A stretch of DNA of 64,000 nt, from NCBI RefSeq assembly GCF_020991005.1, contig NZ_JAJLLW010000002.1, positions 310,001-374,000 on the forward strand. The letters run 5' to 3'. Positions 1 through 64,000 of the stretch are shown piece after piece. The notes beneath the pieces are model-generated. The model was given only the letters and a program-made list of their open reading frames with translations, ran no database searches and was not told the DNA's origin. This stretch comes from Halomonas sp. CUBES01. Its GTDB lineage: Bacteria > Pseudomonadota > Gammaproteobacteria > Pseudomonadales > Halomonadaceae. Both the position numbers and the translations under genes were made by a program. Position 1 is the stretch's first letter; each line of letters begins with the position of its first letter.

Positions 1-1272
1 CTTAAGCTTGACGGCCTGTCCGCCCTGGTGCTCGACGAAGCAGACGAAATGTTGCGCATGGGCTTTATCGACGACGTAAAACGCGTGGTTGCCGATACCC
101 CGAAAGATGCTCAGCGTGTGTTCTTCTCGGCAACGCTGCCGACCGAAATCGAGCGCATCGTCAACCGCTATCTGGTTGACCCGGTCAAGGTGGCGATCGA
201 GTCTGGCACCACCACCGGTGAAAACATCGAGCAACGCATCGTTCGCGTTGACGGTGGCGCCAAGCTTGAAGCCCTGGCGCGTATTCTCGAAGTCGAACCC
301 GTCGATGGCGCCATCGTCTTTGTGCGTACCCGTGCCGCCTGCACCACCCTGGTGGAACAGCTGACCGCTCGTGGCATCAACGCCGCCGGCCTCTCCGGTG
401 ATCTGGATCAGAGCCTGCGCGAGCGCACCATCACGCGCCTGAAGCGTGGCAAAGTCGACGTGTTGATCGCCACCGACGTCGCTGCCCGCGGCCTCGACGT
501 ATCGCGTATCACCCACGTGATCAATTACGACCTGCCCCAGGACGCGGAAGCCTATACCCACCGCATCGGGCGTACCGGTCGTGCCGGACGTAGCGGCATC
601 GCGATTACTTTTGCCGGCTTCCGTGAAGGCCGCAAAGTGGGCTGGATGGAGCAGGCAACCGGTCAGAAGATGTCCGAAATGCCGCTGCCCGACGAGAGCG
701 CGATTCGTGCCCATCGTGATGAGGTCTTCCATCATCGCGTCGTGGCTGCGCTCACCAAGGGAGCCGAGGAACAGCGTGCTCTGGTCGAGCGCCTGGTCGA
801 GGAAGGCCATGACCCTGTCGAGCTGGCCTGTGCCTTTGCGGCCATGGCCCGCGCTGACGAAGCGCCGATCGGTCGCCTCCAGGCACCGCGCAAGGAAAAG
901 CCCTCGCGTGACGGCGCGTCAGGTGGCAAGCCGGGTGCGCGTCGCGAACGTTCCAGCGCACCGAGCGAAGGCATGACCCGCTACCGCGTTTCCGTTGGCC
1001 ATAAAGACGGCGTCAAGCCCGGCCAGCTGGTAGGCGCTCTTGCCAACGAAGGGGGTATCGAAGGCGCGCGTATCGGACGTATCGATATCCGTAACGCCTT
1101 CTCGGTGGTCGAGCTGCCCAGCGGTCTGCCGTCTACCATCCTGACCAAGATGGCGCGTGCCCGGGTTGCCGGCCGTCCGCTGGAAATCAGCGAAGACAGC
1201 GCGCCCGAGCGTGCGCCGCGCCGTCGTAATGACGATGGCGATGCGCCGGTCCGTCGCCGCGAACGCGCCTAA
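1..1272 (+). CDS. deaD: DEAD-box ATP-dependent RNA helicase, 3' part
   Basis: The frame is open from base 1, so the start lies before the window; 423 residues are visible. The VLDEAD motif II is at visible residues 10-15, followed by motif III (FFSATL) and the helicase C domain with motif VI (HRIGRTGRAG). A DbpA-type RNA-binding domain covers about residues 324-398, then a short Arg-rich tail. This architecture matches DeaD/CsdA, which unwinds structured RNA in ribosome assembly and mRNA decay, notably in the cold. The domain order is seen directly; the DeaD name rather than another DEAD-box member is inferred from the C-terminal RNA-binding domain. A strong terminator follows. Confidence 0.93.
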   Translation, partial: LKLDGLSALVLDEADEMLRMGFIDDVKRVVADTPKDAQRVFFSATLPTEIERIVNRYLVDPVKVAIESGTTTGENIEQRIVRVDGGAKLEALARILEVEPVDGAIVFVRTRAACTTLVEQLTARGINAAGLSGDLDQSLRERTITRLKRGKVDVLIATDVAARGLDVSRITHVINYDLPQDAEAYTHRIGRTGRAGRSGIAITFAGFREGRKVGWMEQATGQKMSEMPLPDESAIRAHRDEVFHHRVVAALTKGAEEQRALVERLVEEGHDPVELACAFAAMARADEAPIGRLQAPRKEKPSRDGASGGKPGARRERSSAPSEGMTRYRVSVGHKDGVKPGQLVGALANEGGIEGARIGRIDIRNAFSVVELPSGLPSTILTKMARARVAGRPLEISEDSAPERAPRRRNDDGDAPVRRRERA

Positions 1273-1312
1273 GGATTGACCGGCTGCCGCCAGGCGGCAA
1301 CGGCTATCCCCA

Positions 1313-1349
1313 CGCCCCCGTGCCTTTCCAGGCCCGGGGGCGTTTTTTT
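1313..1349 (+). terminator. Rho-independent terminator after deaD
   Basis: An 8-bp GC stem (CGCCCCCG with CGGGGGCG) closes a 14-base loop and is followed directly by seven T. It separates deaD from the endonuclease V gene. Confidence 0.85.
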
Positions 1350-1391
1350 GCTACCTTGTGCGTCTGGATGTCGGTAAATCAGGGAGGCCTT

Positions 1392-2090
1392 ATGGCGACA
1401 CCGCTACACGCATGGAACCTGGCGCCTAAACAGGCCATTGCGCTGCAGAGCCAGTTGGCCAAGCGTCTCGAACTTACCGACCGTATCGACCCGGTGCGCC
1501 ATATCGCCGGGGTGGATATTGGCTTCGAAGACCAGGGTGCCACCACCCGGGCGGCGGTGGTGGTGCTACGCTGGGCCCCGAACGCTGCCTCCCACCTGGC
1601 CGTGGTCGAGAAGGTGGTTCACCGCGAGGCGACGCGCATGCCCTATGTGCCCGGTCTGCTATCGTTTCGCGAGCTTCCGGCCGCGCTGGGCGCGTTCGAA
1701 AAACTCGCCGTGACGCCTGAACTGGTCATGGTGGACGGGCAGGGCATTGCCCACCCGCGCCATCTTGGCGTCGCTGCCCACTTAGGTCTGTGGCTGGACT
1801 TGCCCACCATTGGCATTGCCAAGTCACGGCTGACGGGCAGCCATACCGAGGTGGGGGAGGCGCGGGGCGACTGGGTGCCGCTGACCGCCGGGGATGCGGT
1901 GATCGGCGCGGTGCTGCGTTCGCGGGCCAAGGTCAAGCCGGTGTTCGTTTCTCCCGGCCACCGACTGTGTCTGGATACCTCGCTAAGCTGGGTTATGAGC
2001 TGCCTGGGAGCCACCAAGCTGCCCGAGCCCACCCGCCTGGCCGACCGGCTGGCATCACGGCGCGACGAAAAGCGCACGCCTGCCCGCTAG
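1392..2090 (+). CDS. nfi: Endonuclease V (deoxyinosine 3' endonuclease)
   Basis: A 232-residue protein of the Nfi family, which nicks DNA one base 3' of deoxyinosine to start repair of deaminated adenine. The family metal ligands are recognisable: Asp42 in GVDIGF, Glu94 in SFRELP and Asp115 in VDGQGIAHPR. The ATG at 1392 is chosen because AGGGAGG lies 4 bases upstream and because the frame extension to 1320 runs through the terminator stem. The length is close to E. coli Nfi. It is a single gene between the deaD terminator and a convergent amidotransferase gene. Confidence 0.93.
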   Translation: MATPLHAWNLAPKQAIALQSQLAKRLELTDRIDPVRHIAGVDIGFEDQGATTRAAVVVLRWAPNAASHLAVVEKVVHREATRMPYVPGLLSFRELPAALGAFEKLAVTPELVMVDGQGIAHPRHLGVAAHLGLWLDLPTIGIAKSRLTGSHTEVGEARGDWVPLTAGDAVIGAVLRSRAKVKPVFVSPGHRLCLDTSLSWVMSCLGATKLPEPTRLADRLASRRDEKRTPAR

Positions 2091-2096
2091 CCCACG

Positions 2097-2825
2097 CTAG
2101 ACGAACGCTAAAAAGCGGCGCAGCAGGCTCGATGCCTCCGGGGTGTCGCCCACGCCGAGTAGCAACGCCTCGGGGTCGTCCCCCTGATCGCGCAGCGCGG
2201 CCTTCTGCCGTTCCAGGTAAGCGCGCATGACGGGCGCGGTGAATTCCGGATGAAACTGTACGCTCCATTGGCGTGCTCCATAGCGCAGCGCCTGGTGAGC
2301 GTCGTGGCTGTTATGCGCCAGAATCGTGGTGTCGGGCGGCAGCTGCATGACCGACTGGGCATGGGTCAGGTGGGCCGGGAAGCACGCCGGTAGCTGGCCA
2401 AATAGCGGATCCTCCTGACCCGCCCGGGTGAGACGTACGGCATGGGTGCCCGACTCGCGGCCGGCGGGGTGGTAATCGCTGATGCCGTCGAATGCCGCGG
2501 CCATCAGCTGATGACCGTAGCACACGCCGAGCATGGGTACCTCGTCCGCCAGCGCCTGGCGCAGCCAGGGCTTGAGCGCCTCGCTCCACGGCGGCGCTTC
2601 GCTGACCATGCTGTGCGAGCCGGTGATGATGACGCCGGCATACGCCGCGGCGGGCTCAGCGGGTACCGCATCGCGGGCGTCCCAGACGCTTAACGTCAGC
2701 GTTTCCGGCAGCGCCTCGCGCAGCTGGCGGATAAAAAGTTGTTCAAAGTCGCCGTGGGCATCGACGACCTCGGGGAAGGCATCACCGGTTTTGATAATCA
2801 CTAAAGAAGACATGCTGGCTCTCAT
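2097..2825 (-). CDS. Class I glutamine amidotransferase-like protein (GuaA-N type)
   Basis: A 242-residue stand-alone class I GATase domain. The nucleophile elbow MLGVCYGHQL (Cys102) and the FHPEF motif (His192, Glu194) form a complete triad, so it should hydrolyse glutamine or a gamma-glutamyl compound. No synthetase domain is fused and the acceptor cannot be told. A second ATG at 2813 is an equally good start and would remove four residues. It converges on nfi with a 6-base gap. Another GATase and an amidoligase lie 1-2.5 kb upstream on the same strand, which may be functionally relevant. Confidence 0.85.
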   Translation of the reverse strand: MRASMSSLVIIKTGDAFPEVVDAHGDFEQLFIRQLREALPETLTLSVWDARDAVPAEPAAAYAGVIITGSHSMVSEAPPWSEALKPWLRQALADEVPMLGVCYGHQLMAAAFDGISDYHPAGRESGTHAVRLTRAGQEDPLFGQLPACFPAHLTHAQSVMQLPPDTTILAHNSHDAHQALRYGARQWSVQFHPEFTAPVMRAYLERQKAALRDQGDDPEALLLGVGDTPEASSLLRRFLAFV

Positions 2826-2949
2826 CCTGGCGCCGCGCGGGATCGTTGAGGGAGGTTAAGGTCGTCAAGAACGATAGAAACAATAGCCTGCCGGGGCGAT
2901 TCCCATGTAAGGTGCATCCGTGACCCCATATTACGTTCAGGAGCCTGAT

Positions 2950-3453
2950 ATGCAACAGATAACCCGCGCAGGTGAGCCCATGGATGTGGCCGGCAGCCTG
3001 CCTGCCCCCGGCCAGCAAGCCCCGGCTATGACGCTGACCAACGCCGAGCTCAAGGATGTCACCCTGGATACTTACCAGGGCAAGCGCAAGGTGCTCAATA
3101 TCATCCCCAGCGTCGATACGCCGACCTGTGCCATGTCGACCCGACAGTTCAACGCGTTGGCATCCAAGCTGGACAACACGGTGGTACTGGTCGTGTCCGC
3201 CGACCTGCCGTTTGCCGCCAAGCGCTTCTGCGGGGCGGAAGGGCTCGATGAAGTCGAGACGCTCTCCACCTTCCGTCACCGCGAGTTCCAGGAAGCCTGG
3301 GGCGTGGCACTGTGCAATAGCGCCATGGAAGGACTGTGTGCCCGTGCGGTCGTGGTTCTGGACGCCGACAACCGCGTGCTGCACAGTGAACTGGTCAGCG
3401 AGCTCAAGAACGAGCCGGACTACGACGCCGCGCTGGCCGTGCTCAACGCGTGA
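2950..3453 (+). CDS. tpx: Thiol peroxidase (Tpx), atypical 2-Cys peroxiredoxin
   Basis: A 167-residue protein close in length and sequence to E. coli Tpx, a thioredoxin-dependent lipid and hydrogen peroxide reductase of the periplasm or cytosol. The peroxidatic Cys60 sits in DTPTCAMSTRQF and the resolving Cys94 in RFCGAEGLD, the spacing expected for an intramolecular disulfide. Start 2950 is chosen for the CAGGAG site at 2938-2943; an in-frame GTG at 2920 would place that site inside the gene. The 3' end overlaps the convergent GATase gene by 11 bases. Confidence 0.94.
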   Translation: MQQITRAGEPMDVAGSLPAPGQQAPAMTLTNAELKDVTLDTYQGKRKVLNIIPSVDTPTCAMSTRQFNALASKLDNTVVLVVSADLPFAAKRFCGAEGLDEVETLSTFRHREFQEAWGVALCNSAMEGLCARAVVVLDADNRVLHSELVSELKNEPDYDAALAVLNA

Positions 3454-4126
3454 TGCCCAACTGATGGCGCTCGGCCGCCGCCACCAGCGCGCGAATCAAG
3501 CGCTGCTGGGGGCGGTTGAAGATCAGCCATTCGGGGTGCCATTGCACGCCGATCAGGAAGTCGTGATCCCGTGACTCGATGCCCTGGACCAGGCCGTCGC
3601 GGTCGCGGGCAACGATGTCGATACCCTGTCCGGCCTGATTGACGGCCTGGTGGTGAAGGCTGTTCACCCGGCACCAGGTGACGCCGAGCAGGCGATGGAG
3701 CTGGCTGGCGCCGACGATATCTACCGTTTTGCGTGGCAGTACCGTCCGCCGACGCTTGAGGCCTTCGTGGGTGGTGTAGATATCCGGGTCGAGGGTGCCG
3801 CCAAGGTGCACGTTGATCAGCTGAGCGCCACGGCAGATACCTAGCACGGGGGTATGCCGAGGAATGAAGCGCTCGAGCAGGTTGAGCTCCAGCGCATCCC
3901 GGGCGGGATCCAGACGCACGTCAAGCTGCACCTCCCCACCATAGAGCGACGCTTCAATATCATCGCCGCCACCAATGATCAGGCCATCCAGGTACTCAGG
4001 TTTGGGCCTTGATGGCGACAGGCGAAGCGGTCGCCCGCCGTGACGCCAGACGGCGAACCAGTCGAACCACCAGGCAAGCTGGCTTTTTGCATCGGAGGTG
4101 GTGATGCCAATTAACGGGCGGGCCAT
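3443..4126 (-). CDS. Gamma-glutamyl-gamma-aminobutyrate hydrolase-like GATase (peptidase C26)
   Basis: A 227-residue class I GATase of the PuuD/C26 type. The nucleophile is Cys98 in LGICRGAQL; His197 and Glu199 lie in QWHPEW; an IIGGGDDI loop precedes them. PuuD relatives cut gamma-glutamyl amide bonds. The gene lies 63 bases downstream of an amidoligase-family gene on the same strand, so the two probably form one unit in which one protein makes and the other cuts or edits a gamma-glutamyl or amide linkage. That coupling is inference; a puuD name is withheld because no putrescine pathway genes are near. Confidence 0.85.
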   Translation of the reverse strand: MARPLIGITTSDAKSQLAWWFDWFAVWRHGGRPLRLSPSRPKPEYLDGLIIGGGDDIEASLYGGEVQLDVRLDPARDALELNLLERFIPRHTPVLGICRGAQLINVHLGGTLDPDIYTTHEGLKRRRTVLPRKTVDIVGASQLHRLLGVTWCRVNSLHHQAVNQAGQGIDIVARDRDGLVQGIESRDHDFLIGVQWHPEWLIFNRPQQRLIRALVAAAERHQLGITR

Positions 4127-4189
4127 GCAACGGCACTCTCTGGTCGATGTGAATGAGTTGGTCGATGTGAATGCGTCAATCGCAAAATT

Positions 4190-5245
4190 TCAGCGTTTCG
4201 TCGACGAACGCCCGTGCCACCAGCACTTGATGCGGCTAGTCATGCGCATGAACCAGGGCCGGTTGTGCAGGGCGATGTAGTCGTCGCAGCGGGCGGACAG
4301 GGATGCCTCAGCGGCGGCCAGGTGTTCGACAGCGGCCCAGCGGTTCCATTCGGTAACGGCCCCCCAGTGAGGCTCCGATAGCTGGGCGTTGGGCAGCCGG
4401 TAGTGAAACGTCGGCCGCGGCTTGGTCAGCTCGCTATGCAGCAGCTTGTGGGGATGGTCGGGGCGAAGGTAGGCAAACAGCGGCAACATATCCAGCTCGC
4501 GGTTGCGGGTCGGATTGTAATGCAGGTAGTCGTCAATCAGCGTGTCGAGATCCGGGGTGTACTCACGGTCGAGCACCTTGAGCGCGTACTCTTTGGGAAA
4601 CGGGTTGGCGTGGGGGAGGACTTCGCGGGTGATATCCACCTTGATCTCGTCGCGAAGCCAGCTTGCCAGCAGCAGATAAGCCCGGAGCATCGCCAGCAGG
4701 TAGTCCACGTCGGCGCGCTCGATCTCAGGGTTGAGGTGCAGTCCGAAGCCGTAGAGCAAGCTCGCATCCGTGCCCTTGGCGCCATGTGTGCGCAGCGCCT
4801 CGAAAAGGCTATCGAGGTCGGGCAGCTCGTCCCAGGGCACCGGCGGGCAGACGATTTCGGTGGGTACCAGGCCGGTCACCATGTCGCCAATCAGCTCGCG
4901 GGTCTTGCGATGGAACTCCAGGCGGTGCTGGTGCTGCTGGCGCATCCACTCGCTGTCCTGCTCGTGGCCCTCTTCCAGCAGCGCCTTGTCCGGGTGGGCA
5001 TACTGGGTGTCCAGCTCAATGCCGAACTCCCCCCAGCGGGTACCCTCGACCAGTAGTCGGTGAGGGCTGACCACGTTAAGCTCACCACCAAATAGCTCGC
5101 GAACGATCTGGGCCGTGTCGCGGGGCGGGAGGCCGGCAAACTCGATTTCAACGCCGACACGGCGGGTTTCGCCCTTTGCATTGCGTCCGTTAGGTGGTGC
5201 ATCTAACGTCATCTCGGCATCCTGTGAGGTGAACAATTCATCCAC
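4190..5245 (-). CDS. Amidoligase family protein
   Basis: A 351-residue protein resembling the Amidoligase_2 family, a branch of the glutamine-synthetase-like COOH-NH2 ligase fold. The N-terminal part has the acidic strand signature (VGVEIEFAGLPP, then EFGIELDTQY) used by this fold to bind metal and ATP; a helical alpha-rich half follows. Such proteins are predicted to form amide bonds on small molecules or peptides and are commonly found beside GATase-like hydrolases, as here. The substrate is unknown. The upstream 106 bases before the divergent MscS gene must hold both promoters. Confidence 0.75.
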   Translation of the reverse strand: MDELFTSQDAEMTLDAPPNGRNAKGETRRVGVEIEFAGLPPRDTAQIVRELFGGELNVVSPHRLLVEGTRWGEFGIELDTQYAHPDKALLEEGHEQDSEWMRQQHQHRLEFHRKTRELIGDMVTGLVPTEIVCPPVPWDELPDLDSLFEALRTHGAKGTDASLLYGFGLHLNPEIERADVDYLLAMLRAYLLLASWLRDEIKVDITREVLPHANPFPKEYALKVLDREYTPDLDTLIDDYLHYNPTRNRELDMLPLFAYLRPDHPHKLLHSELTKPRPTFHYRLPNAQLSEPHWGAVTEWNRWAAVEHLAAAEASLSARCDDYIALHNRPWFMRMTSRIKCWWHGRSSTKR

Positions 5246-5351
5246 TCAGCCTATCATAGTCACGCGCACGGGCTGAGAATAATCACGTAGCGCACCACTT
5301 AAGCGTTACCGTGTGGCAACGTCTATTCACGCCTTGGTCCAGGAGTAACAT

Positions 5352-7805
5352 GTGCGAACGCACTGGCTAATTAACACCGTTCTACGCCTCGTTGTCATTT
5401 TGATGATGGGTAGCGTGGCCACACAGGCCCAGGCGCAGTCGATCACCCTGCCGAGCCTGGGAGGCGCTGGCTCGGAGGAGCAGAGCGATGTCAACAGCGA
5501 GGATTTTCAGGGCTCGCTGGATGACGTGATCTCGATGCTCGAGAACGAAGAACGGCGCAATGAGTTGCTTGGCTCGCTGCGTGAGCTGCAAACCACCTCG
5601 GGCGAGGCGACCCAAGAGGAGGGTATCGTGCACCAGGGGCTGTTGGGTGCCCTGGCCGACACCCTCACCGACATCGGCGAGCAGGCCCAGGCCGGGGATT
5701 CACCGGTCGACGAGTGGGAGCGTCAGCTGGTACATGGCGGTCAAGAGCTGAAAGCGCTGGTCAGCACCGCCGACCGCAGCGAAACCATCCGCGCCGTGGC
5801 CGAAGGGGCGGTGCTGGCGGTGGTCTGGATCGCCTTGCTGGTGGCGATGATCGGCGCCGGTCGGGTGCTGGCCAACCGCCGTGAATGGCCGCTCGACCTG
5901 CCGCGGGACCCCAAAGGCTGGCTGATGGTGGTGCACTTCCTGCGCCGCATGCTGCCCTGGATACTGGCCTTTGCCATTACCCTGGGGATCGGTCAGTTGA
6001 TGGCGTACAGCCCGGGCCGGACCATGGTGCTGGTGGTGGCGTATATTTGCGTGTGCGGTCGGCTGCTGTCGGTGGTGTTTGAGACCGTGGTGGCGTTTTT
6101 CAGCCGCGGCCATCGTTTTACCGCGGTGCTGCTGCTCCATCAGCAGGCACTGCGCGGCCTGTTCGTGATTGGCGCACTGATTGCGCTGGGCGACGCGGTG
6201 AATTCCAGCCGTATCGTCGAGATGCTGGGCGAAGAGCTTTCCAGCCTAGTCTCGGTGCTGGCCAACATGCTGGCGGCCCTGCTGTCGGCGCGCTTTGTGT
6301 TCAAGTTCAAGCGGCCGGTTCGCCACCTGATCTGCAATCGTCCCTATAAGCAGCGCCGCGATGCCAGCGCGGCGGTGGAAATGATCCGTGCCCTGGGTGG
6401 GCTCTGGCATATTCCCGCGCTGCTGCTGGTCGGCGGTTCACTGCTGGCGATCTTCATTACCGTGGGTGACGTCGGAACGGCACTGGCCCGGTCAATCATT
6501 TCCGCCAGCCTGTTGGTGCTCACGCTCGTGGTCACCGGTCTTCTGCGCCGCCAATCCGAGCGCCTGGGCAAGCGCCGCCATCGTCGTCGGCAAAGCCAGT
6601 ACCGCAAACGGTTGGAGCGCTTTGCGTTCGTGCTGGGGCATATCTGTGCCTGGGTGGTCTTTGCCGAACTGCTGATGCAGGTGTGGGGCAGCTCCATGTT
6701 CGGCCTGGGGCAGCGCGGGCTGGCCGGGGCGCGGATTGGCCCGGCACTGGTGAGCCTTGGCGCAACGGTGTTTCTGGCTTGGCTGGCGTGGATTTTTGCC
6801 GATACCGCCATTCAGCGGGCGTTGGTATCGTCGACCCGCTCGCGGGGGCGGCGGGTGAACCAGGCCCGGGCGCAAACCATCACGCCGATGATTCGCAACG
6901 TGATTTTCGTCACGATTCTGATCATCGCAGTGATAGCGGGGCTTGCCAATCTAGGGGTCAACGTCACGCCGCTGCTGGCGGGTGCCGGTGTCATCGGTCT
7001 GGCGATCGGTTTCGGGGCGCAGACCCTGGTGCAGGATTTGATCACCGGGATCTTTATCCTGATCGAAGACTCCCTGGCGGTGGATGACTTTGTGCAAATC
7101 AACGGTCACATGGGGACGGTCGAGGGGCTGACGTTGCGCACGGTCAGACTGCGCGACCTCGATGGTGTCGTGCATATCATCACTTTCAGCCGCATCGAGT
7201 CGATTCACAACATGTCCCGGCAGTTCGGGATTGCGCTGATGCGCATCCGTATTCCCCACGAAATGAAAGTCGACGACGCCATCAATCTGATGCAGGACAC
7301 GGCCCAGGAGCTGCGCAAGGACCCGATGATGCGGCACTACATCTGGTCGCCGCTGGAAATGCAGGGCGTCGACAGCTTCGACGACGGCGGCGCCATCCTG
7401 CGCATGCGTTTCCGTACCGCGCCGGAAATGCAGTGGGACGTGTCGCGGGCATTCAATCTGATGCTCAAGCAGCGCATGGAAGCGGAAGGCGTTGACATGG
7501 CACCGCCGCGTTTGAGCATCAACATGGAAGGCCAGGCAGGCGGTTCGATGGCGTCGGATGCCAGCGTTGACATGGACTTGGACGAGGCCCCCCACAACGA
7601 TGACGGGACGCTGCCCGAGGATCGCGAGCGGCCGACGTCACCCAAGCCCGCGCCGCTGCCCACGCAGGCCGAGATCAAGAAGGACGAGCGTCAGCGCAAG
7701 GGCGACGGCCAAGGCAAGCGGTTACCCGGTGGCAAGTCCCAGGCAAAGGGCAAACCCGATCACACTCCCGATACCGGCCCCGGTCGCGAACATGGCGACG
7801 AGTAG
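5352..7805 (+). CDS. Large MscS-family mechanosensitive channel
   Basis: An 817-residue inner-membrane channel. Residues 1-29 look like a signal peptide; residues 30-140 form an acidic soluble periplasmic stretch; many hydrophobic helices follow; the MscS core lies at about 513-700 with the pore helix GLAIGFGAQTLVQD and the beta domain signature VDDFVQINGHMGTVE. The last 80 residues are charged and probably disordered. It resembles the YbdG/YnaI/MscM-size class rather than MscS itself. The start is a GTG at 5352 with AGGAG at 5341-5345; an out-of-frame ATG at 5350 stops at once. The 3' end overlaps the next, convergent gene by 84 bases. Confidence 0.88.
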   Translation: MRTHWLINTVLRLVVILMMGSVATQAQAQSITLPSLGGAGSEEQSDVNSEDFQGSLDDVISMLENEERRNELLGSLRELQTTSGEATQEEGIVHQGLLGALADTLTDIGEQAQAGDSPVDEWERQLVHGGQELKALVSTADRSETIRAVAEGAVLAVVWIALLVAMIGAGRVLANRREWPLDLPRDPKGWLMVVHFLRRMLPWILAFAITLGIGQLMAYSPGRTMVLVVAYICVCGRLLSVVFETVVAFFSRGHRFTAVLLLHQQALRGLFVIGALIALGDAVNSSRIVEMLGEELSSLVSVLANMLAALLSARFVFKFKRPVRHLICNRPYKQRRDASAAVEMIRALGGLWHIPALLLVGGSLLAIFITVGDVGTALARSIISASLLVLTLVVTGLLRRQSERLGKRRHRRRQSQYRKRLERFAFVLGHICAWVVFAELLMQVWGSSMFGLGQRGLAGARIGPALVSLGATVFLAWLAWIFADTAIQRALVSSTRSRGRRVNQARAQTITPMIRNVIFVTILIIAVIAGLANLGVNVTPLLAGAGVIGLAIGFGAQTLVQDLITGIFILIEDSLAVDDFVQINGHMGTVEGLTLRTVRLRDLDGVVHIITFSRIESIHNMSRQFGIALMRIRIPHEMKVDDAINLMQDTAQELRKDPMMRHYIWSPLEMQGVDSFDDGGAILRMRFRTAPEMQWDVSRAFNLMLKQRMEAEGVDMAPPRLSINMEGQAGGSMASDASVDMDLDEAPHNDDGTLPEDRERPTSPKPAPLPTQAEIKKDERQRKGDGQGKRLPGGKSQAKGKPDHTPDTGPGREHGDE

Positions 7806-8153
7806 CCACGGGCCGCGCCAGCGACGCCAGCGGTTATACAGGGAGACTGCGTTGCTGACGCGATCGACCAGTTCATCGTGGCGTGAAATGGCGTGATCGG
7901 GGGGCAGTGAGAAATCGTTGGCCACATCACCCTGCCAGTGCGCGCCATGGGTCAGCCCCAGTCGCGCGCGTAGACAGCCGATGTCGCTGAGCGTCTGATG
8001 CAGGGTGTCGTAGGTTTCGCGATGCTCATTGACCGCCAGCACGGTGTCGGCATCCTGGCGCAGGGCGCTGTTTTGGCAGCGCTCGACGGCGCTCTGGATG
8101 TCGAGCTCGCTGGCTTCTGATGAAAGCGATAGGCGTTGATACAGATCGCGCAT
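7722..8153 (-). CDS. Small membrane protein with degenerate J-like N terminus
   Basis: A 143-residue protein of unknown function. Residues 1-60 have the spacing and helices of a J domain (MRDLYQRLSLSSEASELDIQ start) but no HPD tripeptide. Residues 108-142 hold one or two hydrophobic helices rich in Gly and Ala. It lies directly downstream of a TerB/J-domain gene on the same strand (38-base gap), so the pair is probably co-transcribed. The 84-base overlap with the MscS gene is unusual; I keep it because otherwise 7806-8153 would hold no gene and the protein has a credible topology. Confidence 0.6.
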   Translation of the reverse strand: MRDLYQRLSLSSEASELDIQSAVERCQNSALRQDADTVLAVNEHRETYDTLHQTLSDIGCLRARLGLTHGAHWQGDVANDFSLPPDHAISRHDELVDRVSNAVSLYNRWRRWRGPWLLVAMFATGAGIGSVIGFALCLGLATG

Positions 8154-8191
8154 AAGAATGGTCTTGTTCCGTCGGTCGCCGCCGTGTCGGT

Positions 8192-9163
8192 TTAATAGGT
8201 TTGCATCAGGTAATCATACGCGTTTTTGATGCGCTGGAAACGAGCAGATGCGAGCGCTACCTGATGTTCGCTTTCGGAGAAGAAACGGTCCGGGTGGTGC
8301 AGCTGGGCCATGCGCCGATAGGCGAGCCGAACGTCACCGCGGCTGGCGCCCGGCGGCAGCCCGAGCACGGCCAGCGCCCGGGTAGTGCGATCCGGTGGCG
8401 GGGTGTGCGACGACTGTCGCCGCTCGCTCTGGGCGCGTTCGTGACGCGCCTGCTCTCGTTGGGCCTGTTCGCGGCGCTGCTGGTCGTCGCGCTGGCGCTG
8501 GCGTTCTCGCTCCTGACGGGTCTGTTCCTTACGCGCGTGCGCCTGTTCCTGCTGGCGCTGCTTTTCCTGATGTTTGCGCTGTTTTTTCTGTTCGCGCTGC
8601 TCGGCTTTCTCCTGAGCCTGGCGTTCGGCGTCTTCGCGGGCTTGCTGTTCGGCGGCGGCGTCGCGCGCTTTTTGACGGAAATAGTCAGGGTTATGCTGCT
8701 GCCAATAGGTATGCCGACTGGGATCTTCGGGGGCGCCCATGGGTCGGCCGGTCAGCTCGTAAAACAGCGTGCTCAGCGTGGTGGGGGTCACGTTGAGCAA
8801 GTCGGCAAGAAAGCGCAGGATATAATGGTTGGCCAGCGACAGCTCGCCGTCGTCGGTGGCAACGGTAATCGACTGGTGCAGCACGCTCAAGCTACGCTCC
8901 TTGGAGCATTCCTTGCGCAGAATTTCGGCGGCCAGCTGAATCGCCTGAAGATCCTGGCTATGAGCGATCCCCATGACCGGTCCGAGCTCGTGCCCATGAC
9001 GAAACTGCGCCGTGACCTGGGCCAGACGGCGGCGCCGTTGACCTTCGGACACGTGCTGACGGTGCACCAGCACCCAGGCCAGCAATAGCAGCGTTGCCGT
9101 ATCCACTTGGCTGCGGCTTTTCAACAGCACCAGCTCAAAGGGTGAAAAACGGGCCATGGACAT
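8192..9163 (-). CDS. TerB-like and J-domain co-chaperone (DjlA-like)
   Basis: A 323-residue protein. The N-terminal 160 residues resemble a TerB/DjlA-type alpha-helical domain; residues 165-260 are a long Gln/Arg/Glu-rich coiled coil; the last 63 residues are a J domain with an intact HPD motif (LHHPDRFF). J domains stimulate DnaK ATPase, so this is likely a specialised co-chaperone. Unlike DjlA it lacks an obvious N-terminal membrane anchor. The ATG at 9163 is preferred for GGGAG 7 bases upstream; ATG at 9157 is possible. It is divergent from the 472-residue membrane protein gene. Confidence 0.82.
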   Translation of the reverse strand: MSMARFSPFELVLLKSRSQVDTATLLLLAWVLVHRQHVSEGQRRRRLAQVTAQFRHGHELGPVMGIAHSQDLQAIQLAAEILRKECSKERSLSVLHQSITVATDDGELSLANHYILRFLADLLNVTPTTLSTLFYELTGRPMGAPEDPSRHTYWQQHNPDYFRQKARDAAAEQQAREDAERQAQEKAEQREQKKQRKHQEKQRQQEQAHARKEQTRQERERQRQRDDQQRREQAQREQARHERAQSERRQSSHTPPPDRTTRALAVLGLPPGASRGDVRLAYRRMAQLHHPDRFFSESEHQVALASARFQRIKNAYDYLMQTY

Positions 9164-9298
9164 TCCCAAGCTCCCAATGCAAAGAGGTAAACAGCGAGCA
9201 ATAGTGGCGTTCGGCGTCCATTAAGGCAAGTCCTCCCCATACCCGATGCACTGCCATGTTATCGCATCACCATACACAGGGAAGTAGGAGATTGGTCG

Positions 9299-10717
9299 TT
9301 GATCAACGTTGAGCGCAAGAACAGCTATCAGCTGCGTATTTCGCGGCGTCTCAAGGAGGAGACGTCTCATACCCTGGACGTCTACCTGTTCGTGCCGGGC
9401 GAGCTGGGTCTGTCGACCCAGTTGATCTCCGAAGAAGCGTTCTATCATGCGGCGATCCAGATATCGCGCACCTATTACAGCGATCAGCATCACCTGCCCT
9501 TGGTGCGCAGTCGCCTGGCCACGCGCCACCAGATGGGCAGCGATTCCTATCGGCTGAGCCTCAGCCTTTACGCCTACCAGTACGTTGGCGCGATGGAGCG
9601 TACTACCCAGGCCATGCTGGAGCGTGCGCGAGCCATCCGCCCTGGGCAGGAAAAGCAGCAGGTCGATCAGCAAAGCGTCGACCGCCTGTGCGATGAGATG
9701 CAAGAGACCAGCGACTTGAGCGAGAGCATCCTGAGGCGTCTGCGCCGTCATCCACCCAAGGACGACCGGCTGTATAAATACTTTGCCAATATCGACAACT
9801 ACCTGTCGTGGTTTACCGAGCAGCAGCTGTTGGCTCTGGTGGCCCACATGCCCAGGGGCGGCGAGTTTACCCCCATCCGTCACCGTTTCGTGGCGATTTG
9901 CCAGCGCGAGGCCGAGTACCGCCAGGAGCAGGAATACAACGCGATGCGGGTCATGGAAGACCCCACGCGCATGTCGAACAAGATGCGTCTGTTACGCCGT
10001 TTGATCGAGTACCCGATCACCCTCAAGCAGCGCTCTCAGGAGCTCGGCGGCGGTGAGCAGAAAGCCGTCAAGGCCCTGGCGACCGCCGTGGTCATGGGGT
10101 TTGTCTCGTTTGGCGTGCTGCGCCTGCGCGATACGCTGGGCGATATTACCGCGCTGTTCGTGATCGCCATGGCGGTGCTCTACGCCATGCGCGAGGTGTT
10201 CAAGGACGATCTGCGCAATACGCTCTGGCGCTGGCTGCGGCGGGGGCGCCCCAAGTGGCGGCGGCAATACGTCGACCCCAACCGCAATGTGCCGGTCGGG
10301 CATCAGCTGGAGTGGTTCGACTATAAGCGCTACGCCGTGCTGGACACGGAAATCCAGCAGTTGCGGCGTCGAACGGTCGCCCAGCGTGAAGAGGTGGTGC
10401 TGCATTATCGTTCGCAGTCGCGCATGTCACCGACGCGCTTCCTGAGCGGCTACGAACACACCCAGGAGAGTCTGACCCTGGATATATCCATGCTGACGCG
10501 ACTGATGAGCAAGGGCAAGCACGCCATCTACCGGCTCAAGGAAGGCCAGGCCGTGCGCGAGACCGTCGAGCGCCGTCACCTGTTCAATCTGGTGATCCGC
10601 GAAATCGGCAGCGAAGACCAGCCCTACCTGGCCCGCTGGAAGGTCGTGGTCAGCCGCTCGGGAATTGTCTCGGTGGAAAAGGTCGAGGAGAGCGAGGCTC
10701 ACCAGGCACCCCCATAA
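9299..10717 (+). CDS. Uncharacterised membrane protein
   Basis: A 472-residue protein I do not recognise. The first 250 residues are soluble, helical and charged; two adjacent hydrophobic helices at about 262-300 (ATAVVMGFVSFGVL and ALFVIAMAVLYAM) form a hairpin; the C-terminal half is basic and soluble. The start is a TTG at 9299, supported by AGGAG at 9286-9290; no better start exists. It is divergent from the J-domain gene across 135 bases and stands alone before the CBS gene. No catalytic motif was seen. Confidence 0.75.
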   Translation: MINVERKNSYQLRISRRLKEETSHTLDVYLFVPGELGLSTQLISEEAFYHAAIQISRTYYSDQHHLPLVRSRLATRHQMGSDSYRLSLSLYAYQYVGAMERTTQAMLERARAIRPGQEKQQVDQQSVDRLCDEMQETSDLSESILRRLRRHPPKDDRLYKYFANIDNYLSWFTEQQLLALVAHMPRGGEFTPIRHRFVAICQREAEYRQEQEYNAMRVMEDPTRMSNKMRLLRRLIEYPITLKQRSQELGGGEQKAVKALATAVVMGFVSFGVLRLRDTLGDITALFVIAMAVLYAMREVFKDDLRNTLWRWLRRGRPKWRRQYVDPNRNVPVGHQLEWFDYKRYAVLDTEIQQLRRRTVAQREEVVLHYRSQSRMSPTRFLSGYEHTQESLTLDISMLTRLMSKGKHAIYRLKEGQAVRETVERRHLFNLVIREIGSEDQPYLARWKVVVSRSGIVSVEKVEESEAHQAPP

Positions 10718-10852
10718 ACTGCGCTGGATCAAGTTTGCGTCATCCAGCTCAAGCGTGCATAGGCAAATCCCCGGGGGCGGACTAGGCTTATCGATAGGCA
10801 ATGCCTCCCGCATTGGCGACGACATCGCAAGACGCGTCGCAAGGAGAAAATC

Positions 10853-11542
10853 ATGCAAGCAATCGATATTATGACCCCTAAAGTCGTCAGCGTGTCTCCT
10901 GGCACGGAGGTGCGTGATATAGCCCAACTGCTGCTCAAGCATCGCATCAGCGCCGTCCCCGTCGTGGACGCTCAGCACCAAGTGGTCGGGATTGTCAGCG
11001 AGGGCGATCTGATGCGCCGGCTAAAGGATGACAGCGGCGAGGATCACGGCGGGTGGCTATCGCTTTTCAGCGCCGGGAAGAATGCCGGCGAGTATGTGAA
11101 GGCACACGGCCGTAAAGCCCAGGACATCATGACCCGCGACCCGCTGACCGTTGAGGAAAATACACCGCTCCACAGCATCGCGCGACTGCTGGAAAAGCAC
11201 CATATCAAGCGCGTACCGGTGCTGCGTGACGGTAAGCTGGTGGGTATTGTCAGCCGCGCCAATCTGCTGCAGGGCATTGCCAATGCGGCGGTGGGGCCGA
11301 CGCAATCGCCCACCGATGACCGGGCGATTCGCGACGCCATTTTCAATGAAGTCGAGCATGGCACGGACGTGCGGATCGAGAACATCAGCGTCATCGTGGA
11401 CGGCGGTGCCGTGGAAATTTGGGGACTGGTGGATTCCCTTGAGCAGAAACGGGCCGTTACCGTCGCGGCGGAAAACGTTTCCGGGGTGACGCAGGTCGAG
11501 AACCATCTGGGCATGATGCCCCGCGGCGTGGGCTATATGTAA
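10853..11542 (+). CDS. CBS-pair and BON domain protein
   Basis: A 229-residue cytosolic protein. Two CBS motifs, IMTPKVVSVSPG near the N terminus and IMTRDPLTVEEN in the middle, form a Bateman module that binds adenine nucleotides; the C-terminal 70 residues are a BON domain (residues about 155-225, ending VTQVENHLGMMP), usually a lipid- or surface-binding unit. Such fusions are common in proteobacteria and are thought to sense energy state, but no target is known. AAGGAG lies 7 bases before the ATG. A bidirectional terminator follows. Confidence 0.88.
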   Translation: MQAIDIMTPKVVSVSPGTEVRDIAQLLLKHRISAVPVVDAQHQVVGIVSEGDLMRRLKDDSGEDHGGWLSLFSAGKNAGEYVKAHGRKAQDIMTRDPLTVEENTPLHSIARLLEKHHIKRVPVLRDGKLVGIVSRANLLQGIANAAVGPTQSPTDDRAIRDAIFNEVEHGTDVRIENISVIVDGGAVEIWGLVDSLEQKRAVTVAAENVSGVTQVENHLGMMPRGVGYM

Positions 11543-11573
11543 CCTGTCGTTCGTTTGTCGTCGTTTCGCCAAT

Positions 11574-11602
11574 AGCCCGCTATCGCTGATAGCGGGCTTT
11601 TT
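11574..11602. terminator. Bidirectional terminator between convergent genes
   Basis: A perfect 11-bp stem (AGCCCGCTATC with GATAGCGGGCT) and a 3-base loop, followed by four T on the plus strand. It lies between the CBS-BON gene and the convergent aminotransferase gene. Confidence 0.8.
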
Positions 11603-11607
11603 CGTGC

Positions 11608-12732
11608 CTAGCTGACCGCTTCGATGGCGTTTTCCAGGCTAGCCACACTGCGCTGGGTATGGTGAAGCTTGTCGAGACCAAACAGCCCGATGCGGAAGGT
11701 CTGGAAGTGGTCGCCCTCGTCGCACATCAGCGGCACGCCGCCGGCGACTTGAACGCCTGCCTGGGCAAGCCTGCCGACCAGGCCGGCGTCGTCGGTATAG
11801 CAGACCACCACGCCGGGGGCTTCAAAGCCTTCGGCGGCGACGCTGGTGAACCCGTGGCGCGTAAGCATGGCGCGAACCTCGCGGCCAATCGCCTGCTGCT
11901 CAGCTTTGACCTTGGCGAACCCATACGCGCGGGTTTCCTGCATGATGTCGCGCAGCGTGCGCAGGGCATCGGTGGGCATGGTCGCGTGATAAGCGTGGCC
12001 GCCGTTTTCGTACGCCTGCATGATGCTGTGCCACTTGCCCAGATCGCAGGCGAAGCTGTTGCTTTGCGTCTCGGAAAGACGCTGGGTGGCGCGCTCGGAG
12101 AGCATCACCATGGCGCAGCAGGGCGAGCCGCTCCAGCCTTTCTGCGGTGCGCTGACCACGACATCCACCCCCAACGCCTGCATATCCACCCACAGCGTGC
12201 CGGCGGCAATGGCATCGAGCACGAACAGGCCGCCCACGTCACGGGTCGCCTTTGCAACGCTGCGGATATAGTCGTCCGGCAGCAGCAGCCCGGCCGAGGT
12301 CTCCACCTGCGGGGCAAACACCACGGCGGGCTTTTCCTCACGAATACGCGCGGCGACGTCGTCGGCGGGTACCGGCGCGAAGGGGGAGTGCGGATCGCTG
12401 GCGTCAAGCCGCCGTGCCTTGAGCACCGTATGCTGGTCGGTCAGACGGCCCATCTCGATAATCTGCGTCCAGCGGTAGCTGAACCAGCCGTTACGAATGA
12501 CCAGCGTCGGCTGGTCGACAGCGAACTGGCGCGCAACCGCTTCCATGCCGAAGGTACCGCTACCCGGCACGATGACAGCCGCATGGGCGTTATAAACTTC
12601 TTTGAGCGTGGTGGAAATATCGCGCATCACGCCCTGAAACTGCTGGGACATATGGTTCAGCGAGCGGTCGGTATAGACCACCGAATATTCCAGCAGGCCG
12701 TCGGGGTCGACGTTGGGCAGTAAGCCAGCCAT
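11608..12732 (-). CDS. Class V aminotransferase (alanine-glyoxylate / serine-pyruvate type)
   Basis: A 374-residue PLP enzyme of fold type I, class V. Lys198 in VSAPQKGW is the Schiff-base lysine and Asp173 in FVLDAIAAG binds the PLP ring nitrogen; GSGTFGMEA at 57-65 is the phosphate-side loop. The group includes alanine-glyoxylate and serine-pyruvate aminotransferases; the exact substrate is not determinable. The ATG at 12732 is preferred over 12771 for TTGGAGAA 6 bases upstream. It follows cdd on the same strand but a terminator lies between, so it is likely outside the main nucleoside operon. Confidence 0.85.
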   Translation of the reverse strand: MAGLLPNVDPDGLLEYSVVYTDRSLNHMSQQFQGVMRDISTTLKEVYNAHAAVIVPGSGTFGMEAVARQFAVDQPTLVIRNGWFSYRWTQIIEMGRLTDQHTVLKARRLDASDPHSPFAPVPADDVAARIREEKPAVVFAPQVETSAGLLLPDDYIRSVAKATRDVGGLFVLDAIAAGTLWVDMQALGVDVVVSAPQKGWSGSPCCAMVMLSERATQRLSETQSNSFACDLGKWHSIMQAYENGGHAYHATMPTDALRTLRDIMQETRAYGFAKVKAEQQAIGREVRAMLTRHGFTSVAAEGFEAPGVVVCYTDDAGLVGRLAQAGVQVAGGVPLMCDEGDHFQTFRIGLFGLDKLHHTQRSVASLENAIEAVS

Positions 12733-12819
12733 GGCGTTCTCCAAAGAAATGGTGTGCTCTTGACGGCACACTTGGCGTCAACAAAAGGGTGGTCTTAAGC
12801 GTACGAGCAATACACGCAC

Positions 12820-12841
12820 AAAACCAGCCCAAAGGGGCTGG
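12820..12841 (-). terminator. Terminator at the end of the deo/cdd operon
   Basis: On the minus strand a CCAGCCC/GGGCTGG stem with a short loop is followed by TTTT. It lies 24 bases after the cdd stop and ahead of the aminotransferase gene. Confidence 0.7.
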
Positions 12842-12864
12842 CTTATCGTGGACTGCCTGGCGGC

Positions 12865-13272
12865 TTAACGCTGTGGCAGTTGCTCGGGGCCGAAGGCGTC
12901 GGGCAGCAGCGTTTCCATGGTGTAGGTCTTCAGCACCTCGCCTTCGCGAGAAAGCACCAGGATCTGCGTGTCGGGCGTGGCAAATTCGCGGATACGCTGG
13001 CGACAGTCGCCGCAGGGCGTACACAGATGTTCGCCAGGACCCATCACATAGACCCTGGCAAGTTCGCGTTGCCCGGCGGTTGCCATGGCGGAAATCGCCG
13101 ACGCTTCGGCACACAGCCCCTTGTAGTGGGCAACTTCCACGTTGGCGCCGGCAAACTGCTGGCCGTCGGGCGTCTCCATCACCGATGCCACCGGGTGGTG
13201 GGAGTAGGGCGCATAGGCATTGCCCAGCGTCTTGAGTAGTGTTTCAACCAGCGCGGGGGCGACTTGGCTCAT
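12865..13272 (-). CDS. cdd: Cytidine deaminase
   Basis: A 135-residue homotetrameric-type cytidine deaminase that converts cytidine and deoxycytidine to uridine and deoxyuridine. Zinc ligands and the catalytic Glu are present: Cys54 and Glu56 in LCAEASA, Cys87 and Cys90 in PCGDCRQ. It is the last gene of the nucleoside operon, 24 bases after deoD, feeding uridine and deoxyuridine to the phosphorylases encoded upstream. Confidence 0.94.
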   Translation of the reverse strand: MSQVAPALVETLLKTLGNAYAPYSHHPVASVMETPDGQQFAGANVEVAHYKGLCAEASAISAMATAGQRELARVYVMGPGEHLCTPCGDCRQRIREFATPDTQILVLSREGEVLKTYTMETLLPDAFGPEQLPQR

Positions 13273-13296
13273 GGCGATTTCCTCGGTGTTGTCCGC

Positions 13297-14022
13297 TCAG
13301 GCGTGCGCGGCGTCGTCGCGCAGTACCGTATCCAGCGCAATGGTCATCATGTCGTCGAAGGTGGTCTGACGGTCGGCGCTCGAGAGCGAGTCGCCTTTCA
13401 GAATGTGATCTGACACGGTGCAGATGGTCAGCGCCCGGGCGCCGAATTCTGCGGCCACGCCGTAGAGACCTGCCGCTTCCATTTCGACGCCGACAATGCC
13501 GTAGCGCTTGAGCAGCTCGGCCATCTCGGTTTGCGGGTTGTAGAACAGATCCGCCGAGAAAATGTTGCCGACTTTCACCGGCACGTTCTGCGCATTGGCG
13601 GCGGCCACGGCGTGCTGGGTCAGGTCAAAGTCGGCAATCGCAGCGAAGTCGTGGTCGTTGAAGCGCATGCGGTTGACCTTGGAGTCGGTGCAGGCGCCCA
13701 TGCCGATGACCACATCGCGGACGTTGACGTCGTCGCGCACGGCGCCGCAGGAGCCCACGCGAATGACGGATTTCACGCCGTAGTCGGTGATCAGCTCCTT
13801 GGCATAGATCGAGACCGAGGGGATGCCCATGCCATGGCCCATGACCGAAATCTCGCGGCCTTTGTAGGTGCCGGTGTAACCAAACATGCTGCGCACGTCG
13901 TTCACCTGGCGAACGTTCTCCAGGTAGGTATCGGCAATGTACTTGGCGCGCAGCGGGTCGCCGGGCATCAGCACGGTATCGGCAAAGTCGCCTTGGGCAG
14001 CGTTAATGTGCGGGGTCGCCAT
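13297..14022 (-). CDS. deoD: Purine nucleoside phosphorylase, DeoD type
   Basis: A 241-residue hexameric-type purine nucleoside phosphorylase that splits purine (deoxy)nucleosides with phosphate to base and (deoxy)ribose 1-phosphate. Family motifs include [12 protein letters not shown] at 19-30 (phosphate site), VGSCGA and [10 protein letters not shown]. Length and sequence match DeoD. It follows deoB after 160 bases that contain an inverted repeat and precedes cdd closely, so it belongs to the deo operon. Confidence 0.95.
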
Positions 14023-14100
14023 GAAATGCTCCTATGTCTATTACGGGAGGTCCGAACAACCCTCCGCGGGGGCGCTGTAAACCCATCCCTGGGCGCTACT

Positions 14101-14119
14101 TTCGCCATCCATGGCGAAA
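14101..14119. repeat. Intergenic palindrome between deoB and deoD
   Basis: An 8-bp inverted repeat (TTCGCCAT and ATGGCGAA) sits in the 160-base deoB-deoD gap and is flanked by more GC-rich partial repeats. There is no U tract on the deo coding strand after the stem, so it is more likely an mRNA hairpin or a dispersed repeat unit than a terminator. Confidence 0.4.
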
Positions 14120-14182
14120 AACCCCCGCTACGGGTTGATTCTGACCTTGCACTCTATGGTGCTAGTCGTTTGTTAGCCGCAC

Positions 14183-15427
14183 TCAAGCAGCGTTGGGCAA
14201 AAAACTGTTGCCGTCGGCCATGGCCTCGAGCGCGAAGTAGTCGGCGAGTGTCTGGCCAATATCGGCGAAGGTGCCGCGTTCGCCCATGGGGCCGGGGGTG
14301 AAGCCGGCGCCGCGAACCATGACCGGTACGTATTCGCGGGTATGCTCGGTGCCTTGCCAGCTGGGGTCGCAGCCGTGGTCGGCGGTAAGCAGCAGCAGGT
14401 CGTCGTCGCTCAGCGCGGCGAACAGCTCGGGCAGGCGGGCATCGAAATGCTCGAGCGCGGCGGCATAGCCCGGCACGTCGCGGCGGTGACCGTAGACCGA
14501 ATCAAAATCGACAAAGTTGGTCATGATCATGGTCGGGCGGTCGCTGGTTTCCTTGGCAGTACGCGCTACCTCGCCAAGCGTCGCTTCCATCAGTGCGTCG
14601 TGACCGCTGGCCTTGACCTTGTGGGTAATGCCGCAGTGGGCGTAGATATCGGCAATCTTGCCGATCGACACCACTTCGCCCCCCGCTTCGGCGAGCTTTT
14701 GCAGCACCGTGGGCGTGGGGGGCTCGACGCTGTAGTCGCGGCGATTGCCGGTACGCGCAAAGTCGTCGCGGTCATTGCCGACAAAGGGGCGGGCGATCAC
14801 GCGGCCAATGTTGTAGGGCTCAAGCAGACCGCGCACGGTTTCGCATAATTCATAGAGCCGTTCGAGGCCGAAGTGCTCCTCGTGGGCGGCAATCTGAAAC
14901 ACGGAATCCGCCGAGGTGTAGACGATGGGCTTGCCCGTGGCGATATGCTCTTCGCCCAGGCGGGCGATGATCTCGGTGCCCGAGGCGTGGCAGTTGCCGA
15001 TCACGCCGGGCAGATTGGCGGCGTCGACAATCTTGTCGAGCAGCTCTGCCGGGAAACTGTCGGTTTTATCGAGAAAGTAGCCCCAGTCGAAGCGAACGGG
15101 CACGCCGGCAATTTCCCAGTGGCCCGACGGCGTATCTTTGCCGCTGGAAACCTCTTTAGCGTGGGCGTAGGCGCCTGCCAGGTTTTCTGGAAGCGAGACG
15201 CCTTCGGCTACGCTGCCGGTGGCATCGCGGTGGGCGTTGAACAGCCCCAGCGCGGCCATGTTGGGCAGTCTGAGCGGCCCTGAGCGTTCGGCGGTATTAG
15301 CCTCGCCGCGGGCGCAGGCGGCGGCGATATGGCCCAGGGTGTCAGCTCCCTGGTCACCGAATTTATCGGCGTCCGGCGCGCTGCCGATGCCGAAGGAATC
15401 GAGGACAACAACAATTGCGCGGCGCAT
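14183..15427 (-). CDS. deoB: Phosphopentomutase
   Basis: A 414-residue alkaline-phosphatase-superfamily mutase that converts (deoxy)ribose 1-phosphate to the 5-phosphate. Metal and phosphate-site motifs are present: [14 protein letters not shown] at the N terminus, the long cap domain, and the C-terminal [20 protein letters not shown] carrying the Asp-His ligands. The ATG overlaps the deoA stop by one base (TGATG), so translation of the two is coupled. Confidence 0.95.
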
Positions 15428-16752
15428 CAGGCTTCTCCTCGGAAGGTGTCTTGAAGTAGCGTATCGGCGGTCGCGGGGGCGTCACCCAAGGTGACCGCGG
15501 CGCGAAGCTGGGCGGCGGCAAGGGCGGCGGCGTCTTCGCTTTTGGCGTGAACCATGGCGATAGGACGCTGACCATCGACACGCTCGCCGATTTCGGCAAT
15601 GTCGCTGAAGCCGACGCTGTGGTCGACGCTGGCATCATTGCGCAGGCGCCCTCCACCGAGTTCCACCACGCTCATGCCGACGGCCCGGGTGTCAATACGC
15701 TGGATGATGCCCGACTGTTCGGCATATACAGGCTTGATAACGTCGGCTGTGGCCAGGTAGTGATCCGAACGCTCCATGAAGTCGGCAGGGCCGCCCAGCT
15801 CGCTCACCATGCGGGCAAAAACCTCGGCCGCCGCACCCGATGTAAGGGCTTTTTCAAGCTTGGTCAGCGCTTCCTCACGGCTGTCGACCAGCTTGCCCGC
15901 CATCAGCATTTCCACCGCCAGTTCGCGGGTCACCTGCATGACCCGGCTGTTGGAACGTTCACCGCGCAGCAGTGCCAGGGTTTCGACGATCTCGACCGCG
16001 TTACCGGCGCAGGGGGCCAGTGGCTGGCTCATGTCGGTGAGCAGCGCGGTGGTCGGCGTGCCTGCCTGGGTCGCGACATTGGCGATGCTCTTGGCCAGTT
16101 CGCGGGATTTTTCCGGCGTAGGCATGAAGGCGCCGCTGCCGACTTTGACATCCATGACCAGGGCATCCAGGCCGGAGGCCAGCTTTTTGCCCAGGATGGA
16201 GGCGGTGATCAGCGGGATGGATTCCACCGTGGCGGTCACGTCGCGCACGCCGTAGATGCGCTTGTCCGCTGGAGCGAGGTTGCCGGTTTGGCCGATAATC
16301 GCCACGCCAGTGGATTTGACCACATCGCCGAAGCGTTCCGGGGCGGGGTAGGGGTTATAGCCGGGAATGGACTCCAGCTTGTCCAGCGTGCCGCCGGTGT
16401 GGCCCAGGCCGCGGCCGGAAATCATCGGCACGAAGGCGCCGCAGGCGGCGACCCAGGGGCCCAGTACCAGCGAGACCAGATCACCCACGCCGCCGGTGGA
16501 GTGTTTGTCGACGATCGGGCCGGGCAGGTTGAGTGAGTCCCACTGCATGACGTAGCCGGAGTCACGGGTGGCGGTGGTCAGCGCCACGACTTCCTCACGG
16601 CTCATGCCGTTTAAAAACACCGCCATGGTAAAGGCGCCAATTTGGGCATCGCTGATACGGTCATCGGCAATGCTCTGAACAAAGGCCTTGATTTCTTCTG
16701 CCGGCAGCGGCTGGTGATCGCGCTTGAGGCGAATCAGTTCTTGCGGGAGCAT
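15427..16752 (-). CDS. deoA: Thymidine phosphorylase
   Basis: A 441-residue pyrimidine nucleoside phosphorylase that splits thymidine and deoxyuridine. The phosphate-binding loop KHSTGGVGD and the signature [16 protein letters not shown] are intact. The ATG at 16752 is chosen because GGAGG lies 8 bases upstream and the protein then starts [12 protein letters not shown] like E. coli DeoA; the ATG at 16770 would overlap deoC. One base separates it from the deoC stop, and its own stop overlaps the deoB start. Confidence 0.94.
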
Positions 16753-16753
16753 C

Positions 16754-17557
16754 TTAATAGCCTCCGTCATTACGCGAGAGCGACGCGGTCTGGGGGTTGC
16801 CGCTCAGGGTATTGAGCAAGTCCCCCAGCAGGCTGGACGCACCAAACCGGAAGTGGCGCGGCGAGACCCACTGGTCACCCATGATCTTGGCGGCGAGCGC
16901 CAGGTATTCGGCGGCCTCTTCGGCTGTCTTGACGCCACCTGCCGCCTTGAACCCGACATCCTTGCCGCTTTCCTTGATCGTCTGGAGCATGATCTCGGCG
17001 GATTCCAGCGTTGCGTTGACCGCCACCTTGCCGGTTGAGGTCTTGATGAAATCGGCGCCGCCTTCAATGGCCAGCTCGCTTGCCCGCTTGATCAGCGCAG
17101 GCTCTTTAAGCTCGCCGGCCTCAATGATGACTTTCAACAGTGCCTGGCCACCGCAGGCCGCATGGCACATTTCCACCAGCTCGCGGCCGGTCTCTTCGTC
17201 GCCCGCCATGAGGGCGCGGTAGGGGAAAACGACATCGACTTCGTCTGCCCCGGAGGCGACGGCTTCACGGGTCTCGCGGGCGGCGCCCATGATGTCGTCA
17301 CCGCCGTGGGGGAAGTTGGTGACCGTGGCAATTTTGACGTCACCGTTGAGCTCGTGGGCGGTGAGGGCGCGACGCGCGGTCACGACGAACTGGGGGTAGA
17401 CGCATACCGCCGCCGGGTAGCCAAAGGGCGTTTTTGCCTTTTTGCACAGTGATTCGGTAGACGCATCGGTGTCGGTATCGTTGAGACTGGTCAAGTCCAT
17501 TAGTGAAAGCGCCTGGCGCGCGGCAAGGGTCACGTTAATCGAAGCGGTCATGGACAT
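16754..17557 (-). CDS. deoC: Deoxyribose-phosphate aldolase
   Basis: A 267-residue class I aldolase that cleaves 2-deoxyribose 5-phosphate to acetaldehyde and glyceraldehyde 3-phosphate. The Schiff-base lysine lies in [12 protein letters not shown], and the second active-site lysine in [12 protein letters not shown]. Length is typical of the DeoC class with E. coli. An internal ATG at 17551 is a possible alternative start. It follows nupC after a hairpin terminator and heads the deoC-A-B-D-cdd run. Confidence 0.95.
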
Positions 17558-17588
17558 CTCACACAGTGGTAGGGTTAATCATTAACTG

Positions 17589-17626
17589 AAAAAAACGGGC
17601 ACTGCCGTATAAGACAGCAGCGCCCG
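17589..17626 (-). terminator. Intra-operon terminator or attenuator between nupC and deoC
   Basis: On the minus strand CGGGCGCTGC pairs with GCAGTGCCCG (one G-U pair), followed directly by seven T. It lies between the nupC stop and the deoC start, so it should reduce deoC-A-B-D-cdd expression relative to tsx-nupC, or deoC may have its own promoter. Confidence 0.75.
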
Positions 17627-17647
17627 GGATATAGCCGTATGTCGCGT

Positions 17648-18931
17648 TCAGCTAGCGGCGCTGCCCAGGGCAAGGAAGAAGCCCGCAATCGACGCCGACA
17701 TCAGGTTGGACAGTGTACCGGCCAATACCGCCTTGACGCCAAACCGGGCGATTTCTTGGCGACGGGTGGGGGCGATGCTCCCCAGGCCGCCGAGCAGAAT
17801 CGCAATCGACGACAGGTTTGCGAAGCCGCACAGGGCAAAGGAAAGAATCGCCATGGTGTGCGGCGTCATGGCCTGTCCGGTTGCCGCGACCATCTGCTCG
17901 CCCTCGATATAGGGCGCCAGGTTGATATAGGCGACAAACTCGTTGACCACCAGCTTCTGGCCGATGAACGAGCCGGCAAGCGTGGCCTCTTCCCAGGGCA
18001 CCCCGAGCAGGAACGCCAGCGGGGCAAACAGCCAGCCCAGGATCCACTCAAGGCTCAACGATTCGAAACCTACCCAGCCGCCGACACCGCCCAGAATGCC
18101 GTTGATCAGGGCGATCAGGGCGATGAAGGCCAGCAGCATCGCGCCCACGTTGGCCGCCAGCATCAGGCCGGAAGTGGCGCCAGACGCTGCAGCGTCGAGG
18201 ACGTTGCTGGGCTTGTCCGATTGCTCGTCAAGCTCCTCCTCTACCTTGGAAACGCTGTCGGCATCTTTGGGATCCTGGGTTTCCGGCATGATCAGTTTAG
18301 CAAACAGCAGGCCGCCGGGGGCCGCCATGAAGGAGGCGGCGACCAGGTATTCCATGGGAATGCCCAGGGCGGCGTACCCCGCGAGCACCGAACCGGCGAC
18401 GGACGCCAGGCCGCCGCACATCACGGCAAACAGCTGGGAAGGCGTCATGCGGGCGATAAACGGACGCACCACCAGGGGCGCTTCGGTTTGGCCGACAAAG
18501 ATGTTTGCCGTAGCGGAAAGCGACTCGGTACGCGAGGTGCCCAGCGCCTTCTGCAGCGCGCCACCCAGGATGCGGATCACCCACTGCATGATGCCGAGGT
18601 AGTAAAGCACCGCGATCAGCGAAGAGAAGAAGATGATGACCGGCAGTACCTTGATGGCAAAGACAAAGCCCACTGCGTCGGCATCGGCCAGGCCGCCGAA
18701 CAGGAAGCTGATGCCGTCGTCGGCGTAGACGAGAATCTGGCTGACCCCCGCCGAAATGGTTTGCAGCACCGTCTGGCCAAAGGGGACATAAAGCACAAAG
18801 GCGCCAATACCCGCCTGAATGCCAAACGCGCCAAGCACCGTGCGCAAGCGGATCGACTTGCGATCGTAAGAAAAGACTAGGGCGATGGTCACCAGGGTGA
18901 CCATGCCGACCAAGCTCATCAGGAGTGTCAT
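17648..18931 (-). CDS. nupC: Concentrative nucleoside transporter (NupC family)
   Basis: A 427-residue inner-membrane sodium- or proton-coupled nucleoside symporter. About ten hydrophobic helices are visible; the family signature region is [15 protein letters not shown], and a soluble acidic loop lies at about residues 215-245. It follows tsx by 31 bases. Outer-membrane Tsx and inner-membrane NupC give a complete import route for the catabolic enzymes encoded downstream. Confidence 0.93.
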
Positions 18932-18962
18932 AAGGAAATCCTTGGTGTCGCGTTAGGCGCTT

Positions 18963-19802
18963 TTACAGCAGGTTGAGCTTCACGGTGTAAATCATCGCAT
19001 TCTGGTAGTTGTTGCGGGTACCCAGCTTCTCGTCAGAATACCGGTACTGGATGCCGGTCGTCACCAGTTCGGTCGGGTGCCACCACAGGCTGACGGCGCC
19101 ATTGGTACCTACGCTGTCCGCCTTGCCGCCGACATAGTTCTGCTCCAGGTACTCATCGTCGCGACCAAAGGTCTGCTCGTGCCAGTTGGTCACGCCAAAC
19201 TGCTGCCCGAACGCATTGAAATCGTAGCCTGCCACCCAGCCGGCCATGAAGCCGTTCGAACCGGTATAGGCATCGCTCTGCACCCGTGCGGCACCGATAA
19301 ACGGCTTGAACCACAGGCCGTTATCGAAGCTGGTGATATAGCCGAGACCGAGGATCTGATCCTGCTCGCGGGCGTTGAAGCCGTAATCGCGGAAGTCGTA
19401 CAGGTGGGCGTAAATGGATAGCGGGCTATCACCCAGATAGATATGCGAGGTGAGCTTGCCCGCCGTGCGGAAGTTGTCGGTGCCGCCGCTGGCTTCGTCG
19501 AACTGGTCGTTGGTGGGGTTCTCGAAGTCGAAGAAACCGTAGAATTCCCCCCATTCGTAGCCCAGGCCGCCCTCGATTTCGAGAAACAGAAAGTCGCTTT
19601 TCGCTGCATTGTTGGCGGTGCGCGCTTCGGTGCCATCGGACCAGTCAAGGTAGTTGACCGATACGTTGGCAAACGACCAGATGGGGTCAAATGTGTCCGC
19701 ATTGGCGGTACTGGCGGCGCCGGCCATTAATATGCCAGCGCCGAACGCCGCGAGCGACGCACGTGAAGAGAAAGCGGTAGTAACGTGTGTGCGAGCAGTC
19801 AT
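18963..19802 (-). CDS. tsx: Tsx-like nucleoside-specific outer-membrane channel
   Basis: A 279-residue beta-barrel. Residues 1-35 are a signal peptide ending in an Ala-rich cleavage site; the mature start DTFDPIWSFANVSVNYLDW is typical of Tsx, and aromatic-rich beta strands run to the C-terminal Leu. It imports nucleosides across the outer membrane. It is the first gene of the nucleoside operon and lies directly under the predicted DeoR-controlled promoter. Confidence 0.9.
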   Translation of the reverse strand: MTARTHVTTAFSSRASLAAFGAGILMAGAASTANADTFDPIWSFANVSVNYLDWSDGTEARTANNAAKSDFLFLEIEGGLGYEWGEFYGFFDFENPTNDQFDEASGGTDNFRTAGKLTSHIYLGDSPLSIYAHLYDFRDYGFNAREQDQILGLGYITSFDNGLWFKPFIGAARVQSDAYTGSNGFMAGWVAGYDFNAFGQQFGVTNWHEQTFGRDDEYLEQNYVGGKADSVGTNGAVSLWWHPTELVTTGIQYRYSDEKLGTRNNYQNAMIYTVKLNLL

Positions 19803-20111
19803 GAGAGCCTCAACAGGTTGTTAGTGGCAGTTTTGATCCGCCTCGACGACGGACGTGAGGGCTGGCGTTTTGTTGCGATGTTAGAATTATAACATTTAGT
19901 GTTATTTTTCTAACGCAAATTTGCAAACCCTGGCCCGTCAACGGTGTTTAAATGAAAAACGGCTGACATGCGCTTTAAAAATTGCTGGTTCAATGGTAAT
20001 TCCCTGTGTGCTGGCTCAGCATGAAGGATGCCCCGGCGGCATGCGTCGAGGCGCTCAGCGATAACCTAGGCCCATCCAAACACAACAGGCCGTTACCAGG
20101 AGAAGCTGCCC
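19803..20111. promoter_or_regulatory. Divergent tsx/deoR control region
   Basis: This 309-base AT-rich spacer holds the tandem DeoR-type operators (19879-19915), the tsx -10 box inside one of them, a 10-bp palindrome GCAAATTTGC at 19915-19924, and the leader of deoR with AGGAG at 20099-20103. No gene was seen in it. Confidence 0.7.
19879..19915. promoter_or_regulatory. Tandem DeoR-type operators overlapping the tsx promoter
   Basis: TGTTAGAATTATAACA at 19879-19894 differs in one base from the known E. coli DeoR operator palindrome TGTTAGAATTCTAACA. A second, weaker copy (TGTTATTTTTCTAACG, 12 of 16) starts 21 bases on at 19900, two helical turns away. On the minus strand the first copy contains TATAAT (19886-19891) preceded by TG, an extended -10 box for tsx. 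The divergent deoR gene encodes a close DeoR homologue. Confidence 0.82.
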
Positions 20112-20879
20112 ATGAAAGACCGGAGTACGTTGCGCTTGGCAACCTTGCAGGAGGCACTTGCCAGCGGCGGGACGCTGCATTTGCGGGATGCGGCGGCGCT
20201 GTGCGGCGTGTCGGAGATGACCATTCGCCGGGATCTGAATGCCCACCCGCACGTGATCAGCCTGCTGGGGGGGCGTCTGGTCATGGCGCATACGCCAGGC
20301 GTAACGCCGGTATACGACCTGAACGAACAGCAGGCGAGCCACTATCAGATAAAAAGCCGCCTTTGTCAGCGGGCGCAGCGCTTTATCGAGGACGGCGATA
20401 CGCTATTTGTCGACTGCGGTTCAACCCTGATGCCGCTGATGAATCAGTTGGGGGCGTATCGTGAGCTGACGGTCATCACCTATGCGCTTAACGTGGCCAA
20501 TGCCGTGGCCCCGCTGCCTAATGTACGGCTGGTGCTGCTGGGCGGGTTGTTCTATGCGGCATCGCAGTCTTTCGCCAGCGATGCCATGACCGAATCCATC
20601 GAGCGATTGGGCATCAATAAGGCGTTTATTTCAGCGGCGGGAGTCGATGTGCAGCGCGGAGTAAGCTGTTTCCACTTCCACGAGGTGGTGCCCAAGCAGG
20701 CAGCGATGGCGGCGGCCATGCAGCGTCTGTTGGTTGTTGATGCCAGCAAGTTCGGCGTGGTGCGCCCGGCGTACTTCGCTTCGGTGAGCGAGTTTGACGT
20801 GATCGTTACCGACGAGGAGGGCGCCCCGACCTTGCTTCACGACGCACGCAGTGTGTCATCGACGATCACCGCGCCATAG
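20112..20879 (+). CDS. deoR: DeoR-type deoxyribonucleoside repressor
   Basis: A 255-residue DeoR-family regulator. Its HTH stretch LHLRDAAALCGVSEMTIRRD is nearly the same as that of E. coli DeoR, and the C-terminal sugar-phosphate isomerase-like domain shares SAAGV and LVVDASKFG blocks. E. coli DeoR senses deoxyribose 5-phosphate and represses deo, nupG and tsx. Here the gene is divergent from tsx-nupC-deo with matching operators between, which strongly supports the same role. The symbol rests on this motif and context match. Confidence 0.9.
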   Translation: MKDRSTLRLATLQEALASGGTLHLRDAAALCGVSEMTIRRDLNAHPHVISLLGGRLVMAHTPGVTPVYDLNEQQASHYQIKSRLCQRAQRFIEDGDTLFVDCGSTLMPLMNQLGAYRELTVITYALNVANAVAPLPNVRLVLLGGLFYAASQSFASDAMTESIERLGINKAFISAAGVDVQRGVSCFHFHEVVPKQAAMAAAMQRLLVVDASKFGVVRPAYFASVSEFDVIVTDEEGAPTLLHDARSVSSTITAP

Positions 20880-21194
20880 TTTTTGAGAAAGTGTCTTGCC
20901 TGGTTTTTTGGATTAAATTAGCCAAGTTACCTTTAAGCTGCCGGCCAATCGTGGCAGAATCCGCAGCGTTTACCTGCGGCAAATCGTCTCTTCTCTTCTG
21001 CGTCATTGATGCGAGAATAGCCAGCGTCTGCGGTAATTGTGTTTGGCATTAGCCTGCCAAACGATCCTCTCTCGCGATCAAGCGCCGACGTTAAGCATTT
21101 GCTTATCCACTGCGTTTGCTCAAGAGACTTTGTTAGCTTGCTACTTAGCAGCTTGTTTACAATGTTTGCCTCCCAGCCCTGACGAGGTCGTAAC
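20880..21194 (+). promoter_or_regulatory. Leader region of the cyo operon
   Basis: This 315-base gap has no convincing gene. It holds two dyads: CCGCAG/CTGCGG at 20961-20979 and an 8-bp GTTTGGCA/TGCCAAAC at 21041-21062 with a 6-base loop. The cyoA ribosome site GAGG is at 21183-21186. Transcript start and any regulator are unknown. Confidence 0.45.
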
Positions 21195-22151
21195 ATGAGA
21201 AAAAACCTCTACGCCAAAGCGGCAGGTATTCTACTGTTGCTTTCTTTATTTCTATTGCTGGGTGGTTGTAGCTCGGCGCTGATGGACCCGAAAGGTCAAA
21301 TTGGCGCCGAGCAACGCACCCTGATTCTGACAGCCTTTGGCATTATGCAGATCGTCGTGCTTCCCGTTATCGGGATGACGCTGTTCTTTGCCTGGCGTTA
21401 CCGCCGTGGCAATCATAATGCTGCCTACACGCCTGACTGGGCTCACAACACCTGGGTCGAAGTGGTGGTGTGGCTGATTCCATGCGTTATTGTCCTCTTC
21501 CTCGCGGGGTTGACGTGGTACACCTCGAACAGTCTGGATCCGCACAAGCCCATTGCCGAGGACGGTGAAGAGACACTTGAAATTCAGGCCGTCGCGATGG
21601 ACTGGAAGTGGCTGTTTATCTATCCCGAGCAAGGCATTGCCTCGGTCAACGAGGTGGCGTTCCCAGCGGATACGCCCGTACGTTTCCGGGTCAGCTCGGC
21701 GTCAGTGATGAATTCGTTCTTCATTCCTGATCTTGGTAGCCAGATCTACGCCATGGCGGGTATGGATAACGATGTCCATCTGATCGCAGACGAGGAAGGC
21801 ACTTACCCAGGTCGTTCTACCAACTATAGTGGTTCGGGCTTCTCGGGCATGACCTTTGACGCGCATGCGACATCGGAAGAAGGCTTCGATGAGTGGGTGG
21901 AAGAAGTTAAAGCGTCCTCCAAATCGATAAGCTTCGACGATGGCTATCTCGAGCTGTTAAAGCCAAGCCGTAATCATCCGGTCGAGTACTTCTCCGAAGT
22001 ATCGCCAACCCTTTATGACGACATTCTCAACATTTACCACAGCGGTGAACCTGTTGAAGTGTTGCCTAATGAGACCGGATACAAACATGCCAGTAGCGAT
22101 CATCAAGAGCAGGACGGCGATATGGCGATGAACGCGGAGGCAGCGGAGTAA
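21195..22151 (+). CDS. cyoA: Cytochrome bo3 ubiquinol oxidase subunit II
   Basis: A 318-residue lipoprotein subunit. The signal peptide ends in the lipobox LLGGC (Cys25); two transmembrane helices follow, then a periplasmic cupredoxin-like domain lacking the CuA ligands, as expected for a quinol oxidase. It lies three bases before cyoB in the order cyoABCDE. The complex oxidises ubiquinol, reduces oxygen to water and pumps protons. Confidence 0.95.
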   Translation: MRKNLYAKAAGILLLLSLFLLLGGCSSALMDPKGQIGAEQRTLILTAFGIMQIVVLPVIGMTLFFAWRYRRGNHNAAYTPDWAHNTWVEVVVWLIPCVIVLFLAGLTWYTSNSLDPHKPIAEDGEETLEIQAVAMDWKWLFIYPEQGIASVNEVAFPADTPVRFRVSSASVMNSFFIPDLGSQIYAMAGMDNDVHLIADEEGTYPGRSTNYSGSGFSGMTFDAHATSEEGFDEWVEEVKASSKSISFDDGYLELLKPSRNHPVEYFSEVSPTLYDDILNIYHSGEPVEVLPNETGYKHASSDHQEQDGDMAMNAEAAE

Positions 22152-22154
22152 ACT

Positions 22155-24194
22155 ATGTTTGGAAAACTCGGTTTAGACTCGATCCCCTTTTACGATCCCA
22201 TCATCGTATCGCTGATGATCATGACCGCTTTGGGCGGAGCCGTAGTGTTAGGGGGTGTTACCTACTACCGTAAGTGGGGCTACCTGTGGAGCGAGTGGGT
22301 GACCTCGGTCGACCACAAGAAAATCGGGATCATGTACTTTATCGTGGCCCTGGTGATGTTGGTCCGCGGTATTGGTGAAGCCCTGATGATGCGTGCCCAG
22401 TTGGCGATTGCATCCGGCGGGGCAGAAGGCTTCCTGCCGCCGGAGCACTACGACCAGCTGTTCACGACTCACGGCGTCATCATGATCTTCTTCGTGGCCA
22501 TGCCCATGGTCATTGGTTTGATGAACCTTATCGTGCCGCTTCAGATCGGTGCCCGCGACGTTGCCTACCCGTTCCTGAACAACCTCAGCTTCTGGTTGTT
22601 TGTATCCGGTGCGATGATCGTCAACCTATCGCTGTTTATCGGCGAGTTCGGTACCACCGGCTGGTTGGCCTACGCGCCTCTCTCGGGGATTGAGTACAGT
22701 CCCGGGGTCGGGGTCGATTACTGGATATGGGCGTTGCAGATATCCGGGGTAGGTACCACGTTGACGGGTATCAACTTCTTCGTGACGATCCTGAAAATGC
22801 GTGCGCCGGGCATGAAAATGTTCCGCATGCCGATCTTTACCTGGACGTCGCTGTGCGCCAACGTGCTGATCATCGCGTCGTTCCCGATTCTGACCGCGAC
22901 GATTGCGCTGCTGACCCTTGATCGCTACCTGGGGATGAACTTCTTCACCAACGATCTTGGCGGCAACGTGATGATGTACGTCAACCTCATCTGGGCCTGG
23001 GGCCATCCTGAGGTGTACATCCTGATTCTGCCGGCCTTCGGGGTGTTCTCCGAGGTCGTGGCGACGTACGCCCGCAAACGGCTGTTCGGCTACCACACCA
23101 TGGTATGGGCCACCGTCGCGATTACGATTCTGTCGTTTGTCGTGTGGCTGCACCACTTCTTCACCATGGGGGCGGGGGCCAACGTCAATGCCTTCTTCGG
23201 TATCATGACGATGATCATCGCCATCCCCACGGGCGTGAAGGTATTCAACTGGCTGTTCACCATGTATCGCGGCAGCATCGAGCTGTCCGTGCCCATGCTG
23301 TGGCTCATCGGTTTCATCATCGTCTTTACCATCGGTGGTATGACCGGCGTCATGTTGTCGGTACCGGCCGCTAACTTCGTGCTGCATAACAGCCTGTTCG
23401 TTATCGCCCACTTCCACAACGTGATTATTGGCGGCGTGGTGTTCGGCATGATGGCGGGCATGTACTACTGGTTCCCGAAAGCGTTTGGCTTCAAGCTCGA
23501 CGAAAAGTGGGGCAAGCGCAGCTTCTGGTGCTGGTTGATCGGCTTTCTCATGGCCTTTATGCCGCTCTACGTGCTGAGCTTCGATGGGGCCGTGCGTCGC
23601 ATGTCGTCCTACGAACCCACCGAGTGGCAGCCGATGATGATCGTTGCCTTTATCGGCGCCTGCATCATCCTGATGGGTATCTTGTCGACGCTGATCATGG
23701 TGGCGGTCAGCATCAAGAACCGTCACAGCATGCAGTATGCTGATATCAGCGGTGACCCTTGGGATGGTCGTACTCTGGAGTGGGCCACGTCTTCTCCTGC
23801 GCCGTTCTACAACTTTGCGCACCTGCCGAAAATCAGCGGTATCGATGATTACTGGCGTCAGAAGCAGGAAGGGCGTGAAGCAATCGGTAACGGGCCTTAT
23901 CAGGATATCCACATGCCGCGCAACACGATTGCCGGACCGGTTATCAGCCTGTTCTCGATGATCTTCGGCTTTGCCCTGGTATGGCATATCTGGTGGCTGG
24001 CGATCGTCGGTGGTATCGGTATGTTTGTTGCCTTTATCGCCCGCGTAGCCAATGACGATATTGACTACTACGTGCCGGCGGCTGAAGTCGAACGTATTGA
24101 GACTGAACACAAGCAGCGCCTCGAAGAGTATCGGGAGTGGGTCAAGCAGCATCCCGAAGAAGCGTCTCATCTACAGGTTCGGATGCAGGGGTAA
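22155..24194 (+). CDS. cyoB: Cytochrome bo3 ubiquinol oxidase subunit I
   Basis: A 679-residue catalytic subunit. Residue numbers coincide with E. coli CyoB: heme b ligands His106 and His421, heme o ligand His419, CuB ligands His284, His333 and His334, and the cross-linked Tyr288 in WGHPEVY. In the high-affinity quinone site Arg71 and His98 are kept, but Asp75 is Glu. Fifteen or so helices are visible. Pumping and oxygen reduction should be intact. Confidence 0.97.
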
Positions 24195-24196
24195 CC

Positions 24197-24817
24197 ATGG
24201 CGAGCGAAGCAGTAAGTAACCACGACGATCACGCGCACTCAGAAGCGCACGATCACCACGATACCAGCAGCATCAAGGTGTTCGGTTTCTGGGTCTACCT
24301 GATGAGCGACTTGGTGATCTTCGGAACACTATTCGCAACCTTCGCCGTGCTCCTTCGGGGCACGGCCGGTGGACCCGACGGCTCCGAGATCTTTGATCTA
24401 CCGCTGATTCTGGCCGGTACCTTTGCACTGTTGATCAGTAGTTTTACCTACGGCATGGCAGTGCTGGCAATGAACGCCGAGAAGGTCGATCAGGTCAAGA
24501 AATGGCTGTGGATCACCTTCGTGCTGGGGTTAGCCTTTATCGGGATGGAGATCTATGAGTTCCAGCATCTCATCCATCTCGGCTACGGGCCTGATCGCAG
24601 CGCCTTTTTATCGGCCTTCTTTACATTGGTTGGCACACACGGTCTGCACGTAACCTTCGGGCTGGTCTGGATCCTGGTGGTACTCTACCAGTTGCGTACC
24701 AAGGGTCTGAATGACATGACTCGCCCGCGTATCCTGTGCCTCAGCCTGTTCTGGCACTTCCTGGATATTGTGTGGATTTGCGTATTTTCGTTCGTCTATC
24801 TGATGGGGGCTCTGTAA
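24197..24817 (+). CDS. cyoC: Cytochrome bo3 ubiquinol oxidase subunit III
   Basis: A 206-residue integral membrane subunit with five hydrophobic helices and a His-rich N terminus. The ATG at 24197, two bases after the cyoB stop, is chosen; an in-frame start at 24137 would lie inside cyo[14 protein letters not shown] near the C terminus is the family signature. It stabilises the oxidase core and helps proton uptake. Confidence 0.95.
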
Positions 24818-24818
24818 T

Positions 24819-25136
24819 ATGAAGGACTCACCCACTGCACACGGCAGCGTCAAGTCTTATGTGACGGGGCTGATTCTCTCCATCGTGCTGACCATTATTC
24901 CCTTCGCGGCGGTAATGAGCGGTGCGCTGAGCATGAACGTCACCGTCTGGACGATCGTAATCACCGCCGTTGCCCAGATCTTGGTGCAGCTTGTGATGTT
25001 CATGCACATGGACACCAAGCAAGAGGAAGGCTGGAACTTCATGTCCTTTGTCTTCACCTTGATTATTCTCGGCCTGGTAGTTGGAGGTTCGTTGTGGATC
25101 ATGCATCACCTGCACCTCAATCTGCACATCGGGTAA
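24819..25136 (+). CDS. cyoD: Cytochrome bo3 ubiquinol oxidase subunit IV
   Basis: A 105-residue small subunit with three hydrophobic helices and the [12 protein letters not shown] motif typical of CyoD. It starts one base after the cyoC stop. It assists CuB insertion and assembly of subunit I. Confidence 0.94.
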
Positions 25137-25141
25137 CGTTT

Positions 25142-26032
25142 ATGGCAAAGATGGGCGATTATTTCGCCCTCACCAAACCGGGCATTATCGGTGGCAATAC
25201 CATTTCGGTCATGGGCGGCTATTTTTTAGCCGCCCGCGGCCAATTTGATCTGCTGATATTCATGAGCGCGGTGGTGGGTCTGGCGCTGGTCATTGCGTCA
25301 GGCTGTGCCTTCAATAACGTGATCGATCGCGATATCGATGCGGTAATGAGCCGTACGCGTACGCGGGCCCTGGTTCAGGGTCGCATCACCCCCTTTGCGG
25401 CACTGTGCTTTGCAACACTGCTCGGGATTGCCGGCTTTACGGTACTGGCGCTGGGCACCAATGCGCTCACCGTCGGACTCGCCGGCTTTGGCTACGCCAT
25501 CTATGTCGGGGCTTACAGCCTCTACATGAAGCGTCATTCGGAGTTTGGCACCCTGGTCGGGAGTCTTTCCGGGGCCATCCCGCCGGTGGTGGGCTACTGT
25601 GCCGTGGCCAACCAGCTCGATGCCGGGGCGCTGACGCTGTTGCTCATCTTCTGCCTGTGGCAAATGCCGCATTCCTATGCGATTGCCATTTTCCGGATGG
25701 ATGACTACCGCGCCGCTTCAATCCCCGTTTTGCCGGTGGTGCGCGGCATCGCGTCGGCACGCCGCTATATCCTCGGCTATATCGTCGCGTTCATTGCCGC
25801 GTCGCTTGCCCTGGCGCTGGCCGGCTACGCGGGTATTGGTTACCTGATCGTCGCACTGGTCATGGGCAGCTACTGGCTGTACCTGGCGGTTCAGGGCTAT
25901 CAGGGCGACGAAGTGCGCTGGGCCAAGCGCGTGTTCGGCGTGTCGATCCTGGCGATTACGGCATTGAGCCTTGCCATGTCGCTGGACGCCAGCCTGCTGT
26001 CCTTGCCACCGTTGTTAGACCGTTGGTCGTAA
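25142..26032 (+). CDS. cyoE: Protoheme IX farnesyltransferase (heme O synthase)
   Basis: A 296-residue UbiA-superfamily prenyltransferase that adds a farnesyl group to heme B, giving the heme O used by the oxidase encoded upstream. The Asp-rich motif [15 protein letters not shown] binds the prenyl diphosphate magnesium; about eight helices follow. The ATG at 25142 starts [13 protein letters not shown]; the ribosome site is weak, suggesting coupling to cyoD five bases upstream. A 10-bp hairpin follows the stop. Confidence 0.95.
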
Positions 26033-26046
26033 TGTACGTCAGAAAG

Positions 26047-26073
26047 TAGGCAGGAGTGCAACGCTCCTGCCTA
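26047..26073 (+). terminator. Hairpin after cyoE
   Basis: A perfect 10-bp stem (TAGGCAGGAG with CTCCTGCCTA) and 7-base loop lie 15 bases after the cyoE stop. No U run follows, so it may act as an mRNA 3' stabiliser or a weak terminator. Confidence 0.5.
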
Positions 26074-26145
26074 TACTGTCTGTAAGCCCGTCTTGGGTGT
26101 AATCGGCTATCCCGCCGGTTTGCAAGGACAGTAGGAGGCGTACCC

Positions 26146-26751
26146 ATGCTGACACATGTCTGGGGCTTGATGGCCCATCCTCAGCGCGAATGGAAACAGA
26201 TGCATGACGAGCATGAAACGGTGTTTCACCTTTATGCTCACCACGTATTGATTCTCAGCGCTGTCCCCGTTGTCTGTTCATTTATCGGCACGACCCAGTT
26301 TGGCTGGGGGCTCGGTGCCGAACGCACCATCCAGCTTGGACTGCTGGATGCGTTTTATGCGGGCATCGTTTTCTATCTGGTGATACTGGCAGCCGTCTGG
26401 TTCATGGGCAGCGTCATTCACTGGATGGCCCAGCGGTTTGTGCATCCGCCCAATCGTCGTCGCTGCGTCAAGTTTGCCGGTTATGTGGCAACGCCCATGT
26501 TGCTGAGCGGCATTGTCGCCCTGTATCCCATCGTCTGGCTGTGCCTGCTGGCCGGGGTGATCGGGCTGTGCTGGTCGGGCTATCTGCTCTACGTCGGGAT
26601 ACCGAATTTCCTGGATATTTCTGATGAACAAGGCTTCATCGTATCGAGTGCTACGCTTGCGATCGGCGTGCTGGTACTCGAGATGTTGCTGGCCGCGACC
26701 GTCCTGCTATGGGGCTATGGCGAGCAGATTATCTTGAGTCTCCTCCAGTAA
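26146..26751 (+). CDS. Yip1-family inner membrane protein
   Basis: A 201-residue protein with five hydrophobic helices and the N-terminal stretch LMAHPQREWKQMHDE that is typical of bacterial YIP1-domain proteins. Function in bacteria is unknown. AGGAGG precedes the ATG by 7 bases. It stands alone between cyoE and the convergent pta gene. Confidence 0.8.
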   Translation: MLTHVWGLMAHPQREWKQMHDEHETVFHLYAHHVLILSAVPVVCSFIGTTQFGWGLGAERTIQLGLLDAFYAGIVFYLVILAAVWFMGSVIHWMAQRFVHPPNRRRCVKFAGYVATPMLLSGIVALYPIVWLCLLAGVIGLCWSGYLLYVGIPNFLDISDEQGFIVSSATLAIGVLVLEMLLAATVLLWGYGEQIILSLLQ

Positions 26752-26792
26752 CCTTTATCTCTTTGCTACGCCTGCCTGGCAATTGATTGCCC

Positions 26793-26822
26793 GCCGCCTC
26801 GATCGGTCACCGATGGGGCGGC
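26793..26822. repeat. Strong hairpin between Yip1 gene and pta
   Basis: GCCGCCTC and ATCGGT on the left pair with ACCGAT and GGGGCGGC on the right, about 14 pairs with one bulge and a very short loop. No T run lies on either side, so it resembles a REP-like element between convergent genes. Confidence 0.45.
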
Positions 26823-26840
26823 GAAGTCGTTGTGGCGACG

Positions 26841-29030
26841 TTAGGTATCTGCCGTGCGCTGGCTGGCCTGGATGGCCGTCAGGGCGATGGTATACACGAT
26901 GTCGTCGACCAGCGCGCCGCGGGACAGGTCGTTCACCGGCTTGTTGAGGCCCTGCAGCATGGGGCCGACACTCACCACGCGAGCGCTGCGCTGAACCGCT
27001 TTGTAGGTGGTGTTACCCGTATTCAGGTCGGGGAATACGAACACCGTGGCTCTGCCCGCGACCGGCGAGTCGGGGGCTTTTTGTCGGCCGACGCTTTCGA
27101 TGGCGGCGGCGTCGTACTGCAGCGGCCCGTCGATCAGCAGATCCGGCGCGCGCTGCCTGGCAATGCGCGTTGCCTCGCGGACTTTATCCACATCGGCCCC
27201 GGTGCCCGAATCGCCCGTCGAATAGCTGATCATCGCCACGCGCGGCTCGATGCCGAAGGCCTTGGCAGAATGCGCGCTTTGCAGAGCAATTTCCGCCAGG
27301 GTTTCGGCGTCCGGGTCGGGATTGACCGCGCAGTCCCCGTACACCACGACCTGTTCGGGCAGCAGCATGAAAAAGATCGACGACACCTGATGGTACTCGG
27401 GGGCGGTCTTGATCAACTGAAAGGCCGGGCGCACGGTATTGGCCGTGGTATGCACCGCCCCGGAGACCAGGCCGTCCACTTCATCCAGCGCCAGCATCAT
27501 GGTGCCCAGCACGACAGTATCCTGCAGCTGCGCCTCGGCGGTCAGCTCGTTGAGCTTGCCGCGACGGCGGTCCACCATTGGGGCGATGTAATGCGCGCGG
27601 GTGCTTTCGGGGTCGATGATGGTCAGCGACTCCGGTAGCGTCAGGCCGCGGTTGCGGGCGACGTTTTCGATATCGTCGCGCTTGCCCAGTAGCACGCAGT
27701 TGGCAATGCCGCGCCGCTGGCAGATGATTGCCGCCTCGATGGTGCGTGGCTCATCGCCTTCTGGCAGCACGATGCGCTTGTTGGCCTGCTGAGCCAGTTT
27801 GACCAGCTGATGGCGAAAGGCGGAAGGCGAAAGCCGGTGGGTATAGCCCTGGCTGAGGTTGTCCTTCAGCCAGTCCAGGTCGATATGCGCGGCGACGTAG
27901 CGGGCGACCTGTTCGGCGCGCTCGAAGTCGTCCATGGGAATTTCGCTGCTCAGCTGGCTCAGGTTCTGGGCGGTGGTCAGGCTGTCGGTGTCTACCGCCA
28001 GCACCGGCAAGCCGGTCTTCAGCGCCGGCCGACACATCTCGATCATGTTGTCGTTGGGCATGAAGCCGTTGGTCAGCAGCACGCCGGCCAGCCGGGTACC
28101 GTTCATGGTGGCGAGCGCCGAGGCCAGGATGACGTCGTCGCGATCCCCGGAGGCCACGACCAGCGTCCCCGGCTTGAAGATATGCAGCGCGTTGGCCGCG
28201 CTGCGGGCACACAGGCTGGTGGACAGCACCCGGCGGGTGGACGCTTCGCCTTCGCTGAGCACCCGGGCATCCAGCGCCCGGGCGACGTCCAGCGTGCGCA
28301 GAGCGCTGAGGGTGTTGCTGTAGGGGACGACGCCGATCAGGTGGAACCTGTCGGTGGCCAGCGACGGCGAATAGCGGCGCAGTTCGTCGAGCAGCGAGGC
28401 CTCGAGCTGCGGCTTGATGGTGCCGGGCGCGGCGGAAAGGTCGTCTTCCTGGGCGTAGGGTAGGTGCTGCATGCGCATCAGAATGCCACCCAGGGTTCTG
28501 CTTGAGCTCACTCCGCCGAAGCTGCGGGCGTGCATGTCGAGCTCTTCGGCGAGCCCCTGAGGGTCATCCAGGTCGCCGGTGCCCACCAGAATGATCCGCG
28601 CGTTGAGCGCATGGGCGAGCTGGGCGTTTGTCTGGGTGGCGTAGGTGGTGTGCTGGGTGGGCACCACGCCCTCGACCACCACCAGGTCCAGCGCGCTGCC
28701 GTCGCTATAAGCCTGCTGGGTCACCTGGTCGACAAGCTCCATCACGTTTTCCATCAGCTCGTCGGTCTGGTTATCCCGCAGCAGGCGCTCCAGCCGAGCC
28801 TGGGAAATGGGCGAGGGCGGACGCTGGTTCAGGGTGCGCGATACCAGCGCCGTCGAGCGGTCGAGCCCCGGGCCGTTCAGCTCGTGCTGCATGAACGGCT
28901 TGAGAAAACCCGCCTTGAGGCCGATGGTATCCAGCGCCTGGATCAGACCCAGGCAGGCCGAGGTCAAGCCGACCCCCTCGCGGGTAGGTACCAGCAAGAG
29001 GGCCTGGGGGGTGTCGGCGGGCGTGTTCAT
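26841..29030 (-). CDS. pta: Phosphate acetyltransferase, long form
   Basis: A 729-residue Pta that interconverts acetyl-CoA and acetyl phosphate. The N-terminal third is a BioD-like P-loop-type domain ([13 protein letters not shown]), the middle a DRTGG domain, and the C-terminal 330 residues the catalytic PTA domain ([15 protein letters not shown], then [18 protein letters not shown]). The ATG at 29030 overlaps the ackA stop by four bases (ATGA), so translation is coupled. The longer in-frame start at 29099 is inside ackA and is rejected. Confidence 0.95.
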
Positions 29031-30211
29031 GCGTGGGTCTCCAGGCAGTGGCGGGTTTCCATGGCGATACGTGCCTCTTCGTCGGTGGGGATCACCCACA
29101 CCTCTGGGCCGCGATGATCGGCGCGATCCAGCGCGCCTTCCCGGCCGCGAATCGTGGCGTCGTTGGTGGCGTCGTCCAGCGCAAAGCCGAAGTGAGGCAT
29201 CAGCTGAATCACCCGGCGCCGCACCTGCGGCGAGTTTTCGCCAATGCCACCGGTGAAGATCACGCCGTCGAGGGTAGGCAGCGCGCAGGACAGGCCGGCC
29301 AGCGATTTGGCAATACGGTAGCAGAACACCTCCACCGCCAGCGACGCCCCCGCGTGGCCCTGCTCGGCGGCCTGTTCGATTTCGCGCATGTCGTTGGTCA
29401 GGCCGGAAAGCCCCAGCAGGCCGCTTTGCTTATTCAGCACGTTATCGATCTCGTCCAGCGACCAGCCCAATTGGCGGTGAAGGTGAGCGTGCAGGCCGGG
29501 GTCGACATCGCCGCTTCGGGTGCCCATCACCAGGCCTTCCAGCGGGGTTAGCCCCATGCTGGTATCCAGGCTCTGGTTCTGCCATACCGCGCTGGTCGAG
29601 CAGCCGTTGCCCAGGTGCGCCGTCAGCCAGCCGCCCGCGCCGTGCGTGCTTAATTCACCGGCGCGCTGGCTGACATACGCATGGCTGGTGCCGTGAAAAC
29701 CGTAGCGCCGAATGCCGTGATCGCGGTAAAGCGCGTCGGGCAGGGCGTAACGGTAGGCCCGGGGCGGCAGGGTTTGATGAAAGGCGGTATCGAACACCGC
29801 GACCTGGGGCAGGCTGGGAAACACCTGCCGGGTGGCGGCAACGCCGGTCAGGTTGGCCGGGTTATGCAGCGGGGCCAGGGCCGCAGTGCTGTCGATGGCG
29901 GCGATGACGCCGTCGTCGATCAACGCCGCCTGGGTAAAGTGCTCGCCGCCGTGGACGATGCGGTGGCCAACGGCGCTGGGCTTGCGGCCCTCCAGGCGGT
30001 CGAGAATCGCGCTCAATGCCTGGGCGTGATCAGCGCCGGGCAAGGGCTGGCTGAAGCGTTCGCCGGCGCTGTCGGTGCCTTTCAGCACGGCCGCCTGGCT
30101 GCCCAGCCGCTCGGCGATGCCGTCAAGGCGTGGTGCCTGTGGATCTTCGTCGATCAAGGCGTATTTAATCGAGGAGGAACCACAGTTGATGACCAGTACC
30201 GATGCGTTCAT
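29027..30211 (-). CDS. ackA: Acetate kinase
   Basis: A 394-residue ASKHA-fold kinase that makes ATP and acetate from acetyl phosphate. [13 protein letters not shown] at the N terminus and [12 protein letters not shown] in the phosphate site are intact, as are [10 protein letters not shown] and [13 protein letters not shown]. It is the first gene of ackA-pta and ends in a four-base overlap with pta. Confidence 0.96.
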
Positions 30212-30378
30212 GGGGGCCCTTCAGCAAAGACAGAGGATGTAGATTTTTAGACCTTAGTATAACATGTGGCGGTGTTAACAATCAGCTTGTAAATCTCGTT
30301 AGCCTTCTAGATAAAATCTCGGCATCCTGATAGTGCCGTTATGTTTATCTGCCATCTTACAAAGAGTCCGCTGTTACT

Positions 30379-31299
30379 ATGCCATCCCCATCGCTGCCGT
30401 CCTTTCTGCCTCGCCATCTGGCGATCCTGCTGTTGATGACGGTGGCCACCATGTTTGCGGCCAACCACGTATCGGCCAGGTTGGCCTTCGATAACGGTAC
30501 GGGGCTGCTGCTGGCCGTGCTGACCCGCTCGGGCGTCGCCTGTCTGATTCTGGTGTGCCTGGTCGTGGCACAAAGAAAGCGCCTCTGGCTGCCGCCCGGC
30601 ACCTGGCCGTGGCAACTGGCCGTTGGCTTGTGCATCACGGTGCAGAGCGTGTGCCTGTATTCAGCGGTGGCGCGCCTGCCCGTGGTCATCGCCTTGCTGC
30701 TGGTGAATACCTTTCCCATCCAGCTGGCCCTGCTGAGCTGGGCGCTGGGCGGCCCGCGGCCCACGCTGCGCAGCTGCCTGATCATGGGCACCATCCTGAT
30801 CGGCCTGTTGGTGGTGCTCGACATACCCGCCTGGTTTGCCAGCGCCGAGGGAATGGGCCCGGGGTGGCTAGCGGGTATCGGCTTTGGCCTGACGGCGGCG
30901 TTTGCCTTCGCCTGCGCGCTGTGGACCACCGAGCACCGCCTGGCACGCGTGGGCAGCACGCTGCGCAGCCTGCTGACCATGCAAACCGTGTTCATCGCCA
31001 TGATTATCGGCGGCATCGCGGGCGTGGTGCCGGAGGGCATGAGCCTGCCCGATAACGGGACGGGCTGGCTGGGCCTGGCGCTTTTGGGCGTGCTGTATGG
31101 TTCGGCGTTCTCGACGCTGTTCATTTTCGTGCCGCGCCTGAACATGGCGCGCAACGCGCCGGTGATGAACATCGAGCCGGTGGCCTCGTTAGTGATTGGT
31201 TACTTCGTTCTGGGGCAGATGCTCACCCCAAGCCAGCTCCTCGGCGGCGCCGTGGTAGTGGGCGGCATCGTGGTGCTGAGCCTGTCGAAACAACGCTAG
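30379..31299 (+). CDS. EamA/DMT superfamily transporter
   Basis: A 306-residue inner-membrane protein with ten hydrophobic helices in two EamA repeats, the second beginning near residue 165. Proteins of this superfamily export or import amino acids, nucleotide sugars or other metabolites; the substrate is not predictable. It is divergent from ackA across 167 AT-rich bases. Confidence 0.85.
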   Translation: MPSPSLPSFLPRHLAILLLMTVATMFAANHVSARLAFDNGTGLLLAVLTRSGVACLILVCLVVAQRKRLWLPPGTWPWQLAVGLCITVQSVCLYSAVARLPVVIALLLVNTFPIQLALLSWALGGPRPTLRSCLIMGTILIGLLVVLDIPAWFASAEGMGPGWLAGIGFGLTAAFAFACALWTTEHRLARVGSTLRSLLTMQTVFIAMIIGGIAGVVPEGMSLPDNGTGWLGLALLGVLYGSAFSTLFIFVPRLNMARNAPVMNIEPVASLVIGYFVLGQMLTPSQLLGGAVVVGGIVVLSLSKQR

Positions 31300-31302
31300 T
31301 TT

Positions 31303-31352
31303 GTTAGCGCGCTAATTAAATGCTAAGCTAGCGGTGTAATTAACACGCTAAC
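31303..31352. promoter_or_regulatory. Long dyad upstream of the HlyD/DUF2955 pair
   Basis: Arms GTTAGCG and CGCTAAC (7 bp), plus inner TAATTA and TAATTA, form a 50-base symmetric element that ends 9 bases before the HlyD-like start codon. The AT-rich centre also carries overlapping GCTAA repeats. It could be a regulator binding region; a transcript hairpin is the alternative. Confidence 0.45.
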
Positions 31353-31361
31353 GAGCTTCGC

Positions 31362-32423
31362 ATGTCCCCCGAACAACGATTTGCCCGCTGGGTGAAGGTG
31401 GCGCTCGCCACCTTTGTGGTTTTATTTGTCTACTTTCTGATCGCTGACAGCTTCATGCCGCTCACGCCCGAGGCGCGGGTGCTGCGCCCGGTGGTGCGTG
31501 TCGCCCCTGAGCTGAGTGCGCCGGTGAGCGAGGTGGCGGTCGAGGATCACCAGCGGGTCGCGAAGGGCGACGTGCTGTTTCGTCTGGACCCGGCACCGTT
31601 TCGGCTGGCGCTGGCTGACGCCGAATTACAGCGCGAGCAGGCCAAGCAGGACAACGCGCGTTTGGCGGCGGAGCTGGCCGCTGCGCGCGCGGAACTGGCT
31701 TCGGCCCAGGCCAGCGCCGAAGAAAAGCGCGGCGAGCGACAGCGTGCCGAGACCCTGGTTGCCCGCCAGGGCATCTCTCGCCAGCAGTTCGAGCAGCGCG
31801 TCGCCGCCGCGCAGACCGCCCAGGCGGCGGTGGCGGCGGCCGAGGCGCGTACCCACAGCCTGGAAGTACAGCTTGGCGCAGAAGGCGAGGCGAATCTGCG
31901 CCTGCGCCAGGCCGAAAACGCGGTCGACCAGGCCGAACTGGATCTGGCGCATACCCGGGTGCGCGCCGACGCGCCCGGCGTGGTGACCAATCTGCAGCTG
32001 CAGCCGGGTGACTACGTTCAGGCCGGCCAGCCGGTGCTTGCGCTGGTCACGGAAGCTATCGACATCATTGCCGATTTCCGCGAGAAAAGCCTGCGCCACG
32101 TTCGCCCCGGCGATAGCGCCAAGGTGGTGCTGGATGCCTGGCCCGGGCGGGTGCTTGAAGGCCACGTCAGCGCCTTCGATGCCGGCGTGCGTGAAGGCCA
32201 GCTGGCGGCGGACGGACAGCTGGCCGATATCCCGACCACCGACCGCTGGGTCCGCGATGCCCAGCGGTTGCGGCTCCACGTCACGCTCGATGAACCCCTC
32301 GACGTATTGCCCGCCAGCGGTGCCCGCGCCAGCGTCCAGCTGGTGCCGGGCGATCACCTCCTGGCCAGGCCGTTCGCCGCGCTGCAGGCGCGCCTGGTGA
32401 GCTGGCTGCACGTGGTGTATTGA
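31362..32423 (+). CDS. HlyD-family membrane fusion protein
   Basis: A 353-residue periplasmic adaptor. One N-terminal membrane helix (residues 10-30) is followed by a split biotinyl-lipoyl domain, a long Ala/Glu/Gln coiled coil at about 85-195, and a beta-barrel domain. It resembles AaeA/YiaV-type adaptors that work with small inner-membrane partners. Its stop is two bases before the next start, so the pair forms one exporter. Confidence 0.88.
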   Translation: MSPEQRFARWVKVALATFVVLFVYFLIADSFMPLTPEARVLRPVVRVAPELSAPVSEVAVEDHQRVAKGDVLFRLDPAPFRLALADAELQREQAKQDNARLAAELAAARAELASAQASAEEKRGERQRAETLVARQGISRQQFEQRVAAAQTAQAAVAAAEARTHSLEVQLGAEGEANLRLRQAENAVDQAELDLAHTRVRADAPGVVTNLQLQPGDYVQAGQPVLALVTEAIDIIADFREKSLRHVRPGDSAKVVLDAWPGRVLEGHVSAFDAGVREGQLAADGQLADIPTTDRWVRDAQRLRLHVTLDEPLDVLPASGARASVQLVPGDHLLARPFAALQARLVSWLHVVY

Positions 32424-32425
32424 AC

Positions 32426-33457
32426 ATGGCCCTGAACGAGAACGGTCTGCGTCAGTGCCTGCGCGTTGCGGGCGGGGGCTCGCTTGGGTTTATCGTCAGC
32501 CAGCTGATGGGCTGGAACTACGGCGTGTTCTTCACCGTGTTTCCGATGTTTCTGCTGGGCATGGTGCCCATCCTCAACGGCCACATCGTGCGTCAGTTTC
32601 TGGCCAACGTGTCGGTCAACGTGCTCGAAGTCAGCCTGGTGGTTGGCCTGCTCAAGCACATGCCGGTGGTCATGACGCTGGTGGTGCTGGGCATGTTTCT
32701 GTTCCGCTTTCACCTGATGGCCAGGGGCCCGCTGTTTCTGTACGGCGCCAACGGCGTGCTCACGCTGAGTATTCTGCTGCACTTTGCCAGCTACCCCGGG
32801 GTCGACTTGAGCGATCTGCTGGCCAGCAATATGGTCGCCAGCGCGCTGGCAGTGCTGATCGCCATGCTCATGCACGTGCTGTTTCCCGATGTGGAACCCC
32901 GCCAGCCACCGCCCCGCGCCGCAAAGCCCGCCGCGCAGATTCGTCATGAAACCCTGATCGGCGGCATCACCGCCACGCTGTCGTTTGTGGTGTTTCAGGT
33001 GCTTGATTTACAGGGCTCGCTGTCGGCGCAGATGGCGACGATTCTGATTCTGTTCGCCCTCGGCTATCACGGCGCCAGGCTGTCGGCGGGCAAGCGTGCC
33101 ATCGGCACGCTGCTTGGCTGCAACCTGGCGCTCGTCATGCAGCTGTTGCTGTTCAGCCAAAGCCATCATTTCACGCTGGTGATACTGCTGTACTGGCTGG
33201 GGCTGATGCTGTTTGCCCGCGAGCATATTCTGGAAGGGGCGGGGTCAGGGATTGGCTTTGGCGGGCTTACCACGCTTGGCATCCTGTTTGGTCAGTCACT
33301 CGGCCCGGAGCAGGATCTGGTTTATAGCGCGCTTTACCGGTTTTCCTCGATGAGCGTGGCGCTGGTGGCCACGGTACTGGTCATGGCCTGCCTGCACGCG
33401 TTACTCAATCGTTGGCCGCCAACACGGCTACCCGACCATTTACCTGAAACGAGTTGA
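32426..33457 (+). CDS. DUF2955-type inner-membrane exporter component
   Basis: A 343-residue protein with two blocks of about five hydrophobic helices, a topology like the aromatic-acid exporter/FUSC group and consistent with DUF2955. It starts two bases after the HlyD-like gene. Together they probably export an organic acid or drug-like compound; the substrate is not known. Confidence 0.8.
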   Translation: MALNENGLRQCLRVAGGGSLGFIVSQLMGWNYGVFFTVFPMFLLGMVPILNGHIVRQFLANVSVNVLEVSLVVGLLKHMPVVMTLVVLGMFLFRFHLMARGPLFLYGANGVLTLSILLHFASYPGVDLSDLLASNMVASALAVLIAMLMHVLFPDVEPRQPPPRAAKPAAQIRHETLIGGITATLSFVVFQVLDLQGSLSAQMATILILFALGYHGARLSAGKRAIGTLLGCNLALVMQLLLFSQSHHFTLVILLYWLGLMLFAREHILEGAGSGIGFGGLTTLGILFGQSLGPEQDLVYSALYRFSSMSVALVATVLVMACLHALLNRWPPTRLPDHLPETS

Positions 33458-33561
33458 TGCAAGGTGGCGAATACCGACTACGCTGATGACAGTGTCGTGA
33501 ACGAAGTAAGTATTTACTAGCGCGCGACATCCTCTCCACTAACGGATTAGAGGTGCGCATC

Positions 33562-33747
33562 ATGGCAAGTGGCAAAAAAGACAAAGCAAAAGGGGTTGCC
33601 AATCAGACGGTTGGTAAACTGAGAGAAACAGCCGGGAAAGCCACCGGCAGCGGCAAGACCGAAGCCAAGGGCAAGGCTCAACAGGCAAAGGGTGGCATGC
33701 AAAAAGGCATGGGTGAGACCAAGGGCAGCCACAAGAAACAACGCTAA
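33562..33747 (+). CDS. CsbD-family small stress protein
   Basis: A 61-residue, Lys-, Gly- and Gln-rich hydrophilic protein with the repeated KG-x-A-x-Q pattern of the CsbD family (for example VANQTVGKLRETAGKATGS). Relatives are induced by general stress but have no settled function. The ATG at 33562 has GAGGT upstream at 33550-33554. Confidence 0.85.
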   Translation: MASGKKDKAKGVANQTVGKLRETAGKATGSGKTEAKGKAQQAKGGMQKGMGETKGSHKKQR

Positions 33748-33897
33748 ACGTTCAGACGAGAACCGGCAGGGGGCATGTGGCTCCCTGTTGGCGTTTGCGG
33801 GTTGAAAGCGCAAACCTTGATGTGGCGCAACGTTATCCCGCCTCCAGTGTGACGTAATGGCGATGTGCTTCGATTCCCCTGATAGAGGAAACGCCCC

Positions 33898-34977
33898 ATG
33901 CCTGCCATGATGAAAGCGGCCATCTTTGTCGAGCCCGGCCGTATCGAAATCGACGACAAACCCATTCCCGATATTGGCCCCAACGATGCCCTCGTGCGCG
34001 TGACCACGACAACCATCTGCGGCACCGACGTGCATATCCTCAAAGGCGAGTACCCGGTGGAGCGCGGCTTGACCATCGGCCACGAACCCGTGGGTGTCAT
34101 CGAAAAACTCGGCGCCAACGTACAGGGCTACCAGGAAGGCCAGCGGGTGATTGCCGGGGCGATCTGCCCAAGCTTTACCTCTTACGGCTGCCAGGACGGC
34201 TGCTCATCCCAGGATGGCGGCCACCACAGCCACGGCTACAAACCCATGGGCGGCTGGCGCTTTGGTAACACCATCGACGGCGCCCAGGCGGAATACCTGC
34301 TGGTGCCCGACGCCCAGGCGAACCTCTCGCCGGTGCCCGACGGCCTGACCGACGAACAGGTGCTGATGTGCCCGGACATCATGTCCACCGGCTTTGCCGG
34401 GGCCGAAGCCGGGGGTATCAAGATCGGCGATACCGTGGTGGTATTCGCCCAGGGGCCGATTGGCCTGTGCGCCACGGCGGGTGCAAGGCTGCGCGGGGCG
34501 GGCATGATCATTGCCGTTGACGGCGTGGACGAGCGCCTGACCATGGCCAGGCAGATGGGCGCCGACGTCACCCTGGATTTCCGCAAGGTCGACGTGGTGG
34601 ATGAAGTCCTCAAGCTCACCGGCGGGCGCGGCGTGGACGTGGCCATCGAAGCCCTCGGCCTGCAGCAGACCTTCGAGTCTGCCCTGCGCGTCCTGAAACC
34701 CGGCGGAACACTTTCCAGTCTCGGCGTCTACTCCGAAGACCTGACGATTCCGCTGGGGGCGTTCTGCGCGGGCCTGGGCGACCACAAGATCATTACCTCG
34801 CTGTGCCCGGGTGGCAAAGAGCGCATGCGTCGGCTGATGAGTATCATCGCCGCCGGCCGCCTGGATCTGGGCCCCATGGTCACCCACCGCTACGCGCTGG
34901 AGAACATCGTCGATGCCTATGATCTCTTCTCCCACCAACGCGACGGCGTACTGAAAGTAGCGCTCGAGGTCTCCTGA
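33898..34977 (+). CDS. Zinc-dependent medium-chain alcohol dehydrogenase
   Basis: A 359-residue MDR enzyme, close in layout to isopropanol/secondary-alcohol dehydrogenases. The catalytic zinc ligand Cys lies in TTTICGTDVH, with GHEPVG and a following Asp; the structural zinc Cys cluster is replaced by a Cys- and His-containing insert (SYGCQDGCSSQDGGHHSHG). The Rossmann site reads VVVFAQGPIGLCA. Substrate is unknown. It is monocistronic with GAGG 9 bases upstream. Confidence 0.88.
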   Translation: MPAMMKAAIFVEPGRIEIDDKPIPDIGPNDALVRVTTTTICGTDVHILKGEYPVERGLTIGHEPVGVIEKLGANVQGYQEGQRVIAGAICPSFTSYGCQDGCSSQDGGHHSHGYKPMGGWRFGNTIDGAQAEYLLVPDAQANLSPVPDGLTDEQVLMCPDIMSTGFAGAEAGGIKIGDTVVVFAQGPIGLCATAGARLRGAGMIIAVDGVDERLTMARQMGADVTLDFRKVDVVDEVLKLTGGRGVDVAIEALGLQQTFESALRVLKPGGTLSSLGVYSEDLTIPLGAFCAGLGDHKIITSLCPGGKERMRRLMSIIAAGRLDLGPMVTHRYALENIVDAYDLFSHQRDGVLKVALEVS

Positions 34978-35013
34978 GTTTCAGTCGCCAAGTTCAGCAA
35001 TGAGCCAAAAATG

Positions 35014-35051
35014 AAAAACCCGCTAACGGTCGCTATGCAGCCGTCAGCGGG
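35014..35051 (-). terminator. Terminator of the 556-residue lipoprotein gene
   Basis: CCCGCTAACGG pairs with CCGTCAGCGGG (10 of 11 pairs). On the minus strand it is followed by five T; on the plus strand GTTT follows, so it may also serve the convergent dehydrogenase gene. Confidence 0.75.
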
Positions 35052-35081
35052 TGTTTGGCAGGCGACAATAGCCGCCAGGCC

Positions 35082-36752
35082 TCAGTCGAGTTCCAGCGAG
35101 AGGTTCATCTCAACGCCGGCATCGCCCACGCTGACCCCGTACTCCATGTGCTTGTAGGTATCGCCATACTGCCGGAACATGTCAATATCGGACGCTTCCA
35201 GCGCGTCGGCAGGCGCCTGCTCCATGACATCGGCCAGCGAATGGTAAAACTCACTGGCCAGGTGGCCATGAAGCAGTAAGTCCTGCTCTGATGCCGGGGC
35301 TTGAAGCGCTTCCTGCAGTGACGCCGGGTCGCTGATGTCTGCGCCCAGGGCAATCGCCGTATCCGACATGGCGGCATACAGCGGCGGTGTTTCCGGCGGC
35401 AGCATCATGCTGTCGATTCGCTTGGCGTCTCCGCCGGGTTCAAGCCCAAGCGCCCCCAGTTCAGGCATGAAGGTAGCTGCGGTCGTCACCAGCCCCATCG
35501 GGTTTGGGGAAGCAAGGGTCAGGATGCCGCTGCCACTGGGCTCGCCGTCGATCATTGTCAGGCTGTCGATGCGCGCTCTCAGGCCGGATAGCGCTGACCC
35601 GATCATCATGGTGGCCGGGTTGTTCATCGCCACGTTGATCTCGGCCCAGGCGCTGTTCAAATCCTGTAGCTCATTGCAGCTGAAGGGATTCTGACGAACC
35701 TCCCGGGCATATTTTTGAACCGTCTGAAGCAGTAACGGCAAATTAAGGCCCATGCCGACACTGGCGATACCCTCTGTACTGCCAAGGCCTGGCACCTGAG
35801 TGGTCAGGGCGCGCAGGTCAGTGACAATCGCTTCATCGGTTTCCAGGATGACATTCATCTCCATGCGATTCTGGTTGTACTCGCGCATGCCCATCACAAG
35901 GCCGGGGAAGCGGCTGGTAATGCGGTCAATATCGGCCTGGCAGGCCGACAGATCCAACTGCTCTGCCTCAACGGCGTCCATCAATGCTTGAGTCCCCGTA
36001 TGCGTGGGGGAGCTCAGTTCATTAAGCAGGCGTGAAAAGTCGACTTCCCCGGCACCGTAGGGGGTAAAGTCATGGCGCTGCTCAAGTTCTGCCAGCGCAC
36101 CAGAGTCGCCAAGGTTGCTGTCAGGCAAATCGCTACCCAGTACCTGCGCAAGCAACGCGTCGCTGGCATCCTGCGGCACTACCGACATCAGCAGCTGCTG
36201 ATCTTCAATGACAAGAATTGCCTGGACGGGCGCCTCGGGGGTCAGGATCCAGTAGTCGGTGCCGTTGGTAGTGGCCGTGCGGGGGTTGAGCTCCGCCTTG
36301 GTCAGGAGACGCTTGAGCGTTTCGCGAAACGCCTCTTCATCCTTCAGCTGCATGCGCAATACAGGCAAGATACCCAGTCCATACAAGGCGGCCCGAGGGC
36401 TTGCCTTCAAGCCCAGCGCATGGAAGTCATCCAGTGATTCAACACCGTCGAGCTCTTCACCCATGGCGATCAGCAGCTTTATCATTGCCCGCGACACGTC
36501 ATCGTCAGTATCGGCCAGCGTATCGCGCAGTTCATCCAGGTCAGACTCAAGGCTCGCCATGGGCTGCATGCGCTGGTAGAGGTCGAAGGCCTCCTGCTCA
36601 GGCATTGCCTCGCTGGAGGCCATGAAGTAGGGCGCGTCAGCCGGAATATAATCCAGTATCGTCGCTGCGTCGGTTGATGCCTTGTCGTCGCTGCAGCCGC
36701 TGAGCAGGCCAGCGCTGATCAGGGTAACCGCCAGGGAAAGCTTGGTTTTCAT
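35082..36752 (-). CDS. Large lipoprotein of unknown function
   Basis: A 556-residue exported protein. The signal peptide ends in the lipobox LLSGC (Cys20), so it should be lipid-anchored. The mature part is acidic, with YIPADAPYFMAS near the start, a layout seen in DUF3352-like proteins, but I cannot assign the family with certainty. No catalytic motif was seen. A terminator follows; the AT-rich upstream 180 bases separate it from thiC. Confidence 0.8.
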   Translation of the reverse strand: MKTKLSLAVTLISAGLLSGCSDDKASTDAATILDYIPADAPYFMASSEAMPEQEAFDLYQRMQPMASLESDLDELRDTLADTDDDVSRAMIKLLIAMGEELDGVESLDDFHALGLKASPRAALYGLGILPVLRMQLKDEEAFRETLKRLLTKAELNPRTATTNGTDYWILTPEAPVQAILVIEDQQLLMSVVPQDASDALLAQVLGSDLPDSNLGDSGALAELEQRHDFTPYGAGEVDFSRLLNELSSPTHTGTQALMDAVEAEQLDLSACQADIDRITSRFPGLVMGMREYNQNRMEMNVILETDEAIVTDLRALTTQVPGLGSTEGIASVGMGLNLPLLLQTVQKYAREVRQNPFSCNELQDLNSAWAEINVAMNNPATMMIGSALSGLRARIDSLTMIDGEPSGSGILTLASPNPMGLVTTAATFMPELGALGLEPGGDAKRIDSMMLPPETPPLYAAMSDTAIALGADISDPASLQEALQAPASEQDLLLHGHLASEFYHSLADVMEQAPADALEASDIDMFRQYGDTYKHMEYGVSVGDAGVEMNLSLELD

Positions 36753-36932
36753 CGGGTATTCGTTCCTTGAATGGTGTGGGGTTGAAAGAATTGTTGGGCT
36801 GAAGAATCAGTAAATGATAATCATACACAAAATTTGCTTTATTATCTTCTGCTTATGTAAAAAAGTGACCCTTGAGGCTTGCAACACTCAAGAGCCACCA
36901 TACGCAGCCGCGTGGTTTTTAAGGCTGCTGCT

Positions 36933-39532
<2,600 letters not shown>

Positions 39533-39679
39533 GATGCCTCCGGTAGTAATGATCCGGAGGGCAGGCGTGAGATCGAGGAAATGGCGCGGAAAGGTGTCGT
39601 GCGATCGTGGGAGAAAGCTAGCCATGGCCATCGCTTGATCCCTACGCCGGTACCCGCGCCGCAACTCATTTGAGCAGCA

Positions 39680-39775
39680 GCGCATTAGCCGGATCAGGTT
39701 CAGCGGGACCAGCGCTTGGCAGCAAAAAATGCACACCCTGCGCCATCTCAGCCGGATATCACCGGCACCCCGTCA
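39680..39775 (-). ncRNA. TPP riboswitch (THI element)
   Basis: On the minus strand the element starts GGGGTGCC, continues with GGCTGAGAT, and ends CTGAACCTGATCCGGCTAAT, all conserved TPP-binding blocks in the right order. It lies about 150 bases upstream of tenA-thiC, so thiamine pyrophosphate should turn this operon down. The 39533-39679 stretch is the expression platform; no clear terminator was seen there, which favours control of translation. Confidence 0.95.
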
Positions 39776-39862
39776 AGCTGTTCGTCGGTGGAGTGTAGGA
39801 GGCGGGTGGGGGAGATGCAAGAGAACTCCTGTGATCGGGTGACAGCTTTGCTACGTACGGCG

Positions 39863-40808
39863 CTAACCTAATGGGCTTCTAACACCCGTAAAGCCATTAC
39901 CCAGCACATGGGTGTATATTTGAGTGGTTTCGATGCTCTTGTGTCCCAGTAGCTCTTGAACCGTGCGAATATCGGTGCCTTGGCTTAGCAGCTGAGTTGC
40001 GAAACTGTGGCGTAAAGAGTGACATGACCCAGGGCGCGTCAGAGAAGAAGATCGCATGGCATATTTAACGGCTTTTTGTACGGCAGACGTATGAATGTGG
40101 TGTAGCACTATCCGGTTGTCGTCATCGAAACAGGGCTTGGATGAAGGAAAAAGCCATTGCCATGCGAGGGAAATGCCCGCATTCGGATATTTTTGATCCA
40201 GCGCGTAGGGCAGTGATACCGGAATGGCGTTGGTTTCAATGCGGGCCGCAAGCTGTTGCTCCGCTATCTGAATATGGGCGTTTAACGCTTCCTCACAAGA
40301 GGGGGGGCAATAGCGTGGTGCGGTCTTTATTGCCTTTGCCCGCACGGACAGTAATGACGTGACGCGCAAAATCGATATCTTTTACGCGTAACCGACAAGT
40401 TTCGGAGACTCTTAACCCAGAGCCGTACATCAGCGATGCAATCAGGAGCATGGAGCCGGACAGGTGCTCAAACACACCCATAACCTCCTGGTGGGAAAGC
40501 ACGACAGGCAAGCGCTGAGGGCGCTTAGCCCGGCTAAAATTACCAATCTCACCCAGCGGTTGATCTAGAACGTGGCGATAAAGAAATACGATGGCGTTGA
40601 GTGCCTGGTTTTGTGTTGCCGCAGCAACACGCCTCTCTATCGCGAGATATTCCAAAAATTGACGCACTTCATTACCCGCCATGGTGGCAGGATGCCGCAT
40701 TCTGTGGAAACGAATGAAAAAGCGAATCCAGTAGCAATAGGTTTTCTCAGTGCGAAGGCTATAGCGCTTGACTCTGAGGGCAGCTTTCACCCTCTCCATC
40801 AGTTTCAT
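39863..40808 (-). pseudogene. intI: Integron integrase, frameshifted
   Basis: A tyrosine recombinase of the IntI class split in two frames. The first frame reads from the ATG at 40808 to a stop just after KDRTTLLPP; the second resumes [12 protein letters not shown] and runs to 39863. The shift is at a run of seven C (40301-40307 on the plus strand as G); six C would give an intact 314-residue protein. All catalytic boxes survive: [20 protein letters not shown] and THV with the Tyr nucleophile. The insert [17 protein letters not shown] marks it as an integron integrase. It may be a real inactivation or a sequencing error. Confidence 0.9.
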
Positions 40809-40832
40809 AGATTGCACCCATGTCGCTTTTAA

Positions 40833-40848
40833 CTGATTTTATATACAG
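40833..40848. promoter_or_regulatory. LexA box upstream of intI
   Basis: CTGATTTTATATACAG has the exact CTG-N10-CAG layout with an AT-rich centre, 24 bases before the intI ATG. SOS control of integrase genes through LexA is established in other integrons. On the minus strand the site overlaps a plausible -10 TATAAA with -35 TTTGCT 18 bases upstream. Confidence 0.8.
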
Positions 40849-41024
40849 TATCATTGAAAATAGCAAATCGCGCAAGCACGCGAATTTTGTCTATACCGCC
40901 AAATTTTGCTTTGCTCTCAAGGGAATCAATGGGGTAGAGTCAAAATGGCAGGCTGCAAAATCTCAATGAATGCGCCGTCGCGTTCATTGAAGTTTTGTAG
41001 CTGGGTGTAGAATCACTGTTAGAA
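40849..41024 (+). other. attI region and first cassette boundary
   Basis: The spacer between intI and the first cassette should hold attI. GTTAGAA at 41018-41024 is the likely recombination point, since the first cassette then opens, as the others do, shortly before its gene. A 28-base dyad TCAATGAA/TTCATTGA with GCG/CGC extension lies at 40963-40990, and AATCGCG/CGCGAATT lies at about 40866-40887. A possible cassette promoter (TTGAAG, 15 bases, TAGAAT) is weak. Confidence 0.55.
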
Positions 41025-41042
41025 ATAAAAAAAGGAGATCTC

Positions 41043-42248
41043 GTGAGCAAGTACCATATTGCATTGTCGTTCGCTGGTGAAGATAGGGATTACGTCGATC
41101 GTGTTGCGAACCATCTACGCGAAAACGGTGTCGAGGTCTTCTACGATAAGTTCGAGGAAACCAAGCTCTGGGGGAAGGATCTCTATACATATTTGACGGA
41201 CATTTACCAAAACCGCGCGTTATATACAGTTATGTTCGTGTCTGAAGTCTACAAAGAAAAATTATGGACTAATCACGAGCGAAAAAGTGCTCAGGCTCGA
41301 GCTTTTACCGAAAGCCAAGAATATATCCTACCGGCGATGTTTGACGAAGATGTGGAAATTCCAGGGTTGCTGAGAACTACTGGCTATATCAGCTTGCGTG
41401 GTCTCTCGCCGGAAGAGTTCGGTGACAAGATAATTCAAAAACTCAAGGATAGCGGGGTGTCCCTTCAGGTAGAGGAAAAATTTAGTTATTCAGATTTCGC
41501 CAAAGCAGATATCGATTTTCCCCTAGCTGACTACCCTTCTGTATCTAATACCCTTGCTGATTTAAAGTCCAGCAATTGGTACACACAGAATCCCGCTATA
41601 AACAAGATATTCGAACTTGATTTGAACAGTCTAAGCGCTGACGAATTATTTGTACTTGGTCGAAACGTATACCAAACAGCATGTGGCGGAGAAAATAAGG
41701 CAAACGATATATTGGATAACCTGAGAAGAGATATGGCGACTATTCCTCAGGCAGCGGCAGAGCATTTGATCAACGGAATGTTCTACGAAGTGTATTTTGA
41801 TTCCAAGGGTGAATTTCGTGGCCGCAACTTGAAAAGTCGATGTTTGGACGAGTTACTAGAAATTCAATCCGTTGAAAAGTACTCAGATTCAATAATTTTT
41901 ATAAAGCAGGTTCTCCAACCTTATAAAGATCAATTGCCAATTATACCTGATTCGAAACCACAAGTTTTGATCATCGAGCTTGACCTTCAGAAAAAAGATC
42001 CGCCATCTATAGAGTCCATAATGATAAAAGGTCAGGAGCTTTTAATTGATGCGGAAGAAGACGAGGATTCTTTCAGTAACATGTGGAAGCTATCTTTCAG
42101 AGAGTTTAGTTTAGAAACTCTTAAAGAAACGATATCTAAAGAATGGCATGTTCCTGAGAAACAAATTGAGCTAAGGCCAGAGAGCGGTGACGCAATAAAG
42201 TATTCTCTGCCGAAAGGGAAGACCATTGGGTACCCGGATTCAGAGTAA
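41043..42248 (+). CDS. TIR-domain protein, integron cassette 1
   Basis: A 401-residue protein. Residues 3-130 form a TIR domain: ALSFAGEDRDYVDRVANHL and EVFYDKFEET at the BB-loop region, LWGKDL, and Glu79 in LWTNHERKSAQ at the position of the NAD-cleaving glutamate. The other 270 residues are helical and not recognised. Bacterial TIR proteins often act as NADases in phage defence; that role here is inference. The start is a GTG at 41043 with AAGGAG 5 bases upstream. The base composition is AT-rich compared with the backbone. Confidence 0.85.
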   Translation: MSKYHIALSFAGEDRDYVDRVANHLRENGVEVFYDKFEETKLWGKDLYTYLTDIYQNRALYTVMFVSEVYKEKLWTNHERKSAQARAFTESQEYILPAMFDEDVEIPGLLRTTGYISLRGLSPEEFGDKIIQKLKDSGVSLQVEEKFSYSDFAKADIDFPLADYPSVSNTLADLKSSNWYTQNPAINKIFELDLNSLSADELFVLGRNVYQTACGGENKANDILDNLRRDMATIPQAAAEHLINGMFYEVYFDSKGEFRGRNLKSRCLDELLEIQSVEKYSDSIIFIKQVLQPYKDQLPIIPDSKPQVLIIELDLQKKDPPSIESIMIKGQELLIDAEEDEDSFSNMWKLSFREFSLETLKETISKEWHVPEKQIELRPESGDAIKYSLPKGKTIGYPDSE

Positions 42249-42265
42249 CCTCGCGGACCCATTTT

Positions 42266-42335
42266 CTAACAAAGTGGTCAACGGGACGACAACTGAGCTG
42301 CGCTCCGTTGCCGCCCATTACCACCGGCGTTAGCT
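42266..42335 (+). other. attC site 1
   Basis: Starts CTAACAAAGTGGT and ends ACCACCGGCGTTAGCT, so the outer boxes and the GTGGT/ACCAC arms pair imperfectly. It lies 18 bases after the TIR stop. The cut point is in GTTAGCT at 42329. Confidence 0.8.
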
Positions 42336-42670
42336 GGTAGTGCCTCGGTCTTTTTGGGTGGCTGGGTGCCAGTGGCCTTGGCGGAAAGTTGGCAGCAAAA
42401 CCGGCATTTCCGGTGTTCCGCCAAGGCTGTCCGAATCCGCGTCGAGCTGGCAGCAAAAATCGGGCAGCGGTGTTGGTATAGACGTCGGTGTTCGCCTTGT
42501 GGGGCAATCCGCCGAAAATTTGGTCCGGACCTGCTACTCTGAAGTTCAGGTTCGTTCACCGCCTCATGGGCGGTGGTTTTAATCAGTGTGCATCGGCAGG
42601 TGTCGGTGCCAGGGCAGCGGAGCAGGTCGTCGCGTTGGTTGCCAGGGATCAGGTTTCACAATTACCCCCA
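42336..42670 (+). other. Apparently non-coding cassette 2
   Basis: No convincing gene lies between attC 1 and attC 2. An 80-residue frame from a GTG at 42340 has no clear ribosome site and unnatural composition. The stretch contains a perfect 11-bp inverted repeat (CCTTGGCGGAA at 42376 and TTCCGCCAAGG at 42416) enclosing ACCGG/CCGGT, and a terminator-like CACCGCC/GGCGGTG stem at 42557-42575 followed by GTTTT. A structured RNA is possible. Confidence 0.5.
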
Positions 42671-42777
42671 GCTAACCAGTCGTTCAAGTACGTTCCGGCC
42701 TTCGGCCTCCACCGGACGCCCTTTCCATGGCGCCTTTGGCACCATTCCAAGGGCGCCGCTTAACATTGGCGTTATTT
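42671..42777 (+). other. attC site 2
   Basis: Begins GCTAACCAGTCGTTCAAG and ends CGCTTAACATTGGCGTTATT; the two ends are imperfect inverted repeats. At about 105 bases it is longer than the other sites. It closes cassette 2. Confidence 0.7.
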
Positions 42778-42792
42778 TTACCAGAGGTAGCT

Positions 42793-43149
42793 GTGAACTT
42801 TGAAGTGAATAACGTATTTGGGCACTATGAAGGCCACATTGACCGAGAAGCTCGCAAGGTTCGAACGGTGGAGCCGTCAACTGGGAAAATGATCATGCTA
42901 GGCTTTGATGATTTCGGAGATGTTAATCCAGCACCAGAGTTGGCGGATAAATTTGGGGGAGGTTGCAGGGGAATCCATATTAAGGTCAGGGATCTCATAA
43001 ATGAAATTGAGGAGTCCGAGAAAGCGTCGGAGAAACAGATTCCGAGCTTCATTGCGCTCCTCCAGGATTACTGTAGCCATCACTATATCTTGATTACCGT
43101 TGCACTATCGTTCTTGAGCGTATTAATAGCGTTGGTGGCGTTGTTTTGA
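42793..43149 (+). CDS. Small tail-anchored protein, integron cassette 3
   Basis: A 118-residue protein I do not recognise. The N-terminal 90 residues are soluble and charged; the last 21 (ILITVALSFLSVLIALVALF region) form one membrane helix at the extreme C terminus, so it should be tail-anchored. The GTG at 42793 has AGAGGT upstream and lies inside the cassette; the frame extension to 42727 crosses attC 2 and is rejected. Confidence 0.7.
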   Translation: MNFEVNNVFGHYEGHIDREARKVRTVEPSTGKMIMLGFDDFGDVNPAPELADKFGGGCRGIHIKVRDLINEIEESEKASEKQIPSFIALLQDYCSHHYILITVALSFLSVLIALVALF

Positions 43150-43157
43150 AAGGAAAA

Positions 43158-43234
43158 ATAACCAAGCGCAGCACTACGCGGCCTGTCGGCCGCCGGATGC
43201 TCGCAAGCTCGCACCGGTGTGCACGGCGTTAGAT
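43158..43234 (+). other. attC site 3
   Basis: Begins TAACCAAGCGCAGCAC and ends GTGTGCACGGCGTTAGAT. The middle has TCGCAAGCTCGC, a block shared with attC 4. It closes cassette 3. Confidence 0.78.
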
Positions 43235-43250
43235 TTCTCAAGGAGCGTAT

Positions 43251-43940
43251 GTGGATATACCTTCGAAACATGTGCTTGATGCGTTAATGGATGAAGGAAT
43301 TGATGAGTTGCATCACGCAAATAGCGTTGCGACCGCATGTCAATTTCTACGGTCTCGCTCCCTGATGTCTAGGGGAACTGTTGAGCGGCTTGGGATCACA
43401 CAGACACCTCAAAGCTCAGATGACCTAGATAAGCGCTATGGAATCTGGTTTGATGTCTTCGCTGACTCCGTTGATATTCATAATAGAGCTAAAAGAGCAA
43501 ACGCCTACGGCCCGGTAATGTTTGTCTTAGACACGGAGCTAATCAATAGGTCTTATACGGGGCGCATCTGGGTGACGAAGTTAAACCCGACTAAATGGTC
43601 TGGAAAATCTGAAAAGCAAAGGTGGTTTCAAGACAAGAAAGATCTTGAAGATAATCTCACCAAAGGTACTTTCGATCAAATGTTAGTATTCCGTCATTGC
43701 GGTGGAGAGCTTCCATTTAAGAAGTTCTTGAAAAGAATTATTTTAGATGACCCACAGCGCACGACCGAAGAAGATGTGGACCTCTATAGTATGGCCGTGG
43801 GAGCATTAAGGCTCGCCATGTCTGATAGTGGTTTGGACATCCCTATTGAACGCCGTGTATGTCGAGCAGGCTGCAAATGCAATGACAATTATGGCGAAGA
43901 CGATGAACGTTTGTACATGATGTTTGACCCAAAAATCTAA
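43251..43940 (+). CDS. Unrecognised 229-residue protein, integron cassette 4
   Basis: No family is certain. The opening (ELHHANSVATACQFLRSRSL) has the look of ADP-ribosyltransferase-like proteins, in which a His-containing strand precedes a helix and a Leu-Ser-Arg loop; FDQMLVFRHCGGELPF later resembles their late strand, but the expected catalytic Glu is not obvious. The C terminus has a small Cys cluster (VCRAGCKC). Start is the GTG at 43251 with AAGGAG upstream; the out-of-frame ATG at 43249 stops soon. The stop codon is part of attC 4. Confidence 0.7.
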   Translation: MDIPSKHVLDALMDEGIDELHHANSVATACQFLRSRSLMSRGTVERLGITQTPQSSDDLDKRYGIWFDVFADSVDIHNRAKRANAYGPVMFVLDTELINRSYTGRIWVTKLNPTKWSGKSEKQRWFQDKKDLEDNLTKGTFDQMLVFRHCGGELPFKKFLKRIILDDPQRTTEEDVDLYSMAVGALRLAMSDSGLDIPIERRVCRAGCKCNDNYGEDDERLYMMFDPKI

Positions 43941-44012
43941 CAAACACATTAAATACGCTCCCTACGGTCGCCGGGCACTCGCAAGCTCGCGCCGTTTATG
44001 TGGGCGTTAGCG
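43936..44012 (+). other. attC site 4
   Basis: Begins TCTAACAAACACAT and ends ATGTGGGCGTTAGCG, with well-paired CACAT/ATGTG arms and the inner TCGCAAGCTCGC block. It overlaps the stop of the cassette 4 gene. Confidence 0.82.
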
Positions 44013-44034
44013 AGTAAGGAGATTTATACAAAAT

Positions 44035-46500
44035 ATGGCAAAAAAAGAAGCAAAAACAGATTTCTGGGTTTATGGCCTTCTGAAGGAAGCAGGCATCGAA
44101 CTGGAACCACAAGGAAGCTCTGTCAAAGAAATCAATGACGCTCTGAAAACTGCGTCAAAGGCTGGATCGGGCAAGGTCGGCTTCCCCGAATTCGTCGGGC
44201 TCGTTAAAGATTTCTTGTTGATTATTGAAAACAAAGCGGACGTTGCCAAACACGTTAAAAGAACCAAGGGCGACACGATCAGCGCGACTGTGAAGGATGT
44301 AAAAGACTGCGCCGTGAATGGTGCTTTATTTTATGGTAAGCATTTAGCCAAAAACACGAGTTATAATAAGATTATCGCCTTTGGTATATCCGGCGATAAA
44401 AAGCAGCACCATATTAGCCCAGTTTTCATTGATGAAACTGAATACTACCGGGAATTGCCTGATGTAGAATCTTTCATTTCATTCAATGAAGAAAATATCG
44501 AAGGATATTACACAAGAGAAATTCTGGAAGAAGAAACTGATTACGATAAAGAGCTTCATGAAATCCTGAAGGATGCCGCAGAGCTTCACGAAGATTTGCG
44601 GAACTACGGCAATTTGAAAGACATAGACAAGCCGCTTGTTGTATCAGGTATTTTGCTGGCGCTTCGGGAGTCTGAATACAAAAACTTTTCAACTGATGAT
44701 CTGGTTGGCGATGACAACATTAGCACCGATGGCGATAAGGTCTTCAAAGCCATTGCATCGAACCTCAAGCGCTCTAACGTTCGGCCTGATGTTAAGCGTG
44801 ATAAAATCCTGAGCCAGTTTGCGATTATCAAAGATACCCAAATCCTGAACGAGATTAATACCACGCTCGGCAAGACTCCTCTGAAGCATTTCACCGAGTT
44901 TTTGAACCAGCGGATATACAGGAGTATTCGCTACACTAGCTCCTCGGAGGACTATCTGGGACGGTTCTACGGCGAGTTTATGTCCTACTCGGGTGGGGAT
45001 GGCCAGACCCTCGGCATTGTTCTGACTCCAAAACACATAACGGATCTGTTCTGTGAATTGATGGACATTCAGCCCGATGATATCGTCTTTGATCCGTGCG
45101 CGGGCACAGCGGGCTTTCTCATTGCCGCTATGCACCACATGATTGCTCAGGCGGACACCGAAGAGCAGAAAAAGAACATTCGTCAAAGACAGCTTCACGG
45201 GCTGGAATTGCAACCCTACATGTTCACCATTGCTACCACGAACATGATTTTGCGGGGTGATGGCAAATCCAACTTGGTCAATCACAACTTCTTGAAAGAG
45301 AGCGCTAGCAAGATCCAGCTTAACGGGGCAACGGTTGGAATGATGAACCCACCGTATTCGCAAGGCTCCAAGAAGAACCCTGACCTTTACGAAATCGCCT
45401 TCACAGAGCATCTGCTGGACTCATTGACCGAGGGTGGCCGTGCGGTAGTTATCGTGCCTCAGTCGTCAATGACCGGGAAATCATCGGAAGAAAAAGCCAT
45501 TAAAGGCAATATCTTGAAAAAACACACGTTAGAGGGTGTGATTACGCTGAACAGCGATACCTTCTATGGCGTTGGGACTTTGCCCTGTATAGCGATATTT
45601 ACAGCCAATGAGCCACATCCGAAAGGCAAGGAATGCCGATTCATCGACTTCCGGGATGATGGCTACAAAATCAATCCGCACATCGGCCTGGTTGAGACTG
45701 AGCAGGCCAAGGACAGAAAGCAACACCTGCTGGATGTCTGGTTTGAGCGGATAGAAGCGGCAACAAATTTTTGCGTGAAAACGTCTATTGAAAAGGACGA
45801 TGAATGGTTGCACAGCTTCTACTACTTCAATGACCTGATGCCCAATGAAAGGGAATTTGAAGCGGTAATCACTGATTTTCTGGCCTTTGAATATCTCATG
45901 ATCGTAAAGAACAGATCCTATTTATTTGAAGGGTTGAGCTGGCACGATGTGACGCAAAAAGAGATAGAGAATCTAGTTGAAAAAGATTGGGAAGAGTTCT
46001 TCCTGAAGAGCATTTTCAAAGAGGTTCAGCGCGGCAAACGCTTGAAGAAAGATGATCAGGTGCCGGGGAAAAAGCCCTACATTTCCTCGACCTCACTGAA
46101 TAACGGCGTTGATAATTTCATCGGGAATAATTCCGGCGTTCGGATTTTCTCAGACTGCCTTACTGTTGCGAATAGCGGCAGTGTAGGGTCAAGTTTTTAT
46201 CATCCATACAGCTTCGTTGCCAGTGATCACGTAACCCATCTAGCGAACAATGAATTTAGCAAATACATCTATTTATTCATTGCAGCGCTGACAAATCGGC
46301 TGTCCGAAAAATATAACTTTAATCGGGAAATAAATGACAAGCGAATCAGTCGCGAAAAAATTATGTTACCGGTGACCGAAGAAGGGAAGCCAGATTTCGA
46401 ATACATGGAACAATACATGAAGAATCTGGTTGCTAGGAAGCGCATTCAATACAATACGTTCCTATCTACTGTTGAAAAGCATCCTGACGCAAGCAAATGA
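44035..46500 (+). CDS. Single-chain restriction-modification enzyme (type IIG-like), cassette 5
   Basis: An 821-residue protein. N-terminal nuclease signs: Asp59 and Glu65-x-Lys67 in KDFLLIIENK, matching the PD-(D/E)XK layout. The middle is an HsdM-type N6-adenine methylase: FDPCAGTAGF (residues 352-361) as motif I and NPPY (438-441) as motif IV. From about 650 to the end it resembles an HsdS-type target-recognition domain (QRGKRLKKDD, then KPYISSTSL). All three functions in one chain is the type IIG plan. At 2.5 kb it is large for an integron cassette. Confidence 0.85.
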   Translation: MAKKEAKTDFWVYGLLKEAGIELEPQGSSVKEINDALKTASKAGSGKVGFPEFVGLVKDFLLIIENKADVAKHVKRTKGDTISATVKDVKDCAVNGALFYGKHLAKNTSYNKIIAFGISGDKKQHHISPVFIDETEYYRELPDVESFISFNEENIEGYYTREILEEETDYDKELHEILKDAAELHEDLRNYGNLKDIDKPLVVSGILLALRESEYKNFSTDDLVGDDNISTDGDKVFKAIASNLKRSNVRPDVKRDKILSQFAIIKDTQILNEINTTLGKTPLKHFTEFLNQRIYRSIRYTSSSEDYLGRFYGEFMSYSGGDGQTLGIVLTPKHITDLFCELMDIQPDDIVFDPCAGTAGFLIAAMHHMIAQADTEEQKKNIRQRQLHGLELQPYMFTIATTNMILRGDGKSNLVNHNFLKESASKIQLNGATVGMMNPPYSQGSKKNPDLYEIAFTEHLLDSLTEGGRAVVIVPQSSMTGKSSEEKAIKGNILKKHTLEGVITLNSDTFYGVGTLPCIAIFTANEPHPKGKECRFIDFRDDGYKINPHIGLVETEQAKDRKQHLLDVWFERIEAATNFCVKTSIEKDDEWLHSFYYFNDLMPNEREFEAVITDFLAFEYLMIVKNRSYLFEGLSWHDVTQKEIENLVEKDWEEFFLKSIFKEVQRGKRLKKDDQVPGKKPYISSTSLNNGVDNFIGNNSGVRIFSDCLTVANSGSVGSSFYHPYSFVASDHVTHLANNEFSKYIYLFIAALTNRLSEKYNFNREINDKRISREKIMLPVTEEGKPDFEYMEQYMKNLVARKRIQYNTFLSTVEKHPDASK

Positions 46501-46570
46501 TTCTCTGGTTTTTGACGAAACCCCTCAGGAAATTCATGTGGTTGAGTCGGTGGCGATAACTTATATATAA

Positions 46571-46629
46571 GCTAACAAAACATTGCAGCGGACGCGTAAA
46601 AGCCGCGCCGCTGAATGTTGGCGTTAGCT
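46571..46629 (+). other. attC site 5
   Basis: A compact 59-base site. GCTAAC, CATT and CAGCGG on the left pair with CCGCTG, AATG and GTTAGC on the right; the loop is short. It is the best-formed attC in the array and closes cassette 5. Confidence 0.88.
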
Positions 46630-46633
46630 GTGA

Positions 46634-46668
46634 TTGCCTCACCTGAAAAGTGATACTATAGTGTCACT
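46634..46668 (+). promoter_or_regulatory. Promoter and operator of the toxin-antitoxin cassette
   Basis: TTGCCT and TATAGT are 17 bases apart, a good sigma70 promoter. The -10 lies inside a 20-base dyad, AGTGATACTA and TAGTGTCACT, with 9 of 10 positions symmetric, the expected autoregulatory operator. It sits just after attC 5, so the cassette is self-expressed. Confidence 0.78.
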
Positions 46669-46692
46669 ATTAATCTAATTCAGGGTGAGCCC

Positions 46693-46950
46693 GTGAAAGT
46701 TGAGCTTGTTACGAACCTCAAGCGCCAAGCCACAAAGATTCTGGCAGATCTGCACTTGTCTAAAGAGCCGATACTGATCACGGAGCATGGTCAGCCATCC
46801 GCATACCTTGTCGATGTGCAGGATTACGAGTTCATGCAGCGCCGACTTGAGCTGCTTGAGGGGCTCTCACGGGGAGAGCGTGCTGTACTTGAGGGAAGAA
46901 CGTACAGCCAAAGTGAGGCCAGGGAGAAAATGAGTAAATGGCTGAGGTAA
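46693..46950 (+). CDS. Phd/YefM-family antitoxin, integron cassette 6
   Basis: An 85-residue antitoxin. The N-terminal half has the family pattern (KRQATKILADLHLSKEPILI then GQPSAYLVDV) used for DNA binding and dimerisation; the C-terminal helix should wrap the toxin. Start is a GTG at 46693. It overlaps the toxin gene by 13 bases, the usual coupled layout, and lies under its own promoter and dyad operator. Confidence 0.88.
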   Translation: MKVELVTNLKRQATKILADLHLSKEPILITEHGQPSAYLVDVQDYEFMQRRLELLEGLSRGERAVLEGRTYSQSEAREKMSKWLR

Positions 46951-47240
46951 TCTGGACGGAGCCCGCCCTCCAGGAACTGGATGCCATTGCTGAGTACATT
47001 GCTCTGGATAATCCTGCTGCCGCAAGCCATTTGGTCGCGGAAGTTTTCGATAAAATCGAGCGTCTGGAAGATTTTCCCCAATACGGGCGGATTCCCCCGG
47101 AGCTGACTAATTCGGTATACAGGGAAGTAGTGATTCCACCGTGTCGCATTTTTTATCGTGAGGATGGAAAGCGAGTTCTCGTCCTCTATGTCATGCGAGA
47201 GGAGCGGCAGCTTCGTGCGTACATGCTTGGGAAAAGCTAA
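46938..47240 (+). CDS. RelE/ParE-family toxin, integron cassette 6
   Basis: A 100-residue toxin. WTEPALQELDAIAEYIALDN at the N terminus and RIFYREDGKRVLVLYVMRE at the C terminus are family marks; the sequence is nearer the ParE side (gyrase inhibitors) than the mRNA-cutting RelE side, but this is not decisive. It forms a pair with the antitoxin. The stop is at the start of a TAACC box. Confidence 0.88.
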   Translation: MAEVIWTEPALQELDAIAEYIALDNPAAASHLVAEVFDKIERLEDFPQYGRIPPELTNSVYREVVIPPCRIFYREDGKRVLVLYVMREERQLRAYMLGKS

Positions 47241-47350
47241 CCAGGCGCGTCACTAGGATGCCTTCGTCTCCGCTTCGCTACGTCAAAGCCATTGGCTTGT
47301 GCCCAATTGATCATGGAAGTATATGTTCAGGGTATACTCAGGCGTTAAAG
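47236..47350 (+). other. Degraded attC-like site at the array end
   Basis: The left end GCTAACCAGGCG and the right end AGGCGTTAAAG look like attC boxes, but the arms between them do not pair well. It may be a recombined or decayed attC, and the last boundary of the array. The LysE gene then starts like a cassette gene. Confidence 0.4.
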
Positions 47351-47361
47351 GAGAATCCGTT

Positions 47362-47982
47362 GTGACCTTGATGACCATCCTGTTATTCATACCCGCATGT
47401 TTTGCGTTGAACATGGCGCCTGGCCCCAATAACCTTCTTTCGATGGCGAACGCCAAGCGCTATGGCATCAAGGCTGCCTGTTATGCAGGCATTGGTCGGC
47501 TGGTCGCATTTGTGGGCATGATCACGCTTGCCGCGACAGGGCTGGCAACAGTGCTGTATACGTCCGAAAAATTATTTTTTGTAATAAAGATCGTTGGAGG
47601 GCTCTACCTACTTTGGCTGGCCTTTCAGCTTTGGACGGCAGACCCAACTGACGGTGGGGACGAAGCCCAGGGTGGCAAAAGCCTGTTTCAGCTGGCGAGG
47701 CAAGAGTTTTTCCTGGCGGCTGGAAACCCCAAGGCAATTTTGATTTTTACAGCTTTCCTGCCTCAGTTTGTCGATCCTGCAGGCTCTGTAGGACTCCAGT
47801 TCTTGATGTTAGGTGGGCTTTTTTTGACGCTTGAATGGGTCGCAATAGCCGGGTATGCCTTTTTTGGCAAAGCGCTGCGTCATTGGTTCTCTCGCCCCTC
47901 GTTGCGCCGCCTGTTCAATAGACTTTGTGCCGGATTGCTTGGAAGTGCTGGCGTTGGGCTCTTGCTGGCGCGTCGTGAGTAA
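47362..47982 (+). CDS. LysE/RhtB-family amino acid exporter
   Basis: A 206-residue inner-membrane protein with six hydrophobic helices. The family motif ALNMAPGPNNLLSMANAKRYG lies near the N terminus and FFLAAGNPKAILIFTAFLPQF in the middle. Substrates are amino acids or related metabolites. The GTG at 47362 has AAGGAG 8 bases upstream; ATG at 47371 is an alternative. The short leader after GCGTTAAAG suggests it was a cassette gene, but no attC follows it. Confidence 0.85.
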   Translation: MTLMTILLFIPACFALNMAPGPNNLLSMANAKRYGIKAACYAGIGRLVAFVGMITLAATGLATVLYTSEKLFFVIKIVGGLYLLWLAFQLWTADPTDGGDEAQGGKSLFQLARQEFFLAAGNPKAILIFTAFLPQFVDPAGSVGLQFLMLGGLFLTLEWVAIAGYAFFGKALRHWFSRPSLRRLFNRLCAGLLGSAGVGLLLARRE

Positions 47983-48025
47983 ACTCAAGATATGGACTGC
48001 GCGGATTTACCATGGAGAAATGACA

Positions 48026-48406
48026 ATGAAAATCTTGAAATTAGCGATGATTCTGGCGTTGTTCGTCGCCATGCCGACATGGGCAGAAAGCCTTACGGGG
48101 CCTCAGAACAATGCCGTAAGGTCGGCGAATCTGTATCTCAGCATGCAGGGCTTCTCCCGTAGCGGGCTTATTCAGCAGCTCTCATCTGACGTTGGCGATG
48201 GTTATGAGGTTGCCGACGCTACCGTAGCCGTGGATAGTCTTGACGTTGACTGGAATAAGCAAGCAGTGAGGTCTGCTAAGCAGTATCTCAATTTGATGGG
48301 TTTCTCTTGCAACGGCCTGATTGACCAGCTTTCATCCAGCGCAGGCGATGGGTACACCGAGAGCCAGGCTACCTACGGGGCACGGCAAACGAGTGCTTGC
48401 GAGTAA
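48026..48406 (+). CDS. Secreted Ltp-like protein with two repeats
   Basis: A 126-residue exported protein. Residues 1-20 are a signal peptide without a lipobox. Two repeats follow (about 29-67 and 79-117), each with the pattern AVRSA-x2-YL-x2-MGFS-x2-GLI-x-QLSS-x3-GDGY, the Ltp host cell-surface lipoprotein repeat. In streptococcal phages Ltp blocks DNA injection of other phages; whether this periplasmic form does so is unknown. GGAG lies 8 bases before the ATG at 48026; ATG at 48020 is an alternative. Confidence 0.8.
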   Translation: MKILKLAMILALFVAMPTWAESLTGPQNNAVRSANLYLSMQGFSRSGLIQQLSSDVGDGYEVADATVAVDSLDVDWNKQAVRSAKQYLNLMGFSCNGLIDQLSSSAGDGYTESQATYGARQTSACE

Positions 48407-48494
48407 TCAGTGGTAAATCCGCACAAGGCGCTAAAGAATCGAAGTGCTGAGGCTCAGCTAAAAAAGGAACGTTAAGCCAGTAGTGACACCGGAG

Positions 48495-48629
48495 CTAGGC
48501 AATGAGCAAAGCGTAACCCGTGACTTTGTAAACCACTCGGTGCTCTTCGTTGACTCGCGAAGACCCATAACCGGCAAACCTCGCCATATTGACGAACCGT
48601 TTTCCGCTCTGAATCGATGACCGAAGCGC
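48495..48629 (-). pseudogene. YoeB/Txe toxin remnant
   Basis: The minus-strand frame ending at 48495 reads GYGSSRVNEEHRVVYKV followed by TGYALLIA and a stop. This matches the C-terminal region of YoeB/Txe toxins (SRRI-EEHRLVY-V type) but stops before the final CRYHY and lacks the N-terminal half. No antitoxin is beside it. It is too short and incomplete to be active. Confidence 0.65.
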
Positions 48630-48658
48630 CTCTACCTTCTGGTAGAGGCGCTCTTTTT
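48625..48658 (+). terminator. Strong rho-independent terminator
   Basis: A perfect 12-bp stem AGCGCCTCTACC/GGTAGAGGCGCT with TTCT loop, then CTTTTT. It should stop transcription leaving the Ltp gene or the integron array. Confidence 0.88.
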
Positions 48659-48836
48659 ACAACAAAAAATTACCTTCCGTAACCGAGTCTTCCTTGTTAT
48701 CGAACAGTGTTCTGCCTATGTTTGGTACGTGTGAATCAAACGACTGTCACATGGTGTGAATCAAGGCAGGATCGCCTTTCAATACCATGACGATTCATAG
48801 AATCTTTCATAGCAAGTCGTCACAAGGAGAATACAC

Positions 48837-49442
48837 GTGAAACTTAGAACCCTACTTACCGCCTCGTTTGCCTCTACCGCGCTGATCGCCGCGGTACCGT
48901 CGGCATTCGCCGCCCCCAATGCTGATGGGCTCTATCTGGGCATCGGTACCGGTTTCAGCTCGCTAGAGAACGACGACGACGATGTCGATAATTTCATCTC
49001 CAATGGAGCTGAAGACTTTGATCTGGATGATGACGAAGACAACGTCTTCAAAGGCTTCGTCGGCTACGAAATCAATCCTTACTTCGCTACCGAAATCTTC
49101 TATGCCGATCTTGGCCGTACGCGTCTGAAGGGTAACAGTGACGCTAATACCGATTTGGAATCCGACGCCTACGGGGCGAGCCTGGTCGGTCAATTGCCCA
49201 TTACCTCCTGGTTTACCGCCTTCGCCAAGGCCGGTGTGGCCAAGTGGGAAACCGACGTCGACGGCAACCTGGGCGGTGCTAGCGTTGATCTTGAAGATCA
49301 GGACGGTACCGATCCGGTTTACGGTGTCGGCGCGCAGTTCAACTTCGATCCCTTCCTGGTCCGTGCCGAATACGAGCGCTACGACTTTGACAGCGACTAT
49401 AAGATCGATACCTTCACCGCGTCAGCCGGTTTCCGCTTCTAA
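48837..49442 (+). CDS. Outer-membrane beta-barrel protein (OmpA-like barrel)
   Basis: A 201-residue porin-like protein. Residues 1-25 are a signal peptide ending AFA; the mature part opens GLYLGIGTGFSSL and shows eight alternating strands, closing with the C-terminal ASAGFRF that the BAM machinery recognises. A very acidic loop (ENDDDDVDNF and DLDDDEDN) is typical of halophile surface proteins. GTG start with AAGGAG 7 bases upstream. A terminator follows. Confidence 0.85.
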   Translation: MKLRTLLTASFASTALIAAVPSAFAAPNADGLYLGIGTGFSSLENDDDDVDNFISNGAEDFDLDDDEDNVFKGFVGYEINPYFATEIFYADLGRTRLKGNSDANTDLESDAYGASLVGQLPITSWFTAFAKAGVAKWETDVDGNLGGASVDLEDQDGTDPVYGVGAQFNFDPFLVRAEYERYDFDSDYKIDTFTASAGFRF

Positions 49443-49471
49443 CCGTCAATTCGTTTGGTCATGTGCGATAT

Positions 49472-49504
49472 CAGTGCCGGGGCTCGCCCCGGCACTGTCG
49501 TTTT
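49472..49504 (+). terminator. Terminator after the beta-barrel gene
   Basis: CAGTGCCGGGGC pairs with GCCCCGGCACTG across a tiny loop, then TCGTTTT. It begins 30 bases after the stop. Confidence 0.8.
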
Positions 49505-49689
49505 GTCTTGCGCAACCCTCCCATACTTTCAGGTGGTACGCTGCCACCGTTGTTAAGGCGCTGAGCTAGCCCAGGCTCATAACCATCATCTGCCGCGTTA
49601 CGATGCAACTTGCAACTGATCGTGCTGTTATGAATGCCAACGTCTCTGGCAAATTGTCGTTGGCACATACAGTAAACGAGGGAGCGCTT

Positions 49690-50028
49690 ATGAACCTTCT
49701 ATTCATCTGCAGCGAAAACAGGCTACGCAGTCCAACGGCGGAAAGTGTATTTTCAGCTTATCCCGGTATCCAGGCAATCGGCGCTGGCACAGGGGTACAT
49801 GCCCAAACGCCTGTGTCCCGAGACTTGATTGAGTGGGCCGATATTGTTCTGGTGATGGAAAAGCACCACCAGGATGAGGTCGCCAGGACGTACAAGGACG
49901 TGTTGAAGGAGAAGCCGCTAGTCTGTTTGGATATTCCCGATCAGTATGAGTTCATGCAGCCTGAACTCATCAAATTGCTCAAGGAAAGAGTGCCAGCGTA
50001 TGTGCGATTATCTTCCGTCGAAACATAG
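49690..50028 (+). CDS. Predicted protein tyrosine phosphatase (LMW-like)
   Basis: A 112-residue protein. The N-terminal CSENRLRSPTAE contains Cys-x5-Arg-Ser, the phosphatase P-loop, right after the first strand; DIVLVMEKHH and LDIPDQYEFM are further family blocks, the latter supplying an acidic residue. It resembles the small COG4551-type group. The ATG at 49690 has GAGGGAG upstream; an earlier in-frame ATG at 49603 would read through a 7-bp inverted repeat (49636-49664). Confidence 0.82.
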   Translation: MNLLFICSENRLRSPTAESVFSAYPGIQAIGAGTGVHAQTPVSRDLIEWADIVLVMEKHHQDEVARTYKDVLKEKPLVCLDIPDQYEFMQPELIKLLKERVPAYVRLSSVET

Positions 50029-50076
50029 CTGGGGCTAGGCTGGGCGTGGCGACAATTACCTTGGCACCGAAGATAC

Positions 50077-50502
50077 ATGAATACAATTTATAGAAAGTAT
50101 ACCCACCAAGACGCCCAAGCGTTGGTCCCGCTAATGGCGCAGCTTGGCTATGATCACTCTGAAGAATCACTTTCAGCCAATATAAGCGCCGTGCGAGAGC
50201 AGGGTGGGGAAGTGTTTGTCGCGGAGGTTGCTGGAAACGTACGTGGCTGCGTGTCGGCCATTATCGATGTGCGCTTGGCCGAGGGCATAAAGGGCGAGAT
50301 CGTAAGCCTGGTAGTCAGCGAGGAAGCAAGAGGCCAAGGGCTTGGTAAAGGCTTGATTCTGGAAGCGGAAAAATGGCTTTCTGGAAAGGTGAGTGCTATT
50401 CGAGTGCGCGCTAATGCGGTGAGAGAGCAGTCCCACCTTTTCTACGAGGCTTTGGGTTACAGCAATGAAAAGTCTCAAGCTGTTCTCATAAAAAAGGGTT
50501 AG
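50077..50502 (+). CDS. GNAT-family N-acetyltransferase
   Basis: A 141-residue acetyltransferase. The acetyl-CoA binding motif A is VSLVVSEEARGQGLGKGLI (R/Q-x-x-G-x-G/A type), and the C-terminal FYEALGY is motif B. The acceptor is unknown. It lies 48 bases after the phosphatase gene. Confidence 0.88.
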   Translation: MNTIYRKYTHQDAQALVPLMAQLGYDHSEESLSANISAVREQGGEVFVAEVAGNVRGCVSAIIDVRLAEGIKGEIVSLVVSEEARGQGLGKGLILEAEKWLSGKVSAIRVRANAVREQSHLFYEALGYSNEKSQAVLIKKG

Positions 50503-50518
50503 CACCAGTGCTGCGTCG

Positions 50519-51190
50519 TCATCGCTTGGACGCGACGCTTTTCCAAACTACCCCCACCAGCGCAATCACCAACACTGCGAACAGCGTTGTTGCGCCCGTC
50601 GAACCCAACACCTGCAGGGTCAGGCCAGAAATGAGCAGCCAGAGCGTTGGGATGATGGCGGCGATCCAGAGGGCGACACCCCGGAGCATGATGAGCACCA
50701 GGCCCAGCGTGGTCACTGCCGTGGGGTCGGCGTGGATGCCGAACACTTCCGCCTGGTACCAGGAACCGCCGCTCAGCGGTGCCGTCAGCGGCATGATGAT
50801 CAGGCCGAAGAGGGTGATGGCGATGCCCATAACGACTGGCGGGCTTATGCGGCTCGAGGCTTTGTCTATACCCCATCCTGTTAGCGCCAACATTGCCAGC
50901 AACACGGCCTGGGCGATGAAGGCGTTGCCCACATAGCCCCCCGCCCAGTTGAGCGCTGCATAGCGCTGAAAGAAAAACGCCACGGCGACAAAGGCCCAGA
51001 GTGGGGCGGGTAGCAGGCAGGCGAGTCGCGGGCGGTGTCTCAGCGCCAGTGCAAGGGCCGCGGCGCCCAGGGCGAGGGTCAGCAGGTGCAGCGGCCAGAA
51101 GGTTTCGCCCATGCGCTCCAGCAGGCGGAAGTACACCTCCGCTGTGAAGGGAATAAAGTCCTGTAGCCGGTAACTTGTCCAGGCGTTCAT
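50519..51190 (-). CDS. DUF6064-like membrane protein
   Basis: A 223-residue protein with six hydrophobic helices and the N-terminal block DFIPFTAEVYFRLLE seen in DUF6064-type proteins. Function is unknown. It starts four bases inside the end of the Tat-type aldo/keto reductase gene (ATGA overlap), so the two are translationally coupled. Confidence 0.75.
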   Translation of the reverse strand: MNAWTSYRLQDFIPFTAEVYFRLLERMGETFWPLHLLTLALGAAALALALRHRPRLACLLPAPLWAFVAVAFFFQRYAALNWAGGYVGNAFIAQAVLLAMLALTGWGIDKASSRISPPVVMGIAITLFGLIIMPLTAPLSGGSWYQAEVFGIHADPTAVTTLGLVLIMLRGVALWIAAIIPTLWLLISGLTLQVLGSTGATTLFAVLVIALVGVVWKSVASKR

Positions 51191-52134
51191 AGCGACTCGA
51201 TATAATCAGCCATCCGCTGCCGGGCATCGGCCGAGGGCATAGGAGAGTGGCCGGCGCGCATGTTCTCGCGCATATGCTCGACCTGGGTGGTGGCGGGTAT
51301 CGCGCAGGTGATCGCCGGGTGGCTGACGATAAACTTGAGCAGAAAGTCCGCCCAGGTGGTGCAACCGCACTCCTCGTTGGCCCACTCGGGCAGTGGCGCG
51401 TCACGGCGCTTAAGGTGCTTGATCAGGCTGCCGCCATCATAAGGGCGATTGGCGATCACCCCGATGCCCCGTTCTTGTGCCAGGGGCAGTAGCCGGTTTT
51501 CGGCCTCGCGGTGGGTGATGTTGTAGGTGAGCTGAACGAAGTCGATATCCTCTGACGTCATGATCTGCTCGACCTCGTCATGGCGGCGCCCGTGGGAGGT
51601 GGTAATGCCGACATGGCCGATAACGCCTTCGGCCTTCATTTCCTGCAGCGCGGCCAGGTGCTCGCGCCAGTCGGTCAGGTTGTGTACCTGCACCAGGTCG
51701 AAGTGATCCACCGTCCAGCGGTCTTTCAGCTCCGCCACCTGCTCCCGGGCGGATCCACAGGCGGGGCTCCAGACCTTCTCGGCGGAAAACAGGCTCTCGG
51801 GCGTGCCGAGTTGTTGCAGGGCATGGCCCATCAAATCCGGCGCCGAGCCGTACATGGGCGAAGAGTCGATCAGGCCGCCGCCATGCTCGAAAAAGGCCTT
51901 CACTACCTCGGTGCGCGCATCAAGCAACTTCGGATCACTGCCAACGTTGAAGGTGCGCCAGGTGCCCATGCCAATCACGGGGAGCTTTTTGTCGCTCTTC
52001 GCAAAGGCTTTCCGGCGCATCCCCTCGGTGTTGGCAAGCAGTGGCACGCTTGGCAACATCGTGGCGGCCAGCGTGGCGCCGATGAGCGTAAGGCTTTGTC
52101 GGCGCGTGATGCGATGTGAGATGCGATAGCTCAT
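51187..52134 (-). CDS. Exported aldo/keto reductase with Tat signal
   Basis: A 315-residue protein. Residues 1-35 are a twin-arginine signal (ITRRQSLTLIGATL), followed by an AKR barrel (KLPVIGMGTWRTF, then LIDSSPMYGSAP with the catalytic Asp and Tyr). AKRs use NADPH, which is scarce outside the cytosol, so the export signal is notable. It overlaps both neighbours by four bases and forms a three-gene unit with membrane partners. The ATG at 52134 has AAGGAG upstream. Confidence 0.83.
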   Translation of the reverse strand: MSYRISHRITRRQSLTLIGATLAATMLPSVPLLANTEGMRRKAFAKSDKKLPVIGMGTWRTFNVGSDPKLLDARTEVVKAFFEHGGGLIDSSPMYGSAPDLMGHALQQLGTPESLFSAEKVWSPACGSAREQVAELKDRWTVDHFDLVQVHNLTDWREHLAALQEMKAEGVIGHVGITTSHGRRHDEVEQIMTSEDIDFVQLTYNITHREAENRLLPLAQERGIGVIANRPYDGGSLIKHLKRRDAPLPEWANEECGCTTWADFLLKFIVSHPAITCAIPATTQVEHMRENMRAGHSPMPSADARQRMADYIESL

Positions 52135-52544
52135 AGCGGTCGCTCCTTCCGATTTTTTTGAATCGGCACCGTGGCAGCCAACACCAGCACAAAACATGTC
52201 AGCACGAACACCTTATTCACAAACCAGTTGGTCCGCCAGATCGACCACTCGGGGTCATTGAGAAAGCGGACAAACAGGGTGCCGATGATGAGGATTTCAA
52301 TGATGGAAATGCCCACCGCCAGTGCGCGCGTGTAGCGGGGCTGTTTGAGCAGCGCCCAGCCTAGCCAGACGTGGGCCAGTGGCCATAGATCCCAATAGAT
52401 ATACTGCGCCCAGGGCTCGCCGTATGCCAGCGCATAGCCAATAGGAAACAGGTATTTGATGAACAGCGTCCACGCCGCGAGGATAAATAACAAATGGGCG
52501 AGAAAGCGGATCCAGGCATTGGGTTGTGTGGCGGGCAGTGACAT
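52131..52544 (-). CDS. Small four-helix membrane protein
   Basis: A 137-residue inner-membrane protein with four hydrophobic helices and many Trp residues. I do not recognise the family. The ATG at 52544 has GGAG upstream; the longer frame to 52649 lies partly in the neighbouring gene. Its stop overlaps the Tat-type reductase start by four bases, so it probably serves that enzyme. Confidence 0.72.
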   Translation of the reverse strand: MSLPATQPNAWIRFLAHLLFILAAWTLFIKYLFPIGYALAYGEPWAQYIYWDLWPLAHVWLGWALLKQPRYTRALAVGISIIEILIIGTLFVRFLNDPEWSIWRTNWFVNKVFVLTCFVLVLAATVPIQKNRKERPL

Positions 52545-52581
52545 GAAATCGCTCCAGTGATGGGCCGTTAATGGCTCGTCC

Positions 52582-53403
52582 TCACACCATCTGCAAAGAC
52601 TGCCTGCGCGTTGGCGGAAGATAGGCGGCGTCGATCTGTGCCAGATCATCCTCGTCGAGTCTGAGTTTATCAGCGTCGGCGTTCTGTTTGAGGTGATCCA
52701 GGTTCACGGCCTTGGGAATGGCTATCACGCCTTGGTGGCGCAGTGACCAGGCGAGGGCGACTTGCGCGGGGGTGGCGCTGTGCTTGTCGGCGATGCGTTG
52801 CAGGGTGGCGTCATGCAGTAGCGCGCCGCCCTGGCCGATGGGGCAGTAGGCCATGAGTGGCATGTTTTGCTGTACTTGCCAGGGCAGCAGGTCGACTTCA
52901 ATGCCGCGTGCGTCGGGGTTGTAGAGCACCTGATTGGTGGCGCAAGCGGGCGCGTCGAGCTCTGCCAAGTCGTCAATGTCAAAGTTGGACACGCCCCAGC
53001 GCAGGATCTTGCCCTGCTCGCGCAGCCGCTCAAAGGCTTCCACGGTTTCGATCAGCGGGTACTGGCCGCGCCAGTGCAGCAGGTAGAGGTCGATAGTGTC
53101 GGTGCCCAATCGGCGTAGGCTGCGCTCGCAGGCGGCTTGAACCCCCTTGGTGCTGGCGTTGTGTGGGTAGACCTTGCTGACCAGATACACCTCATCGCGC
53201 CGGTTACGGATCGCCTGGCCCACGATTTCTTCAGCGCCGCCCTCGGCATACATCTCGGCGGTATCGATCAGCGTCATGCCCAGGTCCAGGCCTTCACGCA
53301 GTGCCCTGATCTCAGCCTGCTGCTGCCCTGCATCCTCGCCCATATGCCAGGTGCCCTGGCCGATACGGGGTACGCTTACGCCGCCTAGTTCGATCGTTTG
53401 CAT
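52582..53403 (-). CDS. Cytosolic aldo/keto reductase
   Basis: A 273-residue AKR. MTLIDTAEMYAEGGAEE carries the catalytic Asp and Tyr, VYLVSKVYP the Lys, and LYLLHWRG the His. It has no signal peptide. It lies 37 bases upstream of the small membrane protein gene and may share its transcript, so two AKRs, one exported and one not, sit in one run. Substrate is unknown. Confidence 0.9.
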   Translation of the reverse strand: MQTIELGGVSVPRIGQGTWHMGEDAGQQQAEIRALREGLDLGMTLIDTAEMYAEGGAEEIVGQAIRNRRDEVYLVSKVYPHNASTKGVQAACERSLRRLGTDTIDLYLLHWRGQYPLIETVEAFERLREQGKILRWGVSNFDIDDLAELDAPACATNQVLYNPDARGIEVDLLPWQVQQNMPLMAYCPIGQGGALLHDATLQRIADKHSATPAQVALAWSLRHQGVIAIPKAVNLDHLKQNADADKLRLDEDDLAQIDAAYLPPTRRQSLQMV

Positions 53404-53546
53404 ATCTCTTCCCGGTTGTGAAGCTGTTCCGACTCATGTTCATCAAGCTGAATCGACCACCATCAAGGCGATATAAATGAGCCGCTGATGCCGACCGAGC
53501 CCAGTAGGCAAGTCAGTCAAAGCAATTGTCAGTCAAAAATAGTCGT

Positions 53547-54800
53547 TCATGCCATCAGTGGCGCCACAAGGAGGCCGCCGGCCAGCCATAGCATCGCAAT
53601 AACGACAAGGCTACGCAGAACCCAGGTGCCTGCCCCTGCGCCGCCATGGTCATGATGATGCTCATGGCCATGCTCATGTTCATGGCCCGAATCAGCGTGT
53701 TTGGCCCGGTACCAGAAAAACACCAGCACCGCGGATATGGCCAGGAATATCAGGTTGAGTATGAAACCGTAATTCACCCTGAAATGGTCACGTTCCGTTG
53801 CTGTTTGTACGGTAGTGGCATCCGGCAGCAGGCCGAACGCCGCGAAGCCGTAATGCATGATCAGGGAAACAAACACCAGCCCACAAAGCAGTAACGCTAG
53901 AATATACAGCGACATCTTCCAGCCATAATATTGCGCATTGATCCTCAGAACCGGCAGTACCACCAAATCCGAAAAAATAAAGGCCATGACGCCCGCAAAG
54001 CTGACGCCGTTACCGAAAAGCACCGCCGCCAAGGGAATATTGCCCATGGAACCGATAAAGGTGAAAAAGGCCGCAAAAGGGCCGATCAACGTTTGAGCGA
54101 GCAGGGATAAAAAGCCCAGATCACCTTCTGTCTGGCCAGCGCCAGGAAAAAGCCCATGGAAGAAGCTTTCAGGCACGAAGGCGGCAATCACGCCCGCCAC
54201 GGTAAAGCCGATTAACACATCCTTCCATACCATCTGCCATTCCATGACATAGGTCATGCCGATCTGCTGCCAGCCCTCACGGCTGGTCAGTTTTGACTGC
54301 CAGCTCGCCTGCTGGTCGCCATGCTGATGTTCTTCATCTCCATTATGCAGCCGCTCCCTGGCTTGTTTAATCAGCTTTTTGGGATTGGTGATGCGAATGA
54401 AAAGCCAGGCAAAAAGGATCAGCAGGATACCGCCGATATACTCAGCCACGACGAACTGCCACGCCAGGAAGATCGAGATGACGATACCCAGCTCAATCAC
54501 CAAGTTGGTGGAGGCGAGCAGAAACGCAACCGAGGGCGCTAAGCCAGCCCCCTTTTGGAACAGGCTACGCGTGGTGGCCAAGGCGGCAAAGCTGCAAGAA
54601 CTGGAGATAAAACCGAAGAAGGTGCCCAGCGCCATGCTGCGCGGGCCGGTTTTGCCCATGGCTTTCTGCATACGTTCCTTCGTTATCAGCACTTGTATCA
54701 GGCTGCTGATGATATAACCCAGTACGAATGCCCAAAGGGCCATCCAGAAATAACCAGTACTGATAAGTGCAGCCTGATGCCACAGGCTGAAAAAATCCAT
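53547..54800 (-). CDS. Permease of the ArsP/DUF318 family
   Basis: A 417-residue membrane protein with about ten helices. FFGFISSSCSFAALATTRSL is the family signature, where the adjacent Cys pair is typical of ArsP-like and UPF0718 permeases. A His-rich stretch (HEHEHGHEHHHDHG) at about residues 372-385 and a short one in the middle loop suggest metal contact. ArsP exports organoarsenicals, but no arsenic genes are near, so the substrate is uncertain. Confidence 0.8.
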   Translation of the reverse strand: MDFFSLWHQAALISTGYFWMALWAFVLGYIISSLIQVLITKERMQKAMGKTGPRSMALGTFFGFISSSCSFAALATTRSLFQKGAGLAPSVAFLLASTNLVIELGIVISIFLAWQFVVAEYIGGILLILFAWLFIRITNPKKLIKQARERLHNGDEEHQHGDQQASWQSKLTSREGWQQIGMTYVMEWQMVWKDVLIGFTVAGVIAAFVPESFFHGLFPGAGQTEGDLGFLSLLAQTLIGPFAAFFTFIGSMGNIPLAAVLFGNGVSFAGVMAFIFSDLVVLPVLRINAQYYGWKMSLYILALLLCGLVFVSLIMHYGFAAFGLLPDATTVQTATERDHFRVNYGFILNLIFLAISAVLVFFWYRAKHADSGHEHEHGHEHHHDHGGAGAGTWVLRSLVVIAMLWLAGGLLVAPLMA

Positions 54801-55154
54801 ATTGGCTCCGGTTGATTAGACACAGACCTAGTAAAAGCTAGCAAGGTTTAGCGGAATCAACAAAGGTGGCCATCTATCATCATGGTTGCTGCAGAGGCGG
54901 GATCACCCCATCCTCAGTCACCACCGGGTTAATAACGTTGTCGTTTTACCGCCAGCTGTGCGACATAAACTGAGAGGGCTTTCCGCGTTATATTGAAAAC
55001 TAACACCGGTATTGGAACGGCCAGTTTGCTGAGCGTAATCCACCACCGGTATGACGGGAATAAACTGAAAAAGCCGGGCCCATGCCAGGCCCGGCGACGA
55101 CTGCCCTGGCATCCAACCCGAGGGGGCGGCCACCCCGGTTGAGCGTGGAGCTAT
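54801..55154. other. Spacer between permease and AGE epimerase genes
   Basis: No convincing gene in this 354-base stretch. It contains the minus-strand terminator of the epimerase gene (55068-55095). A 71-residue minus-strand frame across 54918-55133 runs through that terminator and was not accepted. Confidence 0.6.
55068..55095 (-). terminator. Terminator of the AGE epimerase gene
   Basis: On the minus strand GCCGGGCC pairs with GGCCCGGC around a 6-7 base loop and is followed by five T, 59 bases after the epimerase stop. Confidence 0.78.
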
Positions 55155-56405
55155 TTATAACCGCTGGACGGTCAACGCCAAGTTGGGCGCCAAGGGCAGC
55201 CGTGGCAGTAGCGTCGCCTGATAGGCGTGATAAAGATCGGGCTTGACGTCGCCTTCGGCAGCGTCGATCTGCAACTTACTGTCGAGCTCCTGGTACCAGC
55301 CGCCGCGTTTGCGATCGATAAAAATGGTGTCGATGACATCCCAAAGTTGCTGATACCAGCGTTCGTAGTGAGCCTCGTCGGTGCACCGCAGGAACGCAGC
55401 TGCGGCGGCCAGCGCCTCAGCGTGAGTCCAGTGGCGGCGTCGCAGTGAGTTTGGGCGACCCTCCCAGTCCACGGTATACACCAGCCCCGGTGCGCCGTCG
55501 GTGCGCCAGCCGTCGCGCAGGCTAGCGTCGAACAGGGCTGCTGCGTCGGTGAAAAGCCATGAAGGAGCCGTGCAGCCGCGGGATTCCAGCGACGCTTCCA
55601 AGTGCAGCATCAGCCGCGACCACTCGAAGCCGTGCCCTGGTGTAGCGCCATAGGGGTAGAAACCATCGTCGGGGCGGTCGGCATTGTGCTCTGGCCATTC
55701 CGACCAGTCGCCATGAAAATGCTCGAGGATGCGGTAATCCCGGAGAGCCGCGTGGCGGTGAATCAGCCGTTCGACGATGGCTAGCGCCCGATCAAGCCAC
55801 AGCTGTTCGTCGCGCACGTCGGCCAGCGCCAAGCACAGCTCTACGCCGTGCATGTTGCTGTTACCGCCGCGGTAGTCGCTCAGCTCGCTCCAGTCCTGGC
55901 TGAAACTCTCGACGAAAGCTTGCTCATCCTCCGACCAGAAGCGCGTGTTGATCACCCCAACGGCCTCTTCGAGCAGCGCCGCCGCGCCGGGAATCTCGGC
56001 ATGGGTTGCGGTGGCGGCGCCGAGGGTAACGAACTGATGGATGTAGCACTGCTTGCTGTGATCGTGACTCATGGCGGGATCGACGCCGAACCAGCCGCCG
56101 TATTGCTCGTCGTGGAGTTTACCTGCCAACGCACGAATCGCATGTTCGGACAGAGCGGCAGCGCCCGGCACGCCCTGTAGCGCTGCTAACGCACAACTGT
56201 GGGCCATACGCCCGGTGAGCATGGTGTCGGCGCTGGCGCCGTGGGGAATGCACCCGTCACCATCGAGTGCTGCGAAACCGCCGGAGGCCAGGCGCGCCTG
56301 GCGATGGAAGTCGAACAACGCCAGCCCTTCGCGGGTCAGCCAGTGGCGGTGGGCGGCGCTATCGAGCCAGCGCTTGGGCTTTTGATTCGTGTTGTGGGTC
56401 ATCAT
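55155..56405 (-). CDS. AGE-family sugar epimerase/isomerase
   Basis: A 416-residue (alpha/alpha)6-barrel protein of the N-acylglucosamine 2-epimerase superfamily. GGNSNMHGVELCLA, PGHGFEWSRLML and RRHWTHAEALAAA carry the His and Glu residues used by AGE, mannose isomerase and sulfoquinovose isomerase (YihS). Sequence alone does not decide among these; the family is secure. It stands alone, with AAGGAAATGA before the start. Confidence 0.88.
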   Translation of the reverse strand: MMTHNTNQKPKRWLDSAAHRHWLTREGLALFDFHRQARLASGGFAALDGDGCIPHGASADTMLTGRMAHSCALAALQGVPGAAALSEHAIRALAGKLHDEQYGGWFGVDPAMSHDHSKQCYIHQFVTLGAATATHAEIPGAAALLEEAVGVINTRFWSEDEQAFVESFSQDWSELSDYRGGNSNMHGVELCLALADVRDEQLWLDRALAIVERLIHRHAALRDYRILEHFHGDWSEWPEHNADRPDDGFYPYGATPGHGFEWSRLMLHLEASLESRGCTAPSWLFTDAAALFDASLRDGWRTDGAPGLVYTVDWEGRPNSLRRRHWTHAEALAAAAAFLRCTDEAHYERWYQQLWDVIDTIFIDRKRGGWYQELDSKLQIDAAEGDVKPDLYHAYQATLLPRLPLAPNLALTVQRL

Positions 56406-56650
56406 TCATTTCCTTAGCCATTGACGATGTTGCCACTGTGAGGGTGGATCGTCTTATATGCACTTTCATGTGATACGCGAAGGCAAGGCGGCAGGCTCCT
56501 GCACCCAACCTAGCCCTTGATCTATATCATCACAAGGCAGGTGATCGCTTGAAGATTACGAGGGGGGCTCAAAATCGATGAACTTGGAAAAAACACTAGG
56601 ACACCGCTGGATCACAAGTTTCTAGTCCCGGCATGGGCGTCATAGCATCA

Positions 56651-57859
56651 TTATGTTGCCTGATTATCGATGCTTTTGTTGGGCTCGAAGTTGGCTGGCC
56701 AGTGTCGGTAAGATGCCAACAGCAGCGCTGCGATAACATAGATGCCCGCCATACATGACAGGGCAGTACTTTTTCCCCAAGTGATGCTGGCCTGAGCGAG
56801 AGGAGCACCGAGGCTGGCACCACAGAAGAGGATAAAAGTGTAGAGCGTGATGGCTCGCTGCCTATAGACCATAGGTTGTTCGCCGAGAAAGTGCAGAAAG
56901 GCGGGCGTGGCAAGTGCGATACCCCCGAGGGTCAGCCAGTGGCCTATATACAAACCGCTGCCTTGTGCGACGAATCCGGATAATAGGGCACCGCTGGCTG
57001 CCAGGATCAGACCTGCGGTCTGCACGAAGTTAGTCGCCACACGGGATAGCAGAGCGCCGGATGCCAGCGTCATCAACACGGCAGGGGAGCCTAGCAGTCG
57101 GAACCATTGAAGGTTCGTCACTGACTCGCCCGATGAGATCACGGCATAGTAGAAGACCACGCCCATCAGCAGTACGAAAACGGCCACATAAAAACGCCCA
57201 AGGGCTCGCCAGTGTAGCAAGCGCTTGATGCTCGAACTCTCCGGCGTCGACTGAGGTGTTTTGGCTGTGCCGAAAGGTAGCTGCCATAGACAAAGGGCGA
57301 TCGGAACCAATAGGACGCTGACGCCGAGAAAAACTACCGCAACCGACCAGGTGTCTGCCGTCATGCTGGCCATGAGCTGACCGAGCGGAGCCGACATCAA
57401 CAGGGCAGCGCTAAGCAGGCCGATAGCCGTTGGCCGGTGACGTTCACTGGTTGCCTCGATGAGCATCGTGATAGCGAATGGCGGGAAGGCGGCCGCCGTC
57501 ATCCCTTGCAAAGCGCGACCAGCCATGAATCCCCAGCCGAAACCCAATGTTAGCGCAAGGGCGGTTAACAGGCTGGCCGCTGCCAAGCCCGCGATACCCG
57601 CGGCAAAGAGGGTGCGGCTTCTCCAATACTGGTTGAGATAACCGAAGACCAGAAAGCCGATGGCCTGACAAAGTGCGAACAGTGTCGTGGCCAATCCCGC
57701 CTCGCTGGCCGAGAGGCCCAGTCGTTCGGCGATCGGGTTGGTGAGTGGAAGGTAGGCATACAGTTGTCCGACCACCAGAATGGCTGCCACCATCAGCAGT
57801 ATCGTGACACCGTAACTGCGTAGTGAATCTGGGGCGGGCGTCGCTGGTGATAACGTCAT
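56651..57859 (-). CDS. MFS transporter
   Basis: A 402-residue major facilitator with twelve hydrophobic helices. Its layout resembles sugar- or drug-efflux DHA1 members: an Asn-Pro at the end of helix 1 (LTNPIAERLG), GRALQGMTAAAFPPFAI in helix 5. It is divergent from an XRE-type regulator gene across 122 bases, so that protein probably controls it, perhaps by sensing the exported compound. Confidence 0.87.
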   Translation of the reverse strand: MTLSPATPAPDSLRSYGVTILLMVAAILVVGQLYAYLPLTNPIAERLGLSASEAGLATTLFALCQAIGFLVFGYLNQYWRSRTLFAAGIAGLAAASLLTALALTLGFGWGFMAGRALQGMTAAAFPPFAITMLIEATSERHRPTAIGLLSAALLMSAPLGQLMASMTADTWSVAVVFLGVSVLLVPIALCLWQLPFGTAKTPQSTPESSSIKRLLHWRALGRFYVAVFVLLMGVVFYYAVISSGESVTNLQWFRLLGSPAVLMTLASGALLSRVATNFVQTAGLILAASGALLSGFVAQGSGLYIGHWLTLGGIALATPAFLHFLGEQPMVYRQRAITLYTFILFCGASLGAPLAQASITWGKSTALSCMAGIYVIAALLLASYRHWPANFEPNKSIDNQAT

Positions 57860-57981
57860 ATCGAGTCTCCCATGGCTATATCGTTTTGATGCCTGAACGA
57901 CTCTATGCTGCCTGTGAAGGGGGCAGCCAGTGATGCGTTATCCTGGGATTAGGACTGCCACCTTTACGTGATGGAGTGGAC

Positions 57982-58794
57982 ATGATCGATCATAAGGAGT
58001 TAGGCGACTTCATGAAGGCGTGTCGTGCGCGTCTTGATGCCGAAGCCATGGGGTTTGCAGTCAGCCCGCGTCGCCGAGTAGCGGGGTTGCGGCGCGAGGA
58101 GGTGGCAGAGCTCGCCGATATTAGTCCCGACTGGTATACACGCCTGGAGCAAGGCAGGAGTGTCGGCGTGTCTCGTCGTGTTCTGGAATGCCTGAGCTTG
58201 GCGCTGCAGCTCTCCGAGGCTGAGACCGGGCATCTTTTCTCGCTTGCTGGTGTGCAGCGGCCCATGGAGGCGGTAATGCCAAGCGATGAAAGAGCGTCGC
58301 AGGTTGATGTACTAGAGGCGTTATTACCTAACCCGGCTCACTGTGTGTCAGGCCCTTGGGAGATCGAGGCAATGAATGCGGCGGCTGAATTAGCGCTACC
58401 CGAGTTGCATGGGAACGAGGCTGGTGGAAACGTCATGCGCATGATCTTTCGTGACGAAGGGTTTCGAGAGCGTCTGGTGGACTGGGAGTCGCATGCTAAG
58501 CAGTGCTTGGCGACATTCCGTACTTTCTATGGGCGTCAGCAGGCGCAGGATCCGCGTTTTCGGCAGCTCGTGGATGAGCTGACGCGATCTAGCGAGGCAT
58601 TTGCCGCTTGGTGGCCGCGCCAGCGTGTGGGGGATCTTTCGCCGGCATCCAAGCGCTTCATTGACCCGACGCTAGGGGAGCTGCGGTTTACCGTTCGTTT
58701 CTTTCAACCGACAGAAGACCCCAGCAGGATAATGACGGTGTTCATGGGAGATGCCTTGACTCAGAAGCGGCTTGGTGAGGCTCTCGCTCGGTAG
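57982..58794 (+). CDS. XRE-family regulator with MmyB-like ligand domain
   Basis: A 270-residue regulator. Residues about 15-80 form an HTH with RVAGLRREEVAELADISPDW and YTRLEQGR, the pattern of MmyB-like proteins; the rest is a PAS-like ligand-binding domain found in the same group. The ATG at 57982 has GGAG 5 bases upstream; a GTG at 57976 is an alternative. Divergent from the MFS gene, it is likely its local regulator. Confidence 0.87.
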   Translation: MIDHKELGDFMKACRARLDAEAMGFAVSPRRRVAGLRREEVAELADISPDWYTRLEQGRSVGVSRRVLECLSLALQLSEAETGHLFSLAGVQRPMEAVMPSDERASQVDVLEALLPNPAHCVSGPWEIEAMNAAAELALPELHGNEAGGNVMRMIFRDEGFRERLVDWESHAKQCLATFRTFYGRQQAQDPRFRQLVDELTRSSEAFAAWWPRQRVGDLSPASKRFIDPTLGELRFTVRFFQPTEDPSRIMTVFMGDALTQKRLGEALAR

Positions 58795-58855
58795 TCGTCC
58801 GAGAGCCCCAGGCGGCCCTTGGCAACCTGGCGCTCATATCAGGGCGCAAAACACC

Positions 58856-59530
58856 TTACTTTTCAAAGATCAATGCGTCCGGGTTGGCGCCCAGCTCTTT
58901 CAAGGCTGCCATGATGCTCTCGTTGAACGGGTCAGGGCCGCACACGTAGAAAGCCTGGCTCATGTCCTTGATATGCGATGTCAGGAAGGCCTTGTCGATG
59001 ACGCCATCGGTGAAGATATGGTCGCCGGACGGCTTTTCGTCGGTGATGACGTTGATGAACTGGTCTCCCAGCATCGTCTCGAATTCTTCCTTGAGAATGA
59101 TGTCGCGTTCTGACTTGTTGGAGAAGACCAGTTGATTTTTGCCGATCTCGCCCTTGCGGTGCAGGTCGCGCAGAATGGCGATAAACGGCGTTACGCCCGC
59201 ACCGCCTGCCAGGAACACACCTTCGTCCTTGTATTCGATGGTGCCCCAGGGCTCGCCAACGATCAGCGAGTCCCCCTCCTTGAGCTGGCCGATCTGCTGG
59301 GTAACGCCCTCGTGGTCCGGATAGATCTTGATGACGAACTCCAGCCACGGATCAGAAGCTAGCGAAGAGAACGTGAACGGCCGTTTCTCGTCGGTCCACC
59401 CTTCACGATTGATGGCGACCTCGGTCGCCTGGCCAGGCGTAAAGGTGTATCCCTCAGGCTTGGCAAGCCGTATCTGTTTGACATCATGAGTGAGATTGCG
59501 GATTTCCTGAATTTCGAGTGTATGGTCCAT
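58856..59530 (-). CDS. Ferredoxin/flavodoxin reductase-like FAD oxidoreductase
   Basis: A 224-residue FNR-type protein without an iron-sulfur domain. EKRPFTFSS binds FAD; GGAGVTPFIAILRDL and YVCGPDPFNESIM bind NAD(P)H. It probably passes electrons from NAD(P)H to a separate partner. The ATG at 59530 with AAGG upstream is chosen; the frame runs upstream to 59599 without support. It is divergent from the MAPEG gene. Confidence 0.87.
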   Translation of the reverse strand: MDHTLEIQEIRNLTHDVKQIRLAKPEGYTFTPGQATEVAINREGWTDEKRPFTFSSLASDPWLEFVIKIYPDHEGVTQQIGQLKEGDSLIVGEPWGTIEYKDEGVFLAGGAGVTPFIAILRDLHRKGEIGKNQLVFSNKSERDIILKEEFETMLGDQFINVITDEKPSGDHIFTDGVIDKAFLTSHIKDMSQAFYVCGPDPFNESIMAALKELGANPDALIFEK

Positions 59531-59627
59531 ACTTCGCCTTATGTCTCTCATCGTTAGGTTGAAGTACTTCATGCTGGCCGTGGGAGCGTCTAGTTGCAAA
59601 GCCCGATATTAAACGCAAGGAGACACC

Positions 59628-60053
59628 ATGGATGACGCCGTGTATTGGTACGCGATGGCGGCAGTGCTGCTGTTCTTTAAAATGCTCGCCATTGCGGCGT
59701 ATCAAGGGTATCACCGCATAGGCAAGATGACTTTCAAGGCCCCGGAAGATGCCGCCTTCGTCGGCAAGCAGGCCGCGCAGGAGGAGCTGCCGCAGGTGAA
59801 GCGCGCAGCCTGGGCCTGGTCGAATGACGTTGAAAATATCCCCATCTTTCTGGGCTTGGGCGTGGCCTACGTATGGGTGGGCGCAGCACCTGGCCTGGCG
59901 GCCTGGCTGTTCATGATCTTCACCGCCGCCCGCTATATGCACACTATCTGCTACCTGGCCGCGCTGCAGCCCTGGCGAACGGTGGGGTACGCCATTGGTG
60001 TGCTGTGCATGCTGGCGATGTGCGTCCTGATTCTGGCGGGGCTTTCCCCATAA
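59628..60053 (+). CDS. MAPEG-family membrane protein
   Basis: A 141-residue protein with four helices. NDVENIPIFLGLGVAYVW is the family block, and the RYMHTICYLAALQPWRTVGY region matches membrane-bound glutathione transferase-like proteins. It may conjugate or reduce lipid peroxides with glutathione. AGGAG is 5 bases upstream. Confidence 0.88.
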   Translation: MDDAVYWYAMAAVLLFFKMLAIAAYQGYHRIGKMTFKAPEDAAFVGKQAAQEELPQVKRAAWAWSNDVENIPIFLGLGVAYVWVGAAPGLAAWLFMIFTAARYMHTICYLAALQPWRTVGYAIGVLCMLAMCVLILAGLSP

Positions 60054-60163
60054 AAAACGCGGCAGGTGCCAGCGATTTACTATAGTCATTAGGAGGACGC
60101 TAATCCAACGCCATGCGATGTGTAGAGTTACCGATGCCGGTTTCCGTCGCACAAGGAGGCACT

Positions 60164-60634
60164 ATGCTGCTGAAAGGGTCATGTCATTGTCGGTCGGTCA
60201 CGTTCAGCGTGAGGTCACACCATCCTTATCCTTTCAATCGCTGCTATTGCGCTATCTGCCGCAAGACGGCAGGAGGCGGCGGCTACGCGATCAACCTGAG
60301 TGGAGAGAGCAAGACCCTTAACGTAACAGGTGACGAGCACGTGTCGGTCTACCGGGCGGTTATCGACGGCGAGCCAAGCACCGCTGAACGGCATTTCTGC
60401 AAGCATTGCGCCTCGTGTCTCTGGCTTTACGACCAGGACTGGCCCGAGCTGGTGCACCCCTTTGCCTCGGCCATCGACACCGAGCTGCCGACGCCGCCCT
60501 GGCGTACGCACATGATGCTGGGCAGCCGCGCGCCCTGGGTGGAGGTCAACGCCCAGGGCAAGGATAAATGCTTTGAAGCTTACCCCGATGAAAGCCTCGC
60601 CGAATGGCATCAGCGCCAGGGGCTGGAGCATTAG
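60164..60634 (+). CDS. GFA-family zinc protein
   Basis: A 156-residue protein of the glutathione-dependent formaldehyde-activating (GFA) family. Zinc ligands are the Cys residues in GSCHCRSV and YCAICRK and in HFCKHCASCLW. Many family members are not true formaldehyde enzymes, so the substrate is open. The ATG at 60164 has AAGGAGG 4 bases upstream. Confidence 0.85.
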   Translation: MLLKGSCHCRSVTFSVRSHHPYPFNRCYCAICRKTAGGGGYAINLSGESKTLNVTGDEHVSVYRAVIDGEPSTAERHFCKHCASCLWLYDQDWPELVHPFASAIDTELPTPPWRTHMMLGSRAPWVEVNAQGKDKCFEAYPDESLAEWHQRQGLEH

Positions 60635-60673
60635 CGGCTACTGATAAGCCGTTTACAGCGGCGCCATGGCGGC

Positions 60674-61399
60674 TCAACGGCGCCGTTGTTTGTACAACCA
60701 CCACACATCAACGCTGAACGAGTAGGTAAGCGTTATCAGCGCGCTGAGGGCGAGCAGGCTGGCGGTCAGGTGATCGGTCAGCGGCGTCAGCGCCAGCAGC
60801 AGCGCGACCACCTGCCAGACGCACACCGCCTTGCGGCGAAGGCTGTCAAACAGCGGCGCCGATAGCCATGCAACGCCCCACCCGGCGGCAATGAACAGGT
60901 AGCGCATCCCGCCCATCAGCAGCACCCACCCGCCCAGCGACTCGCTGAGCATCAAGCCCACGCTGAGCAGCAGAATCAGCAGGGCGTCCAGCTCCATGTC
61001 AAAACGCGCGCCGAACGGCGAATAGCTGCAGGTGCGTCTGGCCACCCAGCCATCGATGCCGTCCAGCATCAAGGAAACGACGGCCACTATCAGCCATGTC
61101 CACATGGCCACGCTAAACGCCTCGTTTGCGAGCGCGCCCGCCACCAGCGCCACCAGTACCGCACGGGCAAGCGTTACCCGGTTGGCCCAGCCCAGCGGGC
61201 CATACGGCCAGTAAGTCATCACTACCGCGCTGGTGGTGGCGTAGCAAAGAATGGCGAGCCCCCAGTTAAGCGAGCCGGGTAGCAGCGCGGGCAAAAGCCC
61301 GCCCAGCAGGCTTAACGCCACGCCGCCCAGCGCCAGTTCCAGAGCGGTTAGCCCGCGTTTGCCGAGGGAGGAGAAAGGCGTGTCGCGAGTGGATTGCAT
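60674..61399 (-). CDS. CDP-alcohol phosphatidyltransferase family protein
   Basis: A 241-residue integral membrane enzyme. The motif DGWVARRTCSYSPFGARFDM (continuing to the last Asp) has the D-G-x2-A-R-x8-G-x3-D-x3-D layout that binds CDP and metal. It joins a CDP-linked lipid or polyol to an alcohol acceptor. ATG 61399 with AGGAG 5 bases upstream is chosen over the TTG at 61414. It is divergent from the dehydrogenase-PTPS-glycosyltransferase run and may belong to that pathway. Confidence 0.85.
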   Translation of the reverse strand: MQSTRDTPFSSLGKRGLTALELALGGVALSLLGGLLPALLPGSLNWGLAILCYATTSAVVMTYWPYGPLGWANRVTLARAVLVALVAGALANEAFSVAMWTWLIVAVVSLMLDGIDGWVARRTCSYSPFGARFDMELDALLILLLSVGLMLSESLGGWVLLMGGMRYLFIAAGWGVAWLSAPLFDSLRRKAVCVWQVVALLLALTPLTDHLTASLLALSALITLTYSFSVDVWWLYKQRRR

Positions 61400-61656
61400 G
61401 ATGGCTCCTGCCAATAACGCATCGCATCAATAAAATAATTCGATGCAAATATTTTTATATGTACCATTCTTGTAGAAGAAGGTAGGGTTGTCTAGTGGCG
61501 TCCCTTCGAACAATCGCCCCTTTAACGCTACGCTAAAAAGGCCATGCCAGTGAATACAATTCGATGCCAGCCCGGTGGTGGTTTTTTGACCGGATGCCGT
61601 ATTGATAAAGCGGCAGGCCTCAGGAGAGGGGCAGGTAGCACAAGGAAGGAGTGCTG

Positions 61657-62649
61657 ATGAGTGGTTTTGAGCAGGCTACCGCGTTCTGGGTGACCCAACC
61701 CGGCCACGGTGAGCTAAAGCAGGAAACAGTGCCCGCGCCTGGCGAAGGCGAAGTGCTGGTGCGTACGCTTTACAGCGGGATAAGCCGCGGCACCGAGTCG
61801 CTGGTCTTCAATGCCCGCGTGCCCGAAAGCGAATTTATCCGCATGCGGGCACCTTTCCAGGCGGGGGATTTCCCCACGCCGGTCAAATACGGTTATGCCA
61901 GCGTCGGCGACGTCGTGCAGGGGCCAAGCCACCTGCACAACCGCCGCGTGTTTTGCCTGTATCCCCACCAGGATTTCTTCGTGGTGCCAGCTACCGCAGT
62001 AGTGCCGCTCCCCGAGGACGTCCCGGCGGCCCGGGCGGTGCTGGCCGCCAACATGGAAACCGCCATCAACGGCGTCTGGGATGCCGAGCCAGTAATCGGC
62101 GAGCGCATCAGCGTGATCGGCGCCGGCGTGGTGGGTGCGCTGGTGGCCTACCTATGCAGCCGGATTCCCGGCGTCGAAGTCCAGCTGGTGGATATCAACC
62201 CTGACCGTGAAGCGCTGGCGAACCAACTGGGCGTTGCTTTCTGCTCGCCTGCGCAGGCAAATGACGATCAGGACTGTGTGATTCACGCCAGCGGTCATCC
62301 GGAAGGCCTGCGCCAGGCGCTTGGCCTTGCGGGTAACGAGGGCCGTATTATCGAAATGAGCTGGTTTGGCGAAGGCGAGGTGGCGCTGCCGCTGGGCGGC
62401 GCGTTTCATTCTCAGCGGCTGACCCTGCGCGCCAGCCAGGTCGGCCAGCTGCCCCCGAGGCTGCGTCCACGCTGGGACTACGCGCGACGGCTCGGCGTGG
62501 CCCTGAGCCTGCTGGCCGATGAGCGTCTGGACGCACTGATCAGCGGCGAGAGCGACTTCGCAAGCCTGCCCGAACTGGCCCCGGAGCTGTTTTCACCGGG
62601 CAGCACCGCGCTGTGTCATCGGCTACGCTATGCCGCTTCATCCCATTAA
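61657..62649 (+). CDS. Medium-chain dehydrogenase without zinc ligands (BchC-like)
   Basis: A 330-residue MDR-fold oxidoreductase. The position of the catalytic zinc Cys is Ser in YSGISRGTESL, and no structural zinc cluster is present, a layout shared with BchC-type dehydrogenases. The nucleotide site reads RISVIGAGVVGALVA, with an acidic residue after the second strand (LVDIN) favouring NAD. The ATG at 61657 has AAGGAG upstream. It heads a run with a PTPS-like and a glycosyltransferase gene. Confidence 0.83.
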   Translation: MSGFEQATAFWVTQPGHGELKQETVPAPGEGEVLVRTLYSGISRGTESLVFNARVPESEFIRMRAPFQAGDFPTPVKYGYASVGDVVQGPSHLHNRRVFCLYPHQDFFVVPATAVVPLPEDVPAARAVLAANMETAINGVWDAEPVIGERISVIGAGVVGALVAYLCSRIPGVEVQLVDINPDREALANQLGVAFCSPAQANDDQDCVIHASGHPEGLRQALGLAGNEGRIIEMSWFGEGEVALPLGGAFHSQRLTLRASQVGQLPPRLRPRWDYARRLGVALSLLADERLDALISGESDFASLPELAPELFSPGSTALCHRLRYAASSH

Positions 62650-62663
62650 TGACAGGAGTGTCT

Positions 62664-63062
62664 ATGTACCGTTTATGCGTTCGTGACCACTTTATGATTG
62701 CCCACAGCTTCAAGGGTGAGGTGTTCGGCCCGGCCCAGCGCACCCACGGTGCCACCTATGTGGTGGACGTGATCTTCCAGCGCCCGGAGCTGGACAGCGA
62801 CGGACTGGTGATCGACATCGGCCTGGCCGGGGAAACTCTCAAGGCCGTGCTGGCGGGCTACAACTTCCAAAACCTGGACGAAGTGAGCGAGCTGGAGGGC
62901 AAGAATACCACCACCGAATTCATGGCCAAGGTGATCTTCGACCAGCTTGCCGCCGCCATCAACGCCGGCGAAATGGGCACGACCGCCCGCGGGCTGACCC
63001 ACATGGAGGTCAAGCTGCACGAGTCGCACGTGGCCTGGGCAAGCTTTGAAGGCGCGCTATGA
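62664..63062 (+). CDS. PTPS/QueD-fold protein with lost active-site residues
   Basis: A 132-residue T-fold protein of the 6-pyruvoyl/6-carboxy-tetrahydropterin synthase family. His14 (IAHSF) and His28 (RTHGAT) fit two zinc ligands, but the usual HGH is HGA (Ala30), the catalytic Cys is absent, and the LDHH motif is replaced by YNFQ. Glu120 (KLHES) is kept. It may bind a pterin and do other chemistry. ATG 62664 is 14 bases after the dehydrogenase stop with AGGAG upstream; its stop overlaps the next start (ATGA). Confidence 0.82.
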   Translation: MYRLCVRDHFMIAHSFKGEVFGPAQRTHGATYVVDVIFQRPELDSDGLVIDIGLAGETLKAVLAGYNFQNLDEVSELEGKNTTTEFMAKVIFDQLAAAINAGEMGTTARGLTHMEVKLHESHVAWASFEGAL

Positions 63063-64000
63063 ACCAGCGTCTCAGCTTGATCGTTGCCGGTGATCCAGCC
63101 CAGCGCACCGGCGGCTATCTGTACGATGCCCAGATCGTCACCGCGCTGCGCGCGCAGGGCTGGGACATCGAGGTGGTCGGACTGGATGGCGCCTTCCCGG
63201 ATGCCGACGCCACCGCGCGCCAGGCGCTGGAAAACGCGCTGGCCGCCCAGCCCGACGGGGCGGCGGTGGTCATCGACGGCTTGGCCATGGGTGCCTTGCC
63301 CGATGTGGTGGCCGGGCATCGCGAGCGTCTTGCCCTCACGGGACTGCTGCATCACCCGCTGGGTGACGAGCTGGGCCTGGGTGCAGCCGACCAGCAGCGG
63401 CTTCATCGCAGCGAGCTGCACGCCCTGGCGGCGCTGCCGCGCATCATTGTCACCAGCCGGTTCACCGCCCGGCGCCTGTCAGTGCTGGCCGACGACTATG
63501 CCATTCCGCTCGGCGGCCGGATCAGCGTCATCGAACCCGGCGTTGCCAAGGCGCCGGTGAGCCCCGCGCCGCAGGCGGGGGAGCCACTGCGGCTGTTATG
63601 TGTGGCCACCCTGACGCCGCGCAAGGGCCAGGACGTGCTGGTGGAGGCGCTTGCCGGCCTTGAAGCCGGTGGCTGGCGCTGCGATTGCTATGGCGGCGCG
63701 CGGGACGCGGCGTTCACGCTCCGCGTGCAATATCTGATCGAATACCACGACCTCGAAGACAGCGTCACCCTGCACGGCGAGTGCGACAGCGACACCCTCG
63801 AAACCGCCTATCAGCGCGCCCACGCCCTGGTGCTGCCTTCCTGGTACGAAGGCTACGGCATGGTGGTCACCGAAGCGCTGGCCCATGGCCTGCCGGTGAT
63901 TACCACCACCGGCGGGGCGCTGCGCGATACCTTGCCCAAGGGTGCCGGACTGAGCGTGGAGCCCGGTGACATGGGCCAGCTTCAGGAGGCCCTGGCGCGC
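63059..64000 (+). CDS. GT4-type glycosyltransferase, 5' part
   Basis: The frame opens at the ATG overlapping the PTPS-like stop and stays open to the window end, giving 314 residues. It starts SLIVAGDPAQRTGGYLYDA (a GT-B N-terminal domain with a GGYLYD acceptor loop). The C-terminal domain shows VATLTPRKGQDVL, LVLPSWYEGYGMVVTEA and GLPVITTTGG, the GT4 signature with the E-x7-E nucleotide-sugar site. It likely transfers a sugar from a nucleotide donor. The four-base overlap shows coupling to the PTPS-like gene. Confidence 0.88.
   Translation, partial: MNQRLSLIVAGDPAQRTGGYLYDAQIVTALRAQGWDIEVVGLDGAFPDADATARQALENALAAQPDGAAVVIDGLAMGALPDVVAGHRERLALTGLLHHPLGDELGLGAADQQRLHRSELHALAALPRIIVTSRFTARRLSVLADDYAIPLGGRISVIEPGVAKAPVSPAPQAGEPLRLLCVATLTPRKGQDVLVEALAGLEAGGWRCDCYGGARDAAFTLRVQYLIEYHDLEDSVTLHGECDSDTLETAYQRAHALVLPSWYEGYGMVVTEALAHGLPVITTTGGALRDTLPKGAGLSVEPGDMGQLQEALAR

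Follow-up and report, generated by a model that had tools for sequence, protein, structure and literature searches.

Does the gene array beside tenA in this strain represent a true chromosomal integron, and do its cassettes amount to a store of defense genes? The original prediction, made from a window of 64,000 nucleotides (the whole stretch of DNA analyzed), had framed at least six cassettes, most of the readable ones defense or addiction modules, with a minus-strand intI and five well-formed attC sites between positions 39863 and 47350.

The integrase gene is split at a run of G

An integron integrase does lie on the minus strand at the predicted place, with attC sites between the plus-strand genes, but it no longer encodes a single protein. 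The integron integrase profile TIGR02249 matched two stretches in different frames, a C-terminal part (39863..40369, also PF00589) and an N-terminal part (40293..40817, also PF13495), each scoring below the whole-protein cut-off in the profile search. The break point lies where the two frames overlap, on a run of G near 40301-40307. As assembled, intI of this strain is therefore broken by a frameshift at the G run.

The 30-contig assembly could have misread such a run, in which case intI would be intact in the living strain and the integron active. The intI of V. subterranea is an open frame, and its N-terminal part is 98% identical in protein to ours. Against an error stands the frequency with which intI is lost in the genus. 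The tenA loci of 72 relatives comprised six with a near-full intI, 29 with intI remnants only, 20 with the attI region only, and 17 with nothing. We consider a sequencing or assembly error unlikely.

Upstream of intI we found a LexA-like box (40831..40850) with 16 of 20 positions matching the LexA consensus used. It is the best 20-mer of the window under that consensus, the runner-up scoring 12, and its CTG-N10-CAG core is kept in 13 of 32 aligned relatives. The box may formerly have placed intI under SOS control.

attI, its palindrome, and a candidate promoter

The attI site beside intI ends at GTTA 41018, as marked by a break in homology with relatives: the crossover sequence GTTAGAA occupies 41018..41024 on the plus strand, and the relatives' homology ends at 41021-41022. 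Within the attI region, ahead of the crossover, sequence pairing and conservation delineate a palindrome of 23 pairs (40952..41001) that is conserved in 50 sequences. Between palindrome and crossover, a -10-like TAGAAT on the plus strand (41008..41013), read by eye, is a possible cassette promoter and reads TATAAT in many relatives. We regard the palindrome as most likely acting at the DNA level, because a transcript from this presumed promoter would exclude it. A promoter scan found none at attI, missing the -10-like box, and returned fewer promoter-like sites overall than shuffled sequence (7 versus 9.4).

Six attC sites of unequal quality

We scored the pairing of attC arms by script and expressed chance as the share of random arm pairs reaching the arm score of a site. 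On this measure attC1 (42264..42335; 0.25%), attC4 (43935..44012; 2.5%), and attC5 (46570..46629; 0.02%), all on the plus strand like the remaining sites, stood well above chance. Arm pairing was not outstanding for attC2 (42670..42777; 26%, with weak pairing), attC3 (43156..43234; 11.5%), or attC6, a degenerate composite (47235..47350; 53%). Similar sites occur in other integron loci for attC1 (L125 and L153), attC2 (L151, L217, and L220), and attC3 (L129, L045, and L050), and it is by these sites, not by arm pairing, that attC2 and attC3 are supported as candidates. Three sites hold on their own and two more through similar sites in relatives, and attC6 is degenerate. An earlier, stricter script had recovered attC5 only. 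An attC covariance model was abandoned because the MAFFT alignment set the left arms out of register.

The locus is a chromosomal integron with seven cassettes

A trace of the platform was present at tenA in 55 of the 72 relatives examined, making this a fixed chromosomal site common to the clade, and relatives carry different cassettes there. The platform at tenA therefore looks ancestral by comparison of these loci. The original prediction had named the same gene order in relatives devoid of integrase or attC as one outcome that would count against it; we found the same site with different genes.

The competing account is an ordinary genomic island of defense genes, assembled by other recombination, in which the attC-like sequences are fortuitous. 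The arm pairing of attC2, attC3, and attC6 is within chance, as this account expects. The pairing of attC1, attC4, and attC5 exceeds chance, other integrons hold sites resembling attC1-attC4, and the toxin-antitoxin cassette recurs in other arrays together with attC-side sequence. An island is disfavored by these observations and is, in our estimate, very improbable.

We conclude that the locus is a true chromosomal integron of Vreelandella. Both intI halves, the attI boundary, the attC sites, the differing cassettes at one site, and the graded loss of intI in the genus make it highly probable that this is a sedentary integron, present at the tenA site from early in Vreelandella onward, whose seven cassettes were acquired through IntI recombination at attI and whose intI is now split by the frameshift. 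Cassettes would enter at attI, so the TIR gene next to it would have been the last to arrive, and, should the -10-like box prove to be a promoter, it would be the most expressed cassette. Since intI is split, the array would be frozen; the exceptions would be an integrase supplied in trans or a frameshift that arose only in the assembly.

Cassette contents

Three identities came out as originally read: the TIR protein, the restriction-modification enzyme, and the toxin-antitoxin pair. The first cassette (41043..42248, plus strand, as are all that follow) encodes a TIR protein of 401 aa (PF13676). Glu-79, which we take to be the catalytic residue, is invariant across 56 aligned rows; judged by its sequence, the protein, with its TIR domain and conserved Glu, is a putative NADase effector. 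Its C-terminal region (residues ~150-398), covered by no Pfam family, recurs in proteins encoded on plasmids, three of them with a caspase domain and one with PIN_8.

The open reading frames of cassette 2 (42336..42669) include no convincing gene; positions 42326-42622 are 67.8% alike in a Halospina integron locus (L053). Cassette 3 (42793..43149) encodes a small protein with a hydrophobic C terminus and four homologues besides itself. It had been read as 140 aa, but the start is probably at 42793, giving 118 aa, the length of three of the four homologues.

Cassette 5 (44035..46500) encodes a single-chain type IIG restriction-modification enzyme that matched PDLC03602 over residues 2-634 (E 4.1e-165) and Methylase_S at residues 650-800. 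With a nuclease motif read by eye, the methylase, specificity, and nuclease parts are predicted to lie in one chain. Cassette 6 (46693..47240) holds adjacent, overlapping genes for a Phd/YefM antitoxin (46693-46950; PF02604) and a ParE toxin (46938-47240; PF05016), and is also present in loci L153 and L265.

The array does not end at 47350. A LysE exporter, assigned by family match (47339..47982), forms an additional cassette; its attC is absent from the window, and LysE is followed by attC in V. subterranea (L039) and in G059 (L147). The earlier count of at least six cassettes thus stands, with LysE as an overlooked seventh.

A 229-aa protein with a predicted DarT-like fold

One of the two proteins originally left without a function, the 229-aa product of cassette 4 (43251..43940), gains a putative assignment from structure prediction. 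Its model (pLDDT 89.1) matched 95 PDB entries, among which DarT took ranks 1-7 (E 6.1e-4 to 7.1e-3, probability 0.98-1.00, TM-score 0.42-0.55, root mean square deviation 5.8-10.3). The protein is therefore predicted to adopt the fold of DarT, the ADP-ribosyltransferase toxin of DarTG toxin-antitoxin systems, at moderate TM-scores. Sequence comparison gave no link to DarT: no DarT appeared among the Pfam matches of 71 family members at E up to 10, and hhalign of the family against DarT gave a probability of 0.2%, a control TIR profile giving the same result. The catalytic Glu of DarT, Glu-169, is invariant in 14 DarT rows; judged by eye, a Glu is not evident at the facing position in the 229-aa family. 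Unlike DarT of DarTG, the protein is also encoded by a single-gene cassette, with no DarG partner between attC3 and attC4. The family of 407 proteins has no Pfam name, and the predicted fold offers it a DarT-like description. It matched in one of 82 genus genomes and two of 369 class genomes, our strain included. Relatives of the protein were also seen on four phage contigs.

Defense content of the array

Four of the six coding cassettes (TIR, DarT-like, type IIG, and Phd/ParE) look like defense or addiction modules on sequence matches and, for the DarT-like protein, a structural model. The predicted fold strengthens the original reading of the array, which had missed the LysE exporter; enrichment over chance was not obtained. 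Among the best 25 of 78 Pfam families in 132 ORFs from the arrays of 20 relatives, the commonest were dehydrogenases, transposases, acetyltransferases, and regulators; three ORFs had ParE. PADLOC families matched numbered 139 in these ORFs versus 104 in 132 random ORFs from the strain's own genome. Because both sets match, the PADLOC scan does not discriminate, and because generic helicases and ATPases match the control too, the two scans leave enrichment in relatives' arrays undecided. The identifiable cassettes could act as a layered store, in which the type IIG enzyme would be directed against incoming DNA and the TIR effector would use NAD+, alongside the DarT-like ADP-ribosyltransferase and the addiction pair.

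Vibrio chromosomal integrons have been described as defense libraries (Darracq 2025 and Getz 2025, cited in PMC12409362 and PMC12444791). As portrayed there, they share with our locus a chromosomal array of attC-separated cassettes, several of defense type; ours differs in having only seven cassettes of other families, a split intI, and an attI palindrome with dispersed copies. With storage of defense genes in chromosomal integrons already described for Vibrio (PMC12409362), this aspect is a further member of a type in print and so not new in kind, and a halophile genus joins those with such genes. The Xanthomonas integrons of PMC12444791 share, in the parts of that paper considered, an ancestral one-site platform, arrays varying between species, and loss of intI through frameshift, stop, or deletion; the neighbor is ilvD there and tenA-thiC here, and those parts mention no attI copies elsewhere. 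The 72 genomes document graded loss of the integrase at a single site.

attI-like copies elsewhere in the genomes

Copies resembling attI, with no adjoining integrase, occur elsewhere in the genomes. A tentative reading, to which we give odds well below even, is that Vreelandella has a network of attI docking sites, made up of the tenA integron and several integrase-less attI copies bearing the palindrome, each able, now or formerly, to take a cassette with IntI supplied in trans. The palindrome would then belong to the docking site, with selection acting on its structure as DNA. Single genes, including some of defense or toxin type, would sit under separate promoters, and the integron would have many entry points. 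Alternatively, the copies are a palindromic promoter repeat fortuitously common to attI, to which we give somewhat less than an even chance. Common to the copies are a TATAAT-like box and a palindrome that is perfect or nearly so, as in a promoter repeat, and in six of 10 orphan cases the genome had no TIGR02249 match over the cut-off. A mere repeat accounts less readily for homology among the copies that breaks off at the crossover GTTA, like attI, or for the gene followed by an attC-like site after seven of eight testable copies (five distinct cassettes), versus three of 133 control ORFs.

If cassettes do enter docking sites of this kind, an integron could comprise more than one array, and software that seeks intI or runs of attC would overlook such sites. 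CALIN elements (PMC7923331) likewise have attC cassettes with no integrase nearby, whereas the orphan units here, set against that description, retain an attI-like site and palindrome. IntI sites beyond canonical attI are also known as attG sites and as the Delta-attI cassettes found in mobile integrons (PMC12901181); the latter, as described there, have partial attI sites inside the cassettes of mobile integrons, whereas in our genomes entire attI-like regions lie scattered over the chromosomes. A caspase gene lies at the copy in our strain's own genome, and a BrnT toxin at one in G021.

Organization of the integrase gene and the cassette array

On the minus strand, positions 39863–40817 encode an integron integrase in two pieces: an N part (40293–40817; 174 aa, matching TIGR02249 positions 2–166) and a C part (39863–40369; 168 aa, positions 165–312). 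Both parts are open, their frames differ, and they meet at a G run near 40301–40307. A LexA-like 20-mer upstream of intI agrees at 16 of 20 positions with the consensus, the best score in the window (next best, 12). Seven plus-strand cassettes carry, in order, a TIR protein, no convincing gene, a 118-aa protein, a 229-aa protein, a type IIG enzyme, a Phd/ParE toxin-antitoxin pair, and LysE. The array is flanked by tenA-thiC, with a TPP riboswitch upstream of both genes (39622–39782, minus strand), at one end and by genes for an Ltp lipoprotein and an outer-membrane protein at the other. A 106-base stretch before the latter gene (48470–48575) recurs beside it in many relatives and is present twice in some of their loci.

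Arm pairing of the six attC sites, numbered after their cassettes, was scored by script against 20000 random arm pairs from elsewhere in the window. The site's score was reached by 0.02% of random pairs for attC5, 0.25% for attC1, and 2.5% for attC4, and by 11.5, 26, and 53% for attC3, attC2, and attC6, respectively. A cruder whole-window score also ranked attC5 and attC1 at the top, with unrelated places equaling the level of attC3 and attC4. Sites 79–87% identical were found in other loci for attC3 (L129, L045, and L050), attC1 (L125 and L153), and attC4 (L125, L133, and L039). Sites similar to attC2 occur in L151, L217, and L220; by eye, the arm sequences of attC2 and the L217 site differ, and pairing is present in both. 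attC6 is a composite of the left part of the toxin-antitoxin cassette's site, as in L153, and the GGCGTTA preceding LysE in L147.

The palindrome of the attI region

To assess the palindrome, we aligned 49 loci from relatives together with the window, disregarding structure. The palindrome's 23 pairs at 40952–41001 were formed in 90.9% of cells, compared with 36.6–40.9% when slid by 1–3 columns, a comparison in which the structure has the advantage of being drawn from the same sequences. Cells changed on both sides numbered 65 versus 26.8 in shuffles (0 of 500) and 2–19 in slid versions, and the covariation score was 0.240 versus 0.170 shuffled, although relatedness of the sequences may raise the comparison with shuffles. 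Neither the pairs changed on both sides (7 versus 6.3) nor the further pair types (24 versus 24.0) exceeded the shuffles.

The same site across the genus

A tenA match is present in 78 of 82 Vreelandella genomes, own included, and the site was surveyed in 72 relatives, leaving out G025, G033, G065, G071, and G072. Near tenA, 6 relatives retain the two intI parts at almost full length, 20 the attI region only, 17 nothing, and 29 an intI remnant, a few of which may have been cut by assembly (as in G004) because some stretches stop at a contig end. TIGR02249 matches over the cut-off occur in 19 of the 82 genomes, not all of them at this site. G017, the closest relative seen, retains the attI region and 49 intI residues with different intervening genes. 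The accessible parts of two reports describe Vibrio chromosomal integrons as defense libraries and repeated intI loss in Xanthomonas (PMC12409362, PMC12444791); our search on integron, Halomonas, and attC surfaced a single item, on carbonic anhydrases.

Among the window's cassette proteins, only the toxin-antitoxin pair, LysE, a distant type IIG enzyme (33%, L122), and ParE-like fragments recurred in the other loci compared. The arrays of relatives yielded no TIR, 118-aa, or 229-aa protein, and the 81 other genus genomes yielded no 229-aa protein. In three loci (L226, L235, and L236, from G007, G075, and G077), the tenA start recurs in partial form several kb away, together with a piece of the attI or intI region, as though a duplication had affected this end.

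In V. subterranea (L039), LysE abuts attI and has an attC behind it, and in G059 (L147) it is flanked by two attC-type sites; in the window and L230, it continues into the Ltp gene without attC. Only the end of LysE remains in L223, L226, and L143. LysE is thus a cassette that has lost its own attC, and it marks the right border. At the cassette without a gene, positions 42326–42622 share 67.8% similarity with sequence next to the Halospina denitrificans integrase (L053), so this may be a conserved non-coding cassette. A terminator-like hairpin lies inside it at 42556–42576.

attI-like copies away from tenA

An attI-like match at E ≤ 1e-4 occurs in 64 of the 82 genomes, own included; since the palindrome matches on both strands, matches do not equal places. 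Many of the matches listed stop at query positions 84–87, the crossover. We inspected 31 loci, the best 30 and a second copy in the own genome (L328; G000:C26:81810–81877), which is followed by a caspase-domain gene. Eleven lack tenA; one of these has intI, and 10 have neither in the stretch examined, about 1.5 kb per side for nine. A complete first gene follows eight of these 10 orphan copies, in seven cases with an attC-like site scoring at least 10.8 behind it; the seven represent five distinct cassettes (L333 and L334 are alike, as are L353 and L357). No such site follows the first gene in L328. In a control set of 133 own-genome ORFs, any attC-like site followed six and one scoring at least 10 followed three. 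Applied to 12 tenA loci and 6 window genes, the same test gave 6 and 3 positives, respectively, at a score of at least 13, so it overlooks true sites. Genes at the copies include caspase, glyoxalase-like, trypsin-like, and BrnT toxin genes. In L328 (4009–6917), the caspase gene is followed 84 bases later by a 470-aa ORF without a Pfam match.

Such copies could serve as a network of docking sites for cassettes across Vreelandella genomes. Six of the 10 orphan-copy genomes (G000, G006, G026, G027, G034, and G076) lack any TIGR02249 match above the cut-off. This counts against an integrase now acting in trans in those six and slightly lowered our confidence in the network, which we regard as rather unlikely. 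In a literature search by attG, attI, and CALIN rather than by the genus name Vreelandella (PMC12901181 and PMC7923331 among the papers), the accessible parts described no palindromic attI copies dispersed in this way.

Relatives of the 229-aa and TIR proteins

Homologues of the 229-aa protein number 407 and vary little in length. Several in other genera are 92–98% identical, which would suit a mobile cassette. One 92% relative is P0127, named Kerstersia gyiorum. The AlphaFold2 model of the window's 229-aa protein (pLDDT 89.1) gave 95 PDB matches, led by seven DarT entries (E 6.1e-4 to 7.1e-3, probability 0.98–1.00, TM 0.42–0.55, rmsd 5.8–10.3); rank 8 drops to probability 0.54. Against a DarT reading count the fact that E ≤ 0.001 is reached by only one match and the lack of a sequence link from Pfam or hhalign. 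Relatives also lie on four phage contigs, with terminase or tail genes alongside in those scanned. On one (L246:4887–6574), a 292-aa gene that matches no Pfam family overlaps the relative and may be its partner.

The TIR protein has 1626 homologues. Among solved chains, AbTIR-type TIR domains are closest to it, and E79 does not vary across 56 rows. Matches are rare in the class (5 of 369 genomes, own included): of the other four, one begins like a caspase and three match only in part, in ORFs adjoined, by eye, by a helicase-like ORF in the two of three where the stretch is long enough. The C-terminal 250 residues are also joined to other effector domains: they follow Peptidase_C14 in L239, L244, and L245 and PIN_8 in L240.
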